Origin: Pirellulales bacterium
Lineage (GTDB): Bacteria > Planctomycetota > Planctomycetia > Pirellulales > JAEUIK01
DNA length: 64,000 bases
NCBI GenBank assembly: GCA_019745975.1
Contig: JAIESQ010000031.1
Location: forward strand, 62,001 to 126,000
Direction of reading: 5' to 3'
Part shown: in pieces, positions 1-64,000 of the stretch
How the letters are laid out: the number at the start of each line of letters is the position of its first letter
How positions within the stretch are numbered: the first letter of the stretch is position 1
Made by a program: the position numbers and the translations under genes
The notes under the pieces: model-generated
Databases searched by the model: none
Seen by the model: the letters and a program-made list of their open reading frames with translations, nothing else
What the model was told of the DNA's origin: nothing

Positions 1-265
1 GGATCGCCCATTCAATGGCGTCGTTGTCAACTAGCTTCCACCAGCCGCGCGGTAACCCTTCGAGGTTGGTGTCGACTCGATAACTGTCCGACGCGTCAGG
101 GGCGCCGAAGATTCGCTCAAGTTCCTTGCGATCGAAAATCCCTGTTAGGTCTGCGATGGAGGCGTACGATACAACGCCCGAGCGAAGCTCTCGGCGGCTC
201 TCCTTCGAACCCCACAGGAACAAGATGGAACCGAGGCCCAGGATTAGCCAACCGACCTCGATCAA
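1..265 (-). CDS. Partial hypothetical protein with N-terminal membrane segment
   Basis: An open frame of 88 codons runs from a TTG at 265 to the window edge without a stop, so the C-terminus is missing. The TTG was chosen because GAGAGG lies 6 nt upstream, a good ribosome-binding site, and no ATG or GTG precedes it in frame after a stop codon. The product begins with a hydrophobic stretch of about 17 residues (residues 4-20), followed by a basic KESRRELR segment and a soluble region rich in Asp, Glu and Trp. This suggests a single N-terminal anchor with the rest in the cytoplasm. I do not recognise the family. Confidence 0.5.
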   Translation of the reverse strand, partial: MIEVGWLILGLGSILFLWGSKESRRELRSGVVSYASIADLTGIFDRKELERIFGAPDASDSYRVDTNLEGLPRGWWKLVDNDAIEWAI

Positions 266-355
266 GTTGCACCTCTCGAAGGTGTCAAGCGAACGCCTGA
301 GTTTCTAAGCGCCACGATGAGGCATCGTAAACGACTTGTACGGTGATGATCGCTC

Positions 356-880
356 TCACTGGTCGCCCGTCATCATGGCTTCAAGCCGCGCCGCGGAGAG
401 GTACAGTCGATAGGGCGCGCCTGGCAGCTCACGAAAGTCCCAGCGCTGGTAGAACTGTTTGGCATCCTCGTTGAGGCAATCCAAAACCACGGCGATGAAG
501 GGAAATGCCTTGCTCGCTGCACAGCAATCTCGCAACGCCTGCGCGAGGAGCCGAGCTCCCAAGCCTTGGCCTTGATGCCTCCGGTCAACTCCCAGCCAGG
601 CCAGCGTGGCGACTGGCAAGGTTCTGCGCGGTAAACCCCGCGCCAGCTCGATCGGCAGTTCGTCGAATTTGATATGGCCACTCGCCAAGGTAAAGTACCC
701 CGCGATTCGCCCGGCCGCGACCAGCAACTTCGTGCTCGAGAGTCGTTTTGACTGGCTTTGCAGGGCGCGTGTCGCGAGCCAGGCATCAACCTCGCGAACG
801 CCCGAGTCGAATCCCTGCCGCGAATGGTCGCGCCTGAGCGGCTCCAGTTGATAGCCGCTGGGAAACAGTACGCCGCTCAC
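356..880 (-). CDS. GNAT-family acetyltransferase, probable toxin of a DUF1778-type toxin-antitoxin pair
   Basis: This 174-residue protein has the GNAT acetyl-CoA motif RRHQGQGLG at about residues 100-108. It also has a C-terminal FYQRWDF segment carrying the tyrosine (about 144) that acts as general acid in TacT/AtaT-like toxins. Toxins of this family acetylate aminoacyl-tRNA and stop translation. The GTG start at 880 shares bases with the TGA of the upstream RHH antitoxin gene, the usual arrangement for translationally coupled GNAT/DUF1778 modules. A longer frame reaching 955 exists but lies inside the antitoxin gene. The pair is probably repressed by the toxin-antitoxin complex at the palindrome near 1216. 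The acetylation target cannot be read from sequence. Confidence 0.87.
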   Translation of the reverse strand: MSGVLFPSGYQLEPLRRDHSRQGFDSGVREVDAWLATRALQSQSKRLSSTKLLVAAGRIAGYFTLASGHIKFDELPIELARGLPRRTLPVATLAWLGVDRRHQGQGLGARLLAQALRDCCAASKAFPFIAVVLDCLNEDAKQFYQRWDFRELPGAPYRLYLSAARLEAMMTGDQ

Positions 881-1203
881 GCTTCGCCACGCATGATGGC
901 GCTCAGCTTGCGCTGAGCGGTCGTCAGCTTCACCGGCTCGTGAAGCGCTTGCCAAAGTGCGAGCTGCTCGTCGGGCGACAGCGCGATCACGCGCTCGCGA
1001 GCGGCCCGCACCTCGCGCCGCGCCTGCGGCACGGTTACCGTACGGACGTAGTCACTTATGCTGATTCGACGCAGCTCAGCGGCTTCGACCAGCGATTGTT
1101 TGCTCTCATCGTCCAGACGCACCATCAGCACGCTCGCAGGCTTATTGGCTCCCTGCCTGCGAGTCGCACGTGCTGGTTTGGAAGAAGGTTTCTTCATGTC
1201 CAT
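877..1203 (-). CDS. DUF1778-type ribbon-helix-helix antitoxin
   Basis: This 108-residue protein starts with a Lys/Arg-rich tail and continues into a ribbon-helix-helix segment (VLMVRLDDESKQSL, about residues 25-38, then a helix ending in SDYVR). The C-terminal half would neutralise the toxin. DUF1778 antitoxins (TacA-like) bind a palindrome in their own promoter, and a perfect 9-bp inverted repeat lies directly upstream. The first ATG (1203) is annotated. The second ATG at 1197 falls where transcription should begin from the predicted -10 box, so the real start may be leaderless at 1197. A TTG further upstream would sit inside the operator and was rejected. Confidence 0.85.
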   Translation of the reverse strand: MDMKKPSSKPARATRRQGANKPASVLMVRLDDESKQSLVEAAELRRISISDYVRTVTVPQARREVRAARERVIALSPDEQLALWQALHEPVKLTTAQRKLSAIMRGEA

Positions 1204-1231
1204 AGTGTATAGCAAATTGCTATACAGTCAA
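1204..1231 (-). promoter_or_regulatory. Toxin-antitoxin promoter with embedded palindromic operator
   Basis: Read on the minus strand there is TTGACT (1231-1226), a 16-nt spacer and TACACT (1209-1204). Between and overlapping these boxes lies the perfect palindrome GTATAGCAA-N-TTGCTATAC (1207-1225), a natural target for the dimeric RHH antitoxin encoded downstream. A repressor bound there would block RNA polymerase directly. The inferred transcription start falls on or next to the second ATG of the antitoxin gene. Confidence 0.6.
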
Positions 1232-1286
1232 GCTGGATTTGGCATCGTGTCGTTCGCTTGGCCTAAGCTCGTCAAACCCCTGCGCA

Positions 1287-2459
1287 TCACCGTGCCCGTT
1301 TCCCATTCGAAGCCTTGGCCAGCGACGGCCGCGCCGCCGCCAGCAACCCCCGCTTCCGTAAGGCTGCGACCAGTTTGTTCTTCGTCGGGTACATCGCCCG
1401 CAGCGCTTGCGCCTTCGATTCCGCCAGTTGCGCGCCGTCGCCGGGCCGCGCCTCGCGCAATTCCGCCAGCAGGTCGCTCGCCTGGTCGTACGCCCGACTG
1501 CTGAACGTGCTCACCAACTCATCCACTTGCTGCAGAACCTTGGCCGGGTCCGCAGCCATCTTGGCGAGCCGGGCCTGGCGCTGTTGTTCGCGCTTCTGCG
1601 CCGCCTTTTTATTCCTGGCTCGCTCGATTTCTTTGGCCGCTGCTGCCAGCTCGTCCATCGTGCGCCGCAAGTCGACCACCGGCCATTGCAGGGCAGGTTG
1701 GCTGTCGCGATAGGCCTTCATCACTCGCGATCGCACTGCCGCATGGTCGCTTGTCAGTAGCGCCGCGAGCCAGGCGTCCTTCTGAGCCTGCGGTTGACCT
1801 CGCAACCAATCTTCGGGGCTGACTGCGCGGCCAGCATGCGGAGGGAGCGGCGGCGCCCCTTTCGCCACGGCAGCCAACAGCGCCGAACCGATTCCATAAA
1901 ACTCCGCCAGCGCTGCCTGGGCGCTACTGAGACTCGCCAGGCCGGCCGGCACCGGCGGCTCAACCGCCTCGGGCTCGCGGTAGCAACCTCGATCGACGGC
2001 CAGCCGGGCGAGATATAGCGGCCGCAGATCGCCTTCGATTAACTCGGCCCGAATGCCGAGCAACCGTTCCAGCCATTCATCGAGATCCCAGAGATCGTCG
2101 AGGTCACCTGGTTCGTAGTCGGGATTGATTTCGAGCGTGGCGCCGTCCCCTTGTTTGTCGCTGTGCAGCGTCAGTAATTCACCATCCAAGTACAGTGCCG
2201 CCGCGCGCGCGTCCGGCAGTCCGCTCGGCAAGCGCATCATCAGTTTGCGGATGCCGAAGTTGGCATAGTGCAGATGCACGTCGTATCCGCGCCGCAGCAT
2301 TTCGAGCGCTTTGCCGCGGAAGTCACCGAAGTGGTACTCGTTTTGGAACGACCAGGGAGTAATCTCGGCGCGGGTCGATTGCTTGCGCATGTACTCCTGG
2401 TTCTTGTCGCTGACCGGTGCGTCGATGGCGCGAAACTCGACATATTGACACTCGCTCAT
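1287..2459 (-). CDS. Conserved hypothetical protein with C-terminal basic coiled coil
   Basis: This 390-residue protein starts at an ATG (2459) with GGAGG 5 nt upstream; the frame extends further upstream but without comparable support. The N-terminus (MSECQYVEFRAIDAPVSDKN, followed by a region with ITPWSF and YHFGDF) resembles a widespread uncharacterised family that begins MSEYQYYEF. I recall no assigned function for that family. The middle is acidic, and the C-terminal third contains a Lys/Arg/Gln-rich helix (KEIERARNKKAAQKREQQR) that probably forms a coiled coil. There is no signal peptide or membrane segment, so it is probably cytoplasmic. It follows the toxin-antitoxin pair without a visible functional link. 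Confidence 0.75.
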   Translation of the reverse strand: MSECQYVEFRAIDAPVSDKNQEYMRKQSTRAEITPWSFQNEYHFGDFRGKALEMLRRGYDVHLHYANFGIRKLMMRLPSGLPDARAAALYLDGELLTLHSDKQGDGATLEINPDYEPGDLDDLWDLDEWLERLLGIRAELIEGDLRPLYLARLAVDRGCYREPEAVEPPVPAGLASLSSAQAALAEFYGIGSALLAAVAKGAPPLPPHAGRAVSPEDWLRGQPQAQKDAWLAALLTSDHAAVRSRVMKAYRDSQPALQWPVVDLRRTMDELAAAAKEIERARNKKAAQKREQQRQARLAKMAADPAKVLQQVDELVSTFSSRAYDQASDLLAELREARPGDGAQLAESKAQALRAMYPTKNKLVAALRKRGLLAAARPSLAKASNGKRAR

Positions 2460-2654
2460 AGCATCCTCCATGAAAGTCGAAGGCCGCCTTATTTTAGCGG
2501 GATTTCGCGTAGTTCTCTCATGCAAATCCAGACAATCGTTCGTCCACTATCGTTTGACAACCCGCGCCGCAGCCGATAGAAGGGCAGCACTCAACGGCGA
2601 CGTTCCTCTGGCGTGTCGCGTCCTTCGGTCGCGAAGTTCTTCCGCTAACTGCCC

Positions 2655-4199
2655 ATGCCGAACTACTACGATCTCGAGCCGCAAGAGCAGCAGCGTCGCG
2701 CGGCCGAGCGCTTGATTCGCTATCTGCGAAACTACGTCGGACCGTATCACCCTTATCTGCGCCGGCTGTATCGTGAGCGCGGAATTGATCTGGCCTCGCT
2801 GCGCACGGCCGACGACTTGCGGCGGCTGCCGATCGTCGAAAAGGACGTGCTGCGGGCGGACCCTGCTCTGTTTATTCTGCAGCCCAAGTTTCCCGGAGTG
2901 CCGGGGCCGCCTGCGGGATACGAAACGGCTCCGATCGCGCGCGGCAAGCTGCTTAAGTACGTTTGGGAGGCGCTGATCGACCGCCCGCGCGACTTCTCGC
3001 GACCGGTGCGGCGCTCGAACTTGCGCGAACGTGCGCGGCGGCGCGGGCTGGCCGAGTGGCTGCCGATTCACTTTCACGTGTCGACCGGATCGACCGGCAA
3101 CCCCACGCCCGCCACGTATACGCACTACGACATCACGCGGGTGATCCCCGAAATCGTTTCGCTGTTGATCCTGCCTAAAAATGCCGACCCCGAAGAGCCC
3201 TACTTCGATTGGGCGGAACGGGCGCTGAACATCTTTCCCGGCGCGCCGCACCTGGCGTTCTTTACGCCTGTGCTGGCCAAGGCGGCGATCGGCACGTCGT
3301 GTTTCGATACCTTTGGTGGCAATGTTATTCCCACCGATCGGCAGATCAACATCTTTGCCCAGGGAGGTTTTTCGTCGCTCACGGCGGTGCCGAGCTACCT
3401 GGTGCACTGGCTGCGTCGCGCGTTGATCTTGCAACAGGAAGGGGTGATCGGGCCGCTGTCAAATTTCAAGCGCGTGGCGGTCGGCGCCGAGCCGATGAGC
3501 GAATCGCTCCGCGACTACATTCGCTCGCTGGCCTTGCAGCTCGGCGCCCATCCGCGGTTTCGCATTTATCAGTCGCTCGGCATGACCGAGATGAAGTGGG
3601 CGGCGCTCGAGTGCTGCGAAGGGAGCGGCATCCACCTCAATCCAAAATTCTTCTATTGGGAAATGTTGCACCCCGAAACGCGCGAGCCGGTCGGGCCCGG
3701 CGAGCCCGGCGTGTTGGTGTTCAGTCACATTGGCTGGCGCGGCACGGTGCTGGTGCGCTACTGGACGGGGGACCTGGTGAAGGGGGGCATGAAGTGGGAA
3801 CGCTGCCCGCACTGCGGCTACACCTTCCCGCGGTTGTTCCCGCCGATCTGTCGCGCCGTTAAGGACTTTACGAAGATCAAAGGAACACGCGTCGATCTCT
3901 CCAGCTTGATCGAGGCAATTCGCGACACGCCGGGCGTGCGCAATTTTCAAGTTTCGTTGGAAAGCGAAGCCGCCGAGCAGTTCGCCCGCGACGTGCTAGC
4001 CGTTCACGTGGTACCGGAGCAAGGGCGTCCGGAGTCGGAAATTGAGTCGAAGATTCAGGATCGCTTGAAATACTACACCGAAGTTTCGGCCGATCGGGTG
4101 GTGTTCGAGCACAACGAACCGGAGTTCGAGAAGCGGCTCTTCGCGCGAACCGGAATCAAAGCCGAGTATGTCGTGGAACGCCGCGCCGAACACGTGTGA
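2655..4199 (+). CDS. Phenylacetate-CoA ligase / CapK-like adenylate-forming enzyme
   Basis: At 514 residues this is slightly longer than PaaK (about 430). It carries the ATP-binding loop STGSTGNPTP at 143-152, the adenylation motif YQSLGMTEM at 305-313 and a YWTGDL motif near 370. These place it in the ANL superfamily branch that contains PaaK, coenzyme F390 synthetase and CapK. Such enzymes activate a carboxylate with ATP, often as a CoA thioester. A cysteine pair (ERCPHCGY, about 387-394) fits the zinc-binding knuckle seen in many PaaK-like proteins. No phenylacetate genes lie nearby, so the substrate is unknown. The ATG start has only a weak upstream purine tract. Confidence 0.85.
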   Translation: MPNYYDLEPQEQQRRAAERLIRYLRNYVGPYHPYLRRLYRERGIDLASLRTADDLRRLPIVEKDVLRADPALFILQPKFPGVPGPPAGYETAPIARGKLLKYVWEALIDRPRDFSRPVRRSNLRERARRRGLAEWLPIHFHVSTGSTGNPTPATYTHYDITRVIPEIVSLLILPKNADPEEPYFDWAERALNIFPGAPHLAFFTPVLAKAAIGTSCFDTFGGNVIPTDRQINIFAQGGFSSLTAVPSYLVHWLRRALILQQEGVIGPLSNFKRVAVGAEPMSESLRDYIRSLALQLGAHPRFRIYQSLGMTEMKWAALECCEGSGIHLNPKFFYWEMLHPETREPVGPGEPGVLVFSHIGWRGTVLVRYWTGDLVKGGMKWERCPHCGYTFPRLFPPICRAVKDFTKIKGTRVDLSSLIEAIRDTPGVRNFQVSLESEAAEQFARDVLAVHVVPEQGRPESEIESKIQDRLKYYTEVSADRVVFEHNEPEFEKRLFARTGIKAEYVVERRAEHV

Positions 4200-4231
4200 G
4201 CACGGAGCGGGCTCAAAGGGCAATTCAGCTT

Positions 4232-4357
4232 GGAACCACGGATTTCACGGATGACACGGATAAAGAGCTAGAACGATCGAACTTCCATTACGAAGCGCGC
4301 TCCCCGCACCGACACGACCGATATCCGTGTGATTGGTGCCATCCGTGGTCAGGTTCC
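4232..4357. repeat. Long imperfect inverted repeat between convergent genes
   Basis: The left arm (4232-4262, beginning GGAACCACGGAT and ending GACACGGATA) is matched by the right arm (4322-4357, TATCCGTGTGAT through CCATCCGTGGT to GGTTCC). It lies between the convergent ligase and transglutaminase genes and could fold into a long hairpin that ends transcription from both sides. Similar CACGGAT-containing sequences are a common intergenic motif in many bacterial genomes. Confidence 0.6.
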
Positions 4358-4371
4358 GTTCGTATCCGCGG

Positions 4372-5640
4372 TCACGGAGCCGAGACGCCGATCGGCTCGC
4401 GAATGAACTTCACCTTGGGCTTGCCGGCCGCGTTGGTCACCTTGAGGTGTTCGCTCACGTAGCGCAGCTTGCGGCCCGGGCGGTCGGGGTCGGAGAAGTT
4501 GTCCCCCTTCTGCAGGATCGGCCGATGCTCGGCGATGCCGCCGAAGTCACGGCTGCCGGCCGCCTGGCACGGGAACCAGTAGCCGTTGCCCTCGGCATCA
4601 GTCAGATAGAACTCCGGATAGCAATGCCCTGGCACCCACACGGTGCGCGCCGGAATGCCACTCGTTCGGCACAGGGCGATAAATAGCGAGCTGAGCTCTT
4701 CGCAATCGCCGTGACCCTGCTTGAGCGCGTCGATCGCCCCTTTGAAGGGGCCTTCCTTGTATTCGACATTGTCGCGCACCCAGTCGTACAGGGCTTCGAC
4801 AAGCTGCCAGGTGGTGGGCTCGCCCGCTTCGATCGCTGCGGAACGGTCTTTGCCTGCCACGCCGACCGCGCCAGCCACGGCATCTTGCACGTCCTGGTTC
4901 TTCGAAGGCTTGGTCTCGTCGGCCGCTGCGGCCAGCGCCGCGTCGCTGGGGCCGTCCGCCTTGAGCTTGGCGGCGATCTCCTTGGCCAGCGAGCGAATCT
5001 TGGGGTTGCGCGCCTCGATGCCGATGCTGGCCGCCAGGTAGGTGCGCAACTGCCGATCGAGCTTCTTGGGGATGACCAGCGCGGCCGTGTCATCGGGAGC
5101 GACCAGACCGCGGCGCGAGACTTCAAACGTGATGATGGCGTGCGCCTCTTCGCCGGCGGCGAGGTAGGGGACCGTGAGGACCATTTGCTTCACCGTGCCG
5201 TCGATCATGCGGAAGTCGTCGAAGTCGCGCACCTGCGCCGAGACATCCTGCTCGACGACCTTGACCTGCTGTTCTGCCCAGTCGATCGGCACCGGCGTCG
5301 TGGCGACAATCCCTTCGCACGCTCCTCCCTCGGCCGTGATGCTGATGCCGATCTTGATCTGCTGAACCTGCGTGTCGCCGAGCTGGGGGCCAAGGTCCGG
5401 CGGCTTGGCGTCGGCAGCTTCCGCGCCGCGCTTGTGCTTCTTCTTGCGCGGCGAGGGCTTGCGGTCATCGGCCGGTGGCTTTTTCGGATCGGCATCGGCG
5501 GGCTCGAGCGTGTCGGCATCGAAGGTCGCCGTTGGGCCTACTGCATTCGGGGCTGGCTGATCGCCGGGCTTCGCCGCCGTTTGGTTCGCGGCCAGCGAAC
5601 TTCCAGAGACCAACAGCAGCAGAATGGCCAACAAACGCAT
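4372..5640 (-). CDS. Exported transglutaminase-like (cysteine peptidase fold) protein
   Basis: The annotated start (5640) gives 422 residues beginning with a clear signal peptide (MRLLAILLLLVSGSSLA). An in-frame ATG at 5667 would add nine residues; neither start has a convincing ribosome-binding site. A Pro/Lys-rich linker follows, then a middle domain, and a C-terminal transglutaminase-like core. That core has the catalytic Cys in GHGDCEELSSLF and a His in PGHCYPEF. The family includes peptidases and cross-linking enzymes acting outside the cytoplasm. The function here is unknown, and no partner gene is evident in the neighbourhood. Confidence 0.82.
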   Translation of the reverse strand: MRLLAILLLLVSGSSLAANQTAAKPGDQPAPNAVGPTATFDADTLEPADADPKKPPADDRKPSPRKKKHKRGAEAADAKPPDLGPQLGDTQVQQIKIGISITAEGGACEGIVATTPVPIDWAEQQVKVVEQDVSAQVRDFDDFRMIDGTVKQMVLTVPYLAAGEEAHAIITFEVSRRGLVAPDDTAALVIPKKLDRQLRTYLAASIGIEARNPKIRSLAKEIAAKLKADGPSDAALAAAADETKPSKNQDVQDAVAGAVGVAGKDRSAAIEAGEPTTWQLVEALYDWVRDNVEYKEGPFKGAIDALKQGHGDCEELSSLFIALCRTSGIPARTVWVPGHCYPEFYLTDAEGNGYWFPCQAAGSRDFGGIAEHRPILQKGDNFSDPDRPGRKLRYVSEHLKVTNAAGKPKVKFIREPIGVSAP

Positions 5641-6023
5641 GTCGTTCACCAACAAGAAGGATCGCATTGAACTAGCGAAGCCGCCGCTGATTGCGGGTGC
5701 GTTCGACGGCGCTAGTCGTACTGTTTAGTGTACTTCGCGAAACGGCGGGCCGGGCGGGGAGGTTGGGCCCGCGGCGCGGACCGGCAGCGTGGCCGCAACT
5801 TCTGTCGCGGAGATGCAATCCGGGGGCGAGCAACTCGACTGCGTCGCGCCCTCGTCCAATACATTGACGCCGGCGGGCGGGCATTCGTCCCGCTAAAATT
5901 GCACTAAGTTTTGTATTTTTTCGTGGCAGCCACGGAGAATGGGATTTTGGCCACCGGGGGCTCGGCGGACACCGAGGGGATCGCGCGCGAAGCCGACCGT
6001 ACCCTCCAGTTTGGGTAGAATGT
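5641..6023. other. Intergenic gap, nothing recognised
   Basis: About 380 bases upstream of the transglutaminase-like gene. Several short frames exist, but none has coding character or a ribosome-binding site. I see no clear promoter, terminator or repeat; the transglutaminase promoter should lie here. Confidence 0.5.
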
Positions 6024-6425
6024 TCAAAGTTCTATGTCTAAGATCACTTGATAGTTCGCGGGATCCTGCCGACGCGAAGCTGCCATCTTCAGGCGCTGTT
6101 CATAGTCCTTCGGAAAAGTTACCAGTCCACGATAATTGTTGAACGCGGCCATCGCCTGGGCTAGTTCCGCGCTACTGAGGACTCTTGCATTGATGTGCCC
6201 AGTGAAGACACGTCTCGGGTCGCCATAGTCCATGATGAATGTCGACCGTTCCTCGTCGAAATTGCGCAACAGTTCTTCGCCAGTTGCGTGAGCGCGACCA
6301 TCGTCATCCGTGAACAGCGTGTAGTGGAAATCGTTCTTTGCCGACGACACGAAGCACAGCGACACGGCAAGTCCAGGTGCATCGCGCGGCTCAACCTGCA
6401 CGGTAACACGACGAGGAAGCGTCAT
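6024..6425 (-). CDS. Hypothetical protein (133 aa)
   Basis: A 133-residue soluble protein with no signal peptide. The sequence alternates beta-like stretches (RRVTVQVEPRD, LAVSLCFVSS, FHYTLFTDDDGRA) with a short charged helix and ends in EL. The TDDDGRA segment followed by a glycine-containing GEEL resembles small beta-rich domains, but I do not recognise a family. It lies 45 nt downstream of the VapC-like gene on the same strand and might be cotranscribed with it. Codon use and composition are consistent with a real gene. Confidence 0.6.
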   Translation of the reverse strand: MTLPRRVTVQVEPRDAPGLAVSLCFVSSAKNDFHYTLFTDDDGRAHATGEELLRNFDEERSTFIMDYGDPRRVFTGHINARVLSSAELAQAMAAFNNYRGLVTFPKDYEQRLKMAASRRQDPANYQVILDIEL

Positions 6426-6470
6426 TCGTGGATTCGACCGTGTTGTGTGCCTCGGTTGATTCCGACCTGC

Positions 6471-6887
6471 TCAAGTCCGCATGACGAACGGATTGACGAT
6501 CTCAACGCCTGAATACCGATAGTCGCTCACGTTGCGTGTCGCGACAATCAAGCCGTGTTGTAGCGCGGTCGCAGCGATCAGGCTGTCCTTGACGGGCATT
6601 GCGCGACCCTTTTGGCGAAGGTCGCTCAAAAGTTGTGCCCAAACGTATGCGCTGCGCTTATCCAAAGGCAGGACGTGTAGAAATCGCGCCGTCTGCGCGA
6701 GCCATGCCGCCAATCTGTCGCGGCGCTGGCCTCGCGGGAGCGACAAGACGCCGAATTCAAGCTCACCAAGGACGACCGGATTGATCGCCAGCTCCCGTTC
6801 ATGTGCCTGCACCCATTCGAGCACTTGCTCCTGCGGTGCAGGTTTGCAGCTCTCGCTTAGGACGTTGGCGTCGACAAGGTACCTCAT
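6471..6887 (-). CDS. vapC: PIN-domain ribonuclease toxin, VapC family
   Basis: This 138-residue single-domain PIN protein has its acidic metal-binding residues in place: Asp6 in YLVDANVLSE, Glu42 in GELEFGV, Asp101 in PVKDSLIAA and Asp122 in RNVSDYR. VapC toxins cut tRNA or rRNA with Mg or Mn. The ATG overlaps the stop of the upstream AbrB-type antitoxin gene (ATGA), the usual coupled organisation. All catalytic acids are present, so the toxin is probably active. The RNA target cannot be predicted. Confidence 0.9.
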   Translation of the reverse strand: MRYLVDANVLSESCKPAPQEQVLEWVQAHERELAINPVVLGELEFGVLSLPRGQRRDRLAAWLAQTARFLHVLPLDKRSAYVWAQLLSDLRQKGRAMPVKDSLIAATALQHGLIVATRNVSDYRYSGVEIVNPFVMRT

Positions 6888-7144
6888 CGTTTGCGGGCGC
6901 GACGCTTGGGTGGGCCGATGGTGTCAGTAGTCTCGGAGGGGATTGGTTGAAACCAGCCTTGCTCCGGACAACGCTGTAGCCAAGCCGCCAGTCCAGGTTG
7001 TCCTGGCTCGATCACCTTTTTGAGCAAGTACTCACCTGGCTGCACCCGCTGGATTTCGAACTGTTGGCCCGAGTGGATGTCGTCTTGCTCGCGCAACTCG
7101 GCGGGCAGGACGATTTGGCCTTTGGAGGAGAGCTTGGTTCTCAT
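6884..7144 (-). CDS. vapB: AbrB/SpoVT-type antitoxin, VapB-like
   Basis: This 86-residue protein opens with the swapped-hairpin AbrB DNA-binding fold (MRTKLSSKGQIVLPAELRE), followed by GQQFEIQRVQPGEYLLKKV. The C-terminal half carries a tryptophan-rich toxin-binding segment. The start at 7144 was chosen because it begins exactly with the AbrB consensus. A longer frame to 7267 crosses the operator-like repeat and lacks homology. The VapC toxin follows with a 4-bp overlap. Autoregulation through the inverted repeat at 7149-7165 is likely. Confidence 0.88.
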   Translation of the reverse strand: MRTKLSSKGQIVLPAELREQDDIHSGQQFEIQRVQPGEYLLKKVIEPGQPGLAAWLQRCPEQGWFQPIPSETTDTIGPPKRRARKR

Positions 7145-7148
7145 AATA

Positions 7149-7165
7149 GTAAGATATCGTCTTAC
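7149..7165 (-). promoter_or_regulatory. Candidate operator of the vapBC pair
   Basis: A 6-bp inverted repeat, GTAAGA-5 nt-TCTTAC, lies 4 nt upstream of the antitoxin ATG in an AT-rich patch that stands out from its surroundings. AbrB-type antitoxins bind such sites to repress their own operon. No convincing -35/-10 pair could be assigned. Confidence 0.5.
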
Positions 7166-7285
7166 AATTTCCGCAGCAACATAATCGGTCGTTGAATACG
7201 AGGATTTTCTCACGTGTGCGCAGTCCATCTTTTGCGCACGCCCGGTATATCTATTCCAAGTTTGCAATGTCGGCGGCCTCGGCCG

Positions 7286-7641
7286 CCGACTTGCAGCAAC
7301 TCAGCGGCGTGGCACCCATTACGATTCGTAGCGGCAAAAGCTGCGTCATCCGCATGCGACGCGCGTGCGCCAAGGCGCTGCGGCAAACGTTCCACGAATT
7401 TGCCCGTTGCTCCCTGCGCAAGTCCGCCTGGGCGAGTGCCTACTGTGCGATGCTGCGCGCCAAAGGGCATCGCTTTCATTCCGCGGTTCGCGCCCTGGCC
7501 TTCAAGTGGCTCCGCGTCCTATTTCGCTGCTGGCAAACGCGACAGCCATACGACGAAGCGCGCTACCTTCAGCAACTTCGTCAGAAAAAGTCGCCGTTGA
7601 TCGCCTTCCTGCAACCAACACCCAATGCCACAATCCATTGA
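7286..7641 (+). pseudogene. IS110-family transposase, C-terminal fragment
   Basis: The translated frame contains LQQLSGVAPITIRSGKS, then RRACAKALRQTFHEFA and AVRALAFKWLRVLFRCWQTR. This matches the C-terminal transposase_20 (IS116/IS110/IS902) region, including the conserved Ser-Gly of SGVAP and the LRQTFHEFA segment. Full IS110 transposases are about 330-400 residues and start with a DEDD RuvC-like domain, which is absent. The open frame extends back to 7192, but that stretch shows no similarity. This is therefore a relic cut off on the 5' side, immediately beside the vapBC promoter. No IS ends were found. Confidence 0.8.
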
Positions 7642-7694
7642 CGAAATGGCTCAGATGTCTACGCGTACTTACGGGGAGGAGCGCGAACGCGGCA

Positions 7695-9539
7695 CTACTC
7701 GGTACTGCTCTCCTCTTGGCGTTCTAGCTGGCGGCGCAATTCAGCGAGTTGATCCTCCGTAATCCGCGGCGCAGTTGTGGCGAGCATGTTCAGGAAGTGT
7801 TCGATTTCCCGGGCCTTCGAGGGAAAGCCGATGTTGCCTTCGGGACCGTCGGAGGTGGCCAGCGACTTAGCTTGCGCGTCGAGAATCGCGATCCAGGGAA
7901 CGCTCATCGCGATCCCTTTGTAATAGCGATCGATTACCTCATCCGCGTGCCGGAAACGTCCATCAATGCGCAAGTCGACGTAGTTCTCGTCGAAGACCGT
8001 CTTGTGCTCCTCGATGAATTGCTCGAGCCGGCGGCAGGCCGCGCAAAACGGACCAGAAAAATGCAGGAAAACCTTCTTGTCTTCTTGCTCTGCGCGAAGG
8101 AGCGCGGCCGCTAACAATTGTTCGGCATCCGGATACTGCGCCGCGTGATTCTCCAAGAACTTCAGGAGCTGCTCCGCGTCGGCGGCCAGGTTCTCCTTAC
8201 CGATGACGGCGCTCTTCATCGCCACGAGCCGATTTCGTTCGTCGAGCACCGCCACGGTGGGGAGCGATACGTACGGCGAAACAGGACGATAAGCGGCAAC
8301 CAGCGCCGACAGCGGCCGCATGTCACGAGGTGAGATCGGCATAAGTAGATAGTGGCCGAAAGACGGCGCCAGCGTGCGATCCTGCTCGCGCAACTGGAGA
8401 AACTTCAGCGCTAATTCGTCCGCGGGATCGCCCAAGACGATCAGAGTTCGCAGGTTCCGCTGCTGGCACTGCTTCCTGGCATTAGCAAGCCGATCGGCGA
8501 ATTCTCCGCGCGATTGGAAGAATTTGGGCGCCTTTTCTGTCCAGGCGATGGGCTCAATGCCGATGTGGCGCTCGACAACTACGTGCGAGCCGAGTCGACA
8601 ATAGACCGAAGTTCCCTTCTGACAGTTCAGACCCTCGATGCTGAAAAGCTCGGTCGGCACCGGCCGATTGACCGATTGCCATTGGAACTGGTGTTTGAGC
8701 TCGGTCGACGGGTGACCTGACATCGTGAGTTGCGTGGGAACCCAGACGCCGTCGACTTCGCTCCACCGGGCCTGAGTCACCCGGTAGGGCGCGGGCCAGC
8801 CATCCTGCTCCCTCGGGCCGCCTGGGCTGCGACGATCCTGAAGTTCGAACCGAGTCACCGAGAAGCCGTGTGACACATCGACCCACATTGTCCGCCGATG
8901 ATTGCCGTCGAACAGGAACCACCGCACGCGATAGAGCCCTTCCCCCTGGTCGACAATCTCATCGGGTGCAAAGCGGAGCAAGCCGTCCAAGACTGTTTCG
9001 AACAGCGTCCACTCCGCGGAATGATTGCTGACTAAGAGCCCGGCCGCGCGAATGTCAAACGCTTCGAGTGAAGAGTGCGGCGCCGCGGCCGGTCGATTTA
9101 TCCACACTTGCAGGCCACCGTCCATATAGTCCGCACTATGGTCGGCAGCGCGATAATAGGCGTAGCGATTGGTCGTGATGATTGGGTTCTTGAAGGTGCC
9201 GGGTGCCGCGGGATCATCGGGCATGAGCGATTCGCCCGATTTCGGCCACGTGGTGATGGTGCGCCGCGATTGCGTGCGATCGAATCGCAGCAGGTTTTGC
9301 TCCACATCGAAGGCACAAAAGAGTTCGACCGGCGTTTCCAAGCGACTCTCGCCAGAGCCGGTCACCGCGCTACCAGTGCAGCGCCAAATGCCACGACGAA
9401 GCTGCGCGCGGTGCGCACGCATTTGTTGGAACAGGTGCTCGGCGAGTTTGGCCCTCTCCTGGTCGGGTATCGGCTCGGCGATCGCCACGAAGGGAAGCGA
9501 AGTGGCTAGCAGAAAGATGGCGACTCGAAGCGGAAGCAA
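7695..9539 (-). CDS. Exported protein with C-terminal thioredoxin-like domain
   Basis: This 614-residue protein begins with a signal peptide (MLPLRVAIFLLATSLPFVAIA). A long beta-rich N-terminal region of about 330 residues resembles planctomycete proteins that describe an outer-membrane-lipoprotein-like fold; I do not assign it. The C-terminal 150 residues form a thioredoxin-like domain with the active-site motif CAAC at 499-502 (FSGPFCAACRR) and the cis-proline region SVPWIAI. It is likely a periplasmic disulfide oxidoreductase or sensor. The last residues are Glu/Gln-rich. It ends 53 nt from the IS110 remnant, convergent to it. Confidence 0.8.
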   Translation of the reverse strand: MLPLRVAIFLLATSLPFVAIAEPIPDQERAKLAEHLFQQMRAHRAQLRRGIWRCTGSAVTGSGESRLETPVELFCAFDVEQNLLRFDRTQSRRTITTWPKSGESLMPDDPAAPGTFKNPIITTNRYAYYRAADHSADYMDGGLQVWINRPAAAPHSSLEAFDIRAAGLLVSNHSAEWTLFETVLDGLLRFAPDEIVDQGEGLYRVRWFLFDGNHRRTMWVDVSHGFSVTRFELQDRRSPGGPREQDGWPAPYRVTQARWSEVDGVWVPTQLTMSGHPSTELKHQFQWQSVNRPVPTELFSIEGLNCQKGTSVYCRLGSHVVVERHIGIEPIAWTEKAPKFFQSRGEFADRLANARKQCQQRNLRTLIVLGDPADELALKFLQLREQDRTLAPSFGHYLLMPISPRDMRPLSALVAAYRPVSPYVSLPTVAVLDERNRLVAMKSAVIGKENLAADAEQLLKFLENHAAQYPDAEQLLAAALLRAEQEDKKVFLHFSGPFCAACRRLEQFIEEHKTVFDENYVDLRIDGRFRHADEVIDRYYKGIAMSVPWIAILDAQAKSLATSDGPEGNIGFPSKAREIEHFLNMLATTAPRITEDQLAELRRQLERQEESSTE

Positions 9540-9650
9540 GGTCTCTCCTTTCGTGGCCAGGAGAAAGTTCGGCCTGCGGCATTAGAACCTGTGCGATTCC
9601 AATGACTTCACGATAGCTATTGCTAAGACCGCAGGCTACGGCGGGTCGCC

Positions 9651-12044
9651 TTACTTCGCCGGTTTGACCAGCTCGACCAGCACCTTGTGGATCGTGCCGG
9701 TGAAGGCGTTGTCCCCTTCGGCGTAGTCCTCGGTCACCGGGGTCGCTTCGTCGCTGCCGACGTCAGCCGTTTCGTCGGCCGAGAAAACGCCCAACTGCGT
9801 GCGGTCGATGCGCCCTTCGGCCACCTTGGCGCCGTCAACCAGAATCGTGCCGACGCCTCCTTTGCCCAATCCGCCACCGTCGTACGCGAACTCGAAGCGA
9901 AGCTGGTGCTTGCCGGGCGCGAGCGCATCGGGCGCGGCGATCGTGAACCGCTCCAGCCCGAGGAAGTTGTAGACGTACGTCGGGCGGCCTTCTTTGAAGT
10001 ACAAGCTCCAGCCGCCGAAGCGACCCGCCTGGGCGAGGATCACGCCCGAGGCGCCACCGTCGGGGATCGTCACGTCGGCCGTGATTGTGTGCGAGAGGTT
10101 TTTGACGTTGATGAAGACGTTCTCGGTCATGCCGCGCATGCCGGGAAAGAGCGACAGCGACGTGCGGCCGTCCATCAGGTCGGGGCGGCCCACCAGCCGA
10201 GCGTTCATGCGATCCAGCGTGCGGTCGTCAAGCGGCAGCACCTGGTATTTGATCGCCTCGGTGATGAACAGCTCTTGCAGCTCCTTGAGTTTCTTGGGGT
10301 TCTTGGCGGCCAGGTTGTTGGCCAGGCTGAAGTCGCTGCGGGTGTCGTAGAGCTCCCACTTGTCGCTGGCCAGCGGGGCGCGGGGTTGCATTTCCCAGGC
10401 CGCGCGATGCACGGTGCCGGCCAGCCAGCCATCGTGGTAGATCGAGCGATTGCCAAAAATCTCGAAGTACTGCGTGGGGTGCCGCGTGGGCGCTTTTGCA
10501 TCGTCGAACGTGTAGACCATTGACACGCCTTCGATCGGAGTTTGCTTCGTGCCGTCGACGATTTTGGGCTCGGGCAAGCCGGCCGCTTCGAGCACCGTGG
10601 GAGCGACGTCGATCACATGATGAAACTGCGGGCGGACTTCCCCGCGAGCCTTGATGCGCGCGGGCCAGTGGACGACCAGCCCATTGCGCGTGCCGCCGAA
10701 ATCGGACGCCACCTGCTTGGTCCAGGCGAAGGGGGCGTCGCCGGCCACGGCCCAGCCGGCCGCGAAGTGGTTGTACGACATCGGGCCGCCCAGCTCGTCG
10801 TAGTGCTTGAGGATGTCCTCGACGGATTCGGGGACGCCGTTGAAGTAGCTGTACTCGTTGAACAGGCCGTTCATGCCTCCTTCGGCGCTGGTACCGTTGT
10901 CGCCGATGATGTAATAGACGAGCGTGTCGTCGAGCTGGCCGAGGTCTTCGAGGGCCTGCACGACGCGGCTCACCTCGGCATCGACGTACTCGCCATAGCC
11001 GGCGTAAATCTCCATCTGCCGGGCGAAGAGTTTCTTTTCGTCGGCCGAGAGTTTGTCCCAATCCTTGATGGCGGCCGGCTTGGGAGCGAGCTTGGTGCCG
11101 GCGGGCACCACGCCCAGCTTGATCTGCCGGGCGAGCGTTTCTTCGCGCATGCGGTCCCAGCCAGCGTCGAACTTACCGCGGTATTTTTCGATCCACTCCT
11201 TGGGCACGTGATGCGGGGCGTGGGTCGCGCCGGGCGCGTAGTACATGAAGAATGGCCGGTCGGGCGTGAGCGACTTTTCGAACTGCATCCAGGCGATGGC
11301 CTGGTTCGTCATGTCAGTGAGGAAGTGGTAGCCGGGTGTTTTGGGGGTCTCGATCTGGTTAAGCCCTTCGTAGAGCATGGGGGCCCACTGGTTGGTTTCG
11401 CCGCCGAGGAAGCCATAGAACTTGTCGAAGCCGGAGCGCGTGGGCCAGCGATCGGTGGGGCCCGACGGGCTGACCTCCCAGGCGGCGGTCTCGTGGCTTT
11501 TGCCGAACGCGCCGGTGCAAAAACCGTTGTGGCGCAGCATTTGGGCCAGCGGGGCGACGCTGTTGGGGCGCTGGCCGGTTTGGCCGGGGAAGGCCGTGGC
11601 CGTTTCGGTGATCGATCCCATGTTGCACATGTGATGGTTGCGGCCGGTGAGCAAGGCGGCGCGGGTGGGAGAGCAAAGCGCCGTGGTGTGGAAGTGGTTA
11701 TAGCGCAAGCCGGCGGCGGCCAGTCGTTCGGCGGTCGGCATGTGAATTGGCCCGCCGAAAGCGCTCGACATGCCAAAGCCCATGTCGTCGATCAAGACGA
11801 CAAGCACGTTGGGAGCGCCGGCGGGGGCTTTCACTTGGAAGCGCGCGGGGGGCTTGGCGTTGCGGGCGTCGAGCACGGTGGAGTGCGGAATGTTGGGCTC
11901 GGGGATCGGGAGAACCGTGCGGTCGAGCTTGGCAGCGGCGGGTGCTTGTGCCCGCGCGTGCCGAGTGAAATCGCCCGTGGCGGCGATCCAGGCGAGCGTC
12001 GACAAAAGCGCAATCGCGGCGGCGAGGAAACACTTGGTGCGCAT
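9651..12044 (-). CDS. Arylsulfatase, formylglycine-dependent, exported
   Basis: A 797-residue sulfatase with a signal peptide. Metal ligands lie in VLIDDMGFG (Asp86, Asp87). The sulfatase signature LCSPTRAALLTGRNHH has Cys124, the residue converted to formylglycine by the maturation enzyme. Further core motifs are GKSHE, THAPHH and IIGDNGTSAEGG. The last 130 residues form an extra beta-sandwich domain (TVTIPDGGASGVILAQ onwards) as seen in large PAS-like arylsulfatases. Planctomycetes carry many sulfatases for sulfated polysaccharides. No polysaccharide lyase is adjacent, so the substrate is open. Confidence 0.93.
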   Translation of the reverse strand: MRTKCFLAAAIALLSTLAWIAATGDFTRHARAQAPAAAKLDRTVLPIPEPNIPHSTVLDARNAKPPARFQVKAPAGAPNVLVVLIDDMGFGMSSAFGGPIHMPTAERLAAAGLRYNHFHTTALCSPTRAALLTGRNHHMCNMGSITETATAFPGQTGQRPNSVAPLAQMLRHNGFCTGAFGKSHETAAWEVSPSGPTDRWPTRSGFDKFYGFLGGETNQWAPMLYEGLNQIETPKTPGYHFLTDMTNQAIAWMQFEKSLTPDRPFFMYYAPGATHAPHHVPKEWIEKYRGKFDAGWDRMREETLARQIKLGVVPAGTKLAPKPAAIKDWDKLSADEKKLFARQMEIYAGYGEYVDAEVSRVVQALEDLGQLDDTLVYYIIGDNGTSAEGGMNGLFNEYSYFNGVPESVEDILKHYDELGGPMSYNHFAAGWAVAGDAPFAWTKQVASDFGGTRNGLVVHWPARIKARGEVRPQFHHVIDVAPTVLEAAGLPEPKIVDGTKQTPIEGVSMVYTFDDAKAPTRHPTQYFEIFGNRSIYHDGWLAGTVHRAAWEMQPRAPLASDKWELYDTRSDFSLANNLAAKNPKKLKELQELFITEAIKYQVLPLDDRTLDRMNARLVGRPDLMDGRTSLSLFPGMRGMTENVFINVKNLSHTITADVTIPDGGASGVILAQAGRFGGWSLYFKEGRPTYVYNFLGLERFTIAAPDALAPGKHQLRFEFAYDGGGLGKGGVGTILVDGAKVAEGRIDRTQLGVFSADETADVGSDEATPVTEDYAEGDNAFTGTIHKVLVELVKPAK

Positions 12045-12494
12045 CGGATGAAGCTCCGGCGGGTATCTTTTAAGTTATTTGACAGTGACCGGTTGGGGAT
12101 TGTACGAAACGCCGCTCCGCTTGGCGAGAAGCGGTGCGATTAGCGCGTCGCCCTCGAGCACTCGCGGAAGGAGTGGTCTCGACGCATCCATGCTAGCGGC
12201 CACTGGCGCGCGGCCCAGGAAGGTAGCGGCACCATCGGAGTAAGTGCGTCTTTGCAGAGCGCTTTGGGGATGCGTATTCTCATGCTTCCTTGGCCGCGCA
12301 GCGGCCGCAGCACTTAGCCGTGGGTGTTAACCCACGGACGCCAAGCGCCTAAACACCACAAAGCCGCGCAGCGGCGACAGCGACCTGGGCAACCGACGGG
12401 CGGGATGTCGCCGCTGCGCGGCTTTGGATTCTGCGCGACGGTTCCCGTGGGCTGTCGCCCACGGCTAAGCGCCATCGCCGCTGCGCGGCGGATT
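12045..12494. other. Intergenic gap with nested palindromes
   Basis: No gene is visible. The right half (about 12300-12490) is almost entirely palindromic: an inner 20-bp perfect inverted repeat, an outer pair built on CTTAGCCGTGGG / CCCACGGCTAAG, and a further GCCGCTGCGCGGC copy close to the stop of the lipase-like gene. The left half shows nothing recognisable. Confidence 0.6.
12360..12425. repeat. Perfect 20-bp inverted repeat, part of a dispersed intergenic repeat
   Basis: Bases 12360-12379 and 12406-12425 (TGTCGCCGCTGCGCGGCTTT on the right) are exact reverse complements separated by 26 nt. The block 12405-12472 is repeated in diverged form at 45077-45148, so this is a dispersed element rather than a one-off terminator. 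It could also end transcription from the flanking convergent genes. Confidence 0.75.
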
Positions 12495-14258
12495 CTAGCG
12501 ATTTTTGCCGCTGGCCGACTCGAAGTCCGGCACATCGTCGCGCGCGGCAATCTCAGACTCCAAAGTGGCCAGGTGCTCGCGGAGAATACGGGCGACCTCT
12601 TGCGACGTTTCGAGCTGCCGCTGCACTTGCGTGTGCTTGGCGCGAACGCCGATCTGGCTTTCGGCGCACGGGAAGTTCGCGCTCTGGATTGAGACGACTT
12701 TGTCTCCTTCCCCTTCGCGCAAGTCGTAATAACCGTAACCGATGACCGAGTGGAACGTGACGCAGGGATTCAGGGGTAATGAGTCGATCGCGCGCAGCAC
12801 CCCACTATCGGGGTCGAGCATTTCGACGCTGGTGGGGATGCGCTCCGAGACCTCCGGAGAGAAGACGCCCGGGTTGTCGCGCTCGAGCTGCTCATGACGG
12901 TTTCGCTGCGTGTCGTCCGGCCGCACGAGGGCAGAGCTGAGCCGGCCAACGGGGCGCCTCGCCCAGACCGATCCCCGATGCGGCGTTGCCAGAAAGATCA
13001 CGCGGCGCACATTTGGCACCGGGTCGAAAAAGCAGAGTTGCCGCAGTTGCTCGCGCGTCATCTCCGTGGTGGCAATCGCCTCCAAGGGGCGATTGGCGAT
13101 TGCGCTCCAGAGTATCTCCTGGCTCGAGCTCGCTTGCATCTTGCAGATCAGTCCCCCCATGCTGTGGCCGACCAGCACCAGGTGGCCGAGCGCGGGGTCG
13201 CAGCCGTCGGGGTCGATCGTCGCCAGCGCGCGGTATAGATCGCTTCGCAGGCGGGCCGCCGATTCGAGAAACGGCCGGCCGGTCGCGTAGCGAAAGCCCC
13301 AGATCTGAAAATGGTCGCAGAAGCCGGGGATAGCGCGCAGATCGTTGGCCAGATCGAGCCAGGAGAGCGGATTCGAGGCCAACCCATGGACCATGATGAC
13401 CGGAATCTTGCCCGGTTGATACGGCTCGACCATGAACAGGCCGGGGTTCCGGATGCGGGTGGGAGAGATGAACGGAGTCAGCCAATTGGCCAGTTGCGGG
13501 TTGAGAATTTCACGCAGCGCGGCGGGGGCCGAGATATCGCTGGCCAACGGGCGCGGCGCCGGTAGTTCGGGGTGCGTCTTCGCGCGCAGCGGATCGAAAA
13601 GCTCGAGATTGACTCCGCCCGTAGGGCAGGGTCGCAGTAGTGCTGTGGCGGCGAACATGCCGCCGGGGGGGAGGAAGCCTTCTTCGCGATAGCAACCCGT
13701 GGGGCAAGTGCGCTGCACGACGACCGGGACACCCCAGCCTTCGCAGCGGTACTGGCGGTTGATGTATTCGCTTTTGTAATGTCCGATGGGAAACAGCGCC
13801 TGGAAGTCGTCGTGCTGCCAGACGAAGCCGTGCGGGACCAAGGGAACCAGCAGGCAGCGACCTGGCGCGTTGACGATCACGCCTTGTCCGGGGACGAGCC
13901 GGCCATGGCGTTGAGCGGTTGTGATGAAGCGGGCCGTGCTGGTGTGGTAGATCTCGCTAGCCAGCGCGCCGTCGTGCGACGTCCCGCAGAGTTGGTTGAG
14001 CGCTGTCCAAGCCGTGACCGCAGCCTGATAGTGCAAATCGACGGCCGTTTGGTCCTTGGCGCGGTCGGCCAAGGTCGCGCGAGCCGCCAGGGCGCGCGCC
14101 GATTCGAGCGCGTCGGGCGGCTCACAGGTTGCTGCGCTGGGCGCGCAGAGCTGCACGAGCTTGAGAGAGCGAGGCTCATGCCAGGCGTTTCGGCAGCATC
14201 CGCTGCCAACAAGCGCGAGCACGAGCAGCGTCCGTGCGAAGGAGCTGCCGCGGGGCAT
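12495..14258 (-). CDS. Exported alpha/beta-hydrolase, lipase/esterase-like
   Basis: A 587-residue protein with a hydrophobic N-terminus ending in SGCC, suggestive of lipoprotein processing although the lipobox is imperfect. An N-terminal region of about 270 residues is unassigned. The hydrolase core starts at IPVIMVHGLASNP (oxyanion region, residue 291). The nucleophile elbow VLVGHSMGG has Ser366, and FLATPHRGS follows, typical of triacylglycerol-lipase and PGAP1-like families. The acid/histidine pair is probably near DKVVSIQSA. The substrate is unknown; an extracytoplasmic ester is likely. Confidence 0.8.
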   Translation of the reverse strand: MPRGSSFARTLLVLALVGSGCCRNAWHEPRSLKLVQLCAPSAATCEPPDALESARALAARATLADRAKDQTAVDLHYQAAVTAWTALNQLCGTSHDGALASEIYHTSTARFITTAQRHGRLVPGQGVIVNAPGRCLLVPLVPHGFVWQHDDFQALFPIGHYKSEYINRQYRCEGWGVPVVVQRTCPTGCYREEGFLPPGGMFAATALLRPCPTGGVNLELFDPLRAKTHPELPAPRPLASDISAPAALREILNPQLANWLTPFISPTRIRNPGLFMVEPYQPGKIPVIMVHGLASNPLSWLDLANDLRAIPGFCDHFQIWGFRYATGRPFLESAARLRSDLYRALATIDPDGCDPALGHLVLVGHSMGGLICKMQASSSQEILWSAIANRPLEAIATTEMTREQLRQLCFFDPVPNVRRVIFLATPHRGSVWARRPVGRLSSALVRPDDTQRNRHEQLERDNPGVFSPEVSERIPTSVEMLDPDSGVLRAIDSLPLNPCVTFHSVIGYGYYDLREGEGDKVVSIQSANFPCAESQIGVRAKHTQVQRQLETSQEVARILREHLATLESEIAARDDVPDFESASGKNR

Positions 14259-14695
<437 letters not shown>

Positions 14696-16024
14696 CTAGA
14701 ACCAGCACAGCACGCCGAAGATGATGCCGTGCAGTACCAGGTTGTTGTTTGGCTTGATGGTGGCGATTTCCGGCGTATCGACCAGGAAGTGCGGGAACTG
14801 CTGATCGGCCGTCCCCACGCCGGTGACCGCCATGAAGCGGTAACCGCCGTAGACGCTCCAGTTCGGGGCGAAGGCCCAGTTCAGGCCCACGTCGATCGAG
14901 CCGATGAACGAGGCGATCGTGCGGTTGGCGTGCACGTCGATGGCATTGAGGCCATCTCCGCGATAGACCGAGAACCGCGAATCCATCCAGTTCGGACCGA
15001 CGCCGAACTTGGGCATGGCGAAAACGCTCCACGTCGGCAGGAAGAACCAATTAGCGATGCTGCCGACCTGGAAGGCCAGAATCGAGTTCTTCATCTGGGA
15101 GTTCATGTAGGCTTCTTCGAGGCCGCCGTTGTTGCCGAACTCGAAGCCGTTGGCGACCGAACCGAAGATCACACTCTCGTTCCAGCGGAAGTAGCGCAGG
15201 CCGTACAACCAGCCGAAGACCACCGAACCGCTTGGCGAGGCAAATGGCGCCGTGAAGCCGTTAACTTCGAAGTTGTAGAAATTGTCGCGACGCCAAATCT
15301 GGTGGGCGTTGGCGTCATCGAAGAAGTGGCTCGCTGGTTGCCCGCCGATATCGACGAAGGTGAGGTCGATCGGCGTGACCAGACCGCCTGGACCATTGGT
15401 GGTCAGGGCCGTACCAGCCATCGTGCTGGTACCCCAGAACGAGACCTCGGCGGCGCCGCCGCCGCAGAACTGGCGTCCGAAGGCAACCGCGCCCCCCGGC
15501 ACCCAGTCGAACGGGGTGTCGTTGAGCTTCATCATCTGGTTGAAGTTATTGAAGTTGTCGGCCGTAGTCCAAACCTGATTCGGCTCGTTGCGCGTGAGTA
15601 CCACACCACCGATGCCGCCGAACCAGGCAGGGCGGGGGCCGCAGCATGTGTTCGAGCATCCGCTACACGAAGCGCAGGAACCTTTCAGCGAATCTTCCCA
15701 GCAGCTCTCGGCCTCGCTCCCGGCCATGTCGACGTGGTCGGTGGCGCCATCGTCGACTACAGTCCCTTCGCGGTATCCGACCTGGCTCGTAGCGTATGAG
15801 CTTGTGTAGCCTTGGGTGGCATAGGGATTAATGGAGTATCGTTGTGCTCCCGACCAGGGATTGGTGGCTGAGTAGACCGCGCCACCGCCGTTGTAGGTCA
15901 CCTGCGGCGAGACGACGCCGCTGGGGAGCGGCAACATGGCCGGCGAACTATATCCCTGCTGGGCCAAGCTGGGCAGGGCGACACCTAGCGTCGCGAGTGC
16001 GACCAGAAAACCAAGAAATCGCAT
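14696..16024 (-). CDS. Exported outer-membrane beta-barrel protein, BBP7-like
   Basis: A 442-residue protein with a signal peptide (MRFLGFLVALATLGVALPSLA). A low-complexity Ser/Tyr/Thr region and a Cys-rich insert (CASCSGCSNTCC) follow, then a beta-rich domain beginning RPAWFGGIGGVVLTRN. Alternating hydrophobic and aromatic strands, Gly-rich turns (GWLYGLRYFRW, YGGYRFMAVTG) and a C-terminal Phe are typical of outer-membrane barrels. Planctomycetes have many paralogues of the putative porin family BBP7, and this one resembles them from memory. The role could be a porin or structural surface protein. The ATG start has an upstream GAAAGGAGT-like site. Confidence 0.75.
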   Translation of the reverse strand: MRFLGFLVALATLGVALPSLAQQGYSSPAMLPLPSGVVSPQVTYNGGGAVYSATNPWSGAQRYSINPYATQGYTSSYATSQVGYREGTVVDDGATDHVDMAGSEAESCWEDSLKGSCASCSGCSNTCCGPRPAWFGGIGGVVLTRNEPNQVWTTADNFNNFNQMMKLNDTPFDWVPGGAVAFGRQFCGGGAAEVSFWGTSTMAGTALTTNGPGGLVTPIDLTFVDIGGQPASHFFDDANAHQIWRRDNFYNFEVNGFTAPFASPSGSVVFGWLYGLRYFRWNESVIFGSVANGFEFGNNGGLEEAYMNSQMKNSILAFQVGSIANWFFLPTWSVFAMPKFGVGPNWMDSRFSVYRGDGLNAIDVHANRTIASFIGSIDVGLNWAFAPNWSVYGGYRFMAVTGVGTADQQFPHFLVDTPEIATIKPNNNLVLHGIIFGVLCWF

Positions 16025-16355
16025 CGCCGTTCGACTCCTTTCGCGAACTCCCTAGCGCCGCTACAAATCCGTCGGTTCGGCGGCGCAAGATCCGCCTGTC
16101 CCGCGGCGGGGAGAGATTCCGTTTGCTACTGGGAATCGACCGGCCGAGGCGCCGCAGTCTCGCCAAAGGCGCTGCTTCACCGCGGGATTTTGCCCGGTTG
16201 TAATGATGCGTCGCGCACAGTCGGCAAAGTGCCCCTAGGCGGTACGACGCAACGAGGCCCTCAGACGGACGAGTCTTTCGGCACGCGAAGCTGTAAGGGT
16301 TGTGCGGGGCCCTCGCAAGCTCGGGTACGAAAAGCCGAGATCCTGCTTGATCGCA
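16025..16355. other. Intergenic gap, upstream region of the BBP7-like gene
   Basis: About 330 bases without a supportable gene or clear palindrome. It should contain the promoter of the BBP7-like gene, but no confident -35/-10 pair was found. Confidence 0.45.
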
Positions 16356-16880
16356 CTAGACGATGATCGAGGTCACCGATTGAAAGCCGGGATCGGAGCG
16401 GATCGGATCGAAATCGCTCTCACGTTGGGCAAGTTCCTTAAAGTGTGGCTCGATCGCGCAGGCCTTGCGGAGCAACGTCACGGCGCGCTCGGTGTGACCT
16501 TGCAAGCTGGTATAACAAGCGAGGTTGTAGGTGAGTAGCGCGCGTTCCTCGCGGGTGGGCTCGGCGGTCAAGGCGCGCTGGAGCGCCTCGATGGCCAGAT
16601 CGAGCCGACCGGTGCGCTTGTGGCACCAACCCAGGGCGATCCAGACATTGATTTTGCTGGGGAGCCGCTCGGCAGCTCGGTTCAAAGGCACGAGGGCTTC
16701 TTCATAGCGTTCGAGCGAGCGCAGCGCCTCTCCGCGGAGATAGTCGACCGAGCCTTGCGAGCTGTTGGGCTGCTCGATTTGATCCAGCACGCCTAGCGCG
16801 TGCTCAGCCATGCCTAGCTCGAGATAGCCTTCGGCCTCGCGCAGTCGTTGGGCGAGTCGTAAGCGAGCGAATTCCGACAC
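16356..16880 (-). CDS. Tetratricopeptide-repeat protein
   Basis: A 174-residue protein of three to four TPR units (for example VWIALGWCHKRTGRLDLAIEALQRAL and TYNLACYTSLQGHTERAVTLLRKA in successive units). It ends in a tail with DFDPIRSDPGF, which is common at the end of TPR domains of this type. A GTG at 16880 preceded by GGAG was chosen. The frame extends to 17015, but the extra residues are low-complexity and unlike a protein start. There is no signal peptide, so it is probably a cytoplasmic interaction module; the partner is unknown. Confidence 0.78.
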   Translation of the reverse strand: MSEFARLRLAQRLREAEGYLELGMAEHALGVLDQIEQPNSSQGSVDYLRGEALRSLERYEEALVPLNRAAERLPSKINVWIALGWCHKRTGRLDLAIEALQRALTAEPTREERALLTYNLACYTSLQGHTERAVTLLRKACAIEPHFKELAQRESDFDPIRSDPGFQSVTSIIV

Positions 16881-17211
16881 GCCAAGGCTCCGTGTGTCGA
16901 GTCGTCGGGACGCGTGGCCTGATGCAGTTGGACTTGCGAGGCAGTTGGGCCGTCCGAATCGATTGTACTTTGTCGCGCGCCGCGCCGCGACGACGTTCCA
17001 CGCGGTCGCGAGCACGAGGGCGTGGCTTCAGCGTGCTGTTGACCAGCCGCCACGACGTTGTCGCGTTTTGACAGCACGTGCGATCCCCCGCCTCCTACGG
17101 ACGCGCTGGCAGGAATCTCCGAAGGCCAAGCGGCCAGCGGTTTAAGAGCCAAGCTTCAAAGCGGGTTTCGGCTGGGGCGCGAAGAATGCTTGTTAGCCCG
17201 ATAGCTGGCAC
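16881..17211. other. Intergenic gap between divergent genes
   Basis: About 330 bases between the TPR gene and the small membrane protein gene. Short frames occur on both strands, but none has coding character. No terminator or repeat stands out; promoters for both neighbours are expected here. Confidence 0.4.
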
Positions 17212-17529
17212 TTGTTGGCCGGCTTTGTCCGCGTGCTCATCACGAAACCTGCCGTGCGCTGGATCGTTGGCCTATCTCTGGCTCTCATCATCGCCCTGTG
17301 GTGGGCGTGTCAGGCGGACGTTTCTCCGGGAATGGCGCAGCGCGGCGAGCTGGCCGCCTGGCGGCGGACCGTCAACGGTTGGGAGCAGCGCGATGCATGG
17401 CAACTGGGGCCCGCCCCTCGACCGCCACTCCACCCGGTGGCTGTGCTGGCGTTGCAACTCGTTGCCGCGATTGGCCTGTTGGTGCAACACCAGGAGCTGA
17501 CCGCGCCGGGGCGCGCCGCACGACGCTGA
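17212..17529 (+). CDS. Small hypothetical membrane protein (two TM segments)
   Basis: A 105-residue frame with two hydrophobic helices, WIVGLSLALIIALWWAC (about residues 17-33) and VAVLALQLVAAIGLLVQ (about 76-92), separated by a charged loop. The start is uncertain: TTG at 17212 or GTG at 17233, neither with a strong ribosome-binding site. The clean helix pattern and a stop just past a basic tail support coding. I recognise no family. Confidence 0.5.
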   Translation: MLAGFVRVLITKPAVRWIVGLSLALIIALWWACQADVSPGMAQRGELAAWRRTVNGWEQRDAWQLGPAPRPPLHPVAVLALQLVAAIGLLVQHQELTAPGRAARR

Positions 17530-17561
17530 CGCGCCATGCGTTCGGGCGCGAGAGGGATCGG

Positions 17562-17897
17562 TTACTCGACCCTGCTCGATACGTCGCGGCGCACGGTACG
17601 GCTGGTGGGGACTTCCCCTTCCATTTCAACCGACGGCTCGGCCGGGACGGCCGCGTTGTACGACGCCGGCGCCGCCGAAGAGCCACTGCTGCTGGGAGTC
17701 GCCTGCTCGGTCGAAGCCATGCCATTGGCGGGCGCACCGGAGTTCGTCGCGGCGTAGGTCGACGCAGCGTTGTAGCTGGGCGCCGAAGCGGTCGGGTATC
17801 CTCCGCTTCCGCAAGGTCCACGGCCGCCGCACCAACCACAGCAGCCGCTGGCCGCCGACACAGACAAGGCGCAAAGGAGCGTGGCGATCCCTCGCAT
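17562..17897 (-). CDS. Small cysteine-rich exported (lipo)protein
   Basis: A 111-residue protein beginning with a short signal sequence (MRGIATLLCALSVSAASGCC) whose ASGC end fits lipoprotein processing. A Gly/Cys cluster (GCCGWCGGRGPCGSGG) follows, then a low-complexity Ala/Ser/Thr region and a charged C-terminus. Such short Cys-Gly lipoproteins of unknown function are common in planctomycetes. The ATG at 17897 has GGAG a little upstream. A longer frame to 17954 lacks a signal sequence at its start and was rejected. Confidence 0.65.
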   Translation of the reverse strand: MRGIATLLCALSVSAASGCCGWCGGRGPCGSGGYPTASAPSYNAASTYAATNSGAPANGMASTEQATPSSSGSSAAPASYNAAVPAEPSVEMEGEVPTSRTVRRDVSSRVE

Positions 17898-18158
17898 AAC
17901 GGGGTTCTCCGACGAAAAAATGAGGGGAGTGATTCCTGAAGGCCGAACGGCCACGGACGTGAGCGCGGCGGACGATAAGAAAGGCTATCTCCCGAGTCAA
18001 GACCGGTTTTCACCGCCAACACTCGTCGTCCGAAAGCACGTTGGCGGGCGGGCATTGGTAGCTTGGGCGAGCGAAAGCAGCTATCTTCGAGACCTGTGCT
18101 CAAACGCCGACGCTAGCGGTAGCGAATCTTGACCCGCTTAACTGGAGTGTAGGACAAG

Positions 18159-21100
18159 ATGTGCGATCATCGTTCGACGCGGATTCGGCTGGCGCTGCGA
18201 CTGGCCGGCATAGGCGGAGCGTGCTTGTTCCTTCTGGCTCGACACAGCCCCGCGGATGAGCCGGCACCCGGTGGGACAACGCTTGCTGCACCCTCGATCG
18301 CGGCGGATCGCTTTTCGCTGCCCGAGGGCTTTGTGATTGAGGTGGTCGCCGCGCCGCCGCTCGTGCGGCATCCGTTGATGGGGGGCTTCGACGACCGCGG
18401 ACGGCTTTACCTGGCGGAAAGCGCCGGGCTCGATCTCAAGTCGCAGGAGTTGCTCGAAAAGAAGCCGAACTTCGTCCGCCGACTTGAAGACAGCAACGGC
18501 GATGGCACGTTCGACCGCTCGACGATTTTCGCCGACGCGATGGTGATGCCGCAGGGGGCGGTGTGGCACCGCGGCGCGCTGTACGTCTGCAGTCCGCCGC
18601 ACGTCTGGCGACTGATCGACACCGATGACGACGGCGTGGCCGACCAGCGCGACGCGCTCGTGGGCAAGTTCGGCTTTATCGGCAACGCGGCCGATATTCA
18701 CGGCTGCTTTGTTGCTCCCAATGGGCGGCTCTATTGGTGCGACGGGCGGCACGGGCATCAGTTCATCGACGCCGAAGGTAACGTGCAGAGCAAAGGACAG
18801 GCGGCGCGGATCTTCTCGTGCCAGTTGGACGGCAGCGACATCCAGGCGCATTGCGGCGGCGGCATGGATAACCCCGTCGAGCTCGATTTTTCGCTGGCCG
18901 GCGACGTGCTCGGAACGGTGAACCTGCTGTTTCAGAAGCGCGGCGATTGCCTGGTGCACTGGCTGCACGGCGGCGCCTACCCGCGCTACGATCAGCCGAC
19001 CTATGTCGCCGAGTTTCACCGCACGGGGGACTTGCTCGGGCCCGTGATCGACTTGGGGCACGTCGCGGTCTCCGGTACGCTGCGCTACCGCGGCCAATCG
19101 CTCGGCGACGAGTTCCGCGACAATTACTTTGTCTGCGAGTTCAACACGCATAAGCTCGTTCGCGTTGAGCTGGCGCGCGAGGGGTCGACGTTTCGTGCCA
19201 CGGCGCACGAGTTCTTAACCTGCCACGATCCCGACTTTCATCCCACCGACGTCGTGGAGGACGCCGACGGCAGTTTGCTGTTGATCGATACGGGGGGTTG
19301 GTTCCGCAGCGGTTGCCCGACCTCGCAGATCGCGAAGCCGCAAATCGCGGGGGCCATTTACCGGATTCGCCGCCAAGTTGCACCGCCGATGGCCGATCCA
19401 CGCGGGCTGCGGATCGATTGGCAGCGGATGGCCGCCCGCGACCTGGTTCGGCTCCTAGACGACGCGCGTCCGGCAGTGCGCGAGCGCGCGATCGATACTG
19501 TGGCGACGCGTACTTCGACGGCGGCCGATGAAGCAATTGCCGCACTGGCTGACGCACTGGCCGACCGAGAGTCTCCCATGCGTCGGGCGAATGCGGTGTG
19601 GGCCTTGACGCGGATCGGCACGGCTGCCGCTCAGACTGCGATTCGCGCGGCTTTGGCCGATACCGATGCGATCGTGCGACAGGCCGCGGCCTCGAGTGCC
19701 GCGGCGACGCGCGATTCCCAGGCGAGCTCCACGCTTGTCGCCATGTTGACGAGCGACGACGACCTCGCCGTGCGGCGAGAAGCGGCCACGACGCTTGGCA
19801 GACTGCATGAGGCGGCGGCCGTGCCGGGCTTGCTCGCCAACTTGCGCGCCGGCGGCTACGACCGCGCCTTGGAGCACGCGCTCATCTACGCATTGATCGA
19901 GATCGCCGATCGCGGGCAGACGCTGCCGGGCTTGAACGATCCGCTGCCCCAGGTGCGTCGCGCGGCGCTGGTGGCGCTCGATCAAATGGAAGGTGGATTG
20001 CTATCGCAGGGTCTCGTGGCGCCGCTGTTGGACAGCGACGATCCCGCGCTTGTGCAAGCGGCACTCGAGGTTATCAGCAAACATCCGACTTGGTCCGGCG
20101 AGTTGACAGCCAATCTGCGGACGTCGCTCGCGGCCGACCTGCCCGCGGAAAAGCTAGCGGGCATTCGCGGCGTACTGCTGTCGTTCTGTCGGGAGAAATC
20201 GATACAGGAACTGATCGCCGAAGTGGTCGGCAAGCGTGAAGCGGCAGCCGCCGCGCGCGTGCTGCTGTTGGAAGTCATTGCGCGAAGCGGCATCGCGCCG
20301 TGGCCGACGGAATGGGTGAATGCAGTCCGCGCGGCGCTCGCCGATACGGATGGAGCGGTGTTGGCTCAGGCGATTGTCGCCGCGGGTGGCAGCAGTGATC
20401 CCACTCTAGGGGCTGACCTGCGAGCACTTGCCAACGACGCATCTCGCGGGCATGCGCTGCGCGTGGCGGCGGCTGCGAGCCTGGCGGCCAGCGGTCAATC
20501 GCTCGACGCAGCGCAGTTCGACTTGCTTTCGGGGCAACTGAACGAGGCGATACCGCCGATCGAGCGACTCGCCGCGGCCGAAGGGTTCTCGCGCGCCGAT
20601 TTGCCCGCCGCGCAACTCGCGGCGCTGGTCGAGTACGTTCGATCGGCAGGACCATTGGAGTTGCCAGCGCTGATCCGCTCGTTCGAGCGCGGCACCGATC
20701 GCGAGCTGGGGATGCGTTTGTTCGGGGCGCTGGCCAAGTCCCCAGGTTTGGCGGCACTTTCACCGGCGCGGCTGGTGGAGATCGCCAACTCGTATCCGAC
20801 CGAAGTACAAAGCACGGCGCAAGCGCTGGCAGCGCAGCAGAACGCGTCGCGCGCGGAACAACTCACCCAGCTCGACGGACGCGCGAAAAGCCTCGCGGCT
20901 GGCGATGCGGCGCGCGGCCACGCGCTCTTCTTGAGCACGCGCGTCGGCTGCTCGGGTTGCCACCGCGTGGGGAGCGACGGCGCGCAGGTTGGTCCCGACC
21001 TGTCGAAGATCGGTTCGATCCGCACGCGTCGCGATCTCTTGGAATCGATCTTGCTGCCGAACTTGTCGTTGGCCCGCGGCTATGAGAGCTTCACTGTCGT

Positions 21101-21317
21101 TACCACCGGCGGACTTACCTACACGGGCCTGATCACGCGACAAACCGCGGAGGCCATCTGGCTGCGCACGCCGGAGCGCGCCGAAGTGCGGATCGCGCGC
21201 GATGAAGTCGCCGAGCTGGCCCCCAGCCCACAGTCGATCATGCCCGAGGGGTTGGGTCGGGTGCTCACCGACGAGCAGTTGAGTGATCTGCTGGCATGGC
21301 TGGAGGCGTTAAAGTAA
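18159..21317 (+). CDS. PVC-type membrane-bound dehydrogenase / HEAT-repeat / c-type heme fusion
   Basis: This 1052-residue exported protein has three parts. First is an N-terminal beta-propeller dehydrogenase-like domain (about 45-410; FSLPEGFVIEVVA, DSNGDGTFDRST, a Ca-binding-like DTDDDGVAD). A long Ala/Leu/Asp-rich HEAT-repeat array fills about 420-870. The C-terminal cytochrome c-like domain has the heme site CSGCH at 931-935 and a likely distal Met near 1028 (IMPEGLG). The layout is typical of the very numerous planctomycete heme-binding proteins, thought to oxidise sugars or alcohols in the periplasm. The substrate is unknown. It stands alone on its strand. Confidence 0.9.
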   Translation: MCDHRSTRIRLALRLAGIGGACLFLLARHSPADEPAPGGTTLAAPSIAADRFSLPEGFVIEVVAAPPLVRHPLMGGFDDRGRLYLAESAGLDLKSQELLEKKPNFVRRLEDSNGDGTFDRSTIFADAMVMPQGAVWHRGALYVCSPPHVWRLIDTDDDGVADQRDALVGKFGFIGNAADIHGCFVAPNGRLYWCDGRHGHQFIDAEGNVQSKGQAARIFSCQLDGSDIQAHCGGGMDNPVELDFSLAGDVLGTVNLLFQKRGDCLVHWLHGGAYPRYDQPTYVAEFHRTGDLLGPVIDLGHVAVSGTLRYRGQSLGDEFRDNYFVCEFNTHKLVRVELAREGSTFRATAHEFLTCHDPDFHPTDVVEDADGSLLLIDTGGWFRSGCPTSQIAKPQIAGAIYRIRRQVAPPMADPRGLRIDWQRMAARDLVRLLDDARPAVRERAIDTVATRTSTAADEAIAALADALADRESPMRRANAVWALTRIGTAAAQTAIRAALADTDAIVRQAAASSAAATRDSQASSTLVAMLTSDDDLAVRREAATTLGRLHEAAAVPGLLANLRAGGYDRALEHALIYALIEIADRGQTLPGLNDPLPQVRRAALVALDQMEGGLLSQGLVAPLLDSDDPALVQAALEVISKHPTWSGELTANLRTSLAADLPAEKLAGIRGVLLSFCREKSIQELIAEVVGKREAAAAARVLLLEVIARSGIAPWPTEWVNAVRAALADTDGAVLAQAIVAAGGSSDPTLGADLRALANDASRGHALRVAAAASLAASGQSLDAAQFDLLSGQLNEAIPPIERLAAAEGFSRADLPAAQLAALVEYVRSAGPLELPALIRSFERGTDRELGMRLFGALAKSPGLAALSPARLVEIANSYPTEVQSTAQALAAQQNASRAEQLTQLDGRAKSLAAGDAARGHALFLSTRVGCSGCHRVGSDGAQVGPDLSKIGSIRTRRDLLESILLPNLSLARGYESFTVVTTGGLTYTGLITRQTAEAIWLRTPERAEVRIARDEVAELAPSPQSIMPEGLGRVLTDEQLSDLLAWLEALK

Positions 21318-21318
21318 C

Positions 21319-23088
21319 TCAACGACGGACGGGATCGTCGCCGTCGCGTGGAGTGTCGTCGGCTGGCTTCTCCGCAGCAGGCTTGTCGTCGGCCGGCGCG
21401 TCGTCCTGCGGCGCGTCCGCCGGTTTCTCATCGCTTGCCGGCACTTCAGTTGTCGGCTGCTCGGGCGCGGGGGGCGGCAACGTTTCGCGCCAAGGTTTGC
21501 CTTCCTGGTAACTCTCGAGCTCTTTGGATAGCGCCTCGCGATTGCGTTCTTCGCCCAGCTCCACGGCCTTGGTCGACCAATCGATCGCGGTCTTGAAGTC
21601 TCCTGTTTCGGCGTAGCCGGCGGCGAGCGTGCTGAGAATGTGGGCCTGCTTGAAATCGGTAACTTTGCAGGCGGCCGTGGCCAGTTCGATCGCCCGTTTG
21701 CCATCGCGCAGACTATCCTCAGGTGAGGTGGCCAGGAGCCAGGCCAGATTGTTGAGGATCGCGCTGCTCTCTGGCGCTAACTTGAGCGCTTGCTCATAGT
21801 CGGCGATGGCCTCGACCTGCTCTCCCAAGGCCAGATGCGCGTCGGCCCGCCCTTGCCAGGCGGTGACGTTCTTTTCGTCGAGCTTGAGCACGTGCGAATA
21901 GTCGGCAATTGCCGAGGCTGGCAGCTTGCTGGCCAGTTCGAGCATGGCGACTTGCAGTCGCAACTCGACGTCATCGGGCTCGATTTCGGCGGCCAACTTA
22001 AGGTCTTCGAGTGCGCCGGCCAGCCGCCCCAGTTCGGCGCGCATCACCCCGCGCAGCCGCAAAGCGGGCGCGAAATCGGCACGCTGCTCCAGAATCCGCT
22101 CGACATCCTCCATCGCACGTTCGTTCTGCCCCGCTTGCCAGCGGGCCGTCGCGCGCAAGAGCAGGGCCACGGGATTGCCCGGCGCCAGCACCAACACACG
22201 ATCGAGGTCCTCACTGGCGGCAGCCGCCTCGTTGCGCTGCAAAAGCAGACGGGCGCGCTGCACATACGCCTGCGCGGCGCGCGGGTTTTGTTCGATCGCC
22301 TTGTCGAGCGTCTTGAGGGCGTCGTCGATCTTGTTCTGGTCGACCAGAATGGCCGAGAGCAGGATCAACGTCTCAGCCGATTCAGGATCGAGCTCGAGGG
22401 CTTTTTCGAGGTCGGCGCGGGCTTCGTCCAGGCGCTTCATCTCGTAAAGCAATTCGCCGCGGGCGCGTAGCGCGTCGACTTCGTCGGGCACGGCTTCGAG
22501 CGCGGCAGAGTAGTCGGCGAGGCGATCCTCGGGCTTTTCGGCCAGCGAGCCACGGACCGTCAGGGCCTTGGCGCGGAGCGCCGCTTCAATCTTCTCCGAC
22601 TTGAGGAGTTTCTCGAGGGCGTCGATGGCTTTCTGGCGGTCTCCGCCGGGAAAGGCGTGCAAGCGCGCGACCAGGTACCATTGCTCGACCTGCTCGCCGT
22701 CGAGCTCGAGCGCATGTTCGAGATCTTCGAGTGCCAACTCCCGCAAACGAATGATCTGCTCGATGGTGCGGTCGCCGCCAGCTTCCTCGCCAAAGATTGC
22801 TTCGGCGTAGGCGGTGCCGCGCTGGAACAAGGCGGATGCCAGCAACTTGTGGGCGAAGTCCTTGTTTTCGTCGTTGAGGCCCAGCTCCAGTGCCCGGTTG
22901 CAATGGTCGATGACTTCGGCCAGGTCGCTGATCGACTCGGCATTCAACTTGGCCTCGACGGCGGCGTCGAGTTCTTCCTGGCCGGGCTCATCGCCGGCAT
23001 AGGCCGGCGCGGCGCCCATCACGGCGATGGCCAGGGTTACGACCCAGCGAAACGACGGGCGACGAGTGTCGCGGCCAAAGGCAGGCAT
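21319..23088 (-). CDS. Exported protein of many tetratricopeptide repeats
   Basis: A 589-residue protein with a twin-basic signal peptide region (DTRRPSFRWVVTLAIAVMGAAPAYA). It is followed by at least ten TPR units running almost to the end and a Pro/Ala/Asp-rich disordered tail (about the last 60 residues). The ATG at 23088 was chosen for its upstream AGGAG at 7-nt spacing; the frame continues to 23103. It ends one base past the stop of the convergent cytochrome gene, so the two genes share a terminator region. It probably acts as a periplasmic scaffold. Confidence 0.85.
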   Translation of the reverse strand: MPAFGRDTRRPSFRWVVTLAIAVMGAAPAYAGDEPGQEELDAAVEAKLNAESISDLAEVIDHCNRALELGLNDENKDFAHKLLASALFQRGTAYAEAIFGEEAGGDRTIEQIIRLRELALEDLEHALELDGEQVEQWYLVARLHAFPGGDRQKAIDALEKLLKSEKIEAALRAKALTVRGSLAEKPEDRLADYSAALEAVPDEVDALRARGELLYEMKRLDEARADLEKALELDPESAETLILLSAILVDQNKIDDALKTLDKAIEQNPRAAQAYVQRARLLLQRNEAAAASEDLDRVLVLAPGNPVALLLRATARWQAGQNERAMEDVERILEQRADFAPALRLRGVMRAELGRLAGALEDLKLAAEIEPDDVELRLQVAMLELASKLPASAIADYSHVLKLDEKNVTAWQGRADAHLALGEQVEAIADYEQALKLAPESSAILNNLAWLLATSPEDSLRDGKRAIELATAACKVTDFKQAHILSTLAAGYAETGDFKTAIDWSTKAVELGEERNREALSKELESYQEGKPWRETLPPPAPEQPTTEVPASDEKPADAPQDDAPADDKPAAEKPADDTPRDGDDPVRR

Positions 23089-23246
23089 TGCACTACTCCT
23101 CAAATCGCTGCGGAACCAGCGCCTTGCGGTGTCGCAGAGGGGGCTGCCGCGTGGCGGATTAAGTCCGACTCACGAAGTTCGGGCGCTCAGATTATGGCGC
23201 AATCGGGCGATTGGGGAAATGCGAGTACGCGGCGGCGGCCCCTCGA

Positions 23247-24233
23247 TTACAGCGGAGCGGGGAGATCGCGGCGGCAGAATATCACCGCTCCGGCGACATA
23301 GGCCACCAGCCCCAGGCCCAGCAGAACGGCGTTGTACTGGGCCAGCAATTGCCAGGCCGCGTCCGGCTCGCGCAGGTATTCGGCGATCAGCCCCTGCGGT
23401 TCGTAAGCGCCGAAGAACGTGGTGTATTCCAGCCAGTTCAGTCTTTTGACGGTGCGCCCCATGACGTTGACCATCAGTTGAATCACGTAAAAGCCGCCGA
23501 CCAACCCGATCGTACGCCAGCGATAGCGGTCGCAGGCCGAAGCCAAAGCGGCGACGCCACCGAGAAAAACCGTCATGCCAAACAGATTGAACGCCGCTGG
23601 CACAAACGGCATGGCGGCGACCGGCTCCTCCAATGTCACCAACGACAAGCCGCATAATGTGCCCGAGAGGGCCGACATGGCAATCAGCGCTGCGCCGATC
23701 GAGGTGACCAGCGACTGCGTGAGAAAGATGCTCAACCTCCGCACGGGCTGCGAGACGAGCAGTTCCATTGAGCCGCGGTTGATCTCGCCGCTGACAACAT
23801 CGGAGCCACGGGCGATTGCCCACACCGCCGAGGTGACCAGCACGATCGGATCGACGTAGGCCAGGCCGATACGGCCGGCGACCGTGGCCAGTTCGTTGAC
23901 GGGTACGCCCGAGAGACTCTGCAGGCCGGGGGGTAGGGTCTTCACAAAGCTGGCCAGGGCGCCGAGCTTCACCATGCTGGTGATCCAGACGAAGATCCAC
24001 TGAAACGCGAACATCAGGAGCATGCAGCAGACCAAGAGCAGTCGCGCTTCGATCCAAGCTTTGCGCCATAAGGCAGCGTTCAAGAGCCGCGGCGAGAAGT
24101 GAATCGGCCGTTCAACCGTTGACTGATTCGCCGGCCCACCTGTCGGCGACGGTTGGCCACCGCGCGCCGGGCGCGCCGACGCGGCGCCGGGCCGATCGAC
24201 CGGCAACGTTCGAGAAGCCACCGTGCCGCTCAT
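23247..24233 (-). CDS. ABC-2 type transporter permease
   Basis: A 328-residue integral membrane protein. A Pro/Gly-rich N-terminal extension of about 45 residues precedes six hydrophobic helices, among them LLLVCCMLLMFAFQWIFVW and the C-terminal AVLLGLGLVAYVAGAVIFC. Segments such as EINRGSMELLVSQPVRR match ABC-2 permeases. Its start overlaps the stop of the upstream ATPase gene (ATGA), so the two form one exporter. The first part may be poorly conserved, and the real start could be further in. Confidence 0.85.
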   Translation of the reverse strand: MSGTVASRTLPVDRPGAASARPARGGQPSPTGGPANQSTVERPIHFSPRLLNAALWRKAWIEARLLLVCCMLLMFAFQWIFVWITSMVKLGALASFVKTLPPGLQSLSGVPVNELATVAGRIGLAYVDPIVLVTSAVWAIARGSDVVSGEINRGSMELLVSQPVRRLSIFLTQSLVTSIGAALIAMSALSGTLCGLSLVTLEEPVAAMPFVPAAFNLFGMTVFLGGVAALASACDRYRWRTIGLVGGFYVIQLMVNVMGRTVKRLNWLEYTTFFGAYEPQGLIAEYLREPDAAWQLLAQYNAVLLGLGLVAYVAGAVIFCRRDLPAPL

Positions 24234-25126
24234 GCACTCTCCGCGCTATGGAAACGTTCGTACAGGGCCTGCAAGCCGACAGGCTCGACGCGCACCTCGC
24301 GGATCGGCAGTTCGGCCAGCCAGCCCAGCAGGGGGGAAAGTTCGCCAGGCGTTTCGATCTTCAATTCTCTGTCGTCATTGACGTGAATCTGCAACTCGGC
24401 CGCCAGCTCGGGTGGAATCGCAGGCAGCGGCCCGGTCAGCTCCGCCCGAATGCGGTGTTGACGATGCAACTGGCTCATCACCTGCGTGTGCACCAGTTCG
24501 CCACTGCGCAAGATCACCACCCGATCGCACGATTGTTCGATCTCCGACAGCACGTGCGACGAAAAAAGGACGGTCCGTCCGGCATCGCGCGCTTCGCGCA
24601 CCATATCTAATACCTCGCCGCGCATCGTCGGGTCGAGGTTCGCGGTGGGCTCGTCGAGAATCACCAGCGGTGTTTGACCTGACAAACAGGCGCACAAGGC
24701 CAGCTTTTGCCGCATGCCTGTCGAGAAGTAAGCCACTTGCCGGGTGATGTCGAGGTCGAGCCGCTCGGCCAGCGCCAGCGCGCTGCCGAAGTCGCCGCCG
24801 GGGCGCACGCGGCTGAAAAACTCCAGCACTTCGCGACCGCGCATTTGGCGAAACAGCCGCGCTTCGGCCGGCAGGTACGCCGCGCGGGCGTGCACCGCCA
24901 CGCTCTGGCGATAGCAATCCAGCCCGTCGATCAAGGCATAGCCGGCCGTCGGCTTCAAGAAGCCCATCAGCAGCCGGATCAACGTCGTCTTGCCGGAGCC
25001 GTTGGGACCCAGCAATCCGAAGACTTCGCCGCGACGCACCTCGAGCGTGCAGTTGCGCAGCGCGACGAGCGTGTCGTACTGCTTGGTCAGGCTGTGAGTC
25101 TCGATGACAGGCGCCGCTTGGATCAA
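24230..25126 (-). CDS. ABC transporter ATP-binding protein
   Basis: A 298-residue ABC ATPase with Walker A GPNGSGKTT at 40-48. The signature region FSTGMRQKLALCACLSGQ has the usual LSGGQ helix modified to STGMRQK, as in ABC-2 exporters. Walker B is LVILDEPTANLDP, and the switch His lies in LFSSHVLSE. The C-terminal 80 residues form the extra domain found in drug and lantibiotic exporters. It pairs with the permease downstream (4-bp overlap). The cargo is unknown. Confidence 0.92.
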   Translation of the reverse strand: MIQAAPVIETHSLTKQYDTLVALRNCTLEVRRGEVFGLLGPNGSGKTTLIRLLMGFLKPTAGYALIDGLDCYRQSVAVHARAAYLPAEARLFRQMRGREVLEFFSRVRPGGDFGSALALAERLDLDITRQVAYFSTGMRQKLALCACLSGQTPLVILDEPTANLDPTMRGEVLDMVREARDAGRTVLFSSHVLSEIEQSCDRVVILRSGELVHTQVMSQLHRQHRIRAELTGPLPAIPPELAAELQIHVNDDRELKIETPGELSPLLGWLAELPIREVRVEPVGLQALYERFHSAESA

Positions 25127-25208
25127 CGTAACGATTCCTGAAAGTACACTCCGGTCTTTCGGAGGCGCCGGTCGGCGTTCGCGCTGCCGGCACGTTGCGT
25201 CGCGGCGC

Positions 25209-26024
25209 CTACCCTGGCGCTACGCTGGCCCGCATCTTTTCGAGCCCCGTGCGGGCCACGACGAGCGGATCTTGCTTCCAATAGTCGCGATTGAATAGTT
25301 CGAGCGACAGCGCGCCGGTGAACGACTTTTCGCGCAGCGTATCGGCCAGGGCGTGCAAATCGAGGATGCCGTCGCCGGGATAAACGCGGTCGGCGTCGGT
25401 TTGCTGCTCGCGTGTCGGCTCGCGCGGCGCGTCGTTCCAATGAAAGCACGAAATGTGATCGACCGGGATGTCGTCGAGCACTTTGAAGTCGGAGCCGCCG
25501 CGGAACATGTGCCACACGTCCGGCGTGATCGTGCCGGCCGGATTGCCGACCGAACCGCAGATGGCCCAGGCGCGCTCGAGCGTGTTGATCCCTTTGACAA
25601 AACCAAGAAACTCGAGGGACGCGGGTACGCCGCGATCGATGCTGATGTCGAGAATCTGGCCGTAGCGCTCCACGGCGAGTGCTTGTGGCACGTCGTCGCC
25701 TGGGGGCCCCGCCACGATGCGCTCGACACCTAGCTCGCGGGCCAGGTCGAGCCGACGCTTGGCGGCGTCGACCGCCGCGGCGAATTTCGCTTCGTCGGCG
25801 GTGCACCAGTCGCGGAGCGAAATCATGCTCGGACGCGCGAGCCCGGCGTCGTCGAGCGCGGTGCGCACTTCGGCGACCTTGTGCCCTTCGGCGAGATACC
25901 CCTCGACATCGTTGATCCACAGCTCGATGCCCGAGTAGCCGGCCTCGCCGGCGATGCGGATCTTGTCGAGCAAGCTGGCCGGCTGAATCGTGCTGGTGTT
26001 CAGGCAGAAGCTGAAATCGGGCAT
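25209..26024 (-). CDS. Sugar phosphate isomerase/epimerase-like TIM-barrel protein
   Basis: A 271-residue protein of the xylose-isomerase-like AP-endonuclease-2 superfamily. It opens with FSFCLNTSTIQ, contains GYSGIELWINDVEGYL (metal-ligand Glu region), and ends with the typical SFTGALSLELFNRDYW. The metal-binding residues Glu and His lie in GFVKGINT and VDHISCFHWND. Members isomerise or epimerise sugars or act on inositol and related compounds. The start at 26024 gives the usual length; a frame to 26117 begins with an unrelated basic stretch. Confidence 0.82.
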   Translation of the reverse strand: MPDFSFCLNTSTIQPASLLDKIRIAGEAGYSGIELWINDVEGYLAEGHKVAEVRTALDDAGLARPSMISLRDWCTADEAKFAAAVDAAKRRLDLARELGVERIVAGPPGDDVPQALAVERYGQILDISIDRGVPASLEFLGFVKGINTLERAWAICGSVGNPAGTITPDVWHMFRGGSDFKVLDDIPVDHISCFHWNDAPREPTREQQTDADRVYPGDGILDLHALADTLREKSFTGALSLELFNRDYWKQDPLVVARTGLEKMRASVAPG

Positions 26025-26172
26025 GGCGAGCTGGCTGGTGGGAGGGCGGCAACGGAATGAAGGTGGGGCGGTCGCGGCCGCAGTGCTTGCAAAGTCGCAA
26101 TCGCGCGAGCGTGCCAATCATTCTCGATCAGCCGCCGCGAGTTGGCAAGCGCCACAAAACAGCGCAGTTTCG

Positions 26173-27402
26173 CTAGCGTTCGTCGCCGCGACGTGGGTCC
26201 GCCCAAAGAATGCATGCGCGGGCCAGAATCTTGGCGCCGATCGCTAACGCCCGCTCGTCGAGGTCGAACGTGGGGGTGTGCAGCGCCGAGTTGCCAGCGG
26301 TCGGCGATGCGCATCCCAACCGAAACATGCTTCCGGGGACAGCGTCGAGATACGCGGCGAAATCCTCGCTCCCCATGCTGGGGCGTGGAATCTCGGCTAC
26401 GTTCTGGGCACCGAGCAAATCCACGGCGGCCAGCCGTGTGAGATTCGTGAGCTGGGCATCGTTGAGGACCGATTCGATCCCCTCGTCGCGCGCGACGACA
26501 ATCTCGGTTCCGGTGGCGGCAGCGATGGCGGCGGCAATGCGCTGGATCTGTTCGAGCGCATGCTGGCGAACCTGGTGGTCGAGCGTTCGCAAGGTGCCGC
26601 GGAGCAAGGCCCGCTCGGGGATGACGTTGGCCGCATCGCCGGCGACGATCTGCCCGAACGACAAGACCACAGGGTCTTGGCTATCGACGCCGCGCGGGAC
26701 CGCTTGATACAAGCTCGACACGAGCTGTACCAAGGCGGCGATCGGATCGCGCGTTTGATGCGGACGGGCGGCGTGGCCTCCGCGCCCGGTGATCGTCACG
26801 CGCAGTGAATCGCAATTGGCGGTGAACGTGCCCACGCGGACGCCGACCGTGCCGACCGCGCGGCTCGGGTCCATGTGCAGCGAGAAGATGCCGGCGACTC
26901 CATTCAAAAAACCTGCTGCGACCATTTCGCGAGCGCCCGTCAGCGATTCCTCGGCCGGCTGAAAGATCGCCCGCCAGGGAACAGGCCAGGGGAGCGCCCC
27001 TTGCTGGCCCAGTGCGTGCAGTGCCAGTGCAGCTCCCAACACAGTGGCCGAGTGACCGTCGTGTCCGCAGGCGTGCATAAGTCCTGGGTGGCGGCTGCCG
27101 TATTCGCGTCCGGCGACTTCCTGAATCGGCAGGGCGTCAATATCGCCCCGCAGCGCGATACGCGGCGCGCTTGCAGCGTCGGGCGCATCGACGACGAGAC
27201 CACGATCGCCGGGGCCAAGCCGGGCAGTTAGACCGGCGGTACTAAGCTGCGCGGCGAGGTGCCGCGTCGTTTCGGTCTCGAAGCCGCTTGGTTCTGGGTG
27301 CGCGTGCAGATGCCTGCGGACGGCGATCAACCGCGCGGCGAGACCGTCGACCGCGGCGTCGAGTGCCTGCTGCCAGGGAGCGGAAGTTGAAACGGCGTTC
27401 AT
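26173..27402 (-). CDS. M20-family amidohydrolase / metallopeptidase
   Basis: A 409-residue M20D-type amidohydrolase. The metal-binding motif is HACGHDGHSA and the substrate-dimerisation lid contains GRGGHAARPHQTRDP. Catalytic Glu residues are in PAEESLTGA, and the C-terminal metal ligand His is in NSALHTPTFD. Such enzymes hydrolyse N-acyl amino acids, hippurate or auxin-like conjugates. The start at 27402 places the first conserved block (RRHLHAHPEPSGFE) near residue 25, as in homologues; the frame extends much further upstream without similarity. Confidence 0.9.
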   Translation of the reverse strand: MNAVSTSAPWQQALDAAVDGLAARLIAVRRHLHAHPEPSGFETETTRHLAAQLSTAGLTARLGPGDRGLVVDAPDAASAPRIALRGDIDALPIQEVAGREYGSRHPGLMHACGHDGHSATVLGAALALHALGQQGALPWPVPWRAIFQPAEESLTGAREMVAAGFLNGVAGIFSLHMDPSRAVGTVGVRVGTFTANCDSLRVTITGRGGHAARPHQTRDPIAALVQLVSSLYQAVPRGVDSQDPVVLSFGQIVAGDAANVIPERALLRGTLRTLDHQVRQHALEQIQRIAAAIAAATGTEIVVARDEGIESVLNDAQLTNLTRLAAVDLLGAQNVAEIPRPSMGSEDFAAYLDAVPGSMFRLGCASPTAGNSALHTPTFDLDERALAIGAKILARACILWADPRRGDER

Positions 27403-27446
27403 CGGCGGTGGTTGTATCGGTCGCCGCTGCATTTCGCGGCCCGGTA

Positions 27447-27743
27447 CTAAGGGTAGTTGTCGCGATCGGTTGGAAGCCTGTCGCGGCGGGAGTCGGCTTG
27501 AGCGTATTGCTCGTCGGCGTCGGCTTCGTCGCGAAGGCTCTGCGACAGCCAGCGTCCCCAGACAACGTAATGCAACGCGGCGACGCCGAACAGGATAGCG
27601 ATCGCCGCCATGACGTTGGCGAAGAAGCCGATCGTCAGCACAATCAGGACCGCGCCCACAAACAGGGCCAAGAGCGCCGCCAGAATGATTGACAGTGCCG
27701 AACTGCGTGGCACGCGTGCTTCCGGCGGTGGCGGTCGATCCAT
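27447..27743 (-). CDS. Small hypothetical membrane protein
   Basis: A 98-residue protein with a Pro-rich cytoplasmic N-terminus, two closely spaced hydrophobic helices (SALSIILAALLALFVGAVLI and MAAIAILFGVAALHYVVWG) and a charged tail rich in Asp and Arg. AGGAG lies 9 nt upstream of the ATG. It sits between the M20 gene and the DedA gene on the same strand, possibly in one transcript. No family was recognised. Confidence 0.65.
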   Translation of the reverse strand: MDRPPPPEARVPRSSALSIILAALLALFVGAVLIVLTIGFFANVMAAIAILFGVAALHYVVWGRWLSQSLRDEADADEQYAQADSRRDRLPTDRDNYP

Positions 27744-27832
27744 GCTCGCTCGCTCCTGGCGCTTCGCGGGGGCCTGCGAACGACGTCGGCCGCGCGCGGC
27801 CCGTCGTCAGATTGGTATTATAGCCGAGCTCA

Positions 27833-28483
27833 TCAGCCCGCGGCGGCTTCACGGCGAGCCCGCCAGGCTTCGAAAACCGCTGGCAGGATCGACACGAAGA
27901 CGATCCCGATGATCACAAACTCGAAGTACCTCTCGACGATCGGAATGTTGCCGAAGGCGTACCCCAGGATCACGAAGAACACGACCCAAACGATCCCTCC
28001 CACGACGTTGTAGCTGGCGAACCTAACGTAGCTCATCGAGCCGACGCCGGCCAGGAACGGGGCGAACGTGCGCACGATGGGCACAAAACGCGCGAGGATG
28101 ATCGTCTTGCCGCCGTAGCGCTCGTAGAAGCGGTGTGTCTTCTCAAGGTATTCGCGTTTGAGGAATCGCCCATTGGAGGTGAGCACTTTCGGACCCATAT
28201 ACCATCCGATCGCGTAATTGACGGCATCCCCGAGGATGGCCGCAACGCTCAGCAGTAGTATCAAAGTTACAGCGCTTAGTGGCCGCTCAGGCTTTGCTGC
28301 CATTGCACCAGCGGCGAACAGCAGCGAGTCGCCCGGCAGAATCGGGGTGACCACCAGGCCGGTCTCGCAGAAGATGATCGCGAATAGGATCAGGTAAATC
28401 CAAGTGCCATAAACTTGGACAATATCTTTGAGCTCTTTGTCGAGGTGCAAAAACAGGTCGATGAAGTCGCTGAAGTTTTCCAC
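27833..28483 (-). CDS. DedA-family integral membrane protein
   Basis: A 216-residue DedA protein with the family's hallmarks: VVTPILPGDSLLFAAGAMA, GDAVNYAIGWYMGPK, and the conserved F-arginine-G block TIILARFVPIVRTFAPFLAGVGSM. There are about five membrane segments. DedA proteins act in membrane lipid recycling, as likely undecaprenyl-phosphate or phospholipid flippases, and in the proton motive force. The start codon is GTG with GAGAGG upstream. Confidence 0.93.
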   Translation of the reverse strand: MENFSDFIDLFLHLDKELKDIVQVYGTWIYLILFAIIFCETGLVVTPILPGDSLLFAAGAMAAKPERPLSAVTLILLLSVAAILGDAVNYAIGWYMGPKVLTSNGRFLKREYLEKTHRFYERYGGKTIILARFVPIVRTFAPFLAGVGSMSYVRFASYNVVGGIVWVVFFVILGYAFGNIPIVERYFEFVIIGIVFVSILPAVFEAWRARREAAAG

Positions 28484-28854
28484 GTGTCAGGGCAGTCCTC
28501 TCGGCCGTGGGATTCTGCTTTGTGAGTTGACGGGCCGGCCAGCGTACACCTTCCGGCGTGCCATGAACACCGGGCTTGGCCAGCGGCAGAAGAAGTGCAA
28601 AGTCAAAATGCGAAGGGGACAGGTACATGATTTCGGCCGACGTGAGTTGGCAAGGGATGACTTCGGCGCACCGAGAAATGTACCAGTCCCCGACTTTGCA
28701 GCTCTCCTCAGGCTAGCGGCCCATGGTTTGCACATAGCGCTCGGCTGGCTACACTCATTCTTACCTCATGCCAGCCGGAACACGACTCGAACCGGCGAAT
28801 GCCCCGCCGCACGCGATGAAGCCCGCCATTCATGCACTCGGACCGAAGAGGCCC
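28484..28854. other. Intergenic gap with an inverted repeat
   Basis: About 370 bases between divergent genes. Its main feature is the inverted repeat at 28615-28691. The frame of the downstream gene can be extended upstream to 28768, but the signal peptide favours 28855. Confidence 0.5.
28615..28691. repeat. Inverted repeat with GGGGAC-GGTACAT ends
   Basis: The left end GGGGACAGGTACAT (28615-28628, continuing to 28636) and the right end ATGTACCAGTCCCC (28678-28691) are imperfect reverse complements, with ATTTC blocks just inside. Ends of this kind flank small palindromic elements mobilised by IS200-like (REP-associated) Y1 transposases in some genomes. No transposase lies here. Confidence 0.6.
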
Positions 28855-30117
28855 ATGATGAAGTTCACACGTGCCCTCACGGCGACCATTTTGCTCGGGT
28901 GTCTCGCGGTGGTTTGGCGTCAGTCGGTCGCGGCTGACTGGCCAGGGTGGCGTGGGTCCGACCGCACCGGGCTATGTCGTGAGACTGGGCTGCTGGCTTC
29001 CTGGCCCGAAGGGGGGCCGAAGCTGCTCTGGAATATCGAGGGGGTGGGCGAAGGCTATTCGACGCCATCAATCGTCAACGGCGTCTTGTTCGTCATGGGT
29101 AATCGCGACGGGCAAGAGCAGGTCATCGCCTGGGACGTCAAGAAAGAGCCACGCGAGCTGTGGGCCGCCACGCTTGGCCCCGTGCGACACGATGGTGCTG
29201 GTTACCCTGGCCCGCGCTGCACACCCACGTTCGACAAGGGGAAGCTCTACGCGCTGGGGCTTAATGGCGACCTGGTGTGTTTGAACGCTCGCGACGGCAA
29301 GCTCATCTGGCGGCGCGACCTGGTCGGCGAGCTCGGCGGCGCGGTGCCGAACTGGGGGTATTCGGAATCCCCCTTGGTGGCTGGCAACTGGGTGCTGTGC
29401 ACGCCGGGTGGGTCGCGGGCGACAATCGCCGCGCTCAACAAGCAAACCGGAGCGACGATCTGGGAATCTCCGGTCAGCGATGGCGCGGCATATAGCTCGA
29501 TCATTCCCGCGCGGTTGACCGGCCGCGACCAGTTCGTGCAGTTCACGGCACGCGGCGTGATCGGCGTGGCTGCTAGCGACGGCAAGTTTCTCTGGCGCTG
29601 GGACGCGCCGGCCAATGGCACCGCGAATTGCTCGACGCCGATTGCCGTCGGCGAGGATCACATCTTCGCTGCCTCGGGCTATGGCACCGGCGGCGGCGTC
29701 GTGGAAATCAAATCCGCGGGAGATGCGGTCACGGCCGACGAGGTCTATTTCACGAAGGACATGAAGAACCATCATGGCGGAGTGATCTTGCTCAACGGTT
29801 TCTTGTTTGGCTCGAACGATCCCGGACTACTGACGTGCCTGGACGCCAACACAGGCAAGGTGAAGTGGCGCGACCGTAGTTGCGGCAAAGGCTCGCTCCT
29901 GTATGCCGACGGCCACTTCTACGTGCGCAGCGAGGAAGGACTCGTCAGCCTGGTGGAAGCAACCCCCGATGGCTTTCATCTCAAGGGGCGTTTCGAGCAG
30001 CCAGATCGCACCGGAGCTCCAAGCTGGCCGCACCCGGTGATTGCCGACGGACGGCTGTTTCTACGGGATCAGAATCGCCTGCTCTGCTACGGCATCCGGA
30101 GTGACGAAGGCTCTTGA
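28855..30117 (+). CDS. Exported PQQ-binding-like beta-propeller protein
   Basis: A 420-residue protein with a signal peptide (FTRALTATILLGCLAVVWRQ). The planctomycete-type opening ADWPGWRGSDRTGLCRE is followed by repeated propeller blades with the W-motif (GDLVCLNARDGKLIWRRDL, IAALNKQTGATIWESPV, GVAASDGKFLWRWD). Such eight-bladed propellers resemble PQQ dehydrogenases and BamB but usually lack enzymatic residues. It is exported and its role is unknown. The ATG pair at 28855 follows GAAGAGG. Its 3' end overlaps that of the convergent ATP-grasp gene by 31 nt. Confidence 0.87.
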   Translation: MMKFTRALTATILLGCLAVVWRQSVAADWPGWRGSDRTGLCRETGLLASWPEGGPKLLWNIEGVGEGYSTPSIVNGVLFVMGNRDGQEQVIAWDVKKEPRELWAATLGPVRHDGAGYPGPRCTPTFDKGKLYALGLNGDLVCLNARDGKLIWRRDLVGELGGAVPNWGYSESPLVAGNWVLCTPGGSRATIAALNKQTGATIWESPVSDGAAYSSIIPARLTGRDQFVQFTARGVIGVAASDGKFLWRWDAPANGTANCSTPIAVGEDHIFAASGYGTGGGVVEIKSAGDAVTADEVYFTKDMKNHHGGVILLNGFLFGSNDPGLLTCLDANTGKVKWRDRSCGKGSLLYADGHFYVRSEEGLVSLVEATPDGFHLKGRFEQPDRTGAPSWPHPVIADGRLFLRDQNRLLCYGIRSDEGS

Positions 30118-31313
30118 TGCCCAAGTGCTTGCAAATGCCGGCGCAAGGTCGACGCGCGGCGACGTAGCTTGCCTCGCACGGTCGACAGATCGCCGCACTC
30201 GATTAAGGTTACGACCGGTGAACCGCCGGGAATTGCCGTGCCGGCTGCGGGGATGTCGGCGACCTGGTACGGCGGCACTCCGACGTACCAGTGACGTGGC
30301 GTGCCGCCGGTTTCGCGCCGTGCATCGTTGGCCGCGTGCCAACGGCGATTCAACGATCGAGGGACGACAAAGTCACACGGCGCGTACACGATCGCTTTGC
30401 CTGCACAAGTGCGCTGCCTTTTCAATCGCGAGGATGGTAGCTCGCCGGCGTCGCACGCTTGAACGTGCAAACCGATGAGCGAAACGCCGGATGCTAGTTC
30501 GAGCACTTCAGCCGATGCCGGGTAGCGCGGATTGACATCGACGGGCCATAGGCGACCGTGTTGATCGCGAATCATGTCGACGCCGAACAGCCCCTGCAAC
30601 TGGTACGTTTTGGCCAGGCATGAGCCGATCGTTTCCAATTGCGCCACGATCCGCGGCGACGGGTGAAGCGGCCCGATCGAGCCGGCGTACGCAAACGGCT
30701 GCGCGCCGCGCCACCGCGTGCCGACAAGCTGCTCGGTGACGCCTAGCAACCGCGCGTCGGAATTGCCGCCTAGATAGACAGCCGCGATGCTGCGACCATC
30801 AATACGCTGTTGAAAGTACCACTTGCCGGAGCGGTGCCGCACGGTCCCATCCCAAGCGTGAACCCCAAGTCCGCCGCTCGACGCGGTGGATTTGATCAAC
30901 CAGCGGCCGTCGGCCGGCGGTGAATCGCTGGCACGACGGAGCTGTGGTACTTCGATCGTCGCCCGGCGCAGGGTTTCGGCAACGTCCCGGGGATCGCGCA
31001 CGCGGCGCAGCACTGCTGCTGAGTTACCCCACAGCGGGCGCTCGCGCGCGATCGCGTCCACGATCCGCGGGTGATTCTCAAGACCACCGGTGTACAACCA
31101 GGGGAACGCAGGGAGTCTTCGCGCGGCGCCTGCCAGCCCACCTGGCCATCGCGCGACACGCATTGCAACACAACGTGCTGCGAGGTCCTCATCAGCAAAT
31201 AGATCGAGCGCCGCTGGTTTCAAGCCGGCGGATAGCACCGAGAACGCGGCGGCGCGGGCACTCGCGCCGGCGATCAGGAGGTCAGCTTCAGTCGTGGCGT
31301 AACGAGCTGGCAT
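30087..31313 (-). CDS. ATP-grasp domain protein
   Basis: A 408-residue protein. The N-terminal domain opens with a Rossmann-like DLLIAGASARAAAFSVL. The ATP-grasp core follows: a lysine in RWLIKSTASSGGLGVHAWD (the glycine-rich lid loop) and Mg ligands in GLFGVDMIRD and WPVDVNPRYPAS (Asp and Asn). The family forms carboxylate-amine or carboxylate-thiol ligations. Similar unassigned ATP-grasp proteins occur in tetrahydromethanopterin one-carbon gene sets of planctomycetes and methylotrophs. I recall that association, but no other C1 gene is present in this window. Confidence 0.75.
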   Translation of the reverse strand: MPARYATTEADLLIAGASARAAAFSVLSAGLKPAALDLFADEDLAARCVAMRVARWPGGLAGAARRLPAFPWLYTGGLENHPRIVDAIARERPLWGNSAAVLRRVRDPRDVAETLRRATIEVPQLRRASDSPPADGRWLIKSTASSGGLGVHAWDGTVRHRSGKWYFQQRIDGRSIAAVYLGGNSDARLLGVTEQLVGTRWRGAQPFAYAGSIGPLHPSPRIVAQLETIGSCLAKTYQLQGLFGVDMIRDQHGRLWPVDVNPRYPASAEVLELASGVSLIGLHVQACDAGELPSSRLKRQRTCAGKAIVYAPCDFVVPRSLNRRWHAANDARRETGGTPRHWYVGVPPYQVADIPAAGTAIPGGSPVVTLIECGDLSTVRGKLRRRASTLRRHLQALGHQEPSSLRMP

Positions 31314-31542
31314 GGCACGTTCATGTTACTAGCCACGCGGCGGTTTGAATTTGGGCCCGTTGAAAGGAGCTCCCGGCGTTGACGCCCACCCTTGGCACAG
31401 TAGAATAACCCGTTTCGCCCCGGCAGGTTACGAACGGCCGTGGCGACTGACGTGTCGATGACTGAATGGGATCGACTGCAGCGACGGGCCGCGACTGCTC
31501 GCGCCCATCGCCGGCGATCGATCGGCAGCGGAGTTCGCTCGT

Positions 31543-32424
31543 TTGGAAGAGGCCATCGTCAAAGCGGATGTGCTGATCGAGGCGCTCGGCTGGATCCGCA
31601 AATTCCGCGACAAAGTCACAGTCATCAAGCTCGGGGGCAGCGTCATGGAAGACGAGAATGCCCTGCGACATTTGCTGCTGGACATCGTCTTCATGGAGAC
31701 GGTGGGTATGCGGCCGGTGGTGGTACACGGCGGTGGAGCGGCCATCAATCGAGCGATGGAGGCCAGCGGCCTGGAACCGCGGTTTATCCAGGGGCGGCGC
31801 TATACCGACGCAGCCACGCGCGATGTGGTCGAACGCACCCTGGCTGGTGAGGTCAACGAGCACCTGGTGAATCGGATCGAAGAGCTGGGGGGGCGCGCCG
31901 CGCCTCTGAACTTCCAAACGACAAACGTCTTGTTCGGTCGCCGCATGACGCTGGCCGATGATACCGGCCAGCCGATCGATCTGGGCTTTGTGGGTGAAGT
32001 CACGCGCGTCGACCGCACGACCATCGACAACTTGTGCTACGCCGGGATCGTGCCGGTGATTCCCTCAATGTGCCTCGACGACGCGGGCGAAAAGCTGAAT
32101 GTGAACGCTGACACCGCCGCGCAGGCCGTGGCGCAGAGTATGGGCGCCGAGAAGCTGGTGTTCTTGAGCGACGTCAACGGCGTCCGCAAGGATAAGCACG
32201 ATCCAGCGTCGCTGATCAACTCGCTCACGGCCGAGCAAGCGCAGGAGCTGATCGCCAGCGGCGCCATCGACGCGGGCATGATCCCGAAGGTCGAAGCCTG
32301 CCTCGACATCCTCGACCACGGCGTCCGCAAGATCCATATCATCGACGGCCGGTTGCGGCACTCGTTGTTGTTGGAGATTTACACGAGCCACGGCGTGGGG
32401 ACAGAGATTATCAAGGAGCGTTAG
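31543..32424 (+). CDS. argB: Acetylglutamate kinase
   Basis: A 293-residue amino-acid kinase that phosphorylates N-acetylglutamate in arginine synthesis. Key motifs are VIKLGGSVM (residues 26-34), [14 protein letters not shown] (acetylglutamate-binding loop), [14 protein letters not shown] and the ATP-side [10 protein letters not shown]. The start is uncertain: TTG at 31543 fits homologues beginning near (M)DEAI.KADVL, whereas GTG at 31564 would shorten the N-terminal helix. argD and argF follow on the same strand, so this is the first gene of an arginine cluster. Confidence 0.95.
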
Positions 32425-32527
32425 CGCAACGCGCGCCAAAGTCGTTTGCGAACCTGCCGGGGAGCGGGGCTGTCTGAATTGTTTTGGCCCCCAAACCCAA
32501 CCACGTACCGTCAACAGGATTGAGAAC

Positions 32528-33730
32528 ATGATGGCCACGGCTACCTTGAGCTCGGCTGAAACGATCCGGCTATTCGATCGCTATGTCGTGCCGAATTATG
32601 GGCGCTATCCCGTCTGTCTGGTGCGCGGCGAAGGTTCGTACGTCTGGGACGCCGAGGGGCAGCGCTACCTCGATTTCTTTCCCGGCTGGGGGTGCAACTT
32701 GCTGGGGCATTGCCCCGAGCCGATCGTGCGGGCCGTGCAAGACCAGGTGGCCACGCTGATTCACGTGCCGAACACGTGGTACACGGAACAGCAAGGGCAG
32801 TGGGCGCGGCTGTTGAGCGAGCGTAGCTTCGGCGGGCAAGCGTTTTTCTGTAACTCGGGGGCTGAAGCCAACGAAGCCGCGATCAAGCTGGTGCGGCTGC
32901 ACAGCTCCAAGCCGCGCTACAAGATCATTACGTTCACTGGCGGATTCCACGGCCGGACACTGGCGGCGACCACAGCCACGGCGCAGCCCAAGTATCATGA
33001 AGGGCTCGGCCCGCTTGTGGCCGGATTCGTGTACGCCCCCTTCGGCGATCTGGACGCCGTCAAAGGTCTGATCGACGGCGAGACCGCTGCGATCATGATC
33101 GAACCGGTGCAGGGCGAAGGGGGAATTCGCATTCCCGCGCAAGAGTTCTTGCCAGGGCTCCGCGATCTATGCGATGAGCACGGGTTACTCCTGGTGTTCG
33201 ACGAAGTGCAAACCGGACTGGGGCGCACCGGGCAGTGGTTCGCATACCAGCATTATGGCGTCGTGCCCGAGATCATGACGCTTGCCAAGGCGCTCTGCGG
33301 CGGCGTGGCAGGTGGGGCGCTGCTGACAACACCCGAGATCGCCAAGAGCCTTCGCCCTGGGATGCACGCCGCCACGTTTGGCGGCAATCCGTTGGCGGCG
33401 CGTGCCGGGATCGCCGCGATCGAGATGATCGAGCAGGAAGACTTGCTGGCGCACGCCCGGCGATTGAGCGAGGTTTTTCGAGAGCGACTCTGCGCGATCG
33501 CCGAGGCCTGTAACCTGGTGCGCGAGGTGCGCATTCTGGGGATGATGCTGGGCTTGGAGCTAACGATTCCCGGCGCGCCGATCGTCGAAGCCTGCATGCA
33601 GCGCAAGCTGTTGATCAACTGCACGCAGCAGACGGTGCTGCGGCTGCTGCCGGCGATGAACCTGACCGAGGCTCAATTGCACGAAGGTTGCGACCTCTTG
33701 ACCGACGCCTTGCAGAGCCACTCCGCCTGA
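32528..33730 (+). CDS. argD: Acetylornithine aminotransferase
   Basis: A 400-residue class III PLP aminotransferase that makes N-acetylornithine. Signatures are FPGWGCNLLGHCPE, FFCNSGAEANEAAIKLVR, the cofactor Asp in LVFDEVQTGLGRTG and the PLP-binding Lys in IMTLAKALCGG. It lies 103 nt downstream of argB and 31 nt upstream of argF. Only the immediate neighbours identify it as argD rather than an ornithine or GABA aminotransferase. The length is typical. Confidence 0.94.
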   Translation: MMATATLSSAETIRLFDRYVVPNYGRYPVCLVRGEGSYVWDAEGQRYLDFFPGWGCNLLGHCPEPIVRAVQDQVATLIHVPNTWYTEQQGQWARLLSERSFGGQAFFCNSGAEANEAAIKLVRLHSSKPRYKIITFTGGFHGRTLAATTATAQPKYHEGLGPLVAGFVYAPFGDLDAVKGLIDGETAAIMIEPVQGEGGIRIPAQEFLPGLRDLCDEHGLLLVFDEVQTGLGRTGQWFAYQHYGVVPEIMTLAKALCGGVAGGALLTTPEIAKSLRPGMHAATFGGNPLAARAGIAAIEMIEQEDLLAHARRLSEVFRERLCAIAEACNLVREVRILGMMLGLELTIPGAPIVEACMQRKLLINCTQQTVLRLLPAMNLTEAQLHEGCDLLTDALQSHSA

Positions 33731-33761
33731 CGCGCCGCCCGCCCTACCTGCCGAGAACGCC

Positions 33762-34673
33762 ATGCGACATCTACTGAGCCTTGCCGATTTGCAGGCGGCC
33801 GAAATCGAGCGGATCTTCACGATCACCGAAGACTTGAAGAGCAAGTGCCGCGAGGGAGTTCGCGATTCTTTGCTCCCCGGCCGAGTCATGGCGCTGTTGT
33901 TCGAGAAGCCGTCGCTGCGCACGCGCTGCAGCTTCGAAGCCGGCATGATTCACCTGGGCGGCAGCAGTCTGTGGCTCGGCGAGGAAGCGGGTTGGGGCTC
34001 GCGCGAAAGTCTCGAGGATTTTGGCCGTGTGCTTAGCCAGTATGTCGACGTAATCGTGGTTCGCGCCAATCGCCATCAAACCGCCGAGAAGCTTTCGCGA
34101 TATTGCGAGTGCTCAATTATCAACGGCTTGACCGACTACGAACACCCCTGCCAGGCGCTGGCTGACCTGTACACCCTGCGCGAGCGTATCGGGGCGTTCC
34201 GCGGAAAAACGCTGGCGTACGTTGGCGACGCCAACAACGTGGCCCGCAGCCTGGCGATGGGGTGCGGACGCGCCGGGTTGCGGCTGGTGATGGCAACGCC
34301 GCAGCGTTATCAGTTCGACTCGAAGTTCGTCAGTCGCCTCAAGACAGAAGTTCCCGACCTCGAACTGGTGGTGACAACCGACCCGGTCGAGGCCGTGCGC
34401 GAGGCCGCGGCCGTGTATACCGACGTGTGGGCGAGCATGGGGCAGGAAGCCGAGCGCGAAGCGCGCCTGCGCGAGTTCGCTCCCTACCAGGTGAACGGCA
34501 AACTGATGTCGCAAGCGCCAGCCGGGGCATTTTTCATGCACTGTCTGCCAGCCCATCGCGGCGAGGAAGTCACCGACGAAGTCATCGACAGCCCACAAAG
34601 CATCGTCATCGAGCAGGCGGCCAACCGACTGCACGTGCAGAAGGGCGTGCTGGCCTGGCTGTTGAGTCGTTAG
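33762..34673 (+). CDS. argF: Ornithine carbamoyltransferase
   Basis: A 303-residue enzyme that forms citrulline from ornithine and carbamoyl phosphate. The carbamoyl-phosphate loop is SLRTRCSFE at 51-59 (the SLRTR variant is common), then HPCQALADLYTL. Ornithine-binding motifs are DVWASMGQE and the catalytic HCLPAHRGEEVTDEV. The start ATG lies 31 nt after argD, so cotranscription is likely. rph follows after 82 nt. Confidence 0.96.
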   Translation: MRHLLSLADLQAAEIERIFTITEDLKSKCREGVRDSLLPGRVMALLFEKPSLRTRCSFEAGMIHLGGSSLWLGEEAGWGSRESLEDFGRVLSQYVDVIVVRANRHQTAEKLSRYCECSIINGLTDYEHPCQALADLYTLRERIGAFRGKTLAYVGDANNVARSLAMGCGRAGLRLVMATPQRYQFDSKFVSRLKTEVPDLELVVTTDPVEAVREAAAVYTDVWASMGQEAEREARLREFAPYQVNGKLMSQAPAGAFFMHCLPAHRGEEVTDEVIDSPQSIVIEQAANRLHVQKGVLAWLLSR

Positions 34674-34755
34674 CGATTTGGTGTCGCGAGTCGCCCGCAT
34701 GGATTGCATATTTCCCAGGTTGGTGTAACCGCATTCTTTAGGGTCGGAAGGCACG

Positions 34756-35493
34756 ATGGCTAACCCAGCGCGGCACGACGGCCGGCGATCCGATGAACTG
34801 CGACCGTTGCGGATTCGTCGACGCTACCTGCGCACGGTGCCCGGCAGCGTGCTTATCGAGGCGGGGGGCACGCGCGTGCTCTGTACCGCCACAATCAGCG
34901 ACGACCTGCCCAAATGGCGCGAAGCAGCCGGCCAGGGCTGGCTGACCGCTGAGTACAACATGCTGCCGGCCAGCACAACGCCGCGCAAGCAGCGCGAACG
35001 GGGCGGCAAACTTGATGGCCGCACCGCTGAAATCCAGCGATTAATTGGCCGCAGTCTGCGGGCCGTGATGGACTTCGCGGCGCTGGGCCCTCGCACCATG
35101 ACGGTCGATTGCGACGTGCTCGAAGCCGATGGTGGGACGCGCACTGCAAGCGTCACCGGTTCGTTTGTCGCGCTGGTCGACGCCTTGCACGCGCTCCCCG
35201 ACGGTGCCGCGCTGGCCCGGTCGGCATTAACCGGGAGCGTGGCCGCCGTGAGCGTGGGAATCGTCGCCGGGCGACCTCTTTTGGATCTCGACTATCGCGA
35301 GGATGTCGCCGCAGCAGTCGACATGAATGTGGTGATGACGGGGGCTGGCCGCTTTGTGGAGCTGCAATCGACCGGCGAGGAAGACACCTTCAGCGAGAAA
35401 GAGCTCGCGGCCATGCTCAAGCTTGCCCGCGGCGGCATTGCCGAGCTAGCTGCGGCGCAAGCAAAAGCGCTCGGCAAAGCGCGGCCCAGGTAA
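34756..35493 (+). CDS. rph: Ribonuclease PH
   Basis: A 245-residue phosphorolytic 3'-exoribonuclease that trims tRNA 3' ends. Family motifs are RPLRIRRRYLRTVPGSVLIE, GWLTAEYNMLPAST, RGGKLDGRTAEIQRLIGRSLRAV with the phosphate-binding Arg, and LDLDYREDVAAAVDMNVVMT. The length is normal for the family (about 240). It ends the + strand housekeeping run after argF. Confidence 0.96.
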   Translation: MANPARHDGRRSDELRPLRIRRRYLRTVPGSVLIEAGGTRVLCTATISDDLPKWREAAGQGWLTAEYNMLPASTTPRKQRERGGKLDGRTAEIQRLIGRSLRAVMDFAALGPRTMTVDCDVLEADGGTRTASVTGSFVALVDALHALPDGAALARSALTGSVAAVSVGIVAGRPLLDLDYREDVAAAVDMNVVMTGAGRFVELQSTGEEDTFSEKELAAMLKLARGGIAELAAAQAKALGKARPR

Positions 35494-35549
35494 ACCGTCG
35501 CTCTGGAGTGGTCGTTTTGCAGCTCCGCTCAGGGGACTAGAATACGGAT

Positions 35550-36257
35550 ATGAACGAGCCAGTCGTTTCAACGTCGACGACGCAATCTGCCATGCCGGCA
35601 CCGGCCGAGCAGCCGCTGGTCGAGCAGGCCCCGATCGACCTGGGTGACTCGGTCGTGACGCTCGACGACATCGGTTGGGACCTGTACGTGAAGCTGTGCG
35701 ACGCTAGCGAGAGCCGGCATGTGCGCATGTACTACGACGACGGGGTGCTCGAGATGATGTCTCCTTCGCGGCTGCACGAGCGCTGGGCAAGGATGACAGC
35801 GAGATTCCTCGACGTTGTCGCTGAAGAGCTTGATCTCAACTTTCAAAGTTGCGGCTCCATGACCGTACGGCGCAAAGACCGTCGCAAGGGATTCGAGCCC
35901 GACAACTGTTACTACCTGACGCACGAGCCGCAGTTGCGAGTTTGTCGCGAGCTCGACTTCGAGGTCGACCCGCCACCCGACCTGGCGATCGAAGTGGACC
36001 TGCAGCGGCGCTTCGAGAGCAAACTGCCGATTTACGAAGCGTTCAAAGTTCCTGAGCTCTGGAACTACGATGGTCGAGCACTGCGGGTCTACCAGTTGCA
36101 ATCCAGCGGCGGCTACTTGCAGGTGGAGTCAAGTCATTACTTCCCGGTGCTTGCGTTATCCGAAATCGAGCGCCGCTTGCCTGATGCTGTAACAGGACGC
36201 GAAACGACGGTGCTGCGCGACTTTCGTGCTTGGGTGCGCGCGAATCTCATCCACTGA
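35550..36257 (+). CDS. Uma2-family (DUF820) putative endonuclease
   Basis: A 235-residue protein. An N-terminal Ala/Pro-rich tail of about 35 residues precedes a Uma2/DUF820 domain with the PD-(D/E)XK-like signature PDLAIEVDLQRR. The usual KLPIYEAFKVPELWNYDG follows, in which E and K/Y positions match the family. Uma2 proteins are abundant in cyanobacteria and planctomycetes, and their function is unproven. The start ATG lies 57 nt after rph but no operon link is evident. Confidence 0.88.
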   Translation: MNEPVVSTSTTQSAMPAPAEQPLVEQAPIDLGDSVVTLDDIGWDLYVKLCDASESRHVRMYYDDGVLEMMSPSRLHERWARMTARFLDVVAEELDLNFQSCGSMTVRRKDRRKGFEPDNCYYLTHEPQLRVCRELDFEVDPPPDLAIEVDLQRRFESKLPIYEAFKVPELWNYDGRALRVYQLQSSGGYLQVESSHYFPVLALSEIERRLPDAVTGRETTVLRDFRAWVRANLIH

Positions 36258-36311
36258 TCGCGGCTTGGCGACCGCCCTAGGTACCGCAACACACGTTCCG
36301 GCAGTGCGCGA

Positions 36312-36800
36312 CTACGAGAACATGCCTGACGAGCCGCGGGCTTCGAAGGCGTTTTCGATGTGCTCGATCGTCGGCTGCCGCGCGGCGCTGGGCCAGGTGA
36401 TGGCCACTACGTCGAAGCGGGCTGGTTGGTCCAGCAGCGAGTGGAACTTGAGATAGGCCAGCGCCAAACGCGTCAGTCGCGTCTGCTTGTGTTCGTCGAT
36501 CGCCTCGGCCGGATGCCCCGCCGCGTGCGACTCCCGCGTCTTGACTTCGACAAAGACGATCGTGCGCGGGCTGGTGCGCGAATCGACGGCCACCAAATCG
36601 ATCTCGCCGATCCGCTGGCGCTGTCCGCGGGCGACGATCGCAAAGCCTTTGCGCTGCAGGAAGCGCGCGGCTGCTTGTTCGCCGCGCTGCCCGATCGTCG
36701 GCGTCGGTCGCCAGCGATTTATCCAGGGCTGGTTTGTCAACCAGGCCCTGATGCGTGGCGGGAATAGCAACACCTCGAGCGCCCCCGATCTCGTGGCCAT
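36312..36800 (-). CDS. YraN/UPF0102-family nuclease-like protein
   Basis: A 162-residue protein with the UPF0102 pattern GQRGEQAAARFLQRKGFAIV. RQRIGEIDLVAVD and IVFVEVKTRESH follow, together giving the Holliday-junction-resolvase-like D-E-x-K site. The family's biological role is unclear. It follows rplS on the minus strand by 32 nt, as in many bacteria with the rpsP-trmD-rplS cluster. An apparent longer frame runs through rplS in another phase and was rejected; the ATG at 36800 was chosen. Confidence 0.85.
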   Translation of the reverse strand: MATRSGALEVLLFPPRIRAWLTNQPWINRWRPTPTIGQRGEQAAARFLQRKGFAIVARGQRQRIGEIDLVAVDSRTSPRTIVFVEVKTRESHAAGHPAEAIDEHKQTRLTRLALAYLKFHSLLDQPARFDVVAITWPSAARQPTIEHIENAFEARGSSGMFS

Positions 36801-36832
36801 CGCGGCCGAAAGACCGGGATGGCGAACGTCGG

Positions 36833-37201
36833 CTATTCTCCCTTCTTGCGATCCCCGCGACGCTCGCGCAAGCGCACAGCCTTGCCGACCCGCTCGCGCA
36901 AATAGTAGAGCTTTGCGCGGCGCACGACACCCGACCGCTTGACTTCGATCTTCGCCACGCGCGGCGAGTGCAGCGGGAACTTTCGCTCGACCCCCTCGCC
37001 CTGCACAATGCGGCGCACGGTGAACGTTTCGCGCAGGCCCGAGCCAGCACGGGCGATCACAACTCCGTTGAAAATCTGGATGCGCTCCTTTTCGCCTTCG
37101 AGAATGCGCGTGTGCACGTCGACGGTGTCGCCGATCTCGAAATTGGGAATCTCGGCCTTGAGCTGGGGCTGTTCGACCAGGGCGATAATCTGCTGGCTCA
37201 T
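36833..37201 (-). CDS. rplS: 50S ribosomal protein L19
   Basis: A 122-residue L19, which sits at the 30S-50S interface. Recognisable blocks are [40 protein letters not shown], and [21 protein letters not shown] with the C-terminal [15 protein letters not shown]. The first ATG overlaps the trmD stop by 4 nt (ATGA), consistent with a translationally coupled ffh-rpsP-trmD-rplS operon. Confidence 0.97.
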
Positions 37202-37956
37202 TGTGTCGATCCTTTCTCGTCGCTACCGCCCCGCTCGGCGGCGGGTCGCTGTTCATTTGGTTGATGGGTGTTCGATTCTAGCAGGTCGGCCCGGCGAGCT
37301 TGCGTGCGCGCCAGGCTCTGTTCTTGTCGCCAGCGGGCGACAGCCCCGTGGTCGCCGCTTAACAGCACCTCGGGGACGGCGAGGCCGCGATACTCACGCG
37401 GCCGCGTATATTGTGGAAACTCCAACAGGCGGTTGCCCGTCGAAAACGAATCGTCGTGACTGCTTTCCTCCGCTCCCAAAACGCCGGGTACCAACCGTAC
37501 CACGGCGTCGACCAGTACCATGGCCGCTACTTCACCCCCGCCCAATATGTAGTCGCCGATCGACACCTCGTCGGGCTCGAGCAATTGATGGACGCGTTCG
37601 TCAAAGCCCTCGTAGCGACCACATAACAACAGCAGCCGCGGCTCGGCGGCCAATTCCTCGATAACCGGCTGCGTCAGTCGTCGCCCTTGTGGCGTGAGCA
37701 GCACCAGTCGGCCGGGGGGAACGGTCGCGGCGCGAACCGCCTCGACCGCCTCGACCACCACGTCGACCTTGAGCACCATGCCGGGTCCGCCGCCAAAGGG
37801 ACGATCGTCCACCTGATGGTGCTTGTCGTGCGCCCATTGGCGAATGTCGTGCAGTTGTACGTCGACGATCCTCCGTTCGATTGCCAGCTTCAACAGGCTT
37901 TGCGTCAGGTATCCGGAGAAGATCTCCGGAAACAACGTCAGCACGTCGAACCGCAT
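37198..37956 (-). CDS. trmD: tRNA (guanine-N1)-methyltransferase
   Basis: A 252-residue SPOUT methyltransferase forming m1G37 in tRNA. Motifs are [39 protein letters not shown] and [11 protein letters not shown] (the trefoil knot that binds SAM), then EFPQYTRP. The C-terminus has a family-atypical Gln/Glu/Arg-rich tail of about 25 residues. It lies between rpsP and rplS in the conserved order. Confidence 0.97.
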
Positions 37957-37999
37957 GGCGGTAGTTCAACTTTTCCTAGCTGTCCGCTTGGGCGACCCA

Positions 38000-38431
38000 C
38001 TACTCGGCGGTCGGCGCCTCGGCAGCGGCTTCAGCCGGGGCTTCGGCGGCCGGAGCTTCCTCAGCGGCAGCTTCGTCGGCCCCCTTCTTCCGGCGTTCGA
38101 ACTTGGCCGGCGCCGGCGCGGGAGGGACCTCCTTGGGCGCGCTGAGCTTGGCGCGGGCCGCTTCGGCCTCCCTCAAGCGCGTGCCATTGGCCCCGTACTT
38201 CTTGATCAGCACGCGGCACGTCTCGCTCGGCTGCGCGCCCACGCTTAGCCAGTACGCCACGCGCTCGGCGTTGAGCACCGCCCGGGCGTCGGTGTCGACG
38301 AGCATCGGATCGTACGTGCCGAGCTCCTCGATCACCTTGCCGTCGCGCGGGCTGCGCGTATCGGTGGCACAAATGCGAAAGAACGGCCGATGCTTGCGGC
38401 CCATCATTTTCAGGCGAATCTTCACTGACAC
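38000..38431 (-). CDS. rpsP: 30S ribosomal protein S16 with long acidic tail
   Basis: A 143-residue S16. The conserved part (about 1-85) has VKIRLKMMGRKHRPFFRIC, PRDGKVIEELGTYDP and VAYWLSVGAQPSETC. It is followed by an extension of roughly 55 residues rich in Ala, Glu and Pro, common in planctomycete S16 but absent from E. coli S16 (82 residues). It lies 43 nt upstream of trmD and 89 nt downstream of ffh. Confidence 0.97.
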   Translation of the reverse strand: MSVKIRLKMMGRKHRPFFRICATDTRSPRDGKVIEELGTYDPMLVDTDARAVLNAERVAYWLSVGAQPSETCRVLIKKYGANGTRLREAEAARAKLSAPKEVPPAPAPAKFERRKKGADEAAAEEAPAAEAPAEAAAEAPTAE

Positions 38432-38520
38432 GCGGTTGTCTCCTGATCGCGGTACGGAGTTCTTCGAGTCAATCGTTTATCTGTCGTCGCCTGCGTCGCC
38501 GGGGCTGGCAGGCGATTTCG

Positions 38521-40044
38521 TTACGGTTGTTTTCCCCAAGGCTTGGCGTCGGTGCCGTGACCGCCACGTTCTTCGCGCTTGCGCTTGCGCAGTTCCTTCT
38601 CGCGCTGCTTGCGAAGCTTGGCTTTCTCGGCCGACGTCAGCCGCTTGCCGGTGCCGACCTTGGCTTTGCTGAGGCGGGCGCCTGGATCGAGGAAGCCCCC
38701 TTGTTGTAGCTCATTGATCTTGCGCATGCGATCGCGCAGGCCCATGCCGGCCATATCTTTCATCATGCCCGACATGGCGTCGAACGACTTGACCAGCTCG
38801 TTGACCTCGTGCGGCTCGACGCCGGCCCCGGCCGCGATCCGCCGCCGCCGGCTCTGGTCGATCAGTCGGGCGGGATGGCGGCGCTCCGGGGGGGTCATCG
38901 AATCGATGATCCCGAAGATGCGCTTCATGTCCTGCTCGTGATCGACCCCTTCTTCGTCGAGCTGTTTGGTCAGCCCGCTCATGCCCGGGATCATGCTCAT
39001 GATCTTGCCCAGCGGGCCGAGCTTGCGAGCTTGCGTGAGCATGCGGCGGAAGTCGTCGAGCGTGAATTCACCCTTGCGCAACCGGGCTTCGGCGGCGGCG
39101 ACTTCATCCTGATCGAGCTTCTGTTGCGCTTGCTCGACGAGCGTAAGAACGTCGCCCATGCCGAGGATGCGACCCGCCAGACGGTCGGGATGAAACTCCT
39201 CGAGAGCGTCGAGATGTTCCCCGACGCCCATGTACTTGATCGGCACGCCCGTGACCGCCTTCACCGACAGCGCCGCGCCGCCGCGGGCGTCGCCATCGAG
39301 CTTGGTCATGACGAGGCCGTCGAGCTCGAGGGCCTCGTTGAAGGCTTTGGCGCTGCGCACCGCGTCCTGGCCGGTCATCGCGTCGACAACGAGAAAAACC
39401 TGGTCGGGCTCGATCTTGCGATCGATGCGCGACAGCTCGTCCATCAATTCCTGGTCGACGTGCAAGCGCCCAGCCGTGTCGAGGATCACAACCTGGCCGG
39501 CGCCGAGCGAGCGGGCCCGCTTGACGCCGTTCAGGCAAACCGCGACTGCGTCTTTCGAGCCTTCTTCGGAATAGACGGGCACGCCGAGTTGCTCGCCGAG
39601 CACGTGCAACTGATGGATCGCCGCCGGGCGCTGCAAGTCGGCCGCGACCAGAAACGGCTGGCGACCGCGCTGCTTCAGGAGGTTGGCCAGCTTGCCGCAG
39701 GTGGTTGTCTTGCCCGAGCCTTGCAAGCCGCAGAGCATCAGCACCGTGAGGTCGGGCTTGAGGTGGAGCGAATGATCGACAGGGCCCATCAAATCGATGA
39801 GCGCCTGATGAACAATGCCGACGACTTGCTGGCTGGGATTGAGCGACTTGAGCACCCGCTCGCCGACCGCCTGCTCACCGACGTGTTCGACGAACTCCTG
39901 GACGACCTCATAGCTGACGTCGGCTTCCAAGAGCGCCTGTTCGACCAGCCGCAGCCCCTCGCGCATATTGGCTTCGGAGAGGGTTCCCTTGCCGGTGAGG
40001 GTCCTCAGCGCGCCGGACAAGCCTTCTTGGAGCGATTCGAACAT
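38521..40044 (-). CDS. ffh: Signal recognition particle protein Ffh
   Basis: A 507-residue SRP54 GTPase that binds SRP RNA and signal peptides and docks with FtsY. It has the N domain (about 1-85), then the G domain with [24 protein letters not shown] and [14 protein letters not shown]. The methionine-rich M domain includes MIPGMSGL and [10 protein letters not shown], and a basic tail ends in KRKREERGG. The start at 40044 ([14 protein letters not shown]) matches the family; a frame to 40164 is non-homologous. First gene of the rpsP-trmD-rplS run. Confidence 0.97.
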
Positions 40045-40707
40045 GAAGCGGGGCTTGGAGTTTCGCCCGATCTTAGGGCGGCGTAGCGGGTTGGGTCGAA
40101 TCCGCGATTGTAACGCGACGCGTCGGCAGTTGGCAATGAGGCGGCGCGTGCCAGATTGCGGCACTTAAAGGCACGCTTGAACGGCCTGTCCTACGTCTGG
40201 GGCCACAAGTCTCAAGCCTGGGGCTCTCGCCTCTGACCTCTGGACTCTGGCCTCCACTCGGGGGTCCCCCAGAATAAAGTTGTCCGGGAATTTGCGTCCG
40301 GGTGCGTCCGGGTGTGTTGATATTGGACCCGAACTCAAATAGGGGGCACAAGTTGGGGCGAATGTAACATCGCGCATTTTGCGTCCGGGTGATCGTCCGG
40401 TTTGCGTCCGGGTGTTTTGACGTTGGACCCGAACTCAAATAGAGGGAACAACTTGGGGCAAATGTAACACCGCGCAGTTTGCGTCCGGGTGGCGGTATCT
40501 ACCTTCCCCCTCTGATCTCTCGCCTCTGGCCTCTCGCCTGTTCCGTAGTTTTGCGTCAGGTTGGCGTTGTGGCTTGTGGTCGGTGGGTAGTGGCGAATGG
40601 CTGGCGGTCCGAGGGCACATACGCACGGTTACCCTGCGTTAACGTCGCAATGCCTTTGATATGATTCGCACTTCGTTACCGACGATCGACGACCCCGGTG
40701 CCCGCGA
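40045..40707. other. Repeat-rich intergenic gap upstream of the defence island
   Basis: No gene is visible in 663 bases. It holds two simple-sequence patches built on CCTCTGGCCTC (about 40213-40256 and 40500-40530) that bracket the 100-bp-period direct repeat. A reverse-oriented patch of the same motif occurs at about 45241-45262, on the far side of the defence genes. Confidence 0.6.
40294..40491 (+). repeat. Direct repeat, two 88-bp copies with exact 100-bp period
   Basis: Copies at 40304-40391 and 40404-40491 are about 90 percent identical. Each is bounded by GCGTCCGGGTG and contains TTGGACCCGAACTCAAATAG and a GGGGC-AATGTAACA block. The boundary motif GCGTCCGGGTG occurs at 40294, 40304, 40381, 40404 and 40481. 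No open frame spans the copies, and no palindrome dominates them. Confidence 0.8.
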
Positions 40708-41643
40708 ATGCCTGACTTGCAGGAGGCCATTGCTCGATTCGGCGCCGAGGCGAAGGCCAAGCTCGCCAATCCCGGCGCCACGGGCGAGCCCGAGGATCAA
40801 CTTCGCGCCCCGCTCGAAGCGCTCTTCGCCGATCTCGCGGCGCTTTGCGGCTTCAAACCCGGCTCAGTCGCGTCCGTTGGCGAGACCTCGCTGGCGACCC
40901 TCAAGACGCGCCCCGATTACGCGATCACGCTGCGAAATGTGCTGGTCGGCTTCGTCGAAGTCAAAGCGCCAGGCAAAGGGGCCGACCCGCGGCGCTACAA
41001 AGGGCACGACAAAGAGCAATGGGAAAAGCTGCAATCGCTCCCCAATTTGCTCTACACCGATGGCAACGCCTTCAGCTTCTGGCAGAACAGCGAGCTTGTC
41101 GGCTCGATCGTCGAGCGACAGGGAAACATTGAATCGTCGGGCACGAAACTCGCTGCGCCGCAAGAGCTCGTGGCGCGATTCGACAAGTTCCTGCGCTGGG
41201 AACCGATTCCGCCCAAGTCGGCCGCCGATCTAGCCAAAGTCGCGGCCCGGCTTTGTCGCCTGTTGCGCGACGAGGTCACCGAGCAACTCGCCCAGAAAAG
41301 TCCGGCTCTGACGGCGCTGGCCGCCGACTGGCGCAAGTTGCTATTTCCGGAAGCCAACGACGAGCAGTTCGCGGACGGCTATTCCCAGGCGGTCACGTTC
41401 GGGCTGTTGATGGCCCGCTCCAGCGACATCCGACTGGCCGACGGGCTCGACCAGGTCGGCCGTCAACTCGGCAAAACGAATTCGCTCATCGGCACCGCGC
41501 TGCGCATCCTGACCGACGAAGTCGGCAATGAGGCCACGCTGAAGACATCGCTGGGCGCGCTGGTTCGCGTGCTCGACTCAATACCAGCTTACGATAGGGT
41601 TGAATTTCGCACGCTCGCACTACGACGCCGAAATCCAGTATGA
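40708..41643 (+). pseudogene. 5' fragment of a large type ISP/IIG-like restriction-modification enzyme
   Basis: The 311 codons begin with MPDLQEAIARFGAEAKAKLA and carry a nuclease-like domain (TRPDYAIT at about 68-75, VGFVEVKAPGKGADPRRYKG, HDKEQWEKL, LPNLLYTDGN), that is, D and E-x-K of a PD-(D/E)XK fold. A helical linker ends at LGALVRVLDSIPAYD. I recall full-length relatives of about 1000 residues, in which an N6-adenine methylase (NPPY) and a target-recognition domain follow; here both are lost. The frame closes on a TGA shared with the start of the cytosine methyltransferase gene (ATGA). The truncated product may still be made. Confidence 0.78.
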
Positions 41644-42848
41644 TCGAGCACATGACCGACGAACTGCAACTTGTTGACCTGTTTTGCGGCGCCGGTGGAA
41701 TGACGCTAGGCTTCGTTAGGGCAGGCTTTGAGGCGGCCGCCGCTTACGACAATTGGGAATGCGCGACAAAGACATACGAGCGCAACTTAGGCGAACACAT
41801 TCAGTGCGCGTCGATTTGCGAGGATTTGGAGCTTCCCGCAGCCAGAGTGATCGTGGGCGGCCCGCCCTGCCAGGGTTTCTCGTCTGCCGGCGCTCGTCGT
41901 AGTAACGATCACCGCAACACGCTTGTCGCCGTGTTTGCTCGCCTTATCGCTAGGCATCGACCACATGCGTTCGTCTTCGAGAACGTTGAAGGTTTCCTGA
42001 CCGGTGGCGATGGCCGTTTTATCTTCGATTTGCTCGACCCGCTGATCGAGGCGGGTTATCGCGTTCACCTGAGGAAGGTGAACGCCGCAAACTTTGGAGT
42101 GCCGCAGCACCGCAAGCGGGTTTTGGGCATTGGCGGCTTGGGTTGGGATCCAACGTTTCCCGCGCCGACTCATAGCGCGCACGGAGCGCCCGGCGCACTT
42201 TTGGGCGGCACACATCTGCCCTTGACACCGTCGATCACCGACGCCTTGTGCGGGCTCCCTGCCGCGACGATCGGAAACGACGGCAACGATCACGCCTATT
42301 CGCTGCTCGAAGGGCTCGACCTGGAGCGGGCGCGGCGTCTGAGACCAGGCCAACGAATGCGCGACTTGCCTGAGGAGCTTTGGCATGAAAGCTACAAACG
42401 GCGCGCCTATAGGCGTGTAATGGACGGCACACCCGTCGAGAAGCGCGGCGGAGCGCCTGCCGGTCTACGCCGGCTGCGGGCGGACGAGCCTTCAAAGGCC
42501 ATTACTGGCGCAGCAATAAACGAGTTCCTCCATCCCGCAGAAGATCGTCCGCTAACGGTGCGAGAATGCGCACGCATCCAAACATTTCCCGACGACTTTG
42601 AATTCGTCGGATCACGGCGCGACCGTGCTCAGCAGATTGGTAACGCCGTACCACCGCATTTCGCGGAGGTAATAGCGCGAACCTTATTGCACGACTTGCG
42701 TACGAGGCTTGAAAACTCGAACCCGGGCGCGCTACTGAGCTTCACGCCGACTCTTTCCAGTGGCATGAGTCCGGTTCTAAATGAGGTTAGGAAGAAGGTT
42801 GAGAAGAGGTACCGTATCCACGCCAGGCAGCCGATGTTATGGGACTGA
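41640..42848 (+). CDS. C5-cytosine-specific DNA methyltransferase
   Basis: A 402-residue m5C methyltransferase. Motif I is LVDLFCGAGGMTLGF (SAM binding). Motif IV is VGGPPCQGFSSAG with catalytic Cys77, motif VI is FENVEGF, motif VIII lies around FGVPQHRKRV, and motifs IX-X include RECARIQTFPDDF and QQIGNAVPP. The target-recognition region between VIII and IX is about 130 residues; its DNA sequence specificity cannot be read. It starts inside the stop codon of the truncated upstream gene and overlaps the nuclease gene by 10 bp. Composition looks less GC-rich than the flanks, suggesting transfer. Confidence 0.93.
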   Translation: MIEHMTDELQLVDLFCGAGGMTLGFVRAGFEAAAAYDNWECATKTYERNLGEHIQCASICEDLELPAARVIVGGPPCQGFSSAGARRSNDHRNTLVAVFARLIARHRPHAFVFENVEGFLTGGDGRFIFDLLDPLIEAGYRVHLRKVNAANFGVPQHRKRVLGIGGLGWDPTFPAPTHSAHGAPGALLGGTHLPLTPSITDALCGLPAATIGNDGNDHAYSLLEGLDLERARRLRPGQRMRDLPEELWHESYKRRAYRRVMDGTPVEKRGGAPAGLRRLRADEPSKAITGAAINEFLHPAEDRPLTVRECARIQTFPDDFEFVGSRRDRAQQIGNAVPPHFAEVIARTLLHDLRTRLENSNPGALLSFTPTLSSGMSPVLNEVRKKVEKRYRIHARQPMLWD

Positions 42849-43897
42849 GTCGCGCACAAATGGCAATCGTGCAGAAGGCTTGCGCGCTTGGTGCGGGGAA
42901 GCAGGGGGTCGCGCTCTCAGAAGCCGCTTGCACATACCTCCTGGCGATCGAAGTGCAAGATATGGCTCTTGGTTCTCATTTCCCGGAACTTCCGCGTAGC
43001 CTAATTCCGTTCTTTGGTCCTGAGCCGTTCGCTGATCGCGAAATCCCCGGATTGCAGTTCCTAACATTGTTCGAGCGTCTCGTTGGACTGGCGGTCGACG
43101 CCGATACGTATTTCTCGTGCTTGGCTTGGCTTCACAAGCTTCGACTCAAATACGAGCTTGTGCTAAAGACGCAAGCCATTCCAACGATGGATCAAGTGGG
43201 CCCGCGCGGCCTGCTTCAGTATGGGACCGCACCAGACGCGGCGCTTCCGCCACTCATGCAGTGGCGAAAGTGGTTTTTTGACATCGACAACAGAGCGGCA
43301 CAACTGACAGGGTACCTCTTCGAGCCGATTCTCGCGGCTGCCCTTGGCGGTACCCCAGCCAGCGCGAGGAAAAGCCCCGTCCGTCGGCGGAACAACTCAT
43401 CGAAGGGACGGCAGGTCGACTGCGTACGCGAGAAGGACGCTTACGAGTTCAAGATCAGGCTGACAATAGCGGCATCGGGGCAGGGGCGTTGGTCTGAAGA
43501 GCTTGACTTTGCACCGGATTGCCAAGCTAGCGGTTTTCGGCCGATCCTGGTCGTCCTTGACCCAACGCCAAACTCCCGGTTGTCAGAACTACAACAGGTC
43601 TTCCGAGAGAATGGGGGTGAAGCGTATGTCGGAGACGCGGCATGGCAGCATTTGGAGTCGGAAGCCGGTGACGTGATGGGACGTTTCTTAAAGCAATATG
43701 TTCAGCAACCGATTCAGGCACTCCTGGCTGCCGCGCCAGTTGCTCTCCCACCATTAGTGGCGACCGATCGAGGTGAGTCAATCGATCTGATGATTGGCGA
43801 CGATTCGATTAGAATCGCGCGCTCGCGTGAAACAGTCGCCGCCGAAGACGACGACCTAATCCCCGATGACATTGATGATCAGGTGCCAGGTGTATGA
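42839..43897 (+). CDS. Putative type II restriction endonuclease, PD-(D/E)XK-like
   Basis: A 352-residue protein translated from an ATG inside the end of the methyltransferase gene. The likely active site is Asp194 in GRQVDCVREKD with Glu203 and Lys205 in AYEFKIR, the spacing of a PD-(D/E)XK nuclease. Glu162 (FEPIL) may be the additional helix acid. No helicase or methylase motifs are present. Position between an m5C methyltransferase and a Vsr gene makes a cognate restriction enzyme the best reading. I could not place it in a named family. The C-terminus is acidic (EDDDLIPDDIDD). Confidence 0.72.
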   Translation: MGLSRAQMAIVQKACALGAGKQGVALSEAACTYLLAIEVQDMALGSHFPELPRSLIPFFGPEPFADREIPGLQFLTLFERLVGLAVDADTYFSCLAWLHKLRLKYELVLKTQAIPTMDQVGPRGLLQYGTAPDAALPPLMQWRKWFFDIDNRAAQLTGYLFEPILAAALGGTPASARKSPVRRRNNSSKGRQVDCVREKDAYEFKIRLTIAASGQGRWSEELDFAPDCQASGFRPILVVLDPTPNSRLSELQQVFRENGGEAYVGDAAWQHLESEAGDVMGRFLKQYVQQPIQALLAAAPVALPPLVATDRGESIDLMIGDDSIRIARSRETVAAEDDDLIPDDIDDQVPGV

Positions 43898-44367
43898 GTT
43901 CTTTGCGCATCCGAGCACCGGTTTCGTCCTCCCTCGTCGTGCGCAGGGTGATGCAAGCGAACACCGGACGCGAGACACATCCGGAGCGATTCGTCCGGCG
44001 TTTTCTGCACCGTTGCGGCCTGCGATTCCGAAAGGACCGCCGTCCCGTCCCTGCGCTACGATGCGCCGCTGATCTCGTGTTTCCTGGTGCAAGACTGTGC
44101 ATCTTCGTCGACGGCTGTTTCTGGCACGGGTGCCCAAAGCACTTCCGCGTGCCAGCATCAAATAGCGCTTGGTGGGCGGAAAAAATTGAGGCAAATCGAG
44201 CGAGGGACCACCGCAACAACGCGATTTTGAGACGCGATGGTTGGTGTGTAATTCGGATTTGGGAGCACCAAGTTAACCCCCGTTTTTTGGCCGAGCTGGA
44301 GTCGAGGATTCTAAGAAGAATGCGCAGGACCCACGGTCGCCAAAGGAAAGTCAACGTCCTTTCTTGA
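43894..44367 (+). CDS. vsr: Very short patch repair (Vsr) endonuclease
   Basis: A 157-residue Vsr nickase that cuts next to T in T:G mismatches left by deamination of 5-methylcytosine. Motifs are MQANTGRETHPERFVRR and CAADLVFPGARLCIFVDGCF (Asp metal ligand), then WHGCPKHFRVPASNSAWWAE and DGWCVIRIWEHQ. The first ATG overlaps the nuclease stop (ATGA). The Met at residue 20, where family similarity begins, is an alternative start. Its presence supports a genuine m5C-producing system. Confidence 0.92.
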   Translation: MSSLRIRAPVSSSLVVRRVMQANTGRETHPERFVRRFLHRCGLRFRKDRRPVPALRCAADLVFPGARLCIFVDGCFWHGCPKHFRVPASNSAWWAEKIEANRARDHRNNAILRRDGWCVIRIWEHQVNPRFLAELESRILRRMRRTHGRQRKVNVLS

Positions 44368-44407
44368 CTCCGCTGCTAAGGGCGCCGTCCCTGATGACGC
44401 CGAATCG

Positions 44408-44752
44408 ATGCCCGACGAAATCGAATACGACGCCGCGCGGCAGCGCTTGCTCGTCGGCACGGGCTACATCGACAACGTGCCGGCCGCCGTGTGGGACTAC
44501 GAGGTCTCGGGCAAGCGCGTGTTGACGCAATGGTTCAGTTATCGTAAGAAAAATCGGGAGCGGCCGATCATCGGCGACCGCCGCCCGCCGTCGAAACTGG
44601 GAGACATTCAGCCCGACCACTGGCTGGCCGAGTACACCAGCGAACTGTTGAACGTGCTGCACGTTCTGGCGCTACTCGTCGAGATGGAACCGGCCCAATC
44701 GCAACTTTTGGAGGCGATCTGTGACACGCCGACACTTGATTTCGGAGGATGA
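44408..44752 (+). pseudogene. 3' fragment of the same large restriction-modification enzyme
   Basis: The 114 codons contain YDAARQRLLVGTGYIDNVPA, VWDYEVSGKRVLTQWFSYRK and DHWLAEYTSELLNVLHVLALL. They match the extreme C-terminus of type ISP/IIG-like enzymes, which recall has as VWxYxVSGxxVxxxWxxYR followed by ELLxLLxVLxxT. With the fragment at 40708-41643 it forms the two ends of one ancestral gene; about 500-600 central codons are missing and the m5C cassette occupies the gap. The ATG at 44408 may be fortuitous. Confidence 0.75.
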
Positions 44753-44951
44753 ACTGCGAGCAGCCGGAGCCTTGGACGTGCCGCCCGAGTGGCGCAAGTC
44801 GCTGAGCGCTGGGTGCAAGCCTCGCGAGCAAATGCTGTTCGCCGACGACGACCTGTACCCTGAGGCGCAACCGTCCATGGCGGCCGCGGCGGATGAGTGC
44901 GACGCCGATGAATCCGAGGACGGTGACGAAGCCGCGGACGACGAGGAGTGA
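44721..44951 (+). CDS. Small acidic hypothetical protein downstream of the RM remnant
   Basis: A 76-residue protein starting at a GTG with an excellent GGAGG at 6-nt spacing, overlapping the end of the restriction-modification fragment by 32 nt. The N-terminal part (RRHLISEDELRAAGALDVPPEW) is helical, and the C-terminus is strongly acidic (DADESEDGDEAADDEE), as in DNA mimics or chaperone-like tails. It was probably coupled to the ancestral large enzyme gene. No family recognised. Confidence 0.65.
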   Translation: MTRRHLISEDELRAAGALDVPPEWRKSLSAGCKPREQMLFADDDLYPEAQPSMAAAADECDADESEDGDEAADDEE

Positions 44952-44997
44952 TCGTCGCGAGAGATCGCGTTCGGAACGGCGAGAGGGGCGATTCTCT

Positions 44998-45018
44998 GGT
45001 GCGTTTCACGCACCCTAC
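44998..45018 (+). repeat. Single copy of the GGTGCGT-TTC-ACGCACC hairpin
   Basis: The sequence is the hairpin core followed by CTAC, identical to the core of the tandem units at 45415-45624. It is a candidate founder or sibling copy. Confidence 0.8.
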
Positions 45019-45076
45019 CGTGCTATCGCTGGCATGTCGGATTGGTGTTGCGTCGCTGCGTAGCGGCCGGGGGAAC

Positions 45077-45148
45077 ATGTCGCCGCGGCGCGGCTGGATG
45101 GTTTGATCGCGACACGGTTCCGTGGGTTGGCACCCACGGCTGTGCGCT
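45077..45148 (+). repeat. Dispersed intergenic repeat, diverged copy of 12405-12472
   Basis: Both copies share ATGTCGCCGC-GCGCGGCT, then CGCGAC-CGGTTCCGTGGG and CCCACGGCT-GCGC in the same order and spacing. The second half forms a hairpin CCGTGGG/CCCACGG. Confidence 0.65.
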
Positions 45149-45414
45149 TTGCGCCGCTCGGCGCGGCAAGAGAACATCACCGAGCACGAGCCGAGTCGGC
45201 CCAGCCAGGGGCACACGGAGGAACAGGCAAGAGGCGCCATGTCAGAGGCGAGAGGTCAGAGAAGATAAGGATTCCCTCGCTGCGCCTACGACCGCAAGAG
45301 TAACACGCGCCGGAACTGGAATGAACGACCCTTTCAGGGTCGGAGGTCGATTCGGACCGTGTTCCCAGGCCTGCGGCCTGGGCTGACAGAACCGGCCCTT
45401 CAGGCCGGGAAAGG

Positions 45415-45624
45415 TGGTGCGTTTCACGCACCCTACAGATGCTGTGGTGCGTTTCACGCACCCTACAGATGCTGTGGTGCGTTTCACGCACCCTACAGAT
45501 GCTGTGGTGCGTTTCACGCACCCTACAGATGCTGTGGTGCGTTTCGCGCACCCTACAAATGCTGTGGTGCGTTTCACGCACCCTACAAATGCTGTGGTGC
45601 GTTTCACGCACCCTACAAATGCTA
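45415..45624 (+). repeat. Tandem array of seven 30-bp palindromic units
   Basis: Seven units of exactly 30 bp, each beginning TGGTGCGTTTCACGCACCCT and ending in ACA(G/A)ATGCTG. Each carries a 7-bp stem GGTGCGT/ACGCACC with a TTC loop. Units 1-4 read ACAGATG and units 5-7 ACAAATG; unit 5 has one further change in the loop/stem, and the last unit ends in CTA, the stop codon (TAG) of the minus-strand gene. There are no variable spacers, so it is not CRISPR. Confidence 0.95.
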
Positions 45625-46734
45625 CTTCACCGGTGGCAAGACTTGTTCGATCGCAGGCCCGCTGCGGGGGACGGCGGAGTGGTAGTCTTCGCCCAATAGC
45701 GCGGCGAGCGTCGCGGCGATTTGACTTTGCGTGACGCGATCGCACGCGGTCCGTTCGCCCAAGGGGGGCGTGTCGGGCCCGAGCACGGCGATCCAGATAT
45801 TCTCCGCCCCCTCGACGCGCGGACCGTGATTCTTCCAATCGACCAGGCCTGAGCCACGCCCATGGTCGGTGGAAATGATCAGCGTGGTCTGGTCGCGATA
45901 CTGGTCGAGCGACTGCAGCGTTTCCCACAGGCGTTGGATGTACCCGTCGACGGCATGGGCCGAGGTGAGCAGGTTGTCGTAGCGGCCGGCGTGTCCCCAA
46001 GCGTCGGTCTCGAGAAAGCCGACGTAGAGGACGCGCGGTTTGTGCCGCAGCAGATGCTCGCGAGCGGCTTGAAAGAGAAACGAATCGATGACTTCGGCGT
46101 TGTTGGGGCGCGTGGTGTCGGCGATCAGCTCGTTGAGGAGCTGCTGCCGAGGGTTGGGCTCAGCTTCGGGGAGCGGTTCCCAGCCCCCCATCACGGGAAA
46201 ACCGGCTCGCTCGCGGTTGATAACGTAGGGGATGACGTCCCACGCGCTATAAGCGGCCACCTTGCCGCCGAAGGCCGGCTGGCGGTGCAGCCATTCGAGG
46301 ACCGTAAAGTTCTGGTTCGGCTTCTTAGCGTTGCTGTCGATGAGCGGATCGAAGAAGCCGGTGAGGATTTCGTTGTAGCCGGGGTACGAGAACTTCTTCG
46401 TGTTGGTGATCTGGGCCGAGCTGCCCTTGGGCGCGTTGCCGTAGAGCTGCCCTTGGCGGGCAATTATCTTCCAGAAAAAGGGGAGCAGGGCTTCGCGGCG
46501 CGCTTCGGGAGTGTCGCGCCAGAACTGGGCTTCGAGGGCTTTGACGTCGGCGACGCCGCCATGCTGCTTGTTGAGCAGGGCCTGCTCGGCGCCGGTGAAG
46601 ACCTCCTGCCAGCGGAGGCCGTCGGTGGTGATCAGGACGACGTTTCGTGTTTTGAGGTCGGCCGCGCTGGTGGTTGCGGGCGAGAAAAGCAACACGACGA
46701 GGAGGATGCACCGAAGCAGTCTCCAAACCAGCAT
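45622..46734 (-). CDS. Exported alkaline-phosphatase/sulfatase-fold protein
   Basis: A 370-residue protein with a signal peptide (MLVWRLLRCILLVVLLFSPATTSAA). It opens with VVLITTDGLRWQEVFTGAE and contains FLETDAWGHAGRYDNLL and TLIISTDHGRGSG, metal-ligand positions of the alkaline phosphatase superfamily. The catalytic residue region around NTKKFSYPGYNEI has no CxPxR, so it is not a formylglycine sulfatase; it is more like a nucleotide pyrophosphatase/phosphodiesterase relative. The longer frame to 46959 crosses a dispersed repeat and was rejected. Its stop codon lies in the last unit of the tandem array. Confidence 0.83.
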   Translation of the reverse strand: MLVWRLLRCILLVVLLFSPATTSAADLKTRNVVLITTDGLRWQEVFTGAEQALLNKQHGGVADVKALEAQFWRDTPEARREALLPFFWKIIARQGQLYGNAPKGSSAQITNTKKFSYPGYNEILTGFFDPLIDSNAKKPNQNFTVLEWLHRQPAFGGKVAAYSAWDVIPYVINRERAGFPVMGGWEPLPEAEPNPRQQLLNELIADTTRPNNAEVIDSFLFQAAREHLLRHKPRVLYVGFLETDAWGHAGRYDNLLTSAHAVDGYIQRLWETLQSLDQYRDQTTLIISTDHGRGSGLVDWKNHGPRVEGAENIWIAVLGPDTPPLGERTACDRVTQSQIAATLAALLGEDYHSAVPRSGPAIEQVLPPVK

Positions 46735-46780
46735 GGGACTGACACGAGCCACTAACTCATCGAGCGGTTGGGTGTCGGAC

Positions 46781-46813
<33 letters not shown>

Positions 46814-46983
46814 AAACCAGGTATTGAAGCTGCATCGGGCGATCGATATCCGATACTCAACATGATACGCTCCCCATACTCCCACGACGCTCTTACGCCA
46901 CGAGCAAGACGGCGCAATGGTAACTTGCCATGCGCGCGTCGGCCAGCGCACACTGACACCCTCGGTTACGCGACGGACTTGTC

Positions 46984-47382
46984 ATGAACGGGTTGTTTCG
47001 GTTTGCCCAAGCGGTGCGGCGCGATCCGGCAATCGAAGCCTGGATGGACGAGCATGCGGGCCTGTTGGGGGCGATGGCGCGGCACTGGTTCGAGGTGCTG
47101 CGCGACTGTGGCGACGACGTTCGCGAGGTGCTGCACGATGGCCATCCGACCGCGTGTGTCGGCGACGCGGCGTTTGCTTACGTCGATGCCTTCACAGCAC
47201 ACGTCAATGTCGGCTTCTATCGCGGCGCGGAATTGGCCGACCCGACGGGCTTGCTGCTGGGGACGGGCAAGCTCATGCGCCACGTGAAGCTCAGGCCGGA
47301 AAGCGATGTCGACGCCGCGGCACTTGCGGAGCTGATCCGTGCGGCGTATCGCGATATGCAGGCGCGGGTCGGGGGGGAGTAA
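46984..47382 (+). CDS. DUF1801-like protein
   Basis: A 132-residue cytoplasmic protein containing VNVGFYRGAELADPTGLLLG followed by TGKLMRHVKLRP. This matches the core of DUF1801 (YdhG-like, frataxin-like fold) proteins as I remember them. The N-terminal half is helical. An iron-chaperone role has been suggested for YdhG relatives; nothing here tests it. The ATG start has no strong ribosome-binding site. It is not in an operon. Confidence 0.72.
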   Translation: MNGLFRFAQAVRRDPAIEAWMDEHAGLLGAMARHWFEVLRDCGDDVREVLHDGHPTACVGDAAFAYVDAFTAHVNVGFYRGAELADPTGLLLGTGKLMRHVKLRPESDVDAAALAELIRAAYRDMQARVGGE

Positions 47383-47450
47383 TATCGGGCGGCGCCGTCA
47401 CGTATCAGAAGTAGGTCGTGCAACCAGCATCTTGTTCGAGGGGGTATTCA

Positions 47451-47993
47451 ATGAATCGGCTGCCGATGTTTGCCGTGGTGGCGTTTGCGGTTTGCTTGTT
47501 GGCGCTGGCGACGTTCGCCGTCGGCCCCGTGCTGATGGGGGGCGGTCCGCTGGACTTCAACGATTTCTTGCCGTTGATCCTGGCCTCGCTGGCCGGAACG
47601 CTCGCGTGCTTTGGCTGGCTGGCGCTGGCGCGTGCCGTGCCGACACGCGAATGGCTCGTGGCGTTGGGGCTGGTGGCGGCGTGGTGCCTGGTGATCGGGC
47701 TGCTGACGCTGATGACGAACGTGAACGGAAGGTCGTACTGGGCGGGGCAACTCCGCTCGGCCGAAGAGCGCGCGTATAGCACCGGCGGGCAGGCCGACAG
47801 CAAAGCCGACTCACTCACCGAGGAGCAGTCGCGGCAACGCATCGACGACGCGCGAGAGGACATCCAGCAGGCGCGCGAAAGTCGCGATTACAAGACGAAG
47901 GGTTGCTTCCTGTCGCTGGCGATGACGGCGGTTGGCTTGGTGGCGGCAGGCAGGTTCGCGCTGTTGTTTCGGCAGCGCGCTCGCGCGGCGTAG
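47451..47993 (+). CDS. Hypothetical membrane protein with periplasmic or cytoplasmic charged loop
   Basis: A 180-residue protein starting at an ATG preceded by GAGGGGG. Three hydrophobic helices lie in the N-terminal half (MFAVVAFAVCLLALATFAVG, LPLILASLAGTLACFGWLAL, LVALGLVAAWCLVIGLLTLM). A charged coiled-coil-like segment (TEEQSRQRIDDAREDIQQAR) follows, then a last helix (CFLSLAMTAVGLVAAGRFAL). The gene is 68 nt after the DUF1801-like gene. No family recognised. Confidence 0.68.
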   Translation: MNRLPMFAVVAFAVCLLALATFAVGPVLMGGGPLDFNDFLPLILASLAGTLACFGWLALARAVPTREWLVALGLVAAWCLVIGLLTLMTNVNGRSYWAGQLRSAEERAYSTGGQADSKADSLTEEQSRQRIDDAREDIQQARESRDYKTKGCFLSLAMTAVGLVAAGRFALLFRQRARAA

Positions 47994-48004
47994 AGCAGGG
48001 AATC

Positions 48005-48025
48005 GGTACGCACGGAGTGCGTACC
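48005..48025 (+). repeat. Intergenic hairpin GGTACGCAC-GGA-GTGCGTACC
   Basis: A perfect 9-bp stem with a 3-nt loop followed by CTACG, 12 nt after a stop codon. It has the same plan (GGT-GCG stem, 3-nt loop, ACC then CTAC) as the 45415 array units, so it probably belongs to the same repeat superfamily. No T-tract follows, which argues against an intrinsic terminator. Confidence 0.65.
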
Positions 48026-48275
48026 CTACGTCTCGGCGGCGCGCCGTCAACGTGATGGCGCGCTGTCATCGATTCGGCTCCAAAGGCGCCCGCTTGGTGA
48101 CTTGGCGCTTCTGATCGGTCGCCGCGGTATCTTTCGGCTGAGCCGAGCTTTATGGCTGAGCATGCCGGTCGCTGGATACTATTGGCGACGCCGGCATCGG
48201 GATTGCCCCTAACTCGAATCAGTAGGGCCAATGCCTGGAAGCGACACATTCCTCAAGCTTGGGAAGGGACGTTGC

Positions 48276-48920
48276 ATGAGCAGAACATGCTGGAGGGCCG
48301 GGATCGTGATCGTGTGTGGTTGCCTGCTGAGTTTTCCCGCTCAGGTGTCAGCCTATCAGCGGTACTATCGCGGCGGCGGTCGTCATCGCTATCGGTATGG
48401 GTACAACGGCGCCATGGCGGCCGCGGCCATGTCGCAGGCGAACCTTTTGAATGCACAAGCGGCCGGGGTCTGGGAGCAGGCGTGGAGCCAGCGGATTCAG
48501 AACCAGCTCGCCTACGCGCGGATGTTTTATGAACGGCGGCAAGTACACGACACCTACATGCAGGCACATGCCAAGCCGCGGCTCACGCTCGACGACGTCA
48601 AGCGGCTCAACGCCAGCCGCGACCCCAAGCCGCTAGCGCCCAATCAAGTGCAACTCGATGGCGACATCGTCTGGCCGCAGGCGTTGCAAGGGGCGCGATT
48701 CGCCGAGGAGCGCACGGTCGTCCAAGTCTTCTTCGCGGCCAAGTATCAGCAAGGGGAGTCGGTCGACGCCGATATCGCGCGCTTTGCCCAACAGACGCTT
48801 GAGCACATGAAGAGCGAATTGCAGAGCCAGATCCGTGAGCTGCCTTCGACCGAGTACCTGGCTGCTCGATCGTTTCTCGACAGCTTGTATTTTGAGGGTT
48901 TTCAGCAGCGCGCGGCGTGA
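48276..48920 (+). CDS. Hypothetical exported protein
   Basis: A 214-residue protein with a signal peptide (SRTCWRAGIVIVCGCLLSFPAQVSA), then a Tyr/Arg/Gly-rich stretch (YQRYYRGGGRHRYRYGYNG). A helical, Gln- and Ala-rich body follows with WPQALQGARFAEER and a C-terminal LDSLYFEGF. The ATG at 48276 follows AAGGGA. Short periplasmic helical proteins of this kind recur in planctomycetes without a known role. Confidence 0.7.
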   Translation: MSRTCWRAGIVIVCGCLLSFPAQVSAYQRYYRGGGRHRYRYGYNGAMAAAAMSQANLLNAQAAGVWEQAWSQRIQNQLAYARMFYERRQVHDTYMQAHAKPRLTLDDVKRLNASRDPKPLAPNQVQLDGDIVWPQALQGARFAEERTVVQVFFAAKYQQGESVDADIARFAQQTLEHMKSELQSQIRELPSTEYLAARSFLDSLYFEGFQQRAA

Positions 48921-48986
48921 GCCACCTTGCAGGGTGGTTGTCGGCGAGCCGGCGCCGCGTTTGAGCGGCCAGCGCGCGGGGGGAAG

Positions 48987-50717
48987 TTAGCGTGCCGGCG
49001 GCGGCTCGCGCTGGTCGGCCGCGATGACCGACAGCACCGCGTCGAGCACGGGATCGCGCCCGGCGAAGTAGTCGCGCGACGTGAGCGCCACGGGTATTTC
49101 CGGCGCGATCCAGACGCGGCGATCCATCGGATAGGAGAATTGCCAGCGCTGCGTCGAGATGCTGACGCGGATGTTGCTGCAAGGGAGGATCACGTCAGTC
49201 GATTCGCCAATCGAGTTGGGACTCGAGCCGGTCGGTTCGCCGGCGAAGATCGTCTCGGTGAGCCGATCGAGATCGGCGCTGAAGTTCTGGCAGGCGGAGA
49301 AGGTGAACCGCGAGGTGAGCGCGAACAACTTGCGATCCTTGTCAGCGCGCTCGCAGTAGATGAGCGCGCGCAGCAGCGGTTGATAGAGGAAGGTGTTGCC
49401 GCCGCCGTTGTGGCGCAAGTCGATTACGATCGCCCGCACGGGTTTTTGGTCGCAAGCGGCCTGCACTTCATCGGCGAACTGGGCAAAGGTGTGTCGCCGC
49501 GACTCGGCCACGTGATTGAATTGGATGTAGAGCGTTGCGTGCTCGTCGAGGTATTCTTGCCAGAAATTGGCATCGGGATCGCGCAGCCAGCGTGGCACCG
49601 GCTGATTCGCCTCGCTGGCCGGCGGCAACGGCAGCCCGCGCGCGCCGGGCGGCGCGGCCGCGATGCGGACTTCTTGTTCGTCACCGTCGCGATCGCGGAG
49701 CACGAGCGCGACGTCGTCGTCGTGGGCGATCCCTAGCACCTTGAGCACCGTCGGCATAGACAACAGGCGCGGGGCCCAGGCGCGCAGGCCCATGTCGTTA
49801 TCGCGACTGACCAGCGGGCTGACGGCTTCGAGGGCTTCGTCGACTGGCAGGTCGCCGACGCGAACGACTTCAAAGCCAATCCATTGGCGGGCCGATTCAT
49901 CGGCGTCGACGACGAACACGCCGTCGGCGAACCAGTAGAAGCGCAGCGGAATACGATTGAGCGGTACCTGCTTGGAGCCCAGTGGCGCCATCGAGTGGCC
50001 GTCGCCGAACGCGGCGGCGATCCGTTGGAATTCGACCGCGACTTCAGCGTCGCTGAGTTTCGAGACGCGCCCGGCAAGCGATTTGGCGGCGTTGTCGAGG
50101 GAGTCGGACGTCGTGCGCCGGTAGAGCTCCGGGTGCAAGCGCCGCGCTTCGGAAACGAGGAATTGCAGATCGTAGCGCCAGGCGTCGTCGCGCGAGAGAC
50201 CTTGCCGTGGGGGAAAAGCCGCCAACTCGCGAAAATGCTCCTCGTCGGCCAAGGGGGCCAGCGCTGCTTCGCGGCGCAGGGCGATGCGATCGGGAAGGCC
50301 GGCGGTGATTGTCTTTTCCAGCCACTGGTAGGCGGCCTCCTTGTCGCCGAGCCTGGCGTAGGCCGCGGCGATGCGGCGCGCGATCACATCGGGCTCGGAG
50401 GCGCCGCGGTCAAGTGCTTCTTGATAACTGGCGATTGCCTCGCGCGAGCGTCCGGCGGCGGCCTGGCAGTGGCCCAATTGCAGCCAGACGTCGCCATCGT
50501 CGCGGCAGGTATCGACAAGCTGTTGATAGATGAGGGCGGCGGTCTCGTAATCGCGCGCTTGCTGCCGGGCGCGCGCCTGGCCAAGCTGCCGGTAGTATTC
50601 GTCGCCTGGCAATTTGGCCTCGGCCACGACCCGTGCCGAGTCGGCGACGACGCATAGCGTGCCAATCGACGCCCAGAGCTGCACCATCACCGGGTTGACG
50701 AACCAATGCCGAATCAT
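48987..50717 (-). CDS. Exported TPR and S41-peptidase-like protein
   Basis: A 576-residue protein. A hydrophobic N-terminal segment (NPVMVQLWASIGTLCVVADSA) works as a signal or anchor. Two to three TPR units follow (for example DVWLQLGHCQAAAGRSREAI). The C-terminal half is a tail-specific-protease-like S41 domain with AIVIDLRHNGGGNTFLYQPL, the likely nucleophile Ser in SRFTFSACQNFSADL, and FAGEPTGSSPN. No obvious PDZ domain and no clear general-base lysine were seen. The start at 50717 has GGGGAG upstream; frames reaching 51299 show no similarity. Confidence 0.82.
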   Translation of the reverse strand: MIRHWFVNPVMVQLWASIGTLCVVADSARVVAEAKLPGDEYYRQLGQARARQQARDYETAALIYQQLVDTCRDDGDVWLQLGHCQAAAGRSREAIASYQEALDRGASEPDVIARRIAAAYARLGDKEAAYQWLEKTITAGLPDRIALRREAALAPLADEEHFRELAAFPPRQGLSRDDAWRYDLQFLVSEARRLHPELYRRTTSDSLDNAAKSLAGRVSKLSDAEVAVEFQRIAAAFGDGHSMAPLGSKQVPLNRIPLRFYWFADGVFVVDADESARQWIGFEVVRVGDLPVDEALEAVSPLVSRDNDMGLRAWAPRLLSMPTVLKVLGIAHDDDVALVLRDRDGDEQEVRIAAAPPGARGLPLPPASEANQPVPRWLRDPDANFWQEYLDEHATLYIQFNHVAESRRHTFAQFADEVQAACDQKPVRAIVIDLRHNGGGNTFLYQPLLRALIYCERADKDRKLFALTSRFTFSACQNFSADLDRLTETIFAGEPTGSSPNSIGESTDVILPCSNIRVSISTQRWQFSYPMDRRVWIAPEIPVALTSRDYFAGRDPVLDAVLSVIAADQREPPPAR

Positions 50718-51160
50718 CAAGGGCTCCCCACACAGCGGCAGTCGATCATCGTCCAACATGCACCACCCACTCTTGGGGTCAGACTTTGCTGCAACCGTAT
50801 TCGCCGGTAGGGACGGAATCTTGAGACACTTTTGCACGGGCGAAGTTCGCGGCCCCTTCGCGTGGCGTAGTTGGTGGCGAGCCGGGCGCGACGGTGAACG
50901 GTTTGTCCAGGTCAGGTTTCGCGAAACTGCTGTGTGCGGCCCATGGCAGAGAGCAAGGCACGCATCGCCGGCGCGCATGGCTTTCTCGCGGCAAGTTGTG
51001 CCGTAACATCCGGACCCTCGATTCGTCTGTTCCGTTCCGCGGAGTTGGCGAGAGATCTTGGCGTGTCGTGCGGATGGGTGCGTGCGGAGTAAGTAGGATA
51101 GCGACCTCGGGATTGACTTACCACACCCTTGGGGGGGTCTTGAGGGGGAATGGTCCGGCG
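50718..51160. other. Intergenic gap, no gene recognised
   Basis: About 440 bases on the promoter side of the S41-like gene. Short frames occur on both strands without ribosome-binding sites. A GGGGTCAGACTTTG segment near 50776 resembles a motif common in planctomycete intergenic repeats, but only one side is present. Confidence 0.4.
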
Positions 51161-51820
51161 TCAAGTTCGGCGCGCGGCGCGCTGCTGGGAAGAAAGAGTC
51201 GCCTGCATTAGCTCGGCAATGGCTCGAGCCTGCGGATCGTCGAGCGCGGCGGCCGTGCGCGCGCGGCGCTCGGCAGCGTGGTTTTGGCCGAGTTTCCATG
51301 TACCTTCCCAGCGCGCGATGTCGATGCGAAAGGCCACAACCTGTGCGGCGAGTCGCCGCGCGAAGGGAGTGTCGGCATGGAAGCGCCAGGGCGTCGGCTG
51401 GCCACGTTCATAAAACTCGACATAGTGCTCGAGAATCGCCAAGATCACCGCCGGATCGTGCTCCAAGTGGCACGTACCGTAGACGTGTACCGCCGTGTAA
51501 TTCCAGGTCGGCACCACATGTCGGGCGCCATCGGGAGTTGACGTATTGCCATACCGGGTCGGCGAAATATAGGCGTGAGGACCGTGAAAGATCGCCAACG
51601 TGGTGCGGCCGTCGAGCGCTGGCCAGTGTGGATTCGCTCGTGCCAGATGCCCGACAAGTGCACCCTGTTCACCAAGCGGTTCGTCAATTAACAGGGGGAG
51701 ATGCGAGGCAAGCGGCACTTCGTCGTCGCCGGCCGAAACGAGCGTGGCAAAACTGTGTGTCCGCACGAACACTTGGAGCGTTCCTGGGTCGGTCTGGGTG
51801 AAGTGTGAAGGAACATACAT
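51161..51820 (-). CDS. PaiB/FMN-binding negative transcriptional regulator-like protein
   Basis: A 219-residue split-barrel flavin-reductase-fold protein. It opens with MYVPSHFTQTDP (the PaiB signature MYxPxxF), has ASHLPLLIDEP, LAIFHGPHAYISPTRY and VPTWNYTAVHVYGT, all near-invariant in PaiB (FMN_bind_2). In Bacillus PaiB represses sporulation and protease genes, but most members are probably FMN-dependent reductases. The ATG at 51820 sits exactly at the family start. The longer frame to 52261 is non-homologous. Confidence 0.9.
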   Translation of the reverse strand: MYVPSHFTQTDPGTLQVFVRTHSFATLVSAGDDEVPLASHLPLLIDEPLGEQGALVGHLARANPHWPALDGRTTLAIFHGPHAYISPTRYGNTSTPDGARHVVPTWNYTAVHVYGTCHLEHDPAVILAILEHYVEFYERGQPTPWRFHADTPFARRLAAQVVAFRIDIARWEGTWKLGQNHAAERRARTAAALDDPQARAIAELMQATLSSQQRAARRT

Positions 51821-52246
51821 GTTGGCAGGCTCCGGAAAACGGATTCGCTCGAAAGTCGTAAGATAAACCCGTGTATCCGTTTGGGTGGCGCATGCATGGG
51901 CCGCGGCTACAGGCTGTGACACGCTGTGGGGAGCAAAAGGCTCGCGGGGGCCTCTGATTGGTGCGTCTGCCGTCGGCGACCCTTTGTCATGAGACCCAAA
52001 CGCCGCGGTAGGGCGCGCCAACTGTGTGAGCGTCTCGATTGTGGGTAACTCTCGTTTGCCCCTGAAGCTGCGCTGAATGGTCGATTGAGCGAAGCTGTCA
52101 CGCCGATCCCCGGCGGCTTCCGACACGCAGATTCGTCTTGAAATCGTCGAGAAACCGCCCACCGTGGTAGAGCGGGCGACCTGGCCGAAGTTTCCACCCA
52201 CAATCGAGACGCTCACACGCGCCAACTTGATTTCCAATATTTTTCC

Positions 52247-52274
52247 TTGCACCCCCGACATTCCTTAGTACACT
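52247..52274 (+). promoter_or_regulatory. Predicted sigma70-like promoter of the PEP-CTERM pair
   Basis: TTGCAC (52247-52252), 16-nt spacer, TACACT (52269-52274). It lies about 190 nt upstream of the coding start, leaving room for a long leader. Confidence 0.45.
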
Positions 52275-52286
52275 ACTGGAAGTTGG

Positions 52287-52439
52287 CGGTTCCAGCGGGA
52301 GCCGACCACGGTTTCTCTGCCTAATTCGAAAGGCCGCTAGTGACTCGGACCATCGAGGACGTTTTGAGCGTGCGGAAGTATTCCGCTCGCGGCTAACTAG
52401 AACGTCGGCGAACAGATCTTTCCGCGTGTTCGCCTTTTT
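52287..52439 (+). ncRNA. Candidate structured leader RNA with terminator-like end
   Basis: Three stems lie in one orientation: CGGTTCC-AGC-GGGAGCCG (52287-52304), GCGTGCGGAA-GTA-TTCCGCTCGC (52368-52390, one internal mismatch) and GGCGAACA-12 nt-TGTTCGCC (52407-52434) followed at once by TTTTT. The last is a textbook intrinsic terminator placed 24 nt before the ATG of the PEP-CTERM gene, so it would act as an attenuator unless antiterminated. No known riboswitch family was recognised. This is inference from sequence alone. Confidence 0.4.
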
Positions 52440-52462
52440 CTCTTTGCGATGGGAGAGTCCTA

Positions 52463-53317
52463 ATGAATCCAAGGATGCACGCTGTAAGCGTGCGCGCCGG
52501 GATCACTATTTTTGCAATGTTCTGCGCCTTGACCGGCGGCACTTTTCAGCAGGCGCACGGGGGCCTCTTTACGCTGACCGACGGCAACTCGTCGGCCACG
52601 GTCAACACGGGCAGCCAGGCGGGCATGTCCAGTTGGCTTGTCAGCGGCGAGGACCAGATGTACCAGCAATGGTTCTGGTACCGCATCGGCAACACGGCCG
52701 AATCTTCGCTCGACACGCTCAAGATCGTTACGGAAGGCACGAGCGATCTGAATTTCAACGGCGATGCCGACGCCTTGTTTGTTCGTTATCAGGGAGCCGG
52801 CTTTTATCTCGACCTGCGCTACTCGCTCCATGGCGGGACAGCGGCCAGCCGCACGTCGGACATGGCCGAGCAGATCTCGATCACAAATGAGAGCAACGGA
52901 CCACTCGATTTTCATTTCTTTCAATACTCCGACTTCGACTTGGGACCAGGCCCAGGGGGTGAGACGGCGGTGTTCACCAACCTGAATGCCGTGCGGCAGC
53001 AAGAAGGCGGTTCCATTCTCACGGAGACCGTGATCACGCCCGTGGCGTCGCACCGCGAGATTGACTTTTACAACAACACGCTTACGGCGCTGAACGACGG
53101 TGTGGCCACCACGCTGTCCGACACGCCCATCGGCCTGGTCGTGGGCCCTGGCGATATGACGTGGGCGTACCAGTGGGATGTCCTCATTCCGCGCGGCGGT
53201 ACGTTCCAGATCAGCAAGGACAAGAACCTGTATGTGATTCCCGAGCCGAGCACGCTGGCGCTGGCTAGCCTGGCAGCGCTGGGCTTGCTGGTGGTTCGTC
53301 GGAGAAAGCAGCACTAG
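52463..53317 (+). CDS. PEP-CTERM sorting-signal protein, paralogue A
   Basis: A 284-residue exported protein. The signal peptide ends near QQAHGG, a beta-rich body contains SSWLVSGEDQMYQQWFWYR and DFHFFQYSDFDLGPGPGG, and the tail is VIPEPSTLALASLAALGLLV followed by RRRK. The V-PEP tail is recognised and cut by an exosortase, which anchors or secretes the protein. It is closely related to the next gene, about half of positions identical by eye. GGGAGAG precedes the ATG. The function is unknown; a matrix or surface role is likely. Confidence 0.9.
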   Translation: MNPRMHAVSVRAGITIFAMFCALTGGTFQQAHGGLFTLTDGNSSATVNTGSQAGMSSWLVSGEDQMYQQWFWYRIGNTAESSLDTLKIVTEGTSDLNFNGDADALFVRYQGAGFYLDLRYSLHGGTAASRTSDMAEQISITNESNGPLDFHFFQYSDFDLGPGPGGETAVFTNLNAVRQQEGGSILTETVITPVASHREIDFYNNTLTALNDGVATTLSDTPIGLVVGPGDMTWAYQWDVLIPRGGTFQISKDKNLYVIPEPSTLALASLAALGLLVVRRRKQH

Positions 53318-53470
53318 CGAAGTTGATCGCGACGAGGCGGTCGCTCGTGTGGGCGACCTGCCGGCGTCGTGTGGCGCGTGCGGACGTCAACCGTACGCGA
53401 AACAGCGAAACCTGGGCGAGCGAGTGCCTACCGCGCGCTGGCCTGTCTCTAATACGATGGGAGAGTTCTA

Positions 53471-54337
53471 ATGAAGTCACGATTGCACGCCGTGGGCGTG
53501 CGTGCCGGTATCACTACTCTGTGCCTGGCGCTAGTTGCCGGCTTATGTGGTACCAGCCAATACGCACAAGGGGGCAACTTCACCCTGATCGACGACAATT
53601 CGTCGGCTAGCATCGACACGGCCAGCCAGTCGGGCATGTACGATTGGTTCGTTGATGGCACAGACCAGATGTTCCAGCAATGGTTCTGGTACCGCATCGG
53701 CGGCACGCCCGAGGCCTCCGTCGATACGCTCCCGATCGCCGCGGAAGGAACCAGCGATGTGAATTTCAACGGCGACCCCGACGCCTTATTTGTGCGCTAT
53801 GCGGGAGCGGGCTTCGAAATTGAGCTGCGCTATTTGCTCGATGGCGGTAACGCCGGCAGCGGCGCCAGCGACATGAGCGAGCAAATCGTGATCCGCAATA
53901 ACAGCGACGGTCCGCTGGACTTCCATTTCTTCCAGTACAGCGATTTCGACCTCAACAACTCGCCGGGTGGCGACACTGGCGTGTTTACCAACCTCAATAC
54001 CGTGTTTCAGCAGGAGGGGAACATCGTCGCCGCGGAAACCGTGGTCACGCCGGTGGCGTCACACCGCGAGATCGCGGACTATCCGAGTCTCTTAGGCGCG
54101 CTCAACGACGGCGCCGCGACGACCCTGAGCGACACGCCGGCAATCGGCGTCACGGTTGGTCCCAGCGATATCACCTGGGCCTACCAGTGGGATGTTGTCA
54201 TCCCAGTGGGTGGAGCCTTCCAGATCAGCAAAGACAAGCATATCTACGCGATTCCCGAGCCCAGCACTATGATCATGGCAGGATTGGCAGGACTGGGCCT
54301 GTTGATGGCGAGACTGCGCCGAGGACGTCGCGCCTAG
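53471..54337 (+). CDS. PEP-CTERM sorting-signal protein, paralogue B
   Basis: A 288-residue protein with a signal peptide, a body shared with paralogue A (QQWFWYRIGGTPEASVDTL, LDFHFFQYSDFDLNNSPGG, HREIADYPSLLGALNDGAAT) and the tail AIPEPSTMIMAGLAGLGLLM then basic residues. Start context GGGAGAGTTCTA-ATG matches that of paralogue A (GGGAGAGTCCTA), so the duplication includes the ribosome-binding site. It lies 153 nt after A on the same strand and ends before a strong terminator. Confidence 0.9.
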   Translation: MKSRLHAVGVRAGITTLCLALVAGLCGTSQYAQGGNFTLIDDNSSASIDTASQSGMYDWFVDGTDQMFQQWFWYRIGGTPEASVDTLPIAAEGTSDVNFNGDPDALFVRYAGAGFEIELRYLLDGGNAGSGASDMSEQIVIRNNSDGPLDFHFFQYSDFDLNNSPGGDTGVFTNLNTVFQQEGNIVAAETVVTPVASHREIADYPSLLGALNDGAATTLSDTPAIGVTVGPSDITWAYQWDVVIPVGGAFQISKDKHIYAIPEPSTMIMAGLAGLGLLMARLRRGRRA

Positions 54338-54376
54338 CACGGCGGGCTCTTCAATCGTTCACAACGGATTGCTATA

Positions 54377-54403
54377 CGCCCCGGTTGCTCCGGGGCGTTT
54401 TTT
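54377..54403 (+). terminator. Intrinsic terminator after the PEP-CTERM pair
   Basis: Perfect 8-bp stem CGCCCCGG/CCGGGGCG with loop TTGCT, followed by TTTTTT (54398-54403). It is 40 nt after the stop of paralogue B and about 45 nt from the end of the convergent third PEP-CTERM gene. Confidence 0.9.
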
Positions 54404-54448
54404 ATTGCGCTCGTGCTGGCGACAAAATGACCACTGCGACGGTCGCGG

Positions 54449-55240
54449 TCAACGCCGTGATCGTTTTCGGCCAATCACGAGCGCCAGCAATCCCAGGCCA
54501 GTGGCCATCAGCATGGTGGAAGTTGGCTCGGGCACGGCCAGGATGCCCACTTCGCCACTCGATGGGAGGATCAACTGGTCGCCATTGGAGCCTAGCTGAA
54601 ACGTCAGGTAAGCGCCAAAGACAGGATTGATGAACGCCCCCAGTGGAAAGGGCCCGTGCGTCACTACGGAGTAAGGCAGCGGCAACGAGCTGGGAGGCAA
54701 AAACGGATTGAAATAAGGCGGCGGCCCCGGCGACACGTTGGGGACGATCACACCGCTGACGAAGCCTTGCCAATCGAGGATGACATCGTTACCGGGCGGC
54801 ACCGGCGCGCCGGTCGCATGCCCGACATAGGCATCGAGCGAATCGGCCCCCGTTACCGACGGAAAGAACCCGAGCACGGTGTCGTAAAACTGGATGCCCA
54901 ATTGCGGCGGCGCGCCAACTGCCTCGGCGGTGAAATTCGTGAGCCGCAGCGCGGCGGTCGGCGAGCCTAAGAGCGAAACGACCGACGGACCGGCCGTCTG
55001 GTCGACGGTGCCTGCGACCTTGTAGCCGCCGACCGTGGTATTGAAGTCGAGAACTCCCACCGTCGTGTTCGTGTCGCCGATGCCCTGGTCGTTGATGATC
55101 AGCGCGCCGCCATTGAAACTGATACTCACGGCCCCGGCGACGGGGGGAAGCAAGAGTAGCCCGAGTGCGACCAACAGAAAAGGGAGCCTTCGCCCAGAAA
55201 TCGGTGCGAAGTAGCGCGCAGCAGTGAGCGTGGCCGTCAT
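54449..55240 (-). CDS. PEP-CTERM sorting-signal protein, third copy
   Basis: A 263-residue exported protein with a signal peptide (LPFLLVALGLLLLPPVAGA), a beta-rich Gly/Thr/Asp body and the tail AVPEPTSTMLMATGLGLLAL then RKRSRR. It is not a close paralogue of the pair on the other strand and shares only the sorting signal. It is probably a surface or secreted protein. No exosortase gene occurs in this window. Confidence 0.87.
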   Translation of the reverse strand: MTATLTAARYFAPISGRRLPFLLVALGLLLLPPVAGAVSISFNGGALIINDQGIGDTNTTVGVLDFNTTVGGYKVAGTVDQTAGPSVVSLLGSPTAALRLTNFTAEAVGAPPQLGIQFYDTVLGFFPSVTGADSLDAYVGHATGAPVPPGNDVILDWQGFVSGVIVPNVSPGPPPYFNPFLPPSSLPLPYSVVTHGPFPLGAFINPVFGAYLTFQLGSNGDQLILPSSGEVGILAVPEPTSTMLMATGLGLLALVIGRKRSRR

Positions 55241-55360
55241 CGCGGAGTCCTTTCAAGTCGTGGCAGTAGCGACCCCTTGGCGGAAAGTAGGTTGTGAGGC
55301 GTTTACGATACGCGCGCTAGCCGAGGCAGTCAAATAAATTCCAGGGTATTTATCGGTTTT

Positions 55361-56036
55361 TCAATCGGCACGCGGCGCGTCCGGATTGTGCCGGCTCGGC
55401 ACTTCGATCCCCAGTTTGGCCAGGTGAGCCTCGAGCGAGTGGCGCGCCCAGGGCAATGCCTGCTCGGGAACATCGTCATAAGCTCGAGCCAGCAGATCGT
55501 TGAAAGTTTGGGCCCCTTCGTTGTGCGCGCGTTTGATCTTTTCTTCCCGCCAACGGCGGTGGTCGAGCTGCTGATTGATCAACTCGTGTACATTTCCTGC
55601 GGGGTGGCCATGCGCGGGGACGATCAACTTGCAATCCAAGGTAAGAAGCTTTTCCAGGCTGTGCATAAGGGCCGCCATGTCACCGCGATAGCTGCTGAGC
55701 AAGTAAATCGTTAAAGGTGGCGCTTTCCTTCAGCAGGTCGCGACGCGCTTGCTGCAACTGCTCCCTCGGCGGAAGTGCCCCGCGCACACAGAGCAGGCCA
55801 GTTTCCTCGAAGACCTCGCGCGTGGCCGCCTGGATCGCGCGTGCCACGACTTCGTTCGTGGCATTAGCGACGCGGCGAACGCTTTCATCTTGCTTGATTC
55901 GCCCGCCAGGAAAGACATGATGTCCGCCCATGAATCGAAGCGCTGGATTCCGCTTTGCCAGCAACACTTTGGGCTCGCCGTCGCCACGCACCAGAATGCA
56001 GGCAGCCGCTGTTTTGGGTTCAGCAGACGACGTCAT
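55361..56036 (-). pseudogene. NUDIX / metallo-beta-lactamase fusion with internal deletion
   Basis: The 5' part encodes a NUDIX domain (KTAAACILVRGDGEPKVLLA, GGHHVFPGGRI, the Nudix box ATREVFEETGLL), reading from an ATG at 56036 to a stop at 55680. The remaining frame (from about 55700) encodes only the C-terminal part of a LACTB2-like metallo-beta-lactamase: SLEKLLTLDCKLIVPAHG, HRRWREEKIKRAH, and HSLEAHLAKLGIEVP. The N-terminal half with the HxHxDH zinc motif is missing, and the two parts are in different frames. I recall full-length relatives of about 500 residues carrying both domains. Confidence 0.75.
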
Positions 56037-56291
56037 GCTTCTTTCGCTGCAATCATTGATCGTGATCGAGTGGGAGTTTCCAGGCGCAGTGTGAAGGCCC
56101 TCGTGAGGCAGGAATCGATGATAACGCGCTCGCCGGCGACTTGGCGGATTGCTTGGCGCGAAAGGGCACAGAATCGAGCAATTCCGTGCATCGCGATGCA
56201 CTACTCGCCGCGCCGAGTTGCGCCGCTGGCGAGTTGCACTTGGCCCCGGAAAACGCGGTAGTTGCCGACGAATCACGAGCCGCAAGAGAAG

Positions 56292-56364
<73 letters not shown>

Positions 56365-56525
56365 AAAGAGTCATTTGACTCGTATTTTCCGGGGTAAATC
56401 ATACCTCGGAAACCCGCTGGGCATAAAACCTGGCATTAAACGACCACGGATTTGCTGCGGGACGCGCAATTCTAGCAAACTCGCGACCGTCTGCGGTTGG
56501 GCTAGGTTTGAAAGGGGATAAACGC

Positions 56526-57701
56526 ATGACGAGCCGCACGAAGAAAAAGGGCAGGCGCCCTGGCAGCCGCAACCGGGGCTACTTCTATCGCAAAGGGCGG
56601 GGCTGGTGCGCGACCGAGGGAACACGCGCGGTGCCCCTGGTGTCTGACACTGGCGAACGCCTGAAGGATCGCGAGACGCCTTTGGAAACCGTGCGGGCGG
56701 CCTACAGCCGGCACCTAGTTCGGCAGTCTCAGCCCGTGCTTGCCGAGCGTGAACGGGTGACGGTCCTGGAGACGTGCCAACTGTACCTCGACAACGTCAA
56801 GGCGACGGGGGCAGAGTCAACTTATCAAGCAAGGGCCGGCACGCTGTATGACTTCTGCATTGGCCTGCCCGCCAGCTTTCGCAATCGTACAGCGTCGAAA
56901 CGGGAGATCGACAAGGCGCGAATCCACAAGGGCTATGGCGGGCTGGCGGTCGATCAACTGTTGCAGTTGCATATAGATCAGTGGTTAGCCTCGCATCCAG
57001 GCTGGGTGGGTTGCCGACGTACCAAGGTACAGGCGCTCAAGCGAGCATTGAACTACGGGGTGGGTGCCGGGTTTCTCTCCAGGAACCCCATCAAGGGGTA
57101 CAAGACCGCGAAGTCAGGCATGCGCATGACATACTTGACACCGGAGCAAGAGCAAGCGTGCTACGACCACGCAAAGCCTGCCCTGGCAACTGCGATCCAG
57201 GTGTTGATTAGGTCGGGAGCCCGCTACGGCTGCGAGTTCAGCAAACTGACTGCCAAGCACGTCACGATGACACCGAAAGGCATGGAGTGGCGATTCTCAG
57301 TCACGGAAAGCAAGACCAAGAAACTGCGGACCATCCGCATCCCGAATACTGAGCCCGTTGCCTGTGAGGTGATCGCGCTCGTGGAAGAGAGAATGAAGAG
57401 CCATCCCGGTCCTTTGTTCCGCAACACGTTCGGCGAGCCCTGGACAGCACGGGGGCTCCGCTCCGCATTCAACCGCCTGCGAAAGAAACTCGAAAAGAAA
57501 GGCATCAAGCTTGATGCCGATGCCTGCCTGTACTCGTGTCGCCACACCTACGCCAAACGCACCTTATCAGGGTTCTGGACCGGCAAGCCCTCCACGATTG
57601 AAAGGCTTGCTGAGTTGATGGGGAACAGCCGGGACGTTTGCTGGTCACACTATGCCGGCTGGTGCGACAGCTACACTGACCCGCTTTGGGAGTCAGCTTA
57701 G
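56526..57701 (+). CDS. Tyrosine recombinase (phage-type integrase)
   Basis: A 391-residue integrase. A Lys/Arg-rich N-terminus (SRTKKKGRRPGSRNRGYFYR) precedes a core-binding domain. The catalytic domain has Arg in GARYGCEFSKL, Lys in ESKTKKLRTI, the RH pair in LYSCRHTYAKR (the usual H-x-x-R is Y-S-C-R here), and the nucleophile region WSHYAGWCDSY with tyrosine candidates. AGGGG lies about 8 nt before the ATG; a TTG at 56508 is in frame but less likely. It stands next to tRNA-Arg and opens the integrated element. Confidence 0.9.
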   Translation: MTSRTKKKGRRPGSRNRGYFYRKGRGWCATEGTRAVPLVSDTGERLKDRETPLETVRAAYSRHLVRQSQPVLAERERVTVLETCQLYLDNVKATGAESTYQARAGTLYDFCIGLPASFRNRTASKREIDKARIHKGYGGLAVDQLLQLHIDQWLASHPGWVGCRRTKVQALKRALNYGVGAGFLSRNPIKGYKTAKSGMRMTYLTPEQEQACYDHAKPALATAIQVLIRSGARYGCEFSKLTAKHVTMTPKGMEWRFSVTESKTKKLRTIRIPNTEPVACEVIALVEERMKSHPGPLFRNTFGEPWTARGLRSAFNRLRKKLEKKGIKLDADACLYSCRHTYAKRTLSGFWTGKPSTIERLAELMGNSRDVCWSHYAGWCDSYTDPLWESA

Positions 57702-57965
57702 CAGAGACGGATCAAGACCGTGGCTGGAGTTTAGAAGAGGCTTGGGCACTGGCCTAGCTGGTTGCGAGATCGGCCGTTCAGGCGTCTCTGTCAGGAACTC
57801 GTCCAGCCACTCACGCCGAAACCGAATCGCCGCATGCTTCGATCGCTGCGAGAACCGGACGGCTCGCCTGCGCACGAGCTTTCGCATGCCGGATGGCGAG
57901 AACCCGATGTAGCGGGCGGCCTGGTTGAGATTGAGTGCTGGTTCCACTTCCCACGTACGGCGCAA
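57693..57965 (-). CDS. Small helix-turn-helix protein, excisionase-like
   Basis: A 90-residue protein with an HTH_17-type fold: LNLNQAARYIGFSPSGMRKL, then a wing-like FSQRSKHAAIRFRREWLDEF. These proteins bind short DNA sites and often act as recombination directionality factors. It overlaps the integrase stop by 9 bp on the opposite strand. The start is uncertain (TTG at 57965 or an in-frame GTG 15 nt on). Its likely role is control of the element's excision. Confidence 0.7.
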   Translation of the reverse strand: MRRTWEVEPALNLNQAARYIGFSPSGMRKLVRRRAVRFSQRSKHAAIRFRREWLDEFLTETPERPISQPARPVPKPLLNSSHGLDPSLLS

Positions 57966-58056
57966 AGCTCCGTCCGGTTTTTGGATTCACCGATTTTATT
58001 TCGACAGCTTAGACACAAGTTCATTAAACACAACGGTTTACGACATTTTTTTCTAG

Positions 58057-58084
58057 TTGACACTGAGCGGTCGCGGCTTATGCT
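58057..58084 (+). promoter_or_regulatory. Strong promoter with leaderless start for the HTH pair
   Basis: A consensus TTGACA (58057-58062), 16-nt spacer and TATGCT (58079-58084). The next ATG begins 7 nt after the -10 box, where transcription should start, so the message would have no leader. AT-rich sequence precedes the -35 box. It also separates two divergent HTH genes. Confidence 0.65.
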
Positions 58085-58090
58085 CCAAAT

Positions 58091-58354
58091 ATGGAGACCT
58101 TCACCGTTAACCAGGTCGCCGAGGTGTTCCACGTCCACCGCGACACCGTCGTTTACTGGATTCGCTCGGCCGAGCTTTCCGCGATCAACATCGCGAGAAA
58201 GAAGGACGGGATGCCTCGTTACCGGATCACCGATGAGGCCCTGAAAAACTTCAGGCTGAGGCGAGGCGCAGTCGAGGGACCGCCGCCACCCCGCCCGAGG
58301 CACCAGAAGACAAAGCTCCCGGACGGCTGGGTTGACGTGTTTGCCAAGCCATGA
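58091..58354 (+). CDS. Excisionase-type HTH protein, paralogue 1
   Basis: An 87-residue protein with an HTH_17 domain (FTVNQVAEVFHVHRDTVVYW, then IRSAELSAINIARKKDGMPR) and a Pro/Arg linker ending in KLPDGWVDVFAKP. It is a tandem paralogue of the next gene, with the same domain order and the same ending. Translation is coupled: its stop TGA overlaps the following ATG (ATGA). Likely an element-encoded regulator or excisionase. Confidence 0.78.
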   Translation: METFTVNQVAEVFHVHRDTVVYWIRSAELSAINIARKKDGMPRYRITDEALKNFRLRRGAVEGPPPPRPRHQKTKLPDGWVDVFAKP

Positions 58355-58608
58355 CCTACACCGTCAAGCAGATCGCCGAACTGTTCCAGGTGGACCGATC
58401 CACGGTCGTCTCGTGGATTCGCTCAGCGGAGCTTGCGGCGGTGAATATCGCCCGCCGGAAAGACGGCGTGCCCCGCTATTGGATCACCCAGGAAGCCCTG
58501 GATGGCTTCAAGCTCCGACGATGCGCAGTTGATGGACCGCCACCTCCGCGCATACGACGATCTCGAAAGAAGCTGCCAGACGGTTGGGTTGATTACTTCG
58601 CGAAGTAG
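58351..58608 (+). CDS. Excisionase-type HTH protein, paralogue 2
   Basis: An 85-residue protein, about 65 percent identical to paralogue 1 over its length by eye (YTVKQIAELFQVDRSTVVSW, IRSAELAAVNIARRKDGVPR, KLPDGWVDYFAK). Retention of the terminal KLPDGWVD(V/Y)FAK in both suggests that motif matters. It ends in TAG shortly before a bidirectional terminator. Confidence 0.78.
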   Translation: MTYTVKQIAELFQVDRSTVVSWIRSAELAAVNIARRKDGVPRYWITQEALDGFKLRRCAVDGPPPPRIRRSRKKLPDGWVDYFAK

Positions 58609-58616
58609 CGCATGAA

Positions 58617-58650
58617 AAAGCCGCCAAGCGCTTTCGCGCCTGACGGCTTT
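58617..58650. terminator. Bidirectional intrinsic terminator
   Basis: Stem AAAGCCG (58617-58623) pairs with CGGCTTT (58644-58650), extended inward by GCGC/GCGC around a TTTC loop. A-rich sequence on the left and a T-rich run on the right suit termination from both directions, between the HTH pair and the opposing phage genes. Confidence 0.75.
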
Positions 58651-58662
58651 CTCTCCCTTGTT

Positions 58663-59148
58663 TTAGTACGTGGGTGCGTGGTAGGTGACGCCCCAGCGAT
58701 CGAGGCTCGAATCCAGCGGTCGCAGTCCTCGCCGCTTAGCGCTGATATCGGCCAGCTGCTTCGCCTCGATCACGCGGGCGATCCACTGGTGATGGATTGT
58801 GCCAACATGGCCGCCGGCTACTCGACCGAATTGCGTCGGCTCAATCGTCCCCGGCTCGCCAGCAACAAAGCTCGCAGGTGTGACTAGGTTGTCTGACTCG
58901 TAGTCTGGGTCCAAAGCGTCAAAGTGGCCGGGCGCCCCACCGATGTTTAGATAAGCCACCCGCTGTGGACCGAGGCCAGTTCGAGCGGCGTAGGCGACCA
59001 CGATCTTGTACGATCCCAGGCTCCCGATGTCGTTCGGCCTCGTCGGCGTTACCAAGCCGAGTCGCCAGTATCGAAGGTGGTGAAGCCCTTCGACGGCCTG
59101 ATGAATGTGCGTCTCGCTGGCGTAAACGTCACGATGATAGACGAGCAT
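58663..59148 (-). CDS. Hypothetical protein of the integrated element (161 aa)
   Basis: A 161-residue protein starting at an ATG with GGGAGG 4 nt upstream. It shows Tyr/His-rich segments (VYHRDVYASETHIHQAVEGL), beta-like stretches (YKIVVAYAAR) and no known motif. It overlaps the preceding minus-strand gene by 20 nt, and both follow the tape-measure gene, where tail or baseplate components commonly lie. No family recognised. Confidence 0.6.
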   Translation of the reverse strand: MLVYHRDVYASETHIHQAVEGLHHLRYWRLGLVTPTRPNDIGSLGSYKIVVAYAARTGLGPQRVAYLNIGGAPGHFDALDPDYESDNLVTPASFVAGEPGTIEPTQFGRVAGGHVGTIHHQWIARVIEAKQLADISAKRRGLRPLDSSLDRWGVTYHAPTY

Positions 59149-59551
59149 AGCGCCTCCCGAGTCGCCAAGCGAGTGTCAGCATGCGCCGATGGCCACCCCA
59201 GCGACGAATCCTGGGATACCTAATGGCTTCCCACTGGCGCACCACCGTTCGAGGTGGCCGTCGAGCGATCTCCGGCCGATATGGGCTCGAAACCTTGCCC
59301 GCGACGATGCTGCGCGGCACAACCCACTGGTGACGATCGAAGCGCTGCGGCGACAGTGAATCGGTCAAATACCAAACCCGGTTCACTGTGCCACCAGCGC
59401 TGTACGCGATCACGATTGCGTTAGGCGGGGCAAGCTTGTCGAACTCGACTGTTGGTCGAATCGCCTGCTCGATGACTGCCGGCAGTTGCTTGCCCCAGTC
59501 ATGGACCCAGTGGATGTCGGTTTCCCAGCGCCACATTGGGGACTCAACCAT
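59129..59551 (-). CDS. Hypothetical protein of the integrated element (140 aa)
   Basis: A 140-residue protein whose ATG (59551) has GGAG at 6-nt spacing. The N-terminus is Trp-rich (ESPMWRWETDIHWVHDWGKQ). A following segment, AIVIAYSAGGTVNRVWYLTD, resembles the VAYAARTGLGPQRVAYLNIG stretch of the next gene, suggesting the two share a common ancestor. A strongly basic C-terminus follows. Family unknown. Confidence 0.58.
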   Translation of the reverse strand: MVESPMWRWETDIHWVHDWGKQLPAVIEQAIRPTVEFDKLAPPNAIVIAYSAGGTVNRVWYLTDSLSPQRFDRHQWVVPRSIVAGKVSSPYRPEIARRPPRTVVRQWEAIRYPRIRRWGGHRRMLTLAWRLGRRYARLSS

Positions 59552-59640
59552 AAGCGACTCCAAGTTAGAAAAGCGCCGCTGGGCAGTACCACCCGGCCCG
59601 GCGGCTGGTCAGCGATCATTAGCAAGTCGCCGACTGTTTA

Positions 59641-62600
59641 CTAGCGAATCGAACGACCGGTGCCACCGCGTTGAACGCGCCGAATGGCATCGATGACGGC
59701 CGTGCCAGACTGGCGGGGTTGCTTCGATTCGTTGATGTTGATGTCGCCGATCGTAATAGTGTCGCCAGCGTTGAAGCGTTGAACTGTTGGTTCAAATCCG
59801 GCTTGGATTTGCTGCAACTGTGGGCGAAACCGCTGGGCTGATCGGGCGTTAATGACGACCTCATCCTGACTGAGCAGAGCAGGGATATTGTCGGTGCCTT
59901 TGGCCAAGCCACCGGCCGCGAGCGATTCAAACTTGACGCCACCACCCAGCGCCCTGGCTGCGGGCGCGCTAAGCTGCTTCGACGCCTCGGCCGCCTGTTT
60001 TGTGGCATCGGCAACGCCTTGCATGTTGCGCATGATTTGCGCCGTCGCTTCAACTGTCGATCCGAAAGCGCTCCGCATTTGGTCAACCGTCGCGGCAGTT
60101 GTACGTTCAAGCAAGGCACGTTGGCTAGTCGCATTGAGCATTTCCAACTGAGCTTGCAAAGCGCCTTGATTGCTTTGGCTGTCAAGTTGTTGAATCTGCT
60201 TGCGAAGCTCAAATACCCGAACCAAGTTCGATTGCTCTTCAGCGGCGCGACCTAGATCGGTGCTCAATGAACGCGGGGAGACCTTCTGCAAATCAGTCAA
60301 CCGATTGGCAATCGAGTTGACTTGCTCGGCAGTCGCTTCAGGCGAACGAATGAGAACGTTGATTTGCGATCGCAAATCGGCCAGCTTCGCAGTCGCTTCG
60401 TCGATGCCTTTGAATGAGAAAGTGCTAAACGCACCTTGCAGCGCAGTGCCAATCGACTCGACAACCCCATGTTGTTCCTGTAGCGATGCGGTCGCAAGTT
60501 TGATGCGCTGACCGACCTCATTCTCAGCCGCCGCGCGTTCAACGCTGGCCGAACGGCTGGCATTCAAAGCATCTTGCTGCACTGTCAATTGATTCGAGAC
60601 CTCGTCGATCTGTTCCTTCCGTGTTTTGCCTTTGAGCTTGGAAGCATCGGGGGCAATCGAGATGACAAAGTCGCTCTTATTAAGAGCCCCTTGAATCTGA
60701 TTACGCAGACTGTCAAGGGATGCGGGAGACGCGAACAGCGAATCGATTTCCTTACCTGTGAACGCCGCATTCAAGCGTTGTTCCAGCTTGTCGATCGAGA
60801 ACAGGTCTTCGAGATTGAACTTGGCGCCAGCACCGAATGCCGTTTCCTTAAACTGGTCAAGCTTCTGCTTAGCGACCTTTAGGTTCGCGTCGATCTTTTC
60901 CTTAGGCAACAAGTCTCCTGATTTGGTGAACAGGTTCGAGTTGGCCAGGAAGTCCTTCGCCAAATCCTTCAGCTTGGTGACGCGAGCCTCTTCCTTGGCG
61001 GTCGCATCTTCCAGCTTCTTGGCAGCCTCTTCGCGAGTCTGCTGGAACTTCTGTTCTGCCGTCAGCCGTTGCTTCAGCACCTCTTCGAGGGTCCGCTCGG
61101 CCTGAACTTGCAGAACCACGTTCCGAGACGTGGCCGCCGAGGAGATCGCTTGCTGTGCAAATGCTTCAGCACGTTGGAAGGCCGACAGTGCGGCTTCCCG
61201 ATCTTCTGGCTTATTGGCCGAGCCGAGCTTATCACCAGCTTGGCTAGCAAGCTGTATAGCTCGACTGCGATCGCGGGCGATCTTGGTCAGTTCGCTGAAT
61301 CTTCGACTGCGGAAGTTGAACTGGGTGTCCTCCAGTTGTCCTTCCACATCGGCGGCTCGCTTGCGAGATTCGACGATGTCGTTCGCCGCCTGCTGCGTAG
61401 CACGCTTCAGGTCGGTTGCGAACCGCTCTCTCGACGCGATGACCTTGTCGAGGGTGGCCTTATCGTCTTCGAGAAGTTGCTTATTGGCTTCACTGGCAGC
61501 GTCGGTTTGCTCGAAGTATGCCTTGCGCGCGATCGACACTGTATCCTGAAGTAATCGAAATTTACGATCCGCTTCGATCTTGTCGAGGTTGGCTCGTGCT
61601 TCGGACTGTCCGCGCTGGAAATCAAGTAGCTGCCTGGCAGCGTCCTCAAGTTTGGCTTGAGTCGAGGTGATCTGATTCGTGATCTCGGCGCCAATGAAGT
61701 TGCCGAGGCTCTTCGCGGCTAAGCCAAGGCTCAGGCCCAGGAGCGAACCTCGCAACCCTTGGACTGCAATGTTCGCGCCATTGGCCGACGCAGAGAAGGT
61801 CGTATTGATCGCGCTGGCCACACCCATCGTGGTCGCATAGCCGGCCAATGCGGCCGTAGCGAAGCCAATAGCCGGGGCAAGGCTGCCCATTGCATTGATC
61901 GCTGTGTCGGCCCCGCCGGTGAATCGAAGAAATTTCGACGTGGCGCCCACAAGCTCCGCTCCCAGGTCAACTCTGAAGAAGTTCGATAGCTTCTGGAAGT
62001 CGGCCGAGACTCGTTCAGCATCGGACGAGATACGAATCTCGAATTTCTGGTTGAGCAAATCGCGCGACGACTGCTGAATCTGCTTCAGGTGGTCGTCGAA
62101 GATGTCCGCGCCGCCGCCTGCTTCGCGAAGCACGGCATTCAGCGCACGGATGTTCGGGAACAGCTTGGCGATCGAGCTTGTGGAGCCATCGGTCGTTCCG
62201 ATCAGGGCTTCGAGAGCCCACGGTAGCTCCTGGCTTGAATCAGTTGCTCGCCTGTCTGAAAGCCTAATTTGCGAAGGGCCTCTTCTGCGTCTTTCGAGGG
62301 CTTCAACAAGGCGGAGAGGCTAGCGCGAATCTGAGTTGCAGCTTCGCTGGCGTTCACACCACCGATTGTGATACTCGAAAATGCGGCCAGCATCTCGTCT
62401 TCGGTGGCACCGATCTCTGCTGCAACTGGAGCGACACGACCAAAGGCGCTCGCCAACTCGGAGGCTTTGACTCTGCCTAATTCGATTGTCTTGAACAGCT
62501 TCGCCGAGATCGTTTCGGCTTCGCTCGCAGTCTTGCCGTAAGCGTTCAGGGTCGTGCTGATTAGGTCGGCCGCCTAGCCGACATCGGACAGGCCGACTTT

Positions 62601-63315
62601 GCTCAACTTGAGCGCAGCGACGAGAACTTGGGACGATTCGGCCGTGGTCTCGAAGCCGTTCGATAAGATTTCGTACTTGGCGCGCGCCACATCCAGGATC
62701 GGCGCATTGAAGGCGTCGGAGAGCTGGCGGACCTCGCTGCCGAGGTTTTCGAGTGAATCCGGCGAGATCGTCTGAATCTCGGCCAGGGCTCGATTGAAAT
62801 CGATAAAGCCTTGGAACGAGTCTTCAACCGCTGAACGGATCGAGTTTAGCGCACGGACGATTACCTGGGTGCCAATGACCCGTGTGATCGTCTCCAGGCT
62901 CAGCGCAAAGTTGCTGGCCGACCGCGAGCTACGGGTCAGAGCATTGGTAGCTTGGTTGCCGAGGTTGTTGAAGGCGCCCGCTGCGGTCGCGACCTGGGCA
63001 GTGGTCTGGCTTAACTGATTGCTGATGGACGCAGCAGCGGCCTGTCCAGACGAAAGCGACTGAGTATTGACTGTTGCGGCAACCGCTGGTGACTTGACGC
63101 CATGCAGTTTGCCAAGTGCCTGCGCCGCCGCATTTGCCTGACTCACAATGCTCGCAAGCCCATCGACAACGCGCGCAGCGCTATTGAAGTTGTTGAACGA
63201 TGCGGCCGACTAGTTGACGGTCTGCGAGAACTTCGCAAACGCACTATCTAACTGGCTCAATGTGGCAAGTGCTTGGGCCGCATCGAAGCCGAAAACCTGG
63301 CGAATCTCTTCGGAT
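59641..63315 (-). pseudogene. Phage tail tape-measure protein gene with two in-frame TAGs and a frameshift
   Basis: About 1220 codons in one direction read as a TP901-type tape measure: RGLDFNRALAEIQTIS-like core, LNAYGKTASEAETISAKLFK, FGRVAPVAAEIGATEDEML, then coiled-coil and Gln-rich repeats and a C-terminal ALLSQDEVVINARSAQRF. In-frame TAG codons lie at 63213-63211 and 62576-62574, and about 62219 a one-base loss (AGGAG for AGGGAG-like) shifts the frame. Downstream the 830-codon tail is intact. No start codon is obvious at the 5' end. Confidence 0.8.
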
Positions 63316-63316
63316 A

Positions 63317-64000
63317 TTATTCGCCAGCCATTTCTTGCGCATGCTCGAATCGCTCGCGCGACTCTTCAGCCTGCGTTGCGGCGTCGATAAACTCGGCATC
63401 GGTCGCGGCCTTGCTAGCGCGTTTCTCAGCCGCGATGCGGTCTTGATGCTTCCATATTCGTGATTCGAGATCGCGCATGCGCGACCACGCAAGTTGCGAG
63501 TCGCCCGCGAGCGCGATGCCCTGAATCTCTGCGGCCTCGGTCTTGAATTCGTCAGGCGCGAGCTTCACCAAACCGGCGACATAGTCGCGAGCCGTCTTTA
63601 CCTGGGGGTCATTGTCAATGGCGACTTGATGTTCCGCAGCCGCCGAGATTGCAGCTTGCTCTTGGTCCCAAGCGTCAGCAAGCGCATTGAAATGTTGGAG
63701 ACGACTCTGCTTCTGACTCGCGTTGTGCCAAAAGTGCGACTCGATTTCCTGGTATCGCAGGCGATACGGATTGACCGGCCCCGCGATGGTAGCGGCTTCG
63801 GCCGCTTCAGCGGCGGCCTTGTCAGCAGCATCTTTGCGGCCTTGATCCTCTGCCTTGCGAAGCGCCTGGCGCTCATGGAAGGGCAGCGGTTTGGGTGGCG
63901 GGTTCAATTCGGCCTCACGCTTTGCCTCTTGCGCGACTTGGCGCTCAACGGCTCGCCGCTCGCGGTCAGCAGCCTGCCGCATCCGCTTGCGTTGCTCGTA
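63317..64000 (-). CDS. Partial coiled-coil protein of the integrated element
   Basis: At least 221 codons (from an ATG at 63982; the frame is open to the window edge, so the start may lie beyond). The product is highly charged and Ala-rich (RERRAVERQVAQEAKREAEL, AADKAAAEAAEAATIAG) with a central soluble region (YRLRYQEIESHFWHNASQKQ) and long helices. It ends with TAA directly before the tape-measure frame, which lies in the -1 phase. Position suggests a tail or head-tail component; the family is unknown. Confidence 0.6.
   Translation of the reverse strand, partial: YEQRKRMRQAADRERRAVERQVAQEAKREAELNPPPKPLPFHERQALRKAEDQGRKDAADKAAAEAAEAATIAGPVNPYRLRYQEIESHFWHNASQKQSRLQHFNALADAWDQEQAAISAAAEHQVAIDNDPQVKTARDYVAGLVKLAPDEFKTEAAEIQGIALAGDSQLAWSRMRDLESRIWKHQDRIAAEKRASKAATDAEFIDAATQAEESRERFEHAQEMAGE

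What the first reader, a model, noticed from the sequence alone, without database searches (positions are those of the whole stretch)
40708..44951. m5C restriction cassette occupying the centre of a different, gutted restriction-modification gene
Seen directly: a 311-codon N-terminal nuclease-like fragment (40708-41643) and a 114-codon C-terminal fragment (44408-44752) of what looks like one ~1000-residue type ISP/IIG-like enzyme. Between them sit a complete C5-methyltransferase, a PD-(D/E)XK-like nuclease and Vsr, linked by ATGA or 10-bp overlaps and starting inside the stop codon of the first fragment. The inferred event is replacement of about 500-600 codons (the adenine methylase core) by another defence system, leaving it under the old promoter. 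It is an exchange inside a defence gene rather than beside it. The truncated nuclease end could also have been kept for function.
Basis: partly seen in the sequence, partly recalled or inferred. Interest (0 to 1): 0.8.

Follow-up and report, generated by a model that had tools for sequence, protein, structure and literature searches.

The report
Restriction cassette inside gutted restriction gene
In this planctomycete genome a complete bacterial immune cassette (a DNA methylase, its partner cutting enzyme and a repair nuclease) has taken the place of the middle two thirds of a different immune gene; the swap is real and unusually clear, because a sister copy of the uncut gene is present in the same assembly, but swaps of this kind have been described before.

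Summary
Confirmed. Window 40708-41577 and 44379-44749 are the two ends of one gene, a TaqII-like type IIG enzyme with an ISP-type specificity domain. Both match the same profile (positions 4-277 and 941-1042 of 1086) and the same intact orthologues. A diverged intact sister copy (C-terminal part 94% identical in DNA) lies on contig C46 of the same assembly and fixes the breakpoints: 2801 bp (41578-44378) stand where the intact gene has 1996 bp (about 665 codons, the whole adenine methylase and most of the specificity domain). The insert is a complete, independent cassette: Dcm-like m5C methylase, ApaLI-like PD-(D/E)XK nuclease, Vsr. A planctomycete from Lac Pavin carries the same cassette (78% DNA identity) outside any such gene, with only the first codons of vsr left. 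The ATGA overlap of fragment and methylase is therefore inherited from the cassette, not adapted to its new place. Another planctomycete genome (G009) has a different type II pair inside a copy of the same gene family, so the pattern recurs, though there the host gene is broken elsewhere too. Replacement of one restriction gene by another defence gene is documented (PabI and hrgC loci). No evidence that the remnants kept a function.

The parts
40708..41577 (+). 5' end of a TaqII-like type IIG/ISP-TRD gene, codons 1-290: nuclease (PD...E-V-K motif, PDYAI..FVEVKAPG) and helical linker, up to just before the adenine methylase domain
   Evidence: PDLC03631 4-277; 81% DNA identity to intact G033 gene; in G033 the N6_Mtase match starts at residue 308
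41578..41643 (+). left junction: 35 bp of unknown origin (41578-41612), then the cassette leader shared with the Lac Pavin cassette from 41613; fragment-1 frame reads through to TGA at 41641-41643
41640..42848 (+). C5-cytosine DNA methyltransferase (Dcm/HaeIII/HhaI superfamily; GGPPCQGFSSAG and FENVEGF motifs)
   Evidence: Pfam DNA_methylase E 1e-62, TIGR00675; 83% identical to L061, 57-62% to four other homologues
42839..43897 (+). ApaLI-like PD-(D/E)XK restriction endonuclease, D194-x8-E203-x-K205
   Evidence: Pfam RE_ApaLI E 3.5e-4, below its cut-off; 4 of 5 homologues match, best E 1e-5; motif invariant in 5 homologues; next to the methylase in the relatives
43894..44367 (+). Vsr short-patch mismatch endonuclease, ATGA overlap with the endonuclease gene
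   Evidence: TIGR00632 119 bits (cut-off 98), Pfam Vsr E 2e-16; E. coli Vsr structure 1cw0 E 1e-13
44368..44378 (+). right junction: 11 bp between the vsr stop and the first base homologous to the intact gene
44379..44752 (+). 3' end of the same TaqII-like gene (end of the specificity domain); ORF from ATG 44408
   Evidence: PDLC03631 941-1042, Type_ISP_C; 94% DNA identity to C46
44721..44951 (+). small acidic-tailed ORF overlapping the 3' end of the TaqII-like gene; also behind the copies in C46, G033, G009 and G048

Best explanation
A complete m5C type II restriction-modification cassette with its own Vsr replaced the methylase core and most of the specificity domain of a resident TaqII-like type IIG gene, by a recombination that joined at or near codon 290 on the left and about ten codons before the fragment-2 ATG on the right. 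The old enzyme is dead, because it lost its methylase and most of its target recognition. The cassette should work as an ordinary type II system: the methylase marks a site as m5C, the nuclease cuts unmarked incoming DNA, and Vsr starts repair of T:G mismatches that arise where m5C deaminates. Shown: homology of both ends to one gene, breakpoints, completeness of the cassette, its existence elsewhere. Inferred: that the replaced copy was intact before, the order and mechanism of recombination (no long repeats, integrase or insertion sequence recognised at the junctions), activity, recognition site, transcription.
For: Same profile and same intact proteins at both ends. The intact sister copy on C46 diverges exactly at 41577 and rejoins at 44379. 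Both ends of C46 share exactly 77 bp with other contigs, the mark of a k=77 assembly graph, so the stretch before the breakpoint leads both into the cassette and into an intact core. Cassette orthologue of 78% DNA identity in L061, covering 41613-43918, and methylase-endonuclease pairs at about 51-62% protein identity in G009, G004, Roizmanbacteria and Anammoximicrobium, none with the TaqII-like gene in the DNA fetched around them. L061 keeps the vsr start behind the same ATGA, so vsr was part of the ancestral cassette. A different type II pair sits inside the same gene family in G009.
Against: No genome of the same genus is held, so an intact gene at this very chromosomal site was not seen. 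The 77-bp shared stretch means the assembler chose which continuation follows the left flank; the junction exists in either phasing, but its chromosomal address could be exchanged with that of C46. The 35 bp at the left junction have no known source. The endonuclease assignment rests on a sub-threshold Pfam match, a motif and linkage; the structure model was poor (mean pLDDT 58) and its fold search uninformative.
Confidence: 0.87

Rival explanations
1. Composite system: the retained nuclease fragment and the C-terminal specificity fragment are kept for function and work with the m5C cassette.
For: Both fragments are open, the nuclease motif is intact, and the break lies at a domain boundary just before the methylase. 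Unique changes in fragment 1 are mostly silent (0-3 replacement, 5-14 silent).
Against: The arrangement occurs in one genome only among those sampled. The cassette relatives have no such fragments in the DNA fetched around them. A type IIG nuclease domain without its specificity domain has no known targeting (established knowledge). Recent loss gives the same substitution pattern.
Confidence: 0.06
2. Assembly chimera: the cassette was joined to the ends of the gene by the assembler.
For: The left breakpoint coincides with an assembly-graph branch (77 bp shared with C46).
Against: The right side is homologous to a different part of the same gene, and no exact stretch shared with C46 there reaches 77 bp (longest 69), so no false branch is possible on that side by that route. 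The window has no N runs. A de Bruijn contig needs reads spanning the left junction (general knowledge of assemblers; the reads were not available).
Confidence: 0.05
3. Two-step history: the cassette landed beside or inside an already decaying gene whose core was deleted independently.
For: Core deletions and frame breaks occur in this gene family: G027:C149 joins codon 77 to about 894, G199, G183 and G002 have frame breaks, G328 and G048 keep only C-terminal parts.
Against: The cassette fits the gap with only 35 bp and 11 bp of unassigned sequence, which is simplest as one exchange.
Confidence: 0.3

Closest known systems
Replacement of the PabI restriction-modification locus by hrgC in Helicobacter pylori, and of a type II R gene by a PabI-family system in Campylobacter cuniculorum (PMC4615327)
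   Same: One defence gene or cassette replaces the middle of another; in the hrgC case 78 bp of the 5' end and 88 bp of the 3' end of the old locus remain
   Different: Here a three-gene m5C cassette with Vsr replaces the core of a single type IIG gene and leaves much longer ends (870 and about 370 bp)
TaqII/TaqIII Thermus-family type IIC (IIG) enzymes (PMC5587805)
   Same: The gutted gene's intact relatives align over 99% of their length with the enzymes annotated as type ISP on two Thermus aquaticus plasmids, including p61, the plasmid on which the paper places taqIII (38-39% identity); single chain of about 1100 residues with an ISP-type specificity domain
   Different: The window copy lacks the methylase and most of the specificity domain; its recognition site is unknown
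Type ISP enzymes LlaGI/LlaBIII
   Same: Methylase and specificity domain related (PDB 4xqk, 5ffj)
   Different: No helicase-like ATPase domain in this family
m5C type II systems with Vsr
   Same: Dcm-like methylase, separate nuclease and Vsr with overlapping genes
   Different: Endonuclease only weakly matched to a known family (ApaLI-like); located inside another restriction gene

Membership tests
TaqII-like type IIG/IIC enzyme (the host gene) | N-terminal nuclease, N6 methylase and ISP-type specificity domain in one chain | tested here: not met
   Met by the intact relatives (G033: PDLC03631 4-1043/1086, N6_Mtase, Type_ISP_C). Not met by the window copy, whose methylase and most of its specificity domain are gone: it is a remnant.
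Type ISP proper | helicase-like ATPase between nuclease and methylase | tested here: not met
   No helicase domain in the intact relative by Pfam; 1071 residues against 1578 for LlaBIII
Type II m5C restriction-modification system with Vsr | C5 methyltransferase with catalytic PCQ and ENV motifs | tested here: met
Type II m5C restriction-modification system with Vsr | cognate restriction endonuclease | tested here: inconclusive
   PD-(D/E)XK residues invariant in five homologues, adjacent to the methylase in the relatives, weak ApaLI-like match; activity and site not testable here
Type II m5C restriction-modification system with Vsr | Vsr endonuclease | tested here: met
   TIGR00632 above its cut-off, E. 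coli Vsr as nearest solved structure
Replacement of one restriction gene by another defence gene | both ends of the old gene flank the new genes, intact form known | tested here: met

The most novel reading that the evidence does not exclude
This TaqII-like gene family is a recurrent exchange site in Planctomycetota: unrelated restriction systems are repeatedly swapped into its interior (m5C-Vsr cassette here; N6/N4 methylase plus nuclease in G009; a T5orf172-helicase restriction-like gene next to a C-terminal remnant in G048), perhaps because recombination within a dispensable defence gene is selected or tolerated.
Probability: 0.2. Interest if true: 0.55.

Novelty: new member of a known kind. 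Interest (0 to 1): 0.4.

Why it matters
Restriction systems are known to be mobile, but events are seldom caught with both ends of the replaced gene, an intact sister copy and an independent copy of the incoming cassette all available. Here the breakpoints are fixed to the base on the left and to within a few bases on the right, and a second case with a different system in the same gene family makes the question whether defence genes themselves are preferred landing sites testable by counting.

Tried and rejected
Mobility signs: no integrase, insertion sequence or long target duplication was recognised at the junctions (ORFs and junction sequences inspected; the only shared motif is GACTC, too short to count). 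Phage or plasmid origin of the cassette: no relative of the endonuclease in phages or viral contigs, and on plasmids only one weak partial match. Structure of the endonuclease: AlphaFold model with four sequences had mean pLDDT 58 and no significant PDB match (best MspJI, E 0.09). Selection test on the remnants: too few changes to decide. Synteny of the locus: the right-hand neighbour gene in G004 is not next to ffh, so an empty site could not be shown.

Full report
OBSERVATION. Fragment 1 (40708-41643, 311 codons) and fragment 2 (44408-44752, 114 codons) match one PADLOC model, PDLC03631 (REase_MTase_IIG, 1086 positions), at 4-277 (E 2e-84) and 941-1042 (E 7e-33); fragment 2 also matches Pfam Type_ISP_C. 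Intact orthologues in other genomes of the order (G033, G027) match fragment 1 with their first 292 residues and fragment 2 with their last 110-114.

THE INTACT SISTER COPY. The window lies on contig C201 of a 204-contig assembly. Contig C46 of the same assembly carries the missing core and C-terminus in one open frame of 814 codons, followed by the same small ORF. C46 begins with exactly 77 bases identical to window 41501-41577 and diverges at 41578; the match resumes at 44379. Its other end also shares exactly 77 bases with another contig, C66. Exact 77-base overlaps at both ends are what a de Bruijn assembly with k=77 leaves at branch points (inference from general knowledge of assemblers), so the same left stretch continues both into the cassette and into an intact core. 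On the right no shared exact stretch reaches 77 bases (longest 69), so the cassette-to-fragment-2 junction cannot come from that kind of branching. The two copies look like paralogues rather than strain variants: 94.3% DNA identity in the C-terminal part and different 3' flanks beyond the shared repeat unit. C46 contains the motif TTTGCGTCCGGGT of a repeat found in this genome and in none of 39 relatives, which supports that it belongs to the same genome. C46 stops 77 bases into the gene's 5' part, so its own N-terminus was not seen. The insert is 41578-44378 (2801 bp) in place of 1996 bp, about 665 codons.

WHAT WAS LOST. In the intact G033 protein the N6 methylase match starts at residue 308 and the specificity domain spans 675-1038; there is no ATPase domain. 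The break at codon 290 therefore leaves the nuclease and its helical linker and removes the methylase and most of the specificity domain. The family aligns over 99% of its length with enzymes on two Thermus aquaticus plasmids, one of them p61; the published paper places taqIII on the 61-kb plasmid and describes TaqII/TaqIII as type IIC enzymes with ISP-like specificity domains (PMC5587805).

WHAT CAME IN. The methylase is a clear C5 enzyme (Pfam E 1e-62). The endonuclease has an ApaLI-like match below cut-off, found in four of five homologues, and an invariant D-x8-E-x-K. Vsr is above its curated cut-off and nearest to E. coli Vsr among solved structures. Relatives of the methylase-endonuclease pair occur in a Lac Pavin planctomycete (L061, 78% DNA over window 41613-43918), G009, G004, a Roizmanbacteria and an Anammoximicrobium genome. 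No part of the TaqII-like gene was detected in the DNA fetched around them. In L061 the ATGA junction and the first codons of vsr remain and then the sequence diverges. So the cassette was three genes long before it entered the window's locus, and the overlap of the methylase start with the stop of fragment 1 is a by-product of a pre-existing ATGA.

RECURRENCE. Of the copies of this gene family at 60% identity or more in 397 genomes of the order, several are intact (G033, G027:C71, G149) and many are broken. G009:C76 holds family codons 133-632 and 642-681, then a nuclease gene and a convergent N6/N4 methylase gene (Pfam E 1e-23; PADLOC REase_II E 2e-6), then codons 917-1070. That gene also lacks its first 132 codons and has a frame break, so the order of events there is unknown. 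G048 keeps only codons 975-1069 next to a T5orf172-ResIII gene. G027:C149 has a plain internal deletion. In 392 genomes spread over the phylum, the full-length relatives found at 60% identity or more (G483, G640, G729) were intact.

MECHANISM AND RIVALS. The simplest reading is one exchange by illegitimate or short-homology recombination. A two-step history (deletion, then insertion, or the reverse) cannot be excluded. Retained function of the remnants is possible but unsupported: substitutions unique to fragment 1 are mostly silent, which recent loss also explains. An assembly artefact is unlikely for the reasons above, but the chromosomal address of the gutted and the intact copy could be exchanged.

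COMPARISON WITH THE KNOWN. PMC4615327 describes replacement of a type II R gene by a PabI-family system and of the PabI system by hrgC with 78 and 88 bp of the old locus left. The present case is of that kind, with a larger cassette, longer remnants and an intact copy in the same assembly. I therefore file it as a new member of a known kind. The broader literature on mobile restriction systems is only partly held in the library.

Noticed in passing
window 40290-40492: A dispersed repeat (89-nt units bounded by TTTGCGTCCGGGTG) lies upstream of the fragment; 28 matches in this genome and none in 39 relatives, about 50 for the longer stretch. Nature unknown.
   Followed up: partly
window 45414-45623: Seven copies of a 30-bp tandem repeat (GTGGTGCGTTTCACGCACCCTACAGATGCT, 98% identical); single units lie behind both copies of the TaqII-like gene.
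   Followed up: partly
window 44721-44951; L003:4999-5277 (-): A small ORF with an acidic tail overlaps the 3' end of the TaqII-like gene in several genomes; T. aquaticus p61 also has a small overlapping ORF there, of different sequence. Possible partner protein.
   Followed up: partly
L023:4753-6377 (G009:C76): A different type II pair with convergent genes whose stop codons overlap sits inside another copy of the same gene family.
   Followed up: yes
L094:5690-8649 (G048:C302): C-terminal remnant of the family directly behind an 838-aa T5orf172-ResIII gene, with a truncated second copy of that gene upstream.
   Followed up: partly
L061:4066-4120: The Lac Pavin cassette has lost vsr after about nine codons although the methylase and endonuclease are intact.
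   Followed up: yes

Follow-up and report, generated by a model that had tools for sequence, protein, structure and literature searches.

The GTAG-tagged REPs form a super-family whose members have a GTAG foot, a stem of 6-13 bp and a short loop (Di Nocera et al. 2013; PMC3733652). As described in the same paper, clusters of these elements are repeated along with flanking DNA, and the Planctomycetes are included among their hosts. In Escherichia coli, two different palindromes, Y and Z2, delimit a single gene (yafM) for a REP-associated tyrosine transposase (RAYT) and form composite repeats (BIME-2), for which the term 'dimorphic REPs' is used (PMC2817692). For Pseudomonas fluorescens SBW25, head-to-head doublets are described as mobile, and REPs of a single type also form tandem arrays with even spacing there (PMC3116915). 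The group 3 REPtron of Stenotrophomonas maltophilia has a perfect palindrome, a 3-nt loop and a CT cleavage site. The TnpA-REP enzymes of E. coli and S. maltophilia nick single-stranded REPs at CT, with the GTAG being crucial or important (PMC8266576).

Here, we describe a palindromic tandem array in the window, the whole stretch of 64,000 nucleotides that was analyzed. This array is very probably a tandem amplification of type A GTAG-REP monomers that belong to a dimorphic REP/RAYT system of the same genome. The features concerned are the following.

44998-45018, minus strand: single REP A at the opposite end of the same convergent intergenic stretch.
45414-45623, minus strand: seven-unit array; every unit is made up of one type A GTAG-REP and a further 9 nt (ACAGCATTT or ACAGCATCT, minus-strand sense).
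45416-45436, minus strand: REP A of unit 1, at the end away from the gene.
45446-45466, 45476-45496 and 45506-45526, minus strand: REP A, units 2-4.
45536-45556, minus strand: REP A, unit 5, in which GGTGCGC replaces GGTGCGT and the innermost stem pair is broken.
45566-45586, minus strand: REP A, unit 6.
45596-45616, minus strand: REP A, unit 7, adjoining the gene.
45622-46734, minus strand: phosphodiesterase/nucleotide pyrophosphatase-like gene; its stop codon adjoins the array, and its start codon was inferred from relatives.
48005-48029, minus strand: GTAGGGTACGCACTCCGTGCGTACC, a GTAG palindrome whose stem, of 9 bp around a TCC loop, is not that of REP A.

Tandem Repeats Finder (TRF) reports seven 30-bp units head to tail (period 30, 7.0 copies, 98% matches), and a unit-by-unit alignment agrees with the tandem array of seven near-identical units that an earlier note on this DNA had described. 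The coordinates given there (45415-45624) are off by one from the TRF boundaries, the phase being arbitrary. As the array is near-exact and spans 210 bp in a draft of 204 contigs, its number of units may be miscounted. All seven units vary at only two positions: units 1-4 are mutually identical, units 5-7 carry a G-to-A change at unit position 25, and unit 5 has an extra A-to-G change at position 13. The one-base difference between units 1-4 and 5-7 was thus correctly noticed, apart from the further change in unit 5. The two rounds of expansion read from it are consistent with the two unit types, as other histories may be too.

Read on the minus strand, each unit consists of GTAG-GGTGCGT-GAA-ACGCACC, with GGTGCGC instead in unit 5, and 9 nt separate successive palindromes. 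The GTAG foot is present in 7/7 units and the 7-bp stem with its 3-nt loop in 6/7, so that, as in the GTAG-tagged REPs, a short palindrome carries an unpaired GTAG at one foot. The GTAG foot had been overlooked in the earlier note, as had the extent of the family and the transposase described below. The lone copy of the core reported at 44998 is an exact type A REP. The relative reported at 48005 is indeed a GTAG palindrome, but its 9-bp stem is a different one, and it counts four exact copies and two with one mismatch in the genome.

The array palindrome belongs to a large dispersed family. In the draft genome (6,976,653 bases, 204 contigs), the type A palindrome GTAGGGTGCGTNNNACGCACC has 91 exact copies, whereas the reversed pattern has none, which argues that the palindrome is not due to chance. 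The same search found GTAGGGTGCGTNNNACGCACC in 0/56 relatives. A sister palindrome, type B (GTAGGGTGTGC-NNN-GCACACC; GTAGGGTGTGCNNNGCACACC), has 83 exact copies genome-wide and, again, no reversed ones. These whole-genome counts are free of sampling bias and display the high copy number and dispersal within one genome that characterize GTAG-tagged REPs. Further counts come from 61 stretches (1,166,099 bases). As 20 of these and several more were picked for their REPs or Y1 genes, the counts of hairpin tags, neighbors, pairs, CT sites and intergenic clusters given below describe a non-random sample. In these partly REP-chosen stretches, 118 of 4731 GTAG occurrences stand before a perfect hairpin (24.9 per 1000), the highest rank of all 256 tetranucleotides at the hairpin foot (median, 0.82 per 1000). 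Stem A (58) or B (39) accounts for 97 of these 118 hairpins.

In the stretches examined, REPs that lie head to head, with GTAG outwards and less than 200 bp apart, are always one A and one B (30/30 pairs at 21/21 sites, with gaps of 9-54 bp; 31/31 under a looser rule). After reduction to a single copy of each type per 2-kb site, the chance of an all-A/B outcome under random pairing is about 6e-7. Two REPs head to head thus form a repeated unit in this genome, as in REPINs. Head-to-tail neighbors are A-A (17) or B-B (3), and the 13 tail-to-tail neighbors are A/B. The clusters are mainly intergenic, as 28/32 lie outside ORFs in a rough gene model that takes up 76% of the bases and misses short genes. 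Among the 19 of these 28 clusters with a model gene on both sides (the other nine were left out), an apparent avoidance of divergent gaps was not retained (1/19 versus 86/404; Fisher p 0.14).

A RAYT gene framed by the two palindromes is present in the same genome. It was found at positions 19262-19813 of contig C163 (genome G000) with the RAYT of another genome (L219) as the query. Its product scores 171 bits as a REP-associated tyrosine transposase (NCBIfam NF047646; cut-off, 80), and 22.2 bits against Pfam PF01797 (Y1_Tnp), which is below the cut-off of 23. The gene has an exact A 56 bp upstream of its ATG; 76 bp downstream of its stop codon follows an exact B in the inverted orientation. 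By eye, a decayed-looking second B copy stands between that stop codon and the exact B. The gene is therefore framed by cognate REPs in inverted orientation, the arrangement of a REPtron. Since this RAYT sits inside the same A...B frame as the gene-less pairs, the family is read as a dimorphic REP/RAYT system like that of E. coli Y/Z2.

Fifteen other PF01797 (Y1_Tnp) hits in the genome have neither A nor B in the flanks scanned. The impression of an orphan system that they gave was abandoned with the framed gene on C163. Scoring of 14 of these 15 proteins against NCBIfam (L011, with an internal stop, was left out) brought the number of RAYTs above the NF047646 cut-off to five, with the C163 protein scoring best. 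The four others, L009, L010, L015 and L019 (107, 88, 96 and 93 bits), have no A or B in the flanks scanned. Most of the rest fall below the cut-off, several of them just under it. The idea of a single-RAYT genome is refuted by these four, and the frame of A and B is a feature of the C163 gene alone. The other RAYT and Y1 genes go with other repeats, although the RAYTs among them could act on A.

Some observations on these genes and their repeats were made in passing. By eye, longer repeats of other kinds flank the Y1-transposase genes L005, L007, L008, L012 and L013 on one or both sides, and several transposase/repeat pairs seem to coexist in the genome. A second abundant palindrome, CACTGCTGG-(3-7 nt)-CCAGCAGTG, has 70 both-strand matches at approximately 35 places in 1.17 Mb, including positions 14460 and 46785 of the window as well as L014, L016 and L018. 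It flanks Y1-transposase genes on both sides on C138 and C80 and upstream on C29 (by eye). The copy at 46785 lies inside an N-terminal extension of the phosphodiesterase ORF. As residues 35-100, approximately, match at least 29 other places in the genome (30 of 121 candidates scored), the extension is probably not protein. Finally, a transposase frame on C165 (L005:106-984, minus strand) opens with a repeated GVKRC. This stretch has a match of 23.2 bits, below the cut-off of 30, to a RiPP peptide family with a cysteine at every fifth residue and is probably a translated DNA repeat.

Compared with the described systems, the family shares with E. coli Y/Z2, BIME-2 and yafM the two palindromes around a RAYT gene and the composite repeats. 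It differs in its stem sequences and in that its stems are perfect over 7 bp, without a bulge, and carry a 3-nt loop, and the relatives of its host are planctomycetes. Head-to-head doublets and one-type tandem arrays are held in common with the REPINs of SBW25, in which, unlike the pairs found here, doublets are rarely of mixed type. The perfect palindrome, 3-nt loop, GTAG and CT also occur in S. maltophilia group 3, but the stem there is 8 bp long, the loop is another one, and the enzyme has been assayed, whereas the present one is known from sequence. The GTAG foot, stem range, short loop and clusters repeated with flanking DNA are all shared with the super-family of Di Nocera et al. The array and the A/B family are thus ordinary representatives of a class of bacterial repeats already known, and we do not claim the family as unpublished.

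Relatives of the C163 RAYT (E value, 1e-20) occur in 69/396 genomes of the order, 48 of which have a single match. At the RAYT loci fetched from the order, a GTAG hairpin lies within 350 bp in 15/31 cases, on both sides in 13; the corresponding figures for loci from named genomes (Blastopirellula, Psychrobacter and others) are 12/30 and 10, the two sets having at least two loci in common. The comparison tags GATG, GGTA, TGAG, AGTG, CTAC and CGTC were each found at 0-3 of the 31 loci and 0-7 of the 30, and TAGG, which overlaps GTAGG, at 11 and 6. No GTAG hairpin was found within 350 bp at 16/31 and 18/30 loci. In G004, a genome of the same family and the nearest relative with a RAYT (54% identity), a different GTAG palindrome lies beside the gene. 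As a separate observation, the RAYTs of L248 and L263 (genomes of the order) and L274 (a named planctomycete) are framed by close stem variants (GTAGGGTGCGTC...), and the L274 RAYT has two palindrome types, as in the genome studied here.

The A palindrome itself has its own distribution. The A 21-mer, GTAGGGTGCGTGMAACGCACC, occurs in 13/396 genomes of the order and in 1/7 genomes of the host's own family. Five genomes of one other family carry 38, 21, 96, 67 and 192 copies. Among 21 distinct A sites fetched from outside the host genome, six are exact A/A pairs, 15-16 bp apart; for the other 15, no exact partner lies within 80 bases, and 0/21 are A/B. A scan of the flanks of 50 of the 72 Y1 hits in six other genomes revealed no A hairpin; in those genomes, the genes related to L219 and L224 either stand between other GTAG palindromes or show none. 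The ORFs beside A copies in other genomes share nothing consistent, and in G078, the genome with 38 A copies, the C163 RAYT has no relative at E 1e-20. The same palindrome may therefore have originated or spread on more than one occasion, and its presence need not depend on an A-framed RAYT.

The product of the gene adjoining the array scores 30.1 bits against PF01663, type I phosphodiesterase/nucleotide pyrophosphatase (cut-off, 23). The stop codon of the gene (the complement of CTA at 45622-45624) straddles the edge of the array, with two of its three bases in unit 7 in the TRF phase. To this extent, the last unit supplies the TAG, as the earlier note had put it. However, the protein ends in VLPPVK, which aligns with the final residues of the four closest relatives (VLPAAK, VLPAAD, ALPPIK and VLPAAK), while two more distant relatives end in LLPASK and VFRSAN. 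The protein end is therefore inherited, whatever bases now encode the stop, and the array lies 3' of the gene. On the other side of the array are plus-strand genes, including a cytosine methylase and a Vsr endonuclease, which makes the stretch from approximately 44953 to 45621 intergenic between convergent genes; the final small frame on the plus strand was identified by eye. At 41640-44752, the cytosine methylase, a weak sub-cut-off match to an ApaLI-like endonuclease, Vsr and a C-terminal fragment of a Type ISP protein stand in a row, a possible restriction-modification island. In addition, two direct repeats of 100 bp (88% matches) with GCGTCCGGGTG inside are found at 40295-40491.

This position, starting at a stop codon and lying between convergent genes, invites the view that the array is a selected 3'-UTR element, whose consecutive RNA hairpins would block 3' exonucleases or insulate the convergent genes. 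The array's minus-strand RNA has a folding energy of -108.9 kcal/mol (z -6.57 versus shuffles), but such a low energy is expected of any array of palindromes, and in the best fold it is largely adjacent units that pair, in place of seven separate hairpins. The earlier suggestion that the array ends transcripts gained no support from a scan for intrinsic terminators (a GC-rich hairpin with a T-run), which gave 0 terminator-like sites in 44900-45700 versus 0.7 expected in shuffles. Moreover, an A or B hairpin is absent from 11/11 loci of the gene's relatives (flanks up to 1.5 kb; one of the 11 has an unrelated GTAG hairpin), while the same palindrome occurs at many unrelated sites of the genome. 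Selection for such a 3'-UTR function is thus unlikely, although stabilization of the mRNA by the predicted hairpins is possible. Any effect of the array on the mRNA of the gene is most likely secondary. The short, regular, palindromic repeats could also bring a CRISPR or a protein-coding repeat to mind, as the 30-bp period keeps frames open across the array. These frames are open because the period is a multiple of three. The 9-nt spacers are identical except for one base, instead of unique, and the palindrome is dispersed genome-wide, both single and paired, which leaves this reading with hardly any credibility.

Replication slippage or unequal recombination alone could make the array, and slippage would be expected to yield its head-to-tail copies, site-specific spacers and identical adjacent units. 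That a RAYT had no role after a first insertion has, in our judgment, a little less than an even chance of being correct. On the other side, a CT beside GTAG is enriched, and the genome holds several REP arrays, which make nicking by a RAYT a plausible trigger, without being decisive. In the non-random stretches described above, a CT starting at -4 to -2 of GTAG was found in 27/55 site-picked copies (thinned from 94 exact ones by the same rule of one per 2-kb site and type) versus 740/4754 GTAG sites (Fisher p 5e-9). By analogy with the assayed enzymes, this enrichment would fit an enzyme that nicks the REP at CT. A or A/B units stand head to tail at several other sites of the genome, with periods of 28 bp (C41), 40 bp (C42), 154 bp (C185) and others, and with spacers that are all different. 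Arrays with individual spacers and periods point to local growth, as described for other REPs (PMC3733652; PMC3116915).

In the window array, GTAG is preceded by CATCT in units 1-4, distal to the gene, and by CATTT in the gene-proximal units 5-7. It is conceivable, if rather improbable, that the array records monomer growth driven by a RAYT: with the gain, in units 1-4, of CT, the published cleavage dinucleotide, directly before GTAG, a REP that had been static would have become a 30-nt unit, cut on both sides and copied again in tandem. The spacer was dropped as proof of a copied 3' end of the gene. As AGCATTT also precedes GTAG beside A on two other contigs (L084 and L097), it is possible that the element brought the spacer with it.

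To return to the tandem amplification of type A GTAG-REP monomers as the preferred explanation, the REP part of the expanding REP-like element proposed earlier is confirmed in more definite form, as a GTAG-REP of two types that frame a RAYT gene. Judging by homology, the C163 RAYT would be a tyrosine HUH nuclease that recognizes single-stranded GTAG hairpins and nicks at the adjacent CT. Either its nicking or hairpin slippage may have spread A/B units between genes. Later copying of an A monomer with 9 nt of neighboring sequence would then have placed seven units behind the phosphodiesterase-like gene. Counting against this explanation, the window array is made of A only and not of A/B pairs; with all seven units in a single orientation, it does not consist of REPINs. 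Most probably, the dynamics of the element itself produced the array as a side effect, and we propose that it is tolerated because it lies between convergent genes.

A special regulatory explanation for the window array is thus no longer needed. The family provides a further dimorphic REP/RAYT system, and a well-marked one, in a genome with planctomycete relatives. With one framed RAYT, two palindromes and several array periods, it also offers a compact natural array for the study of how REP arrays grow.
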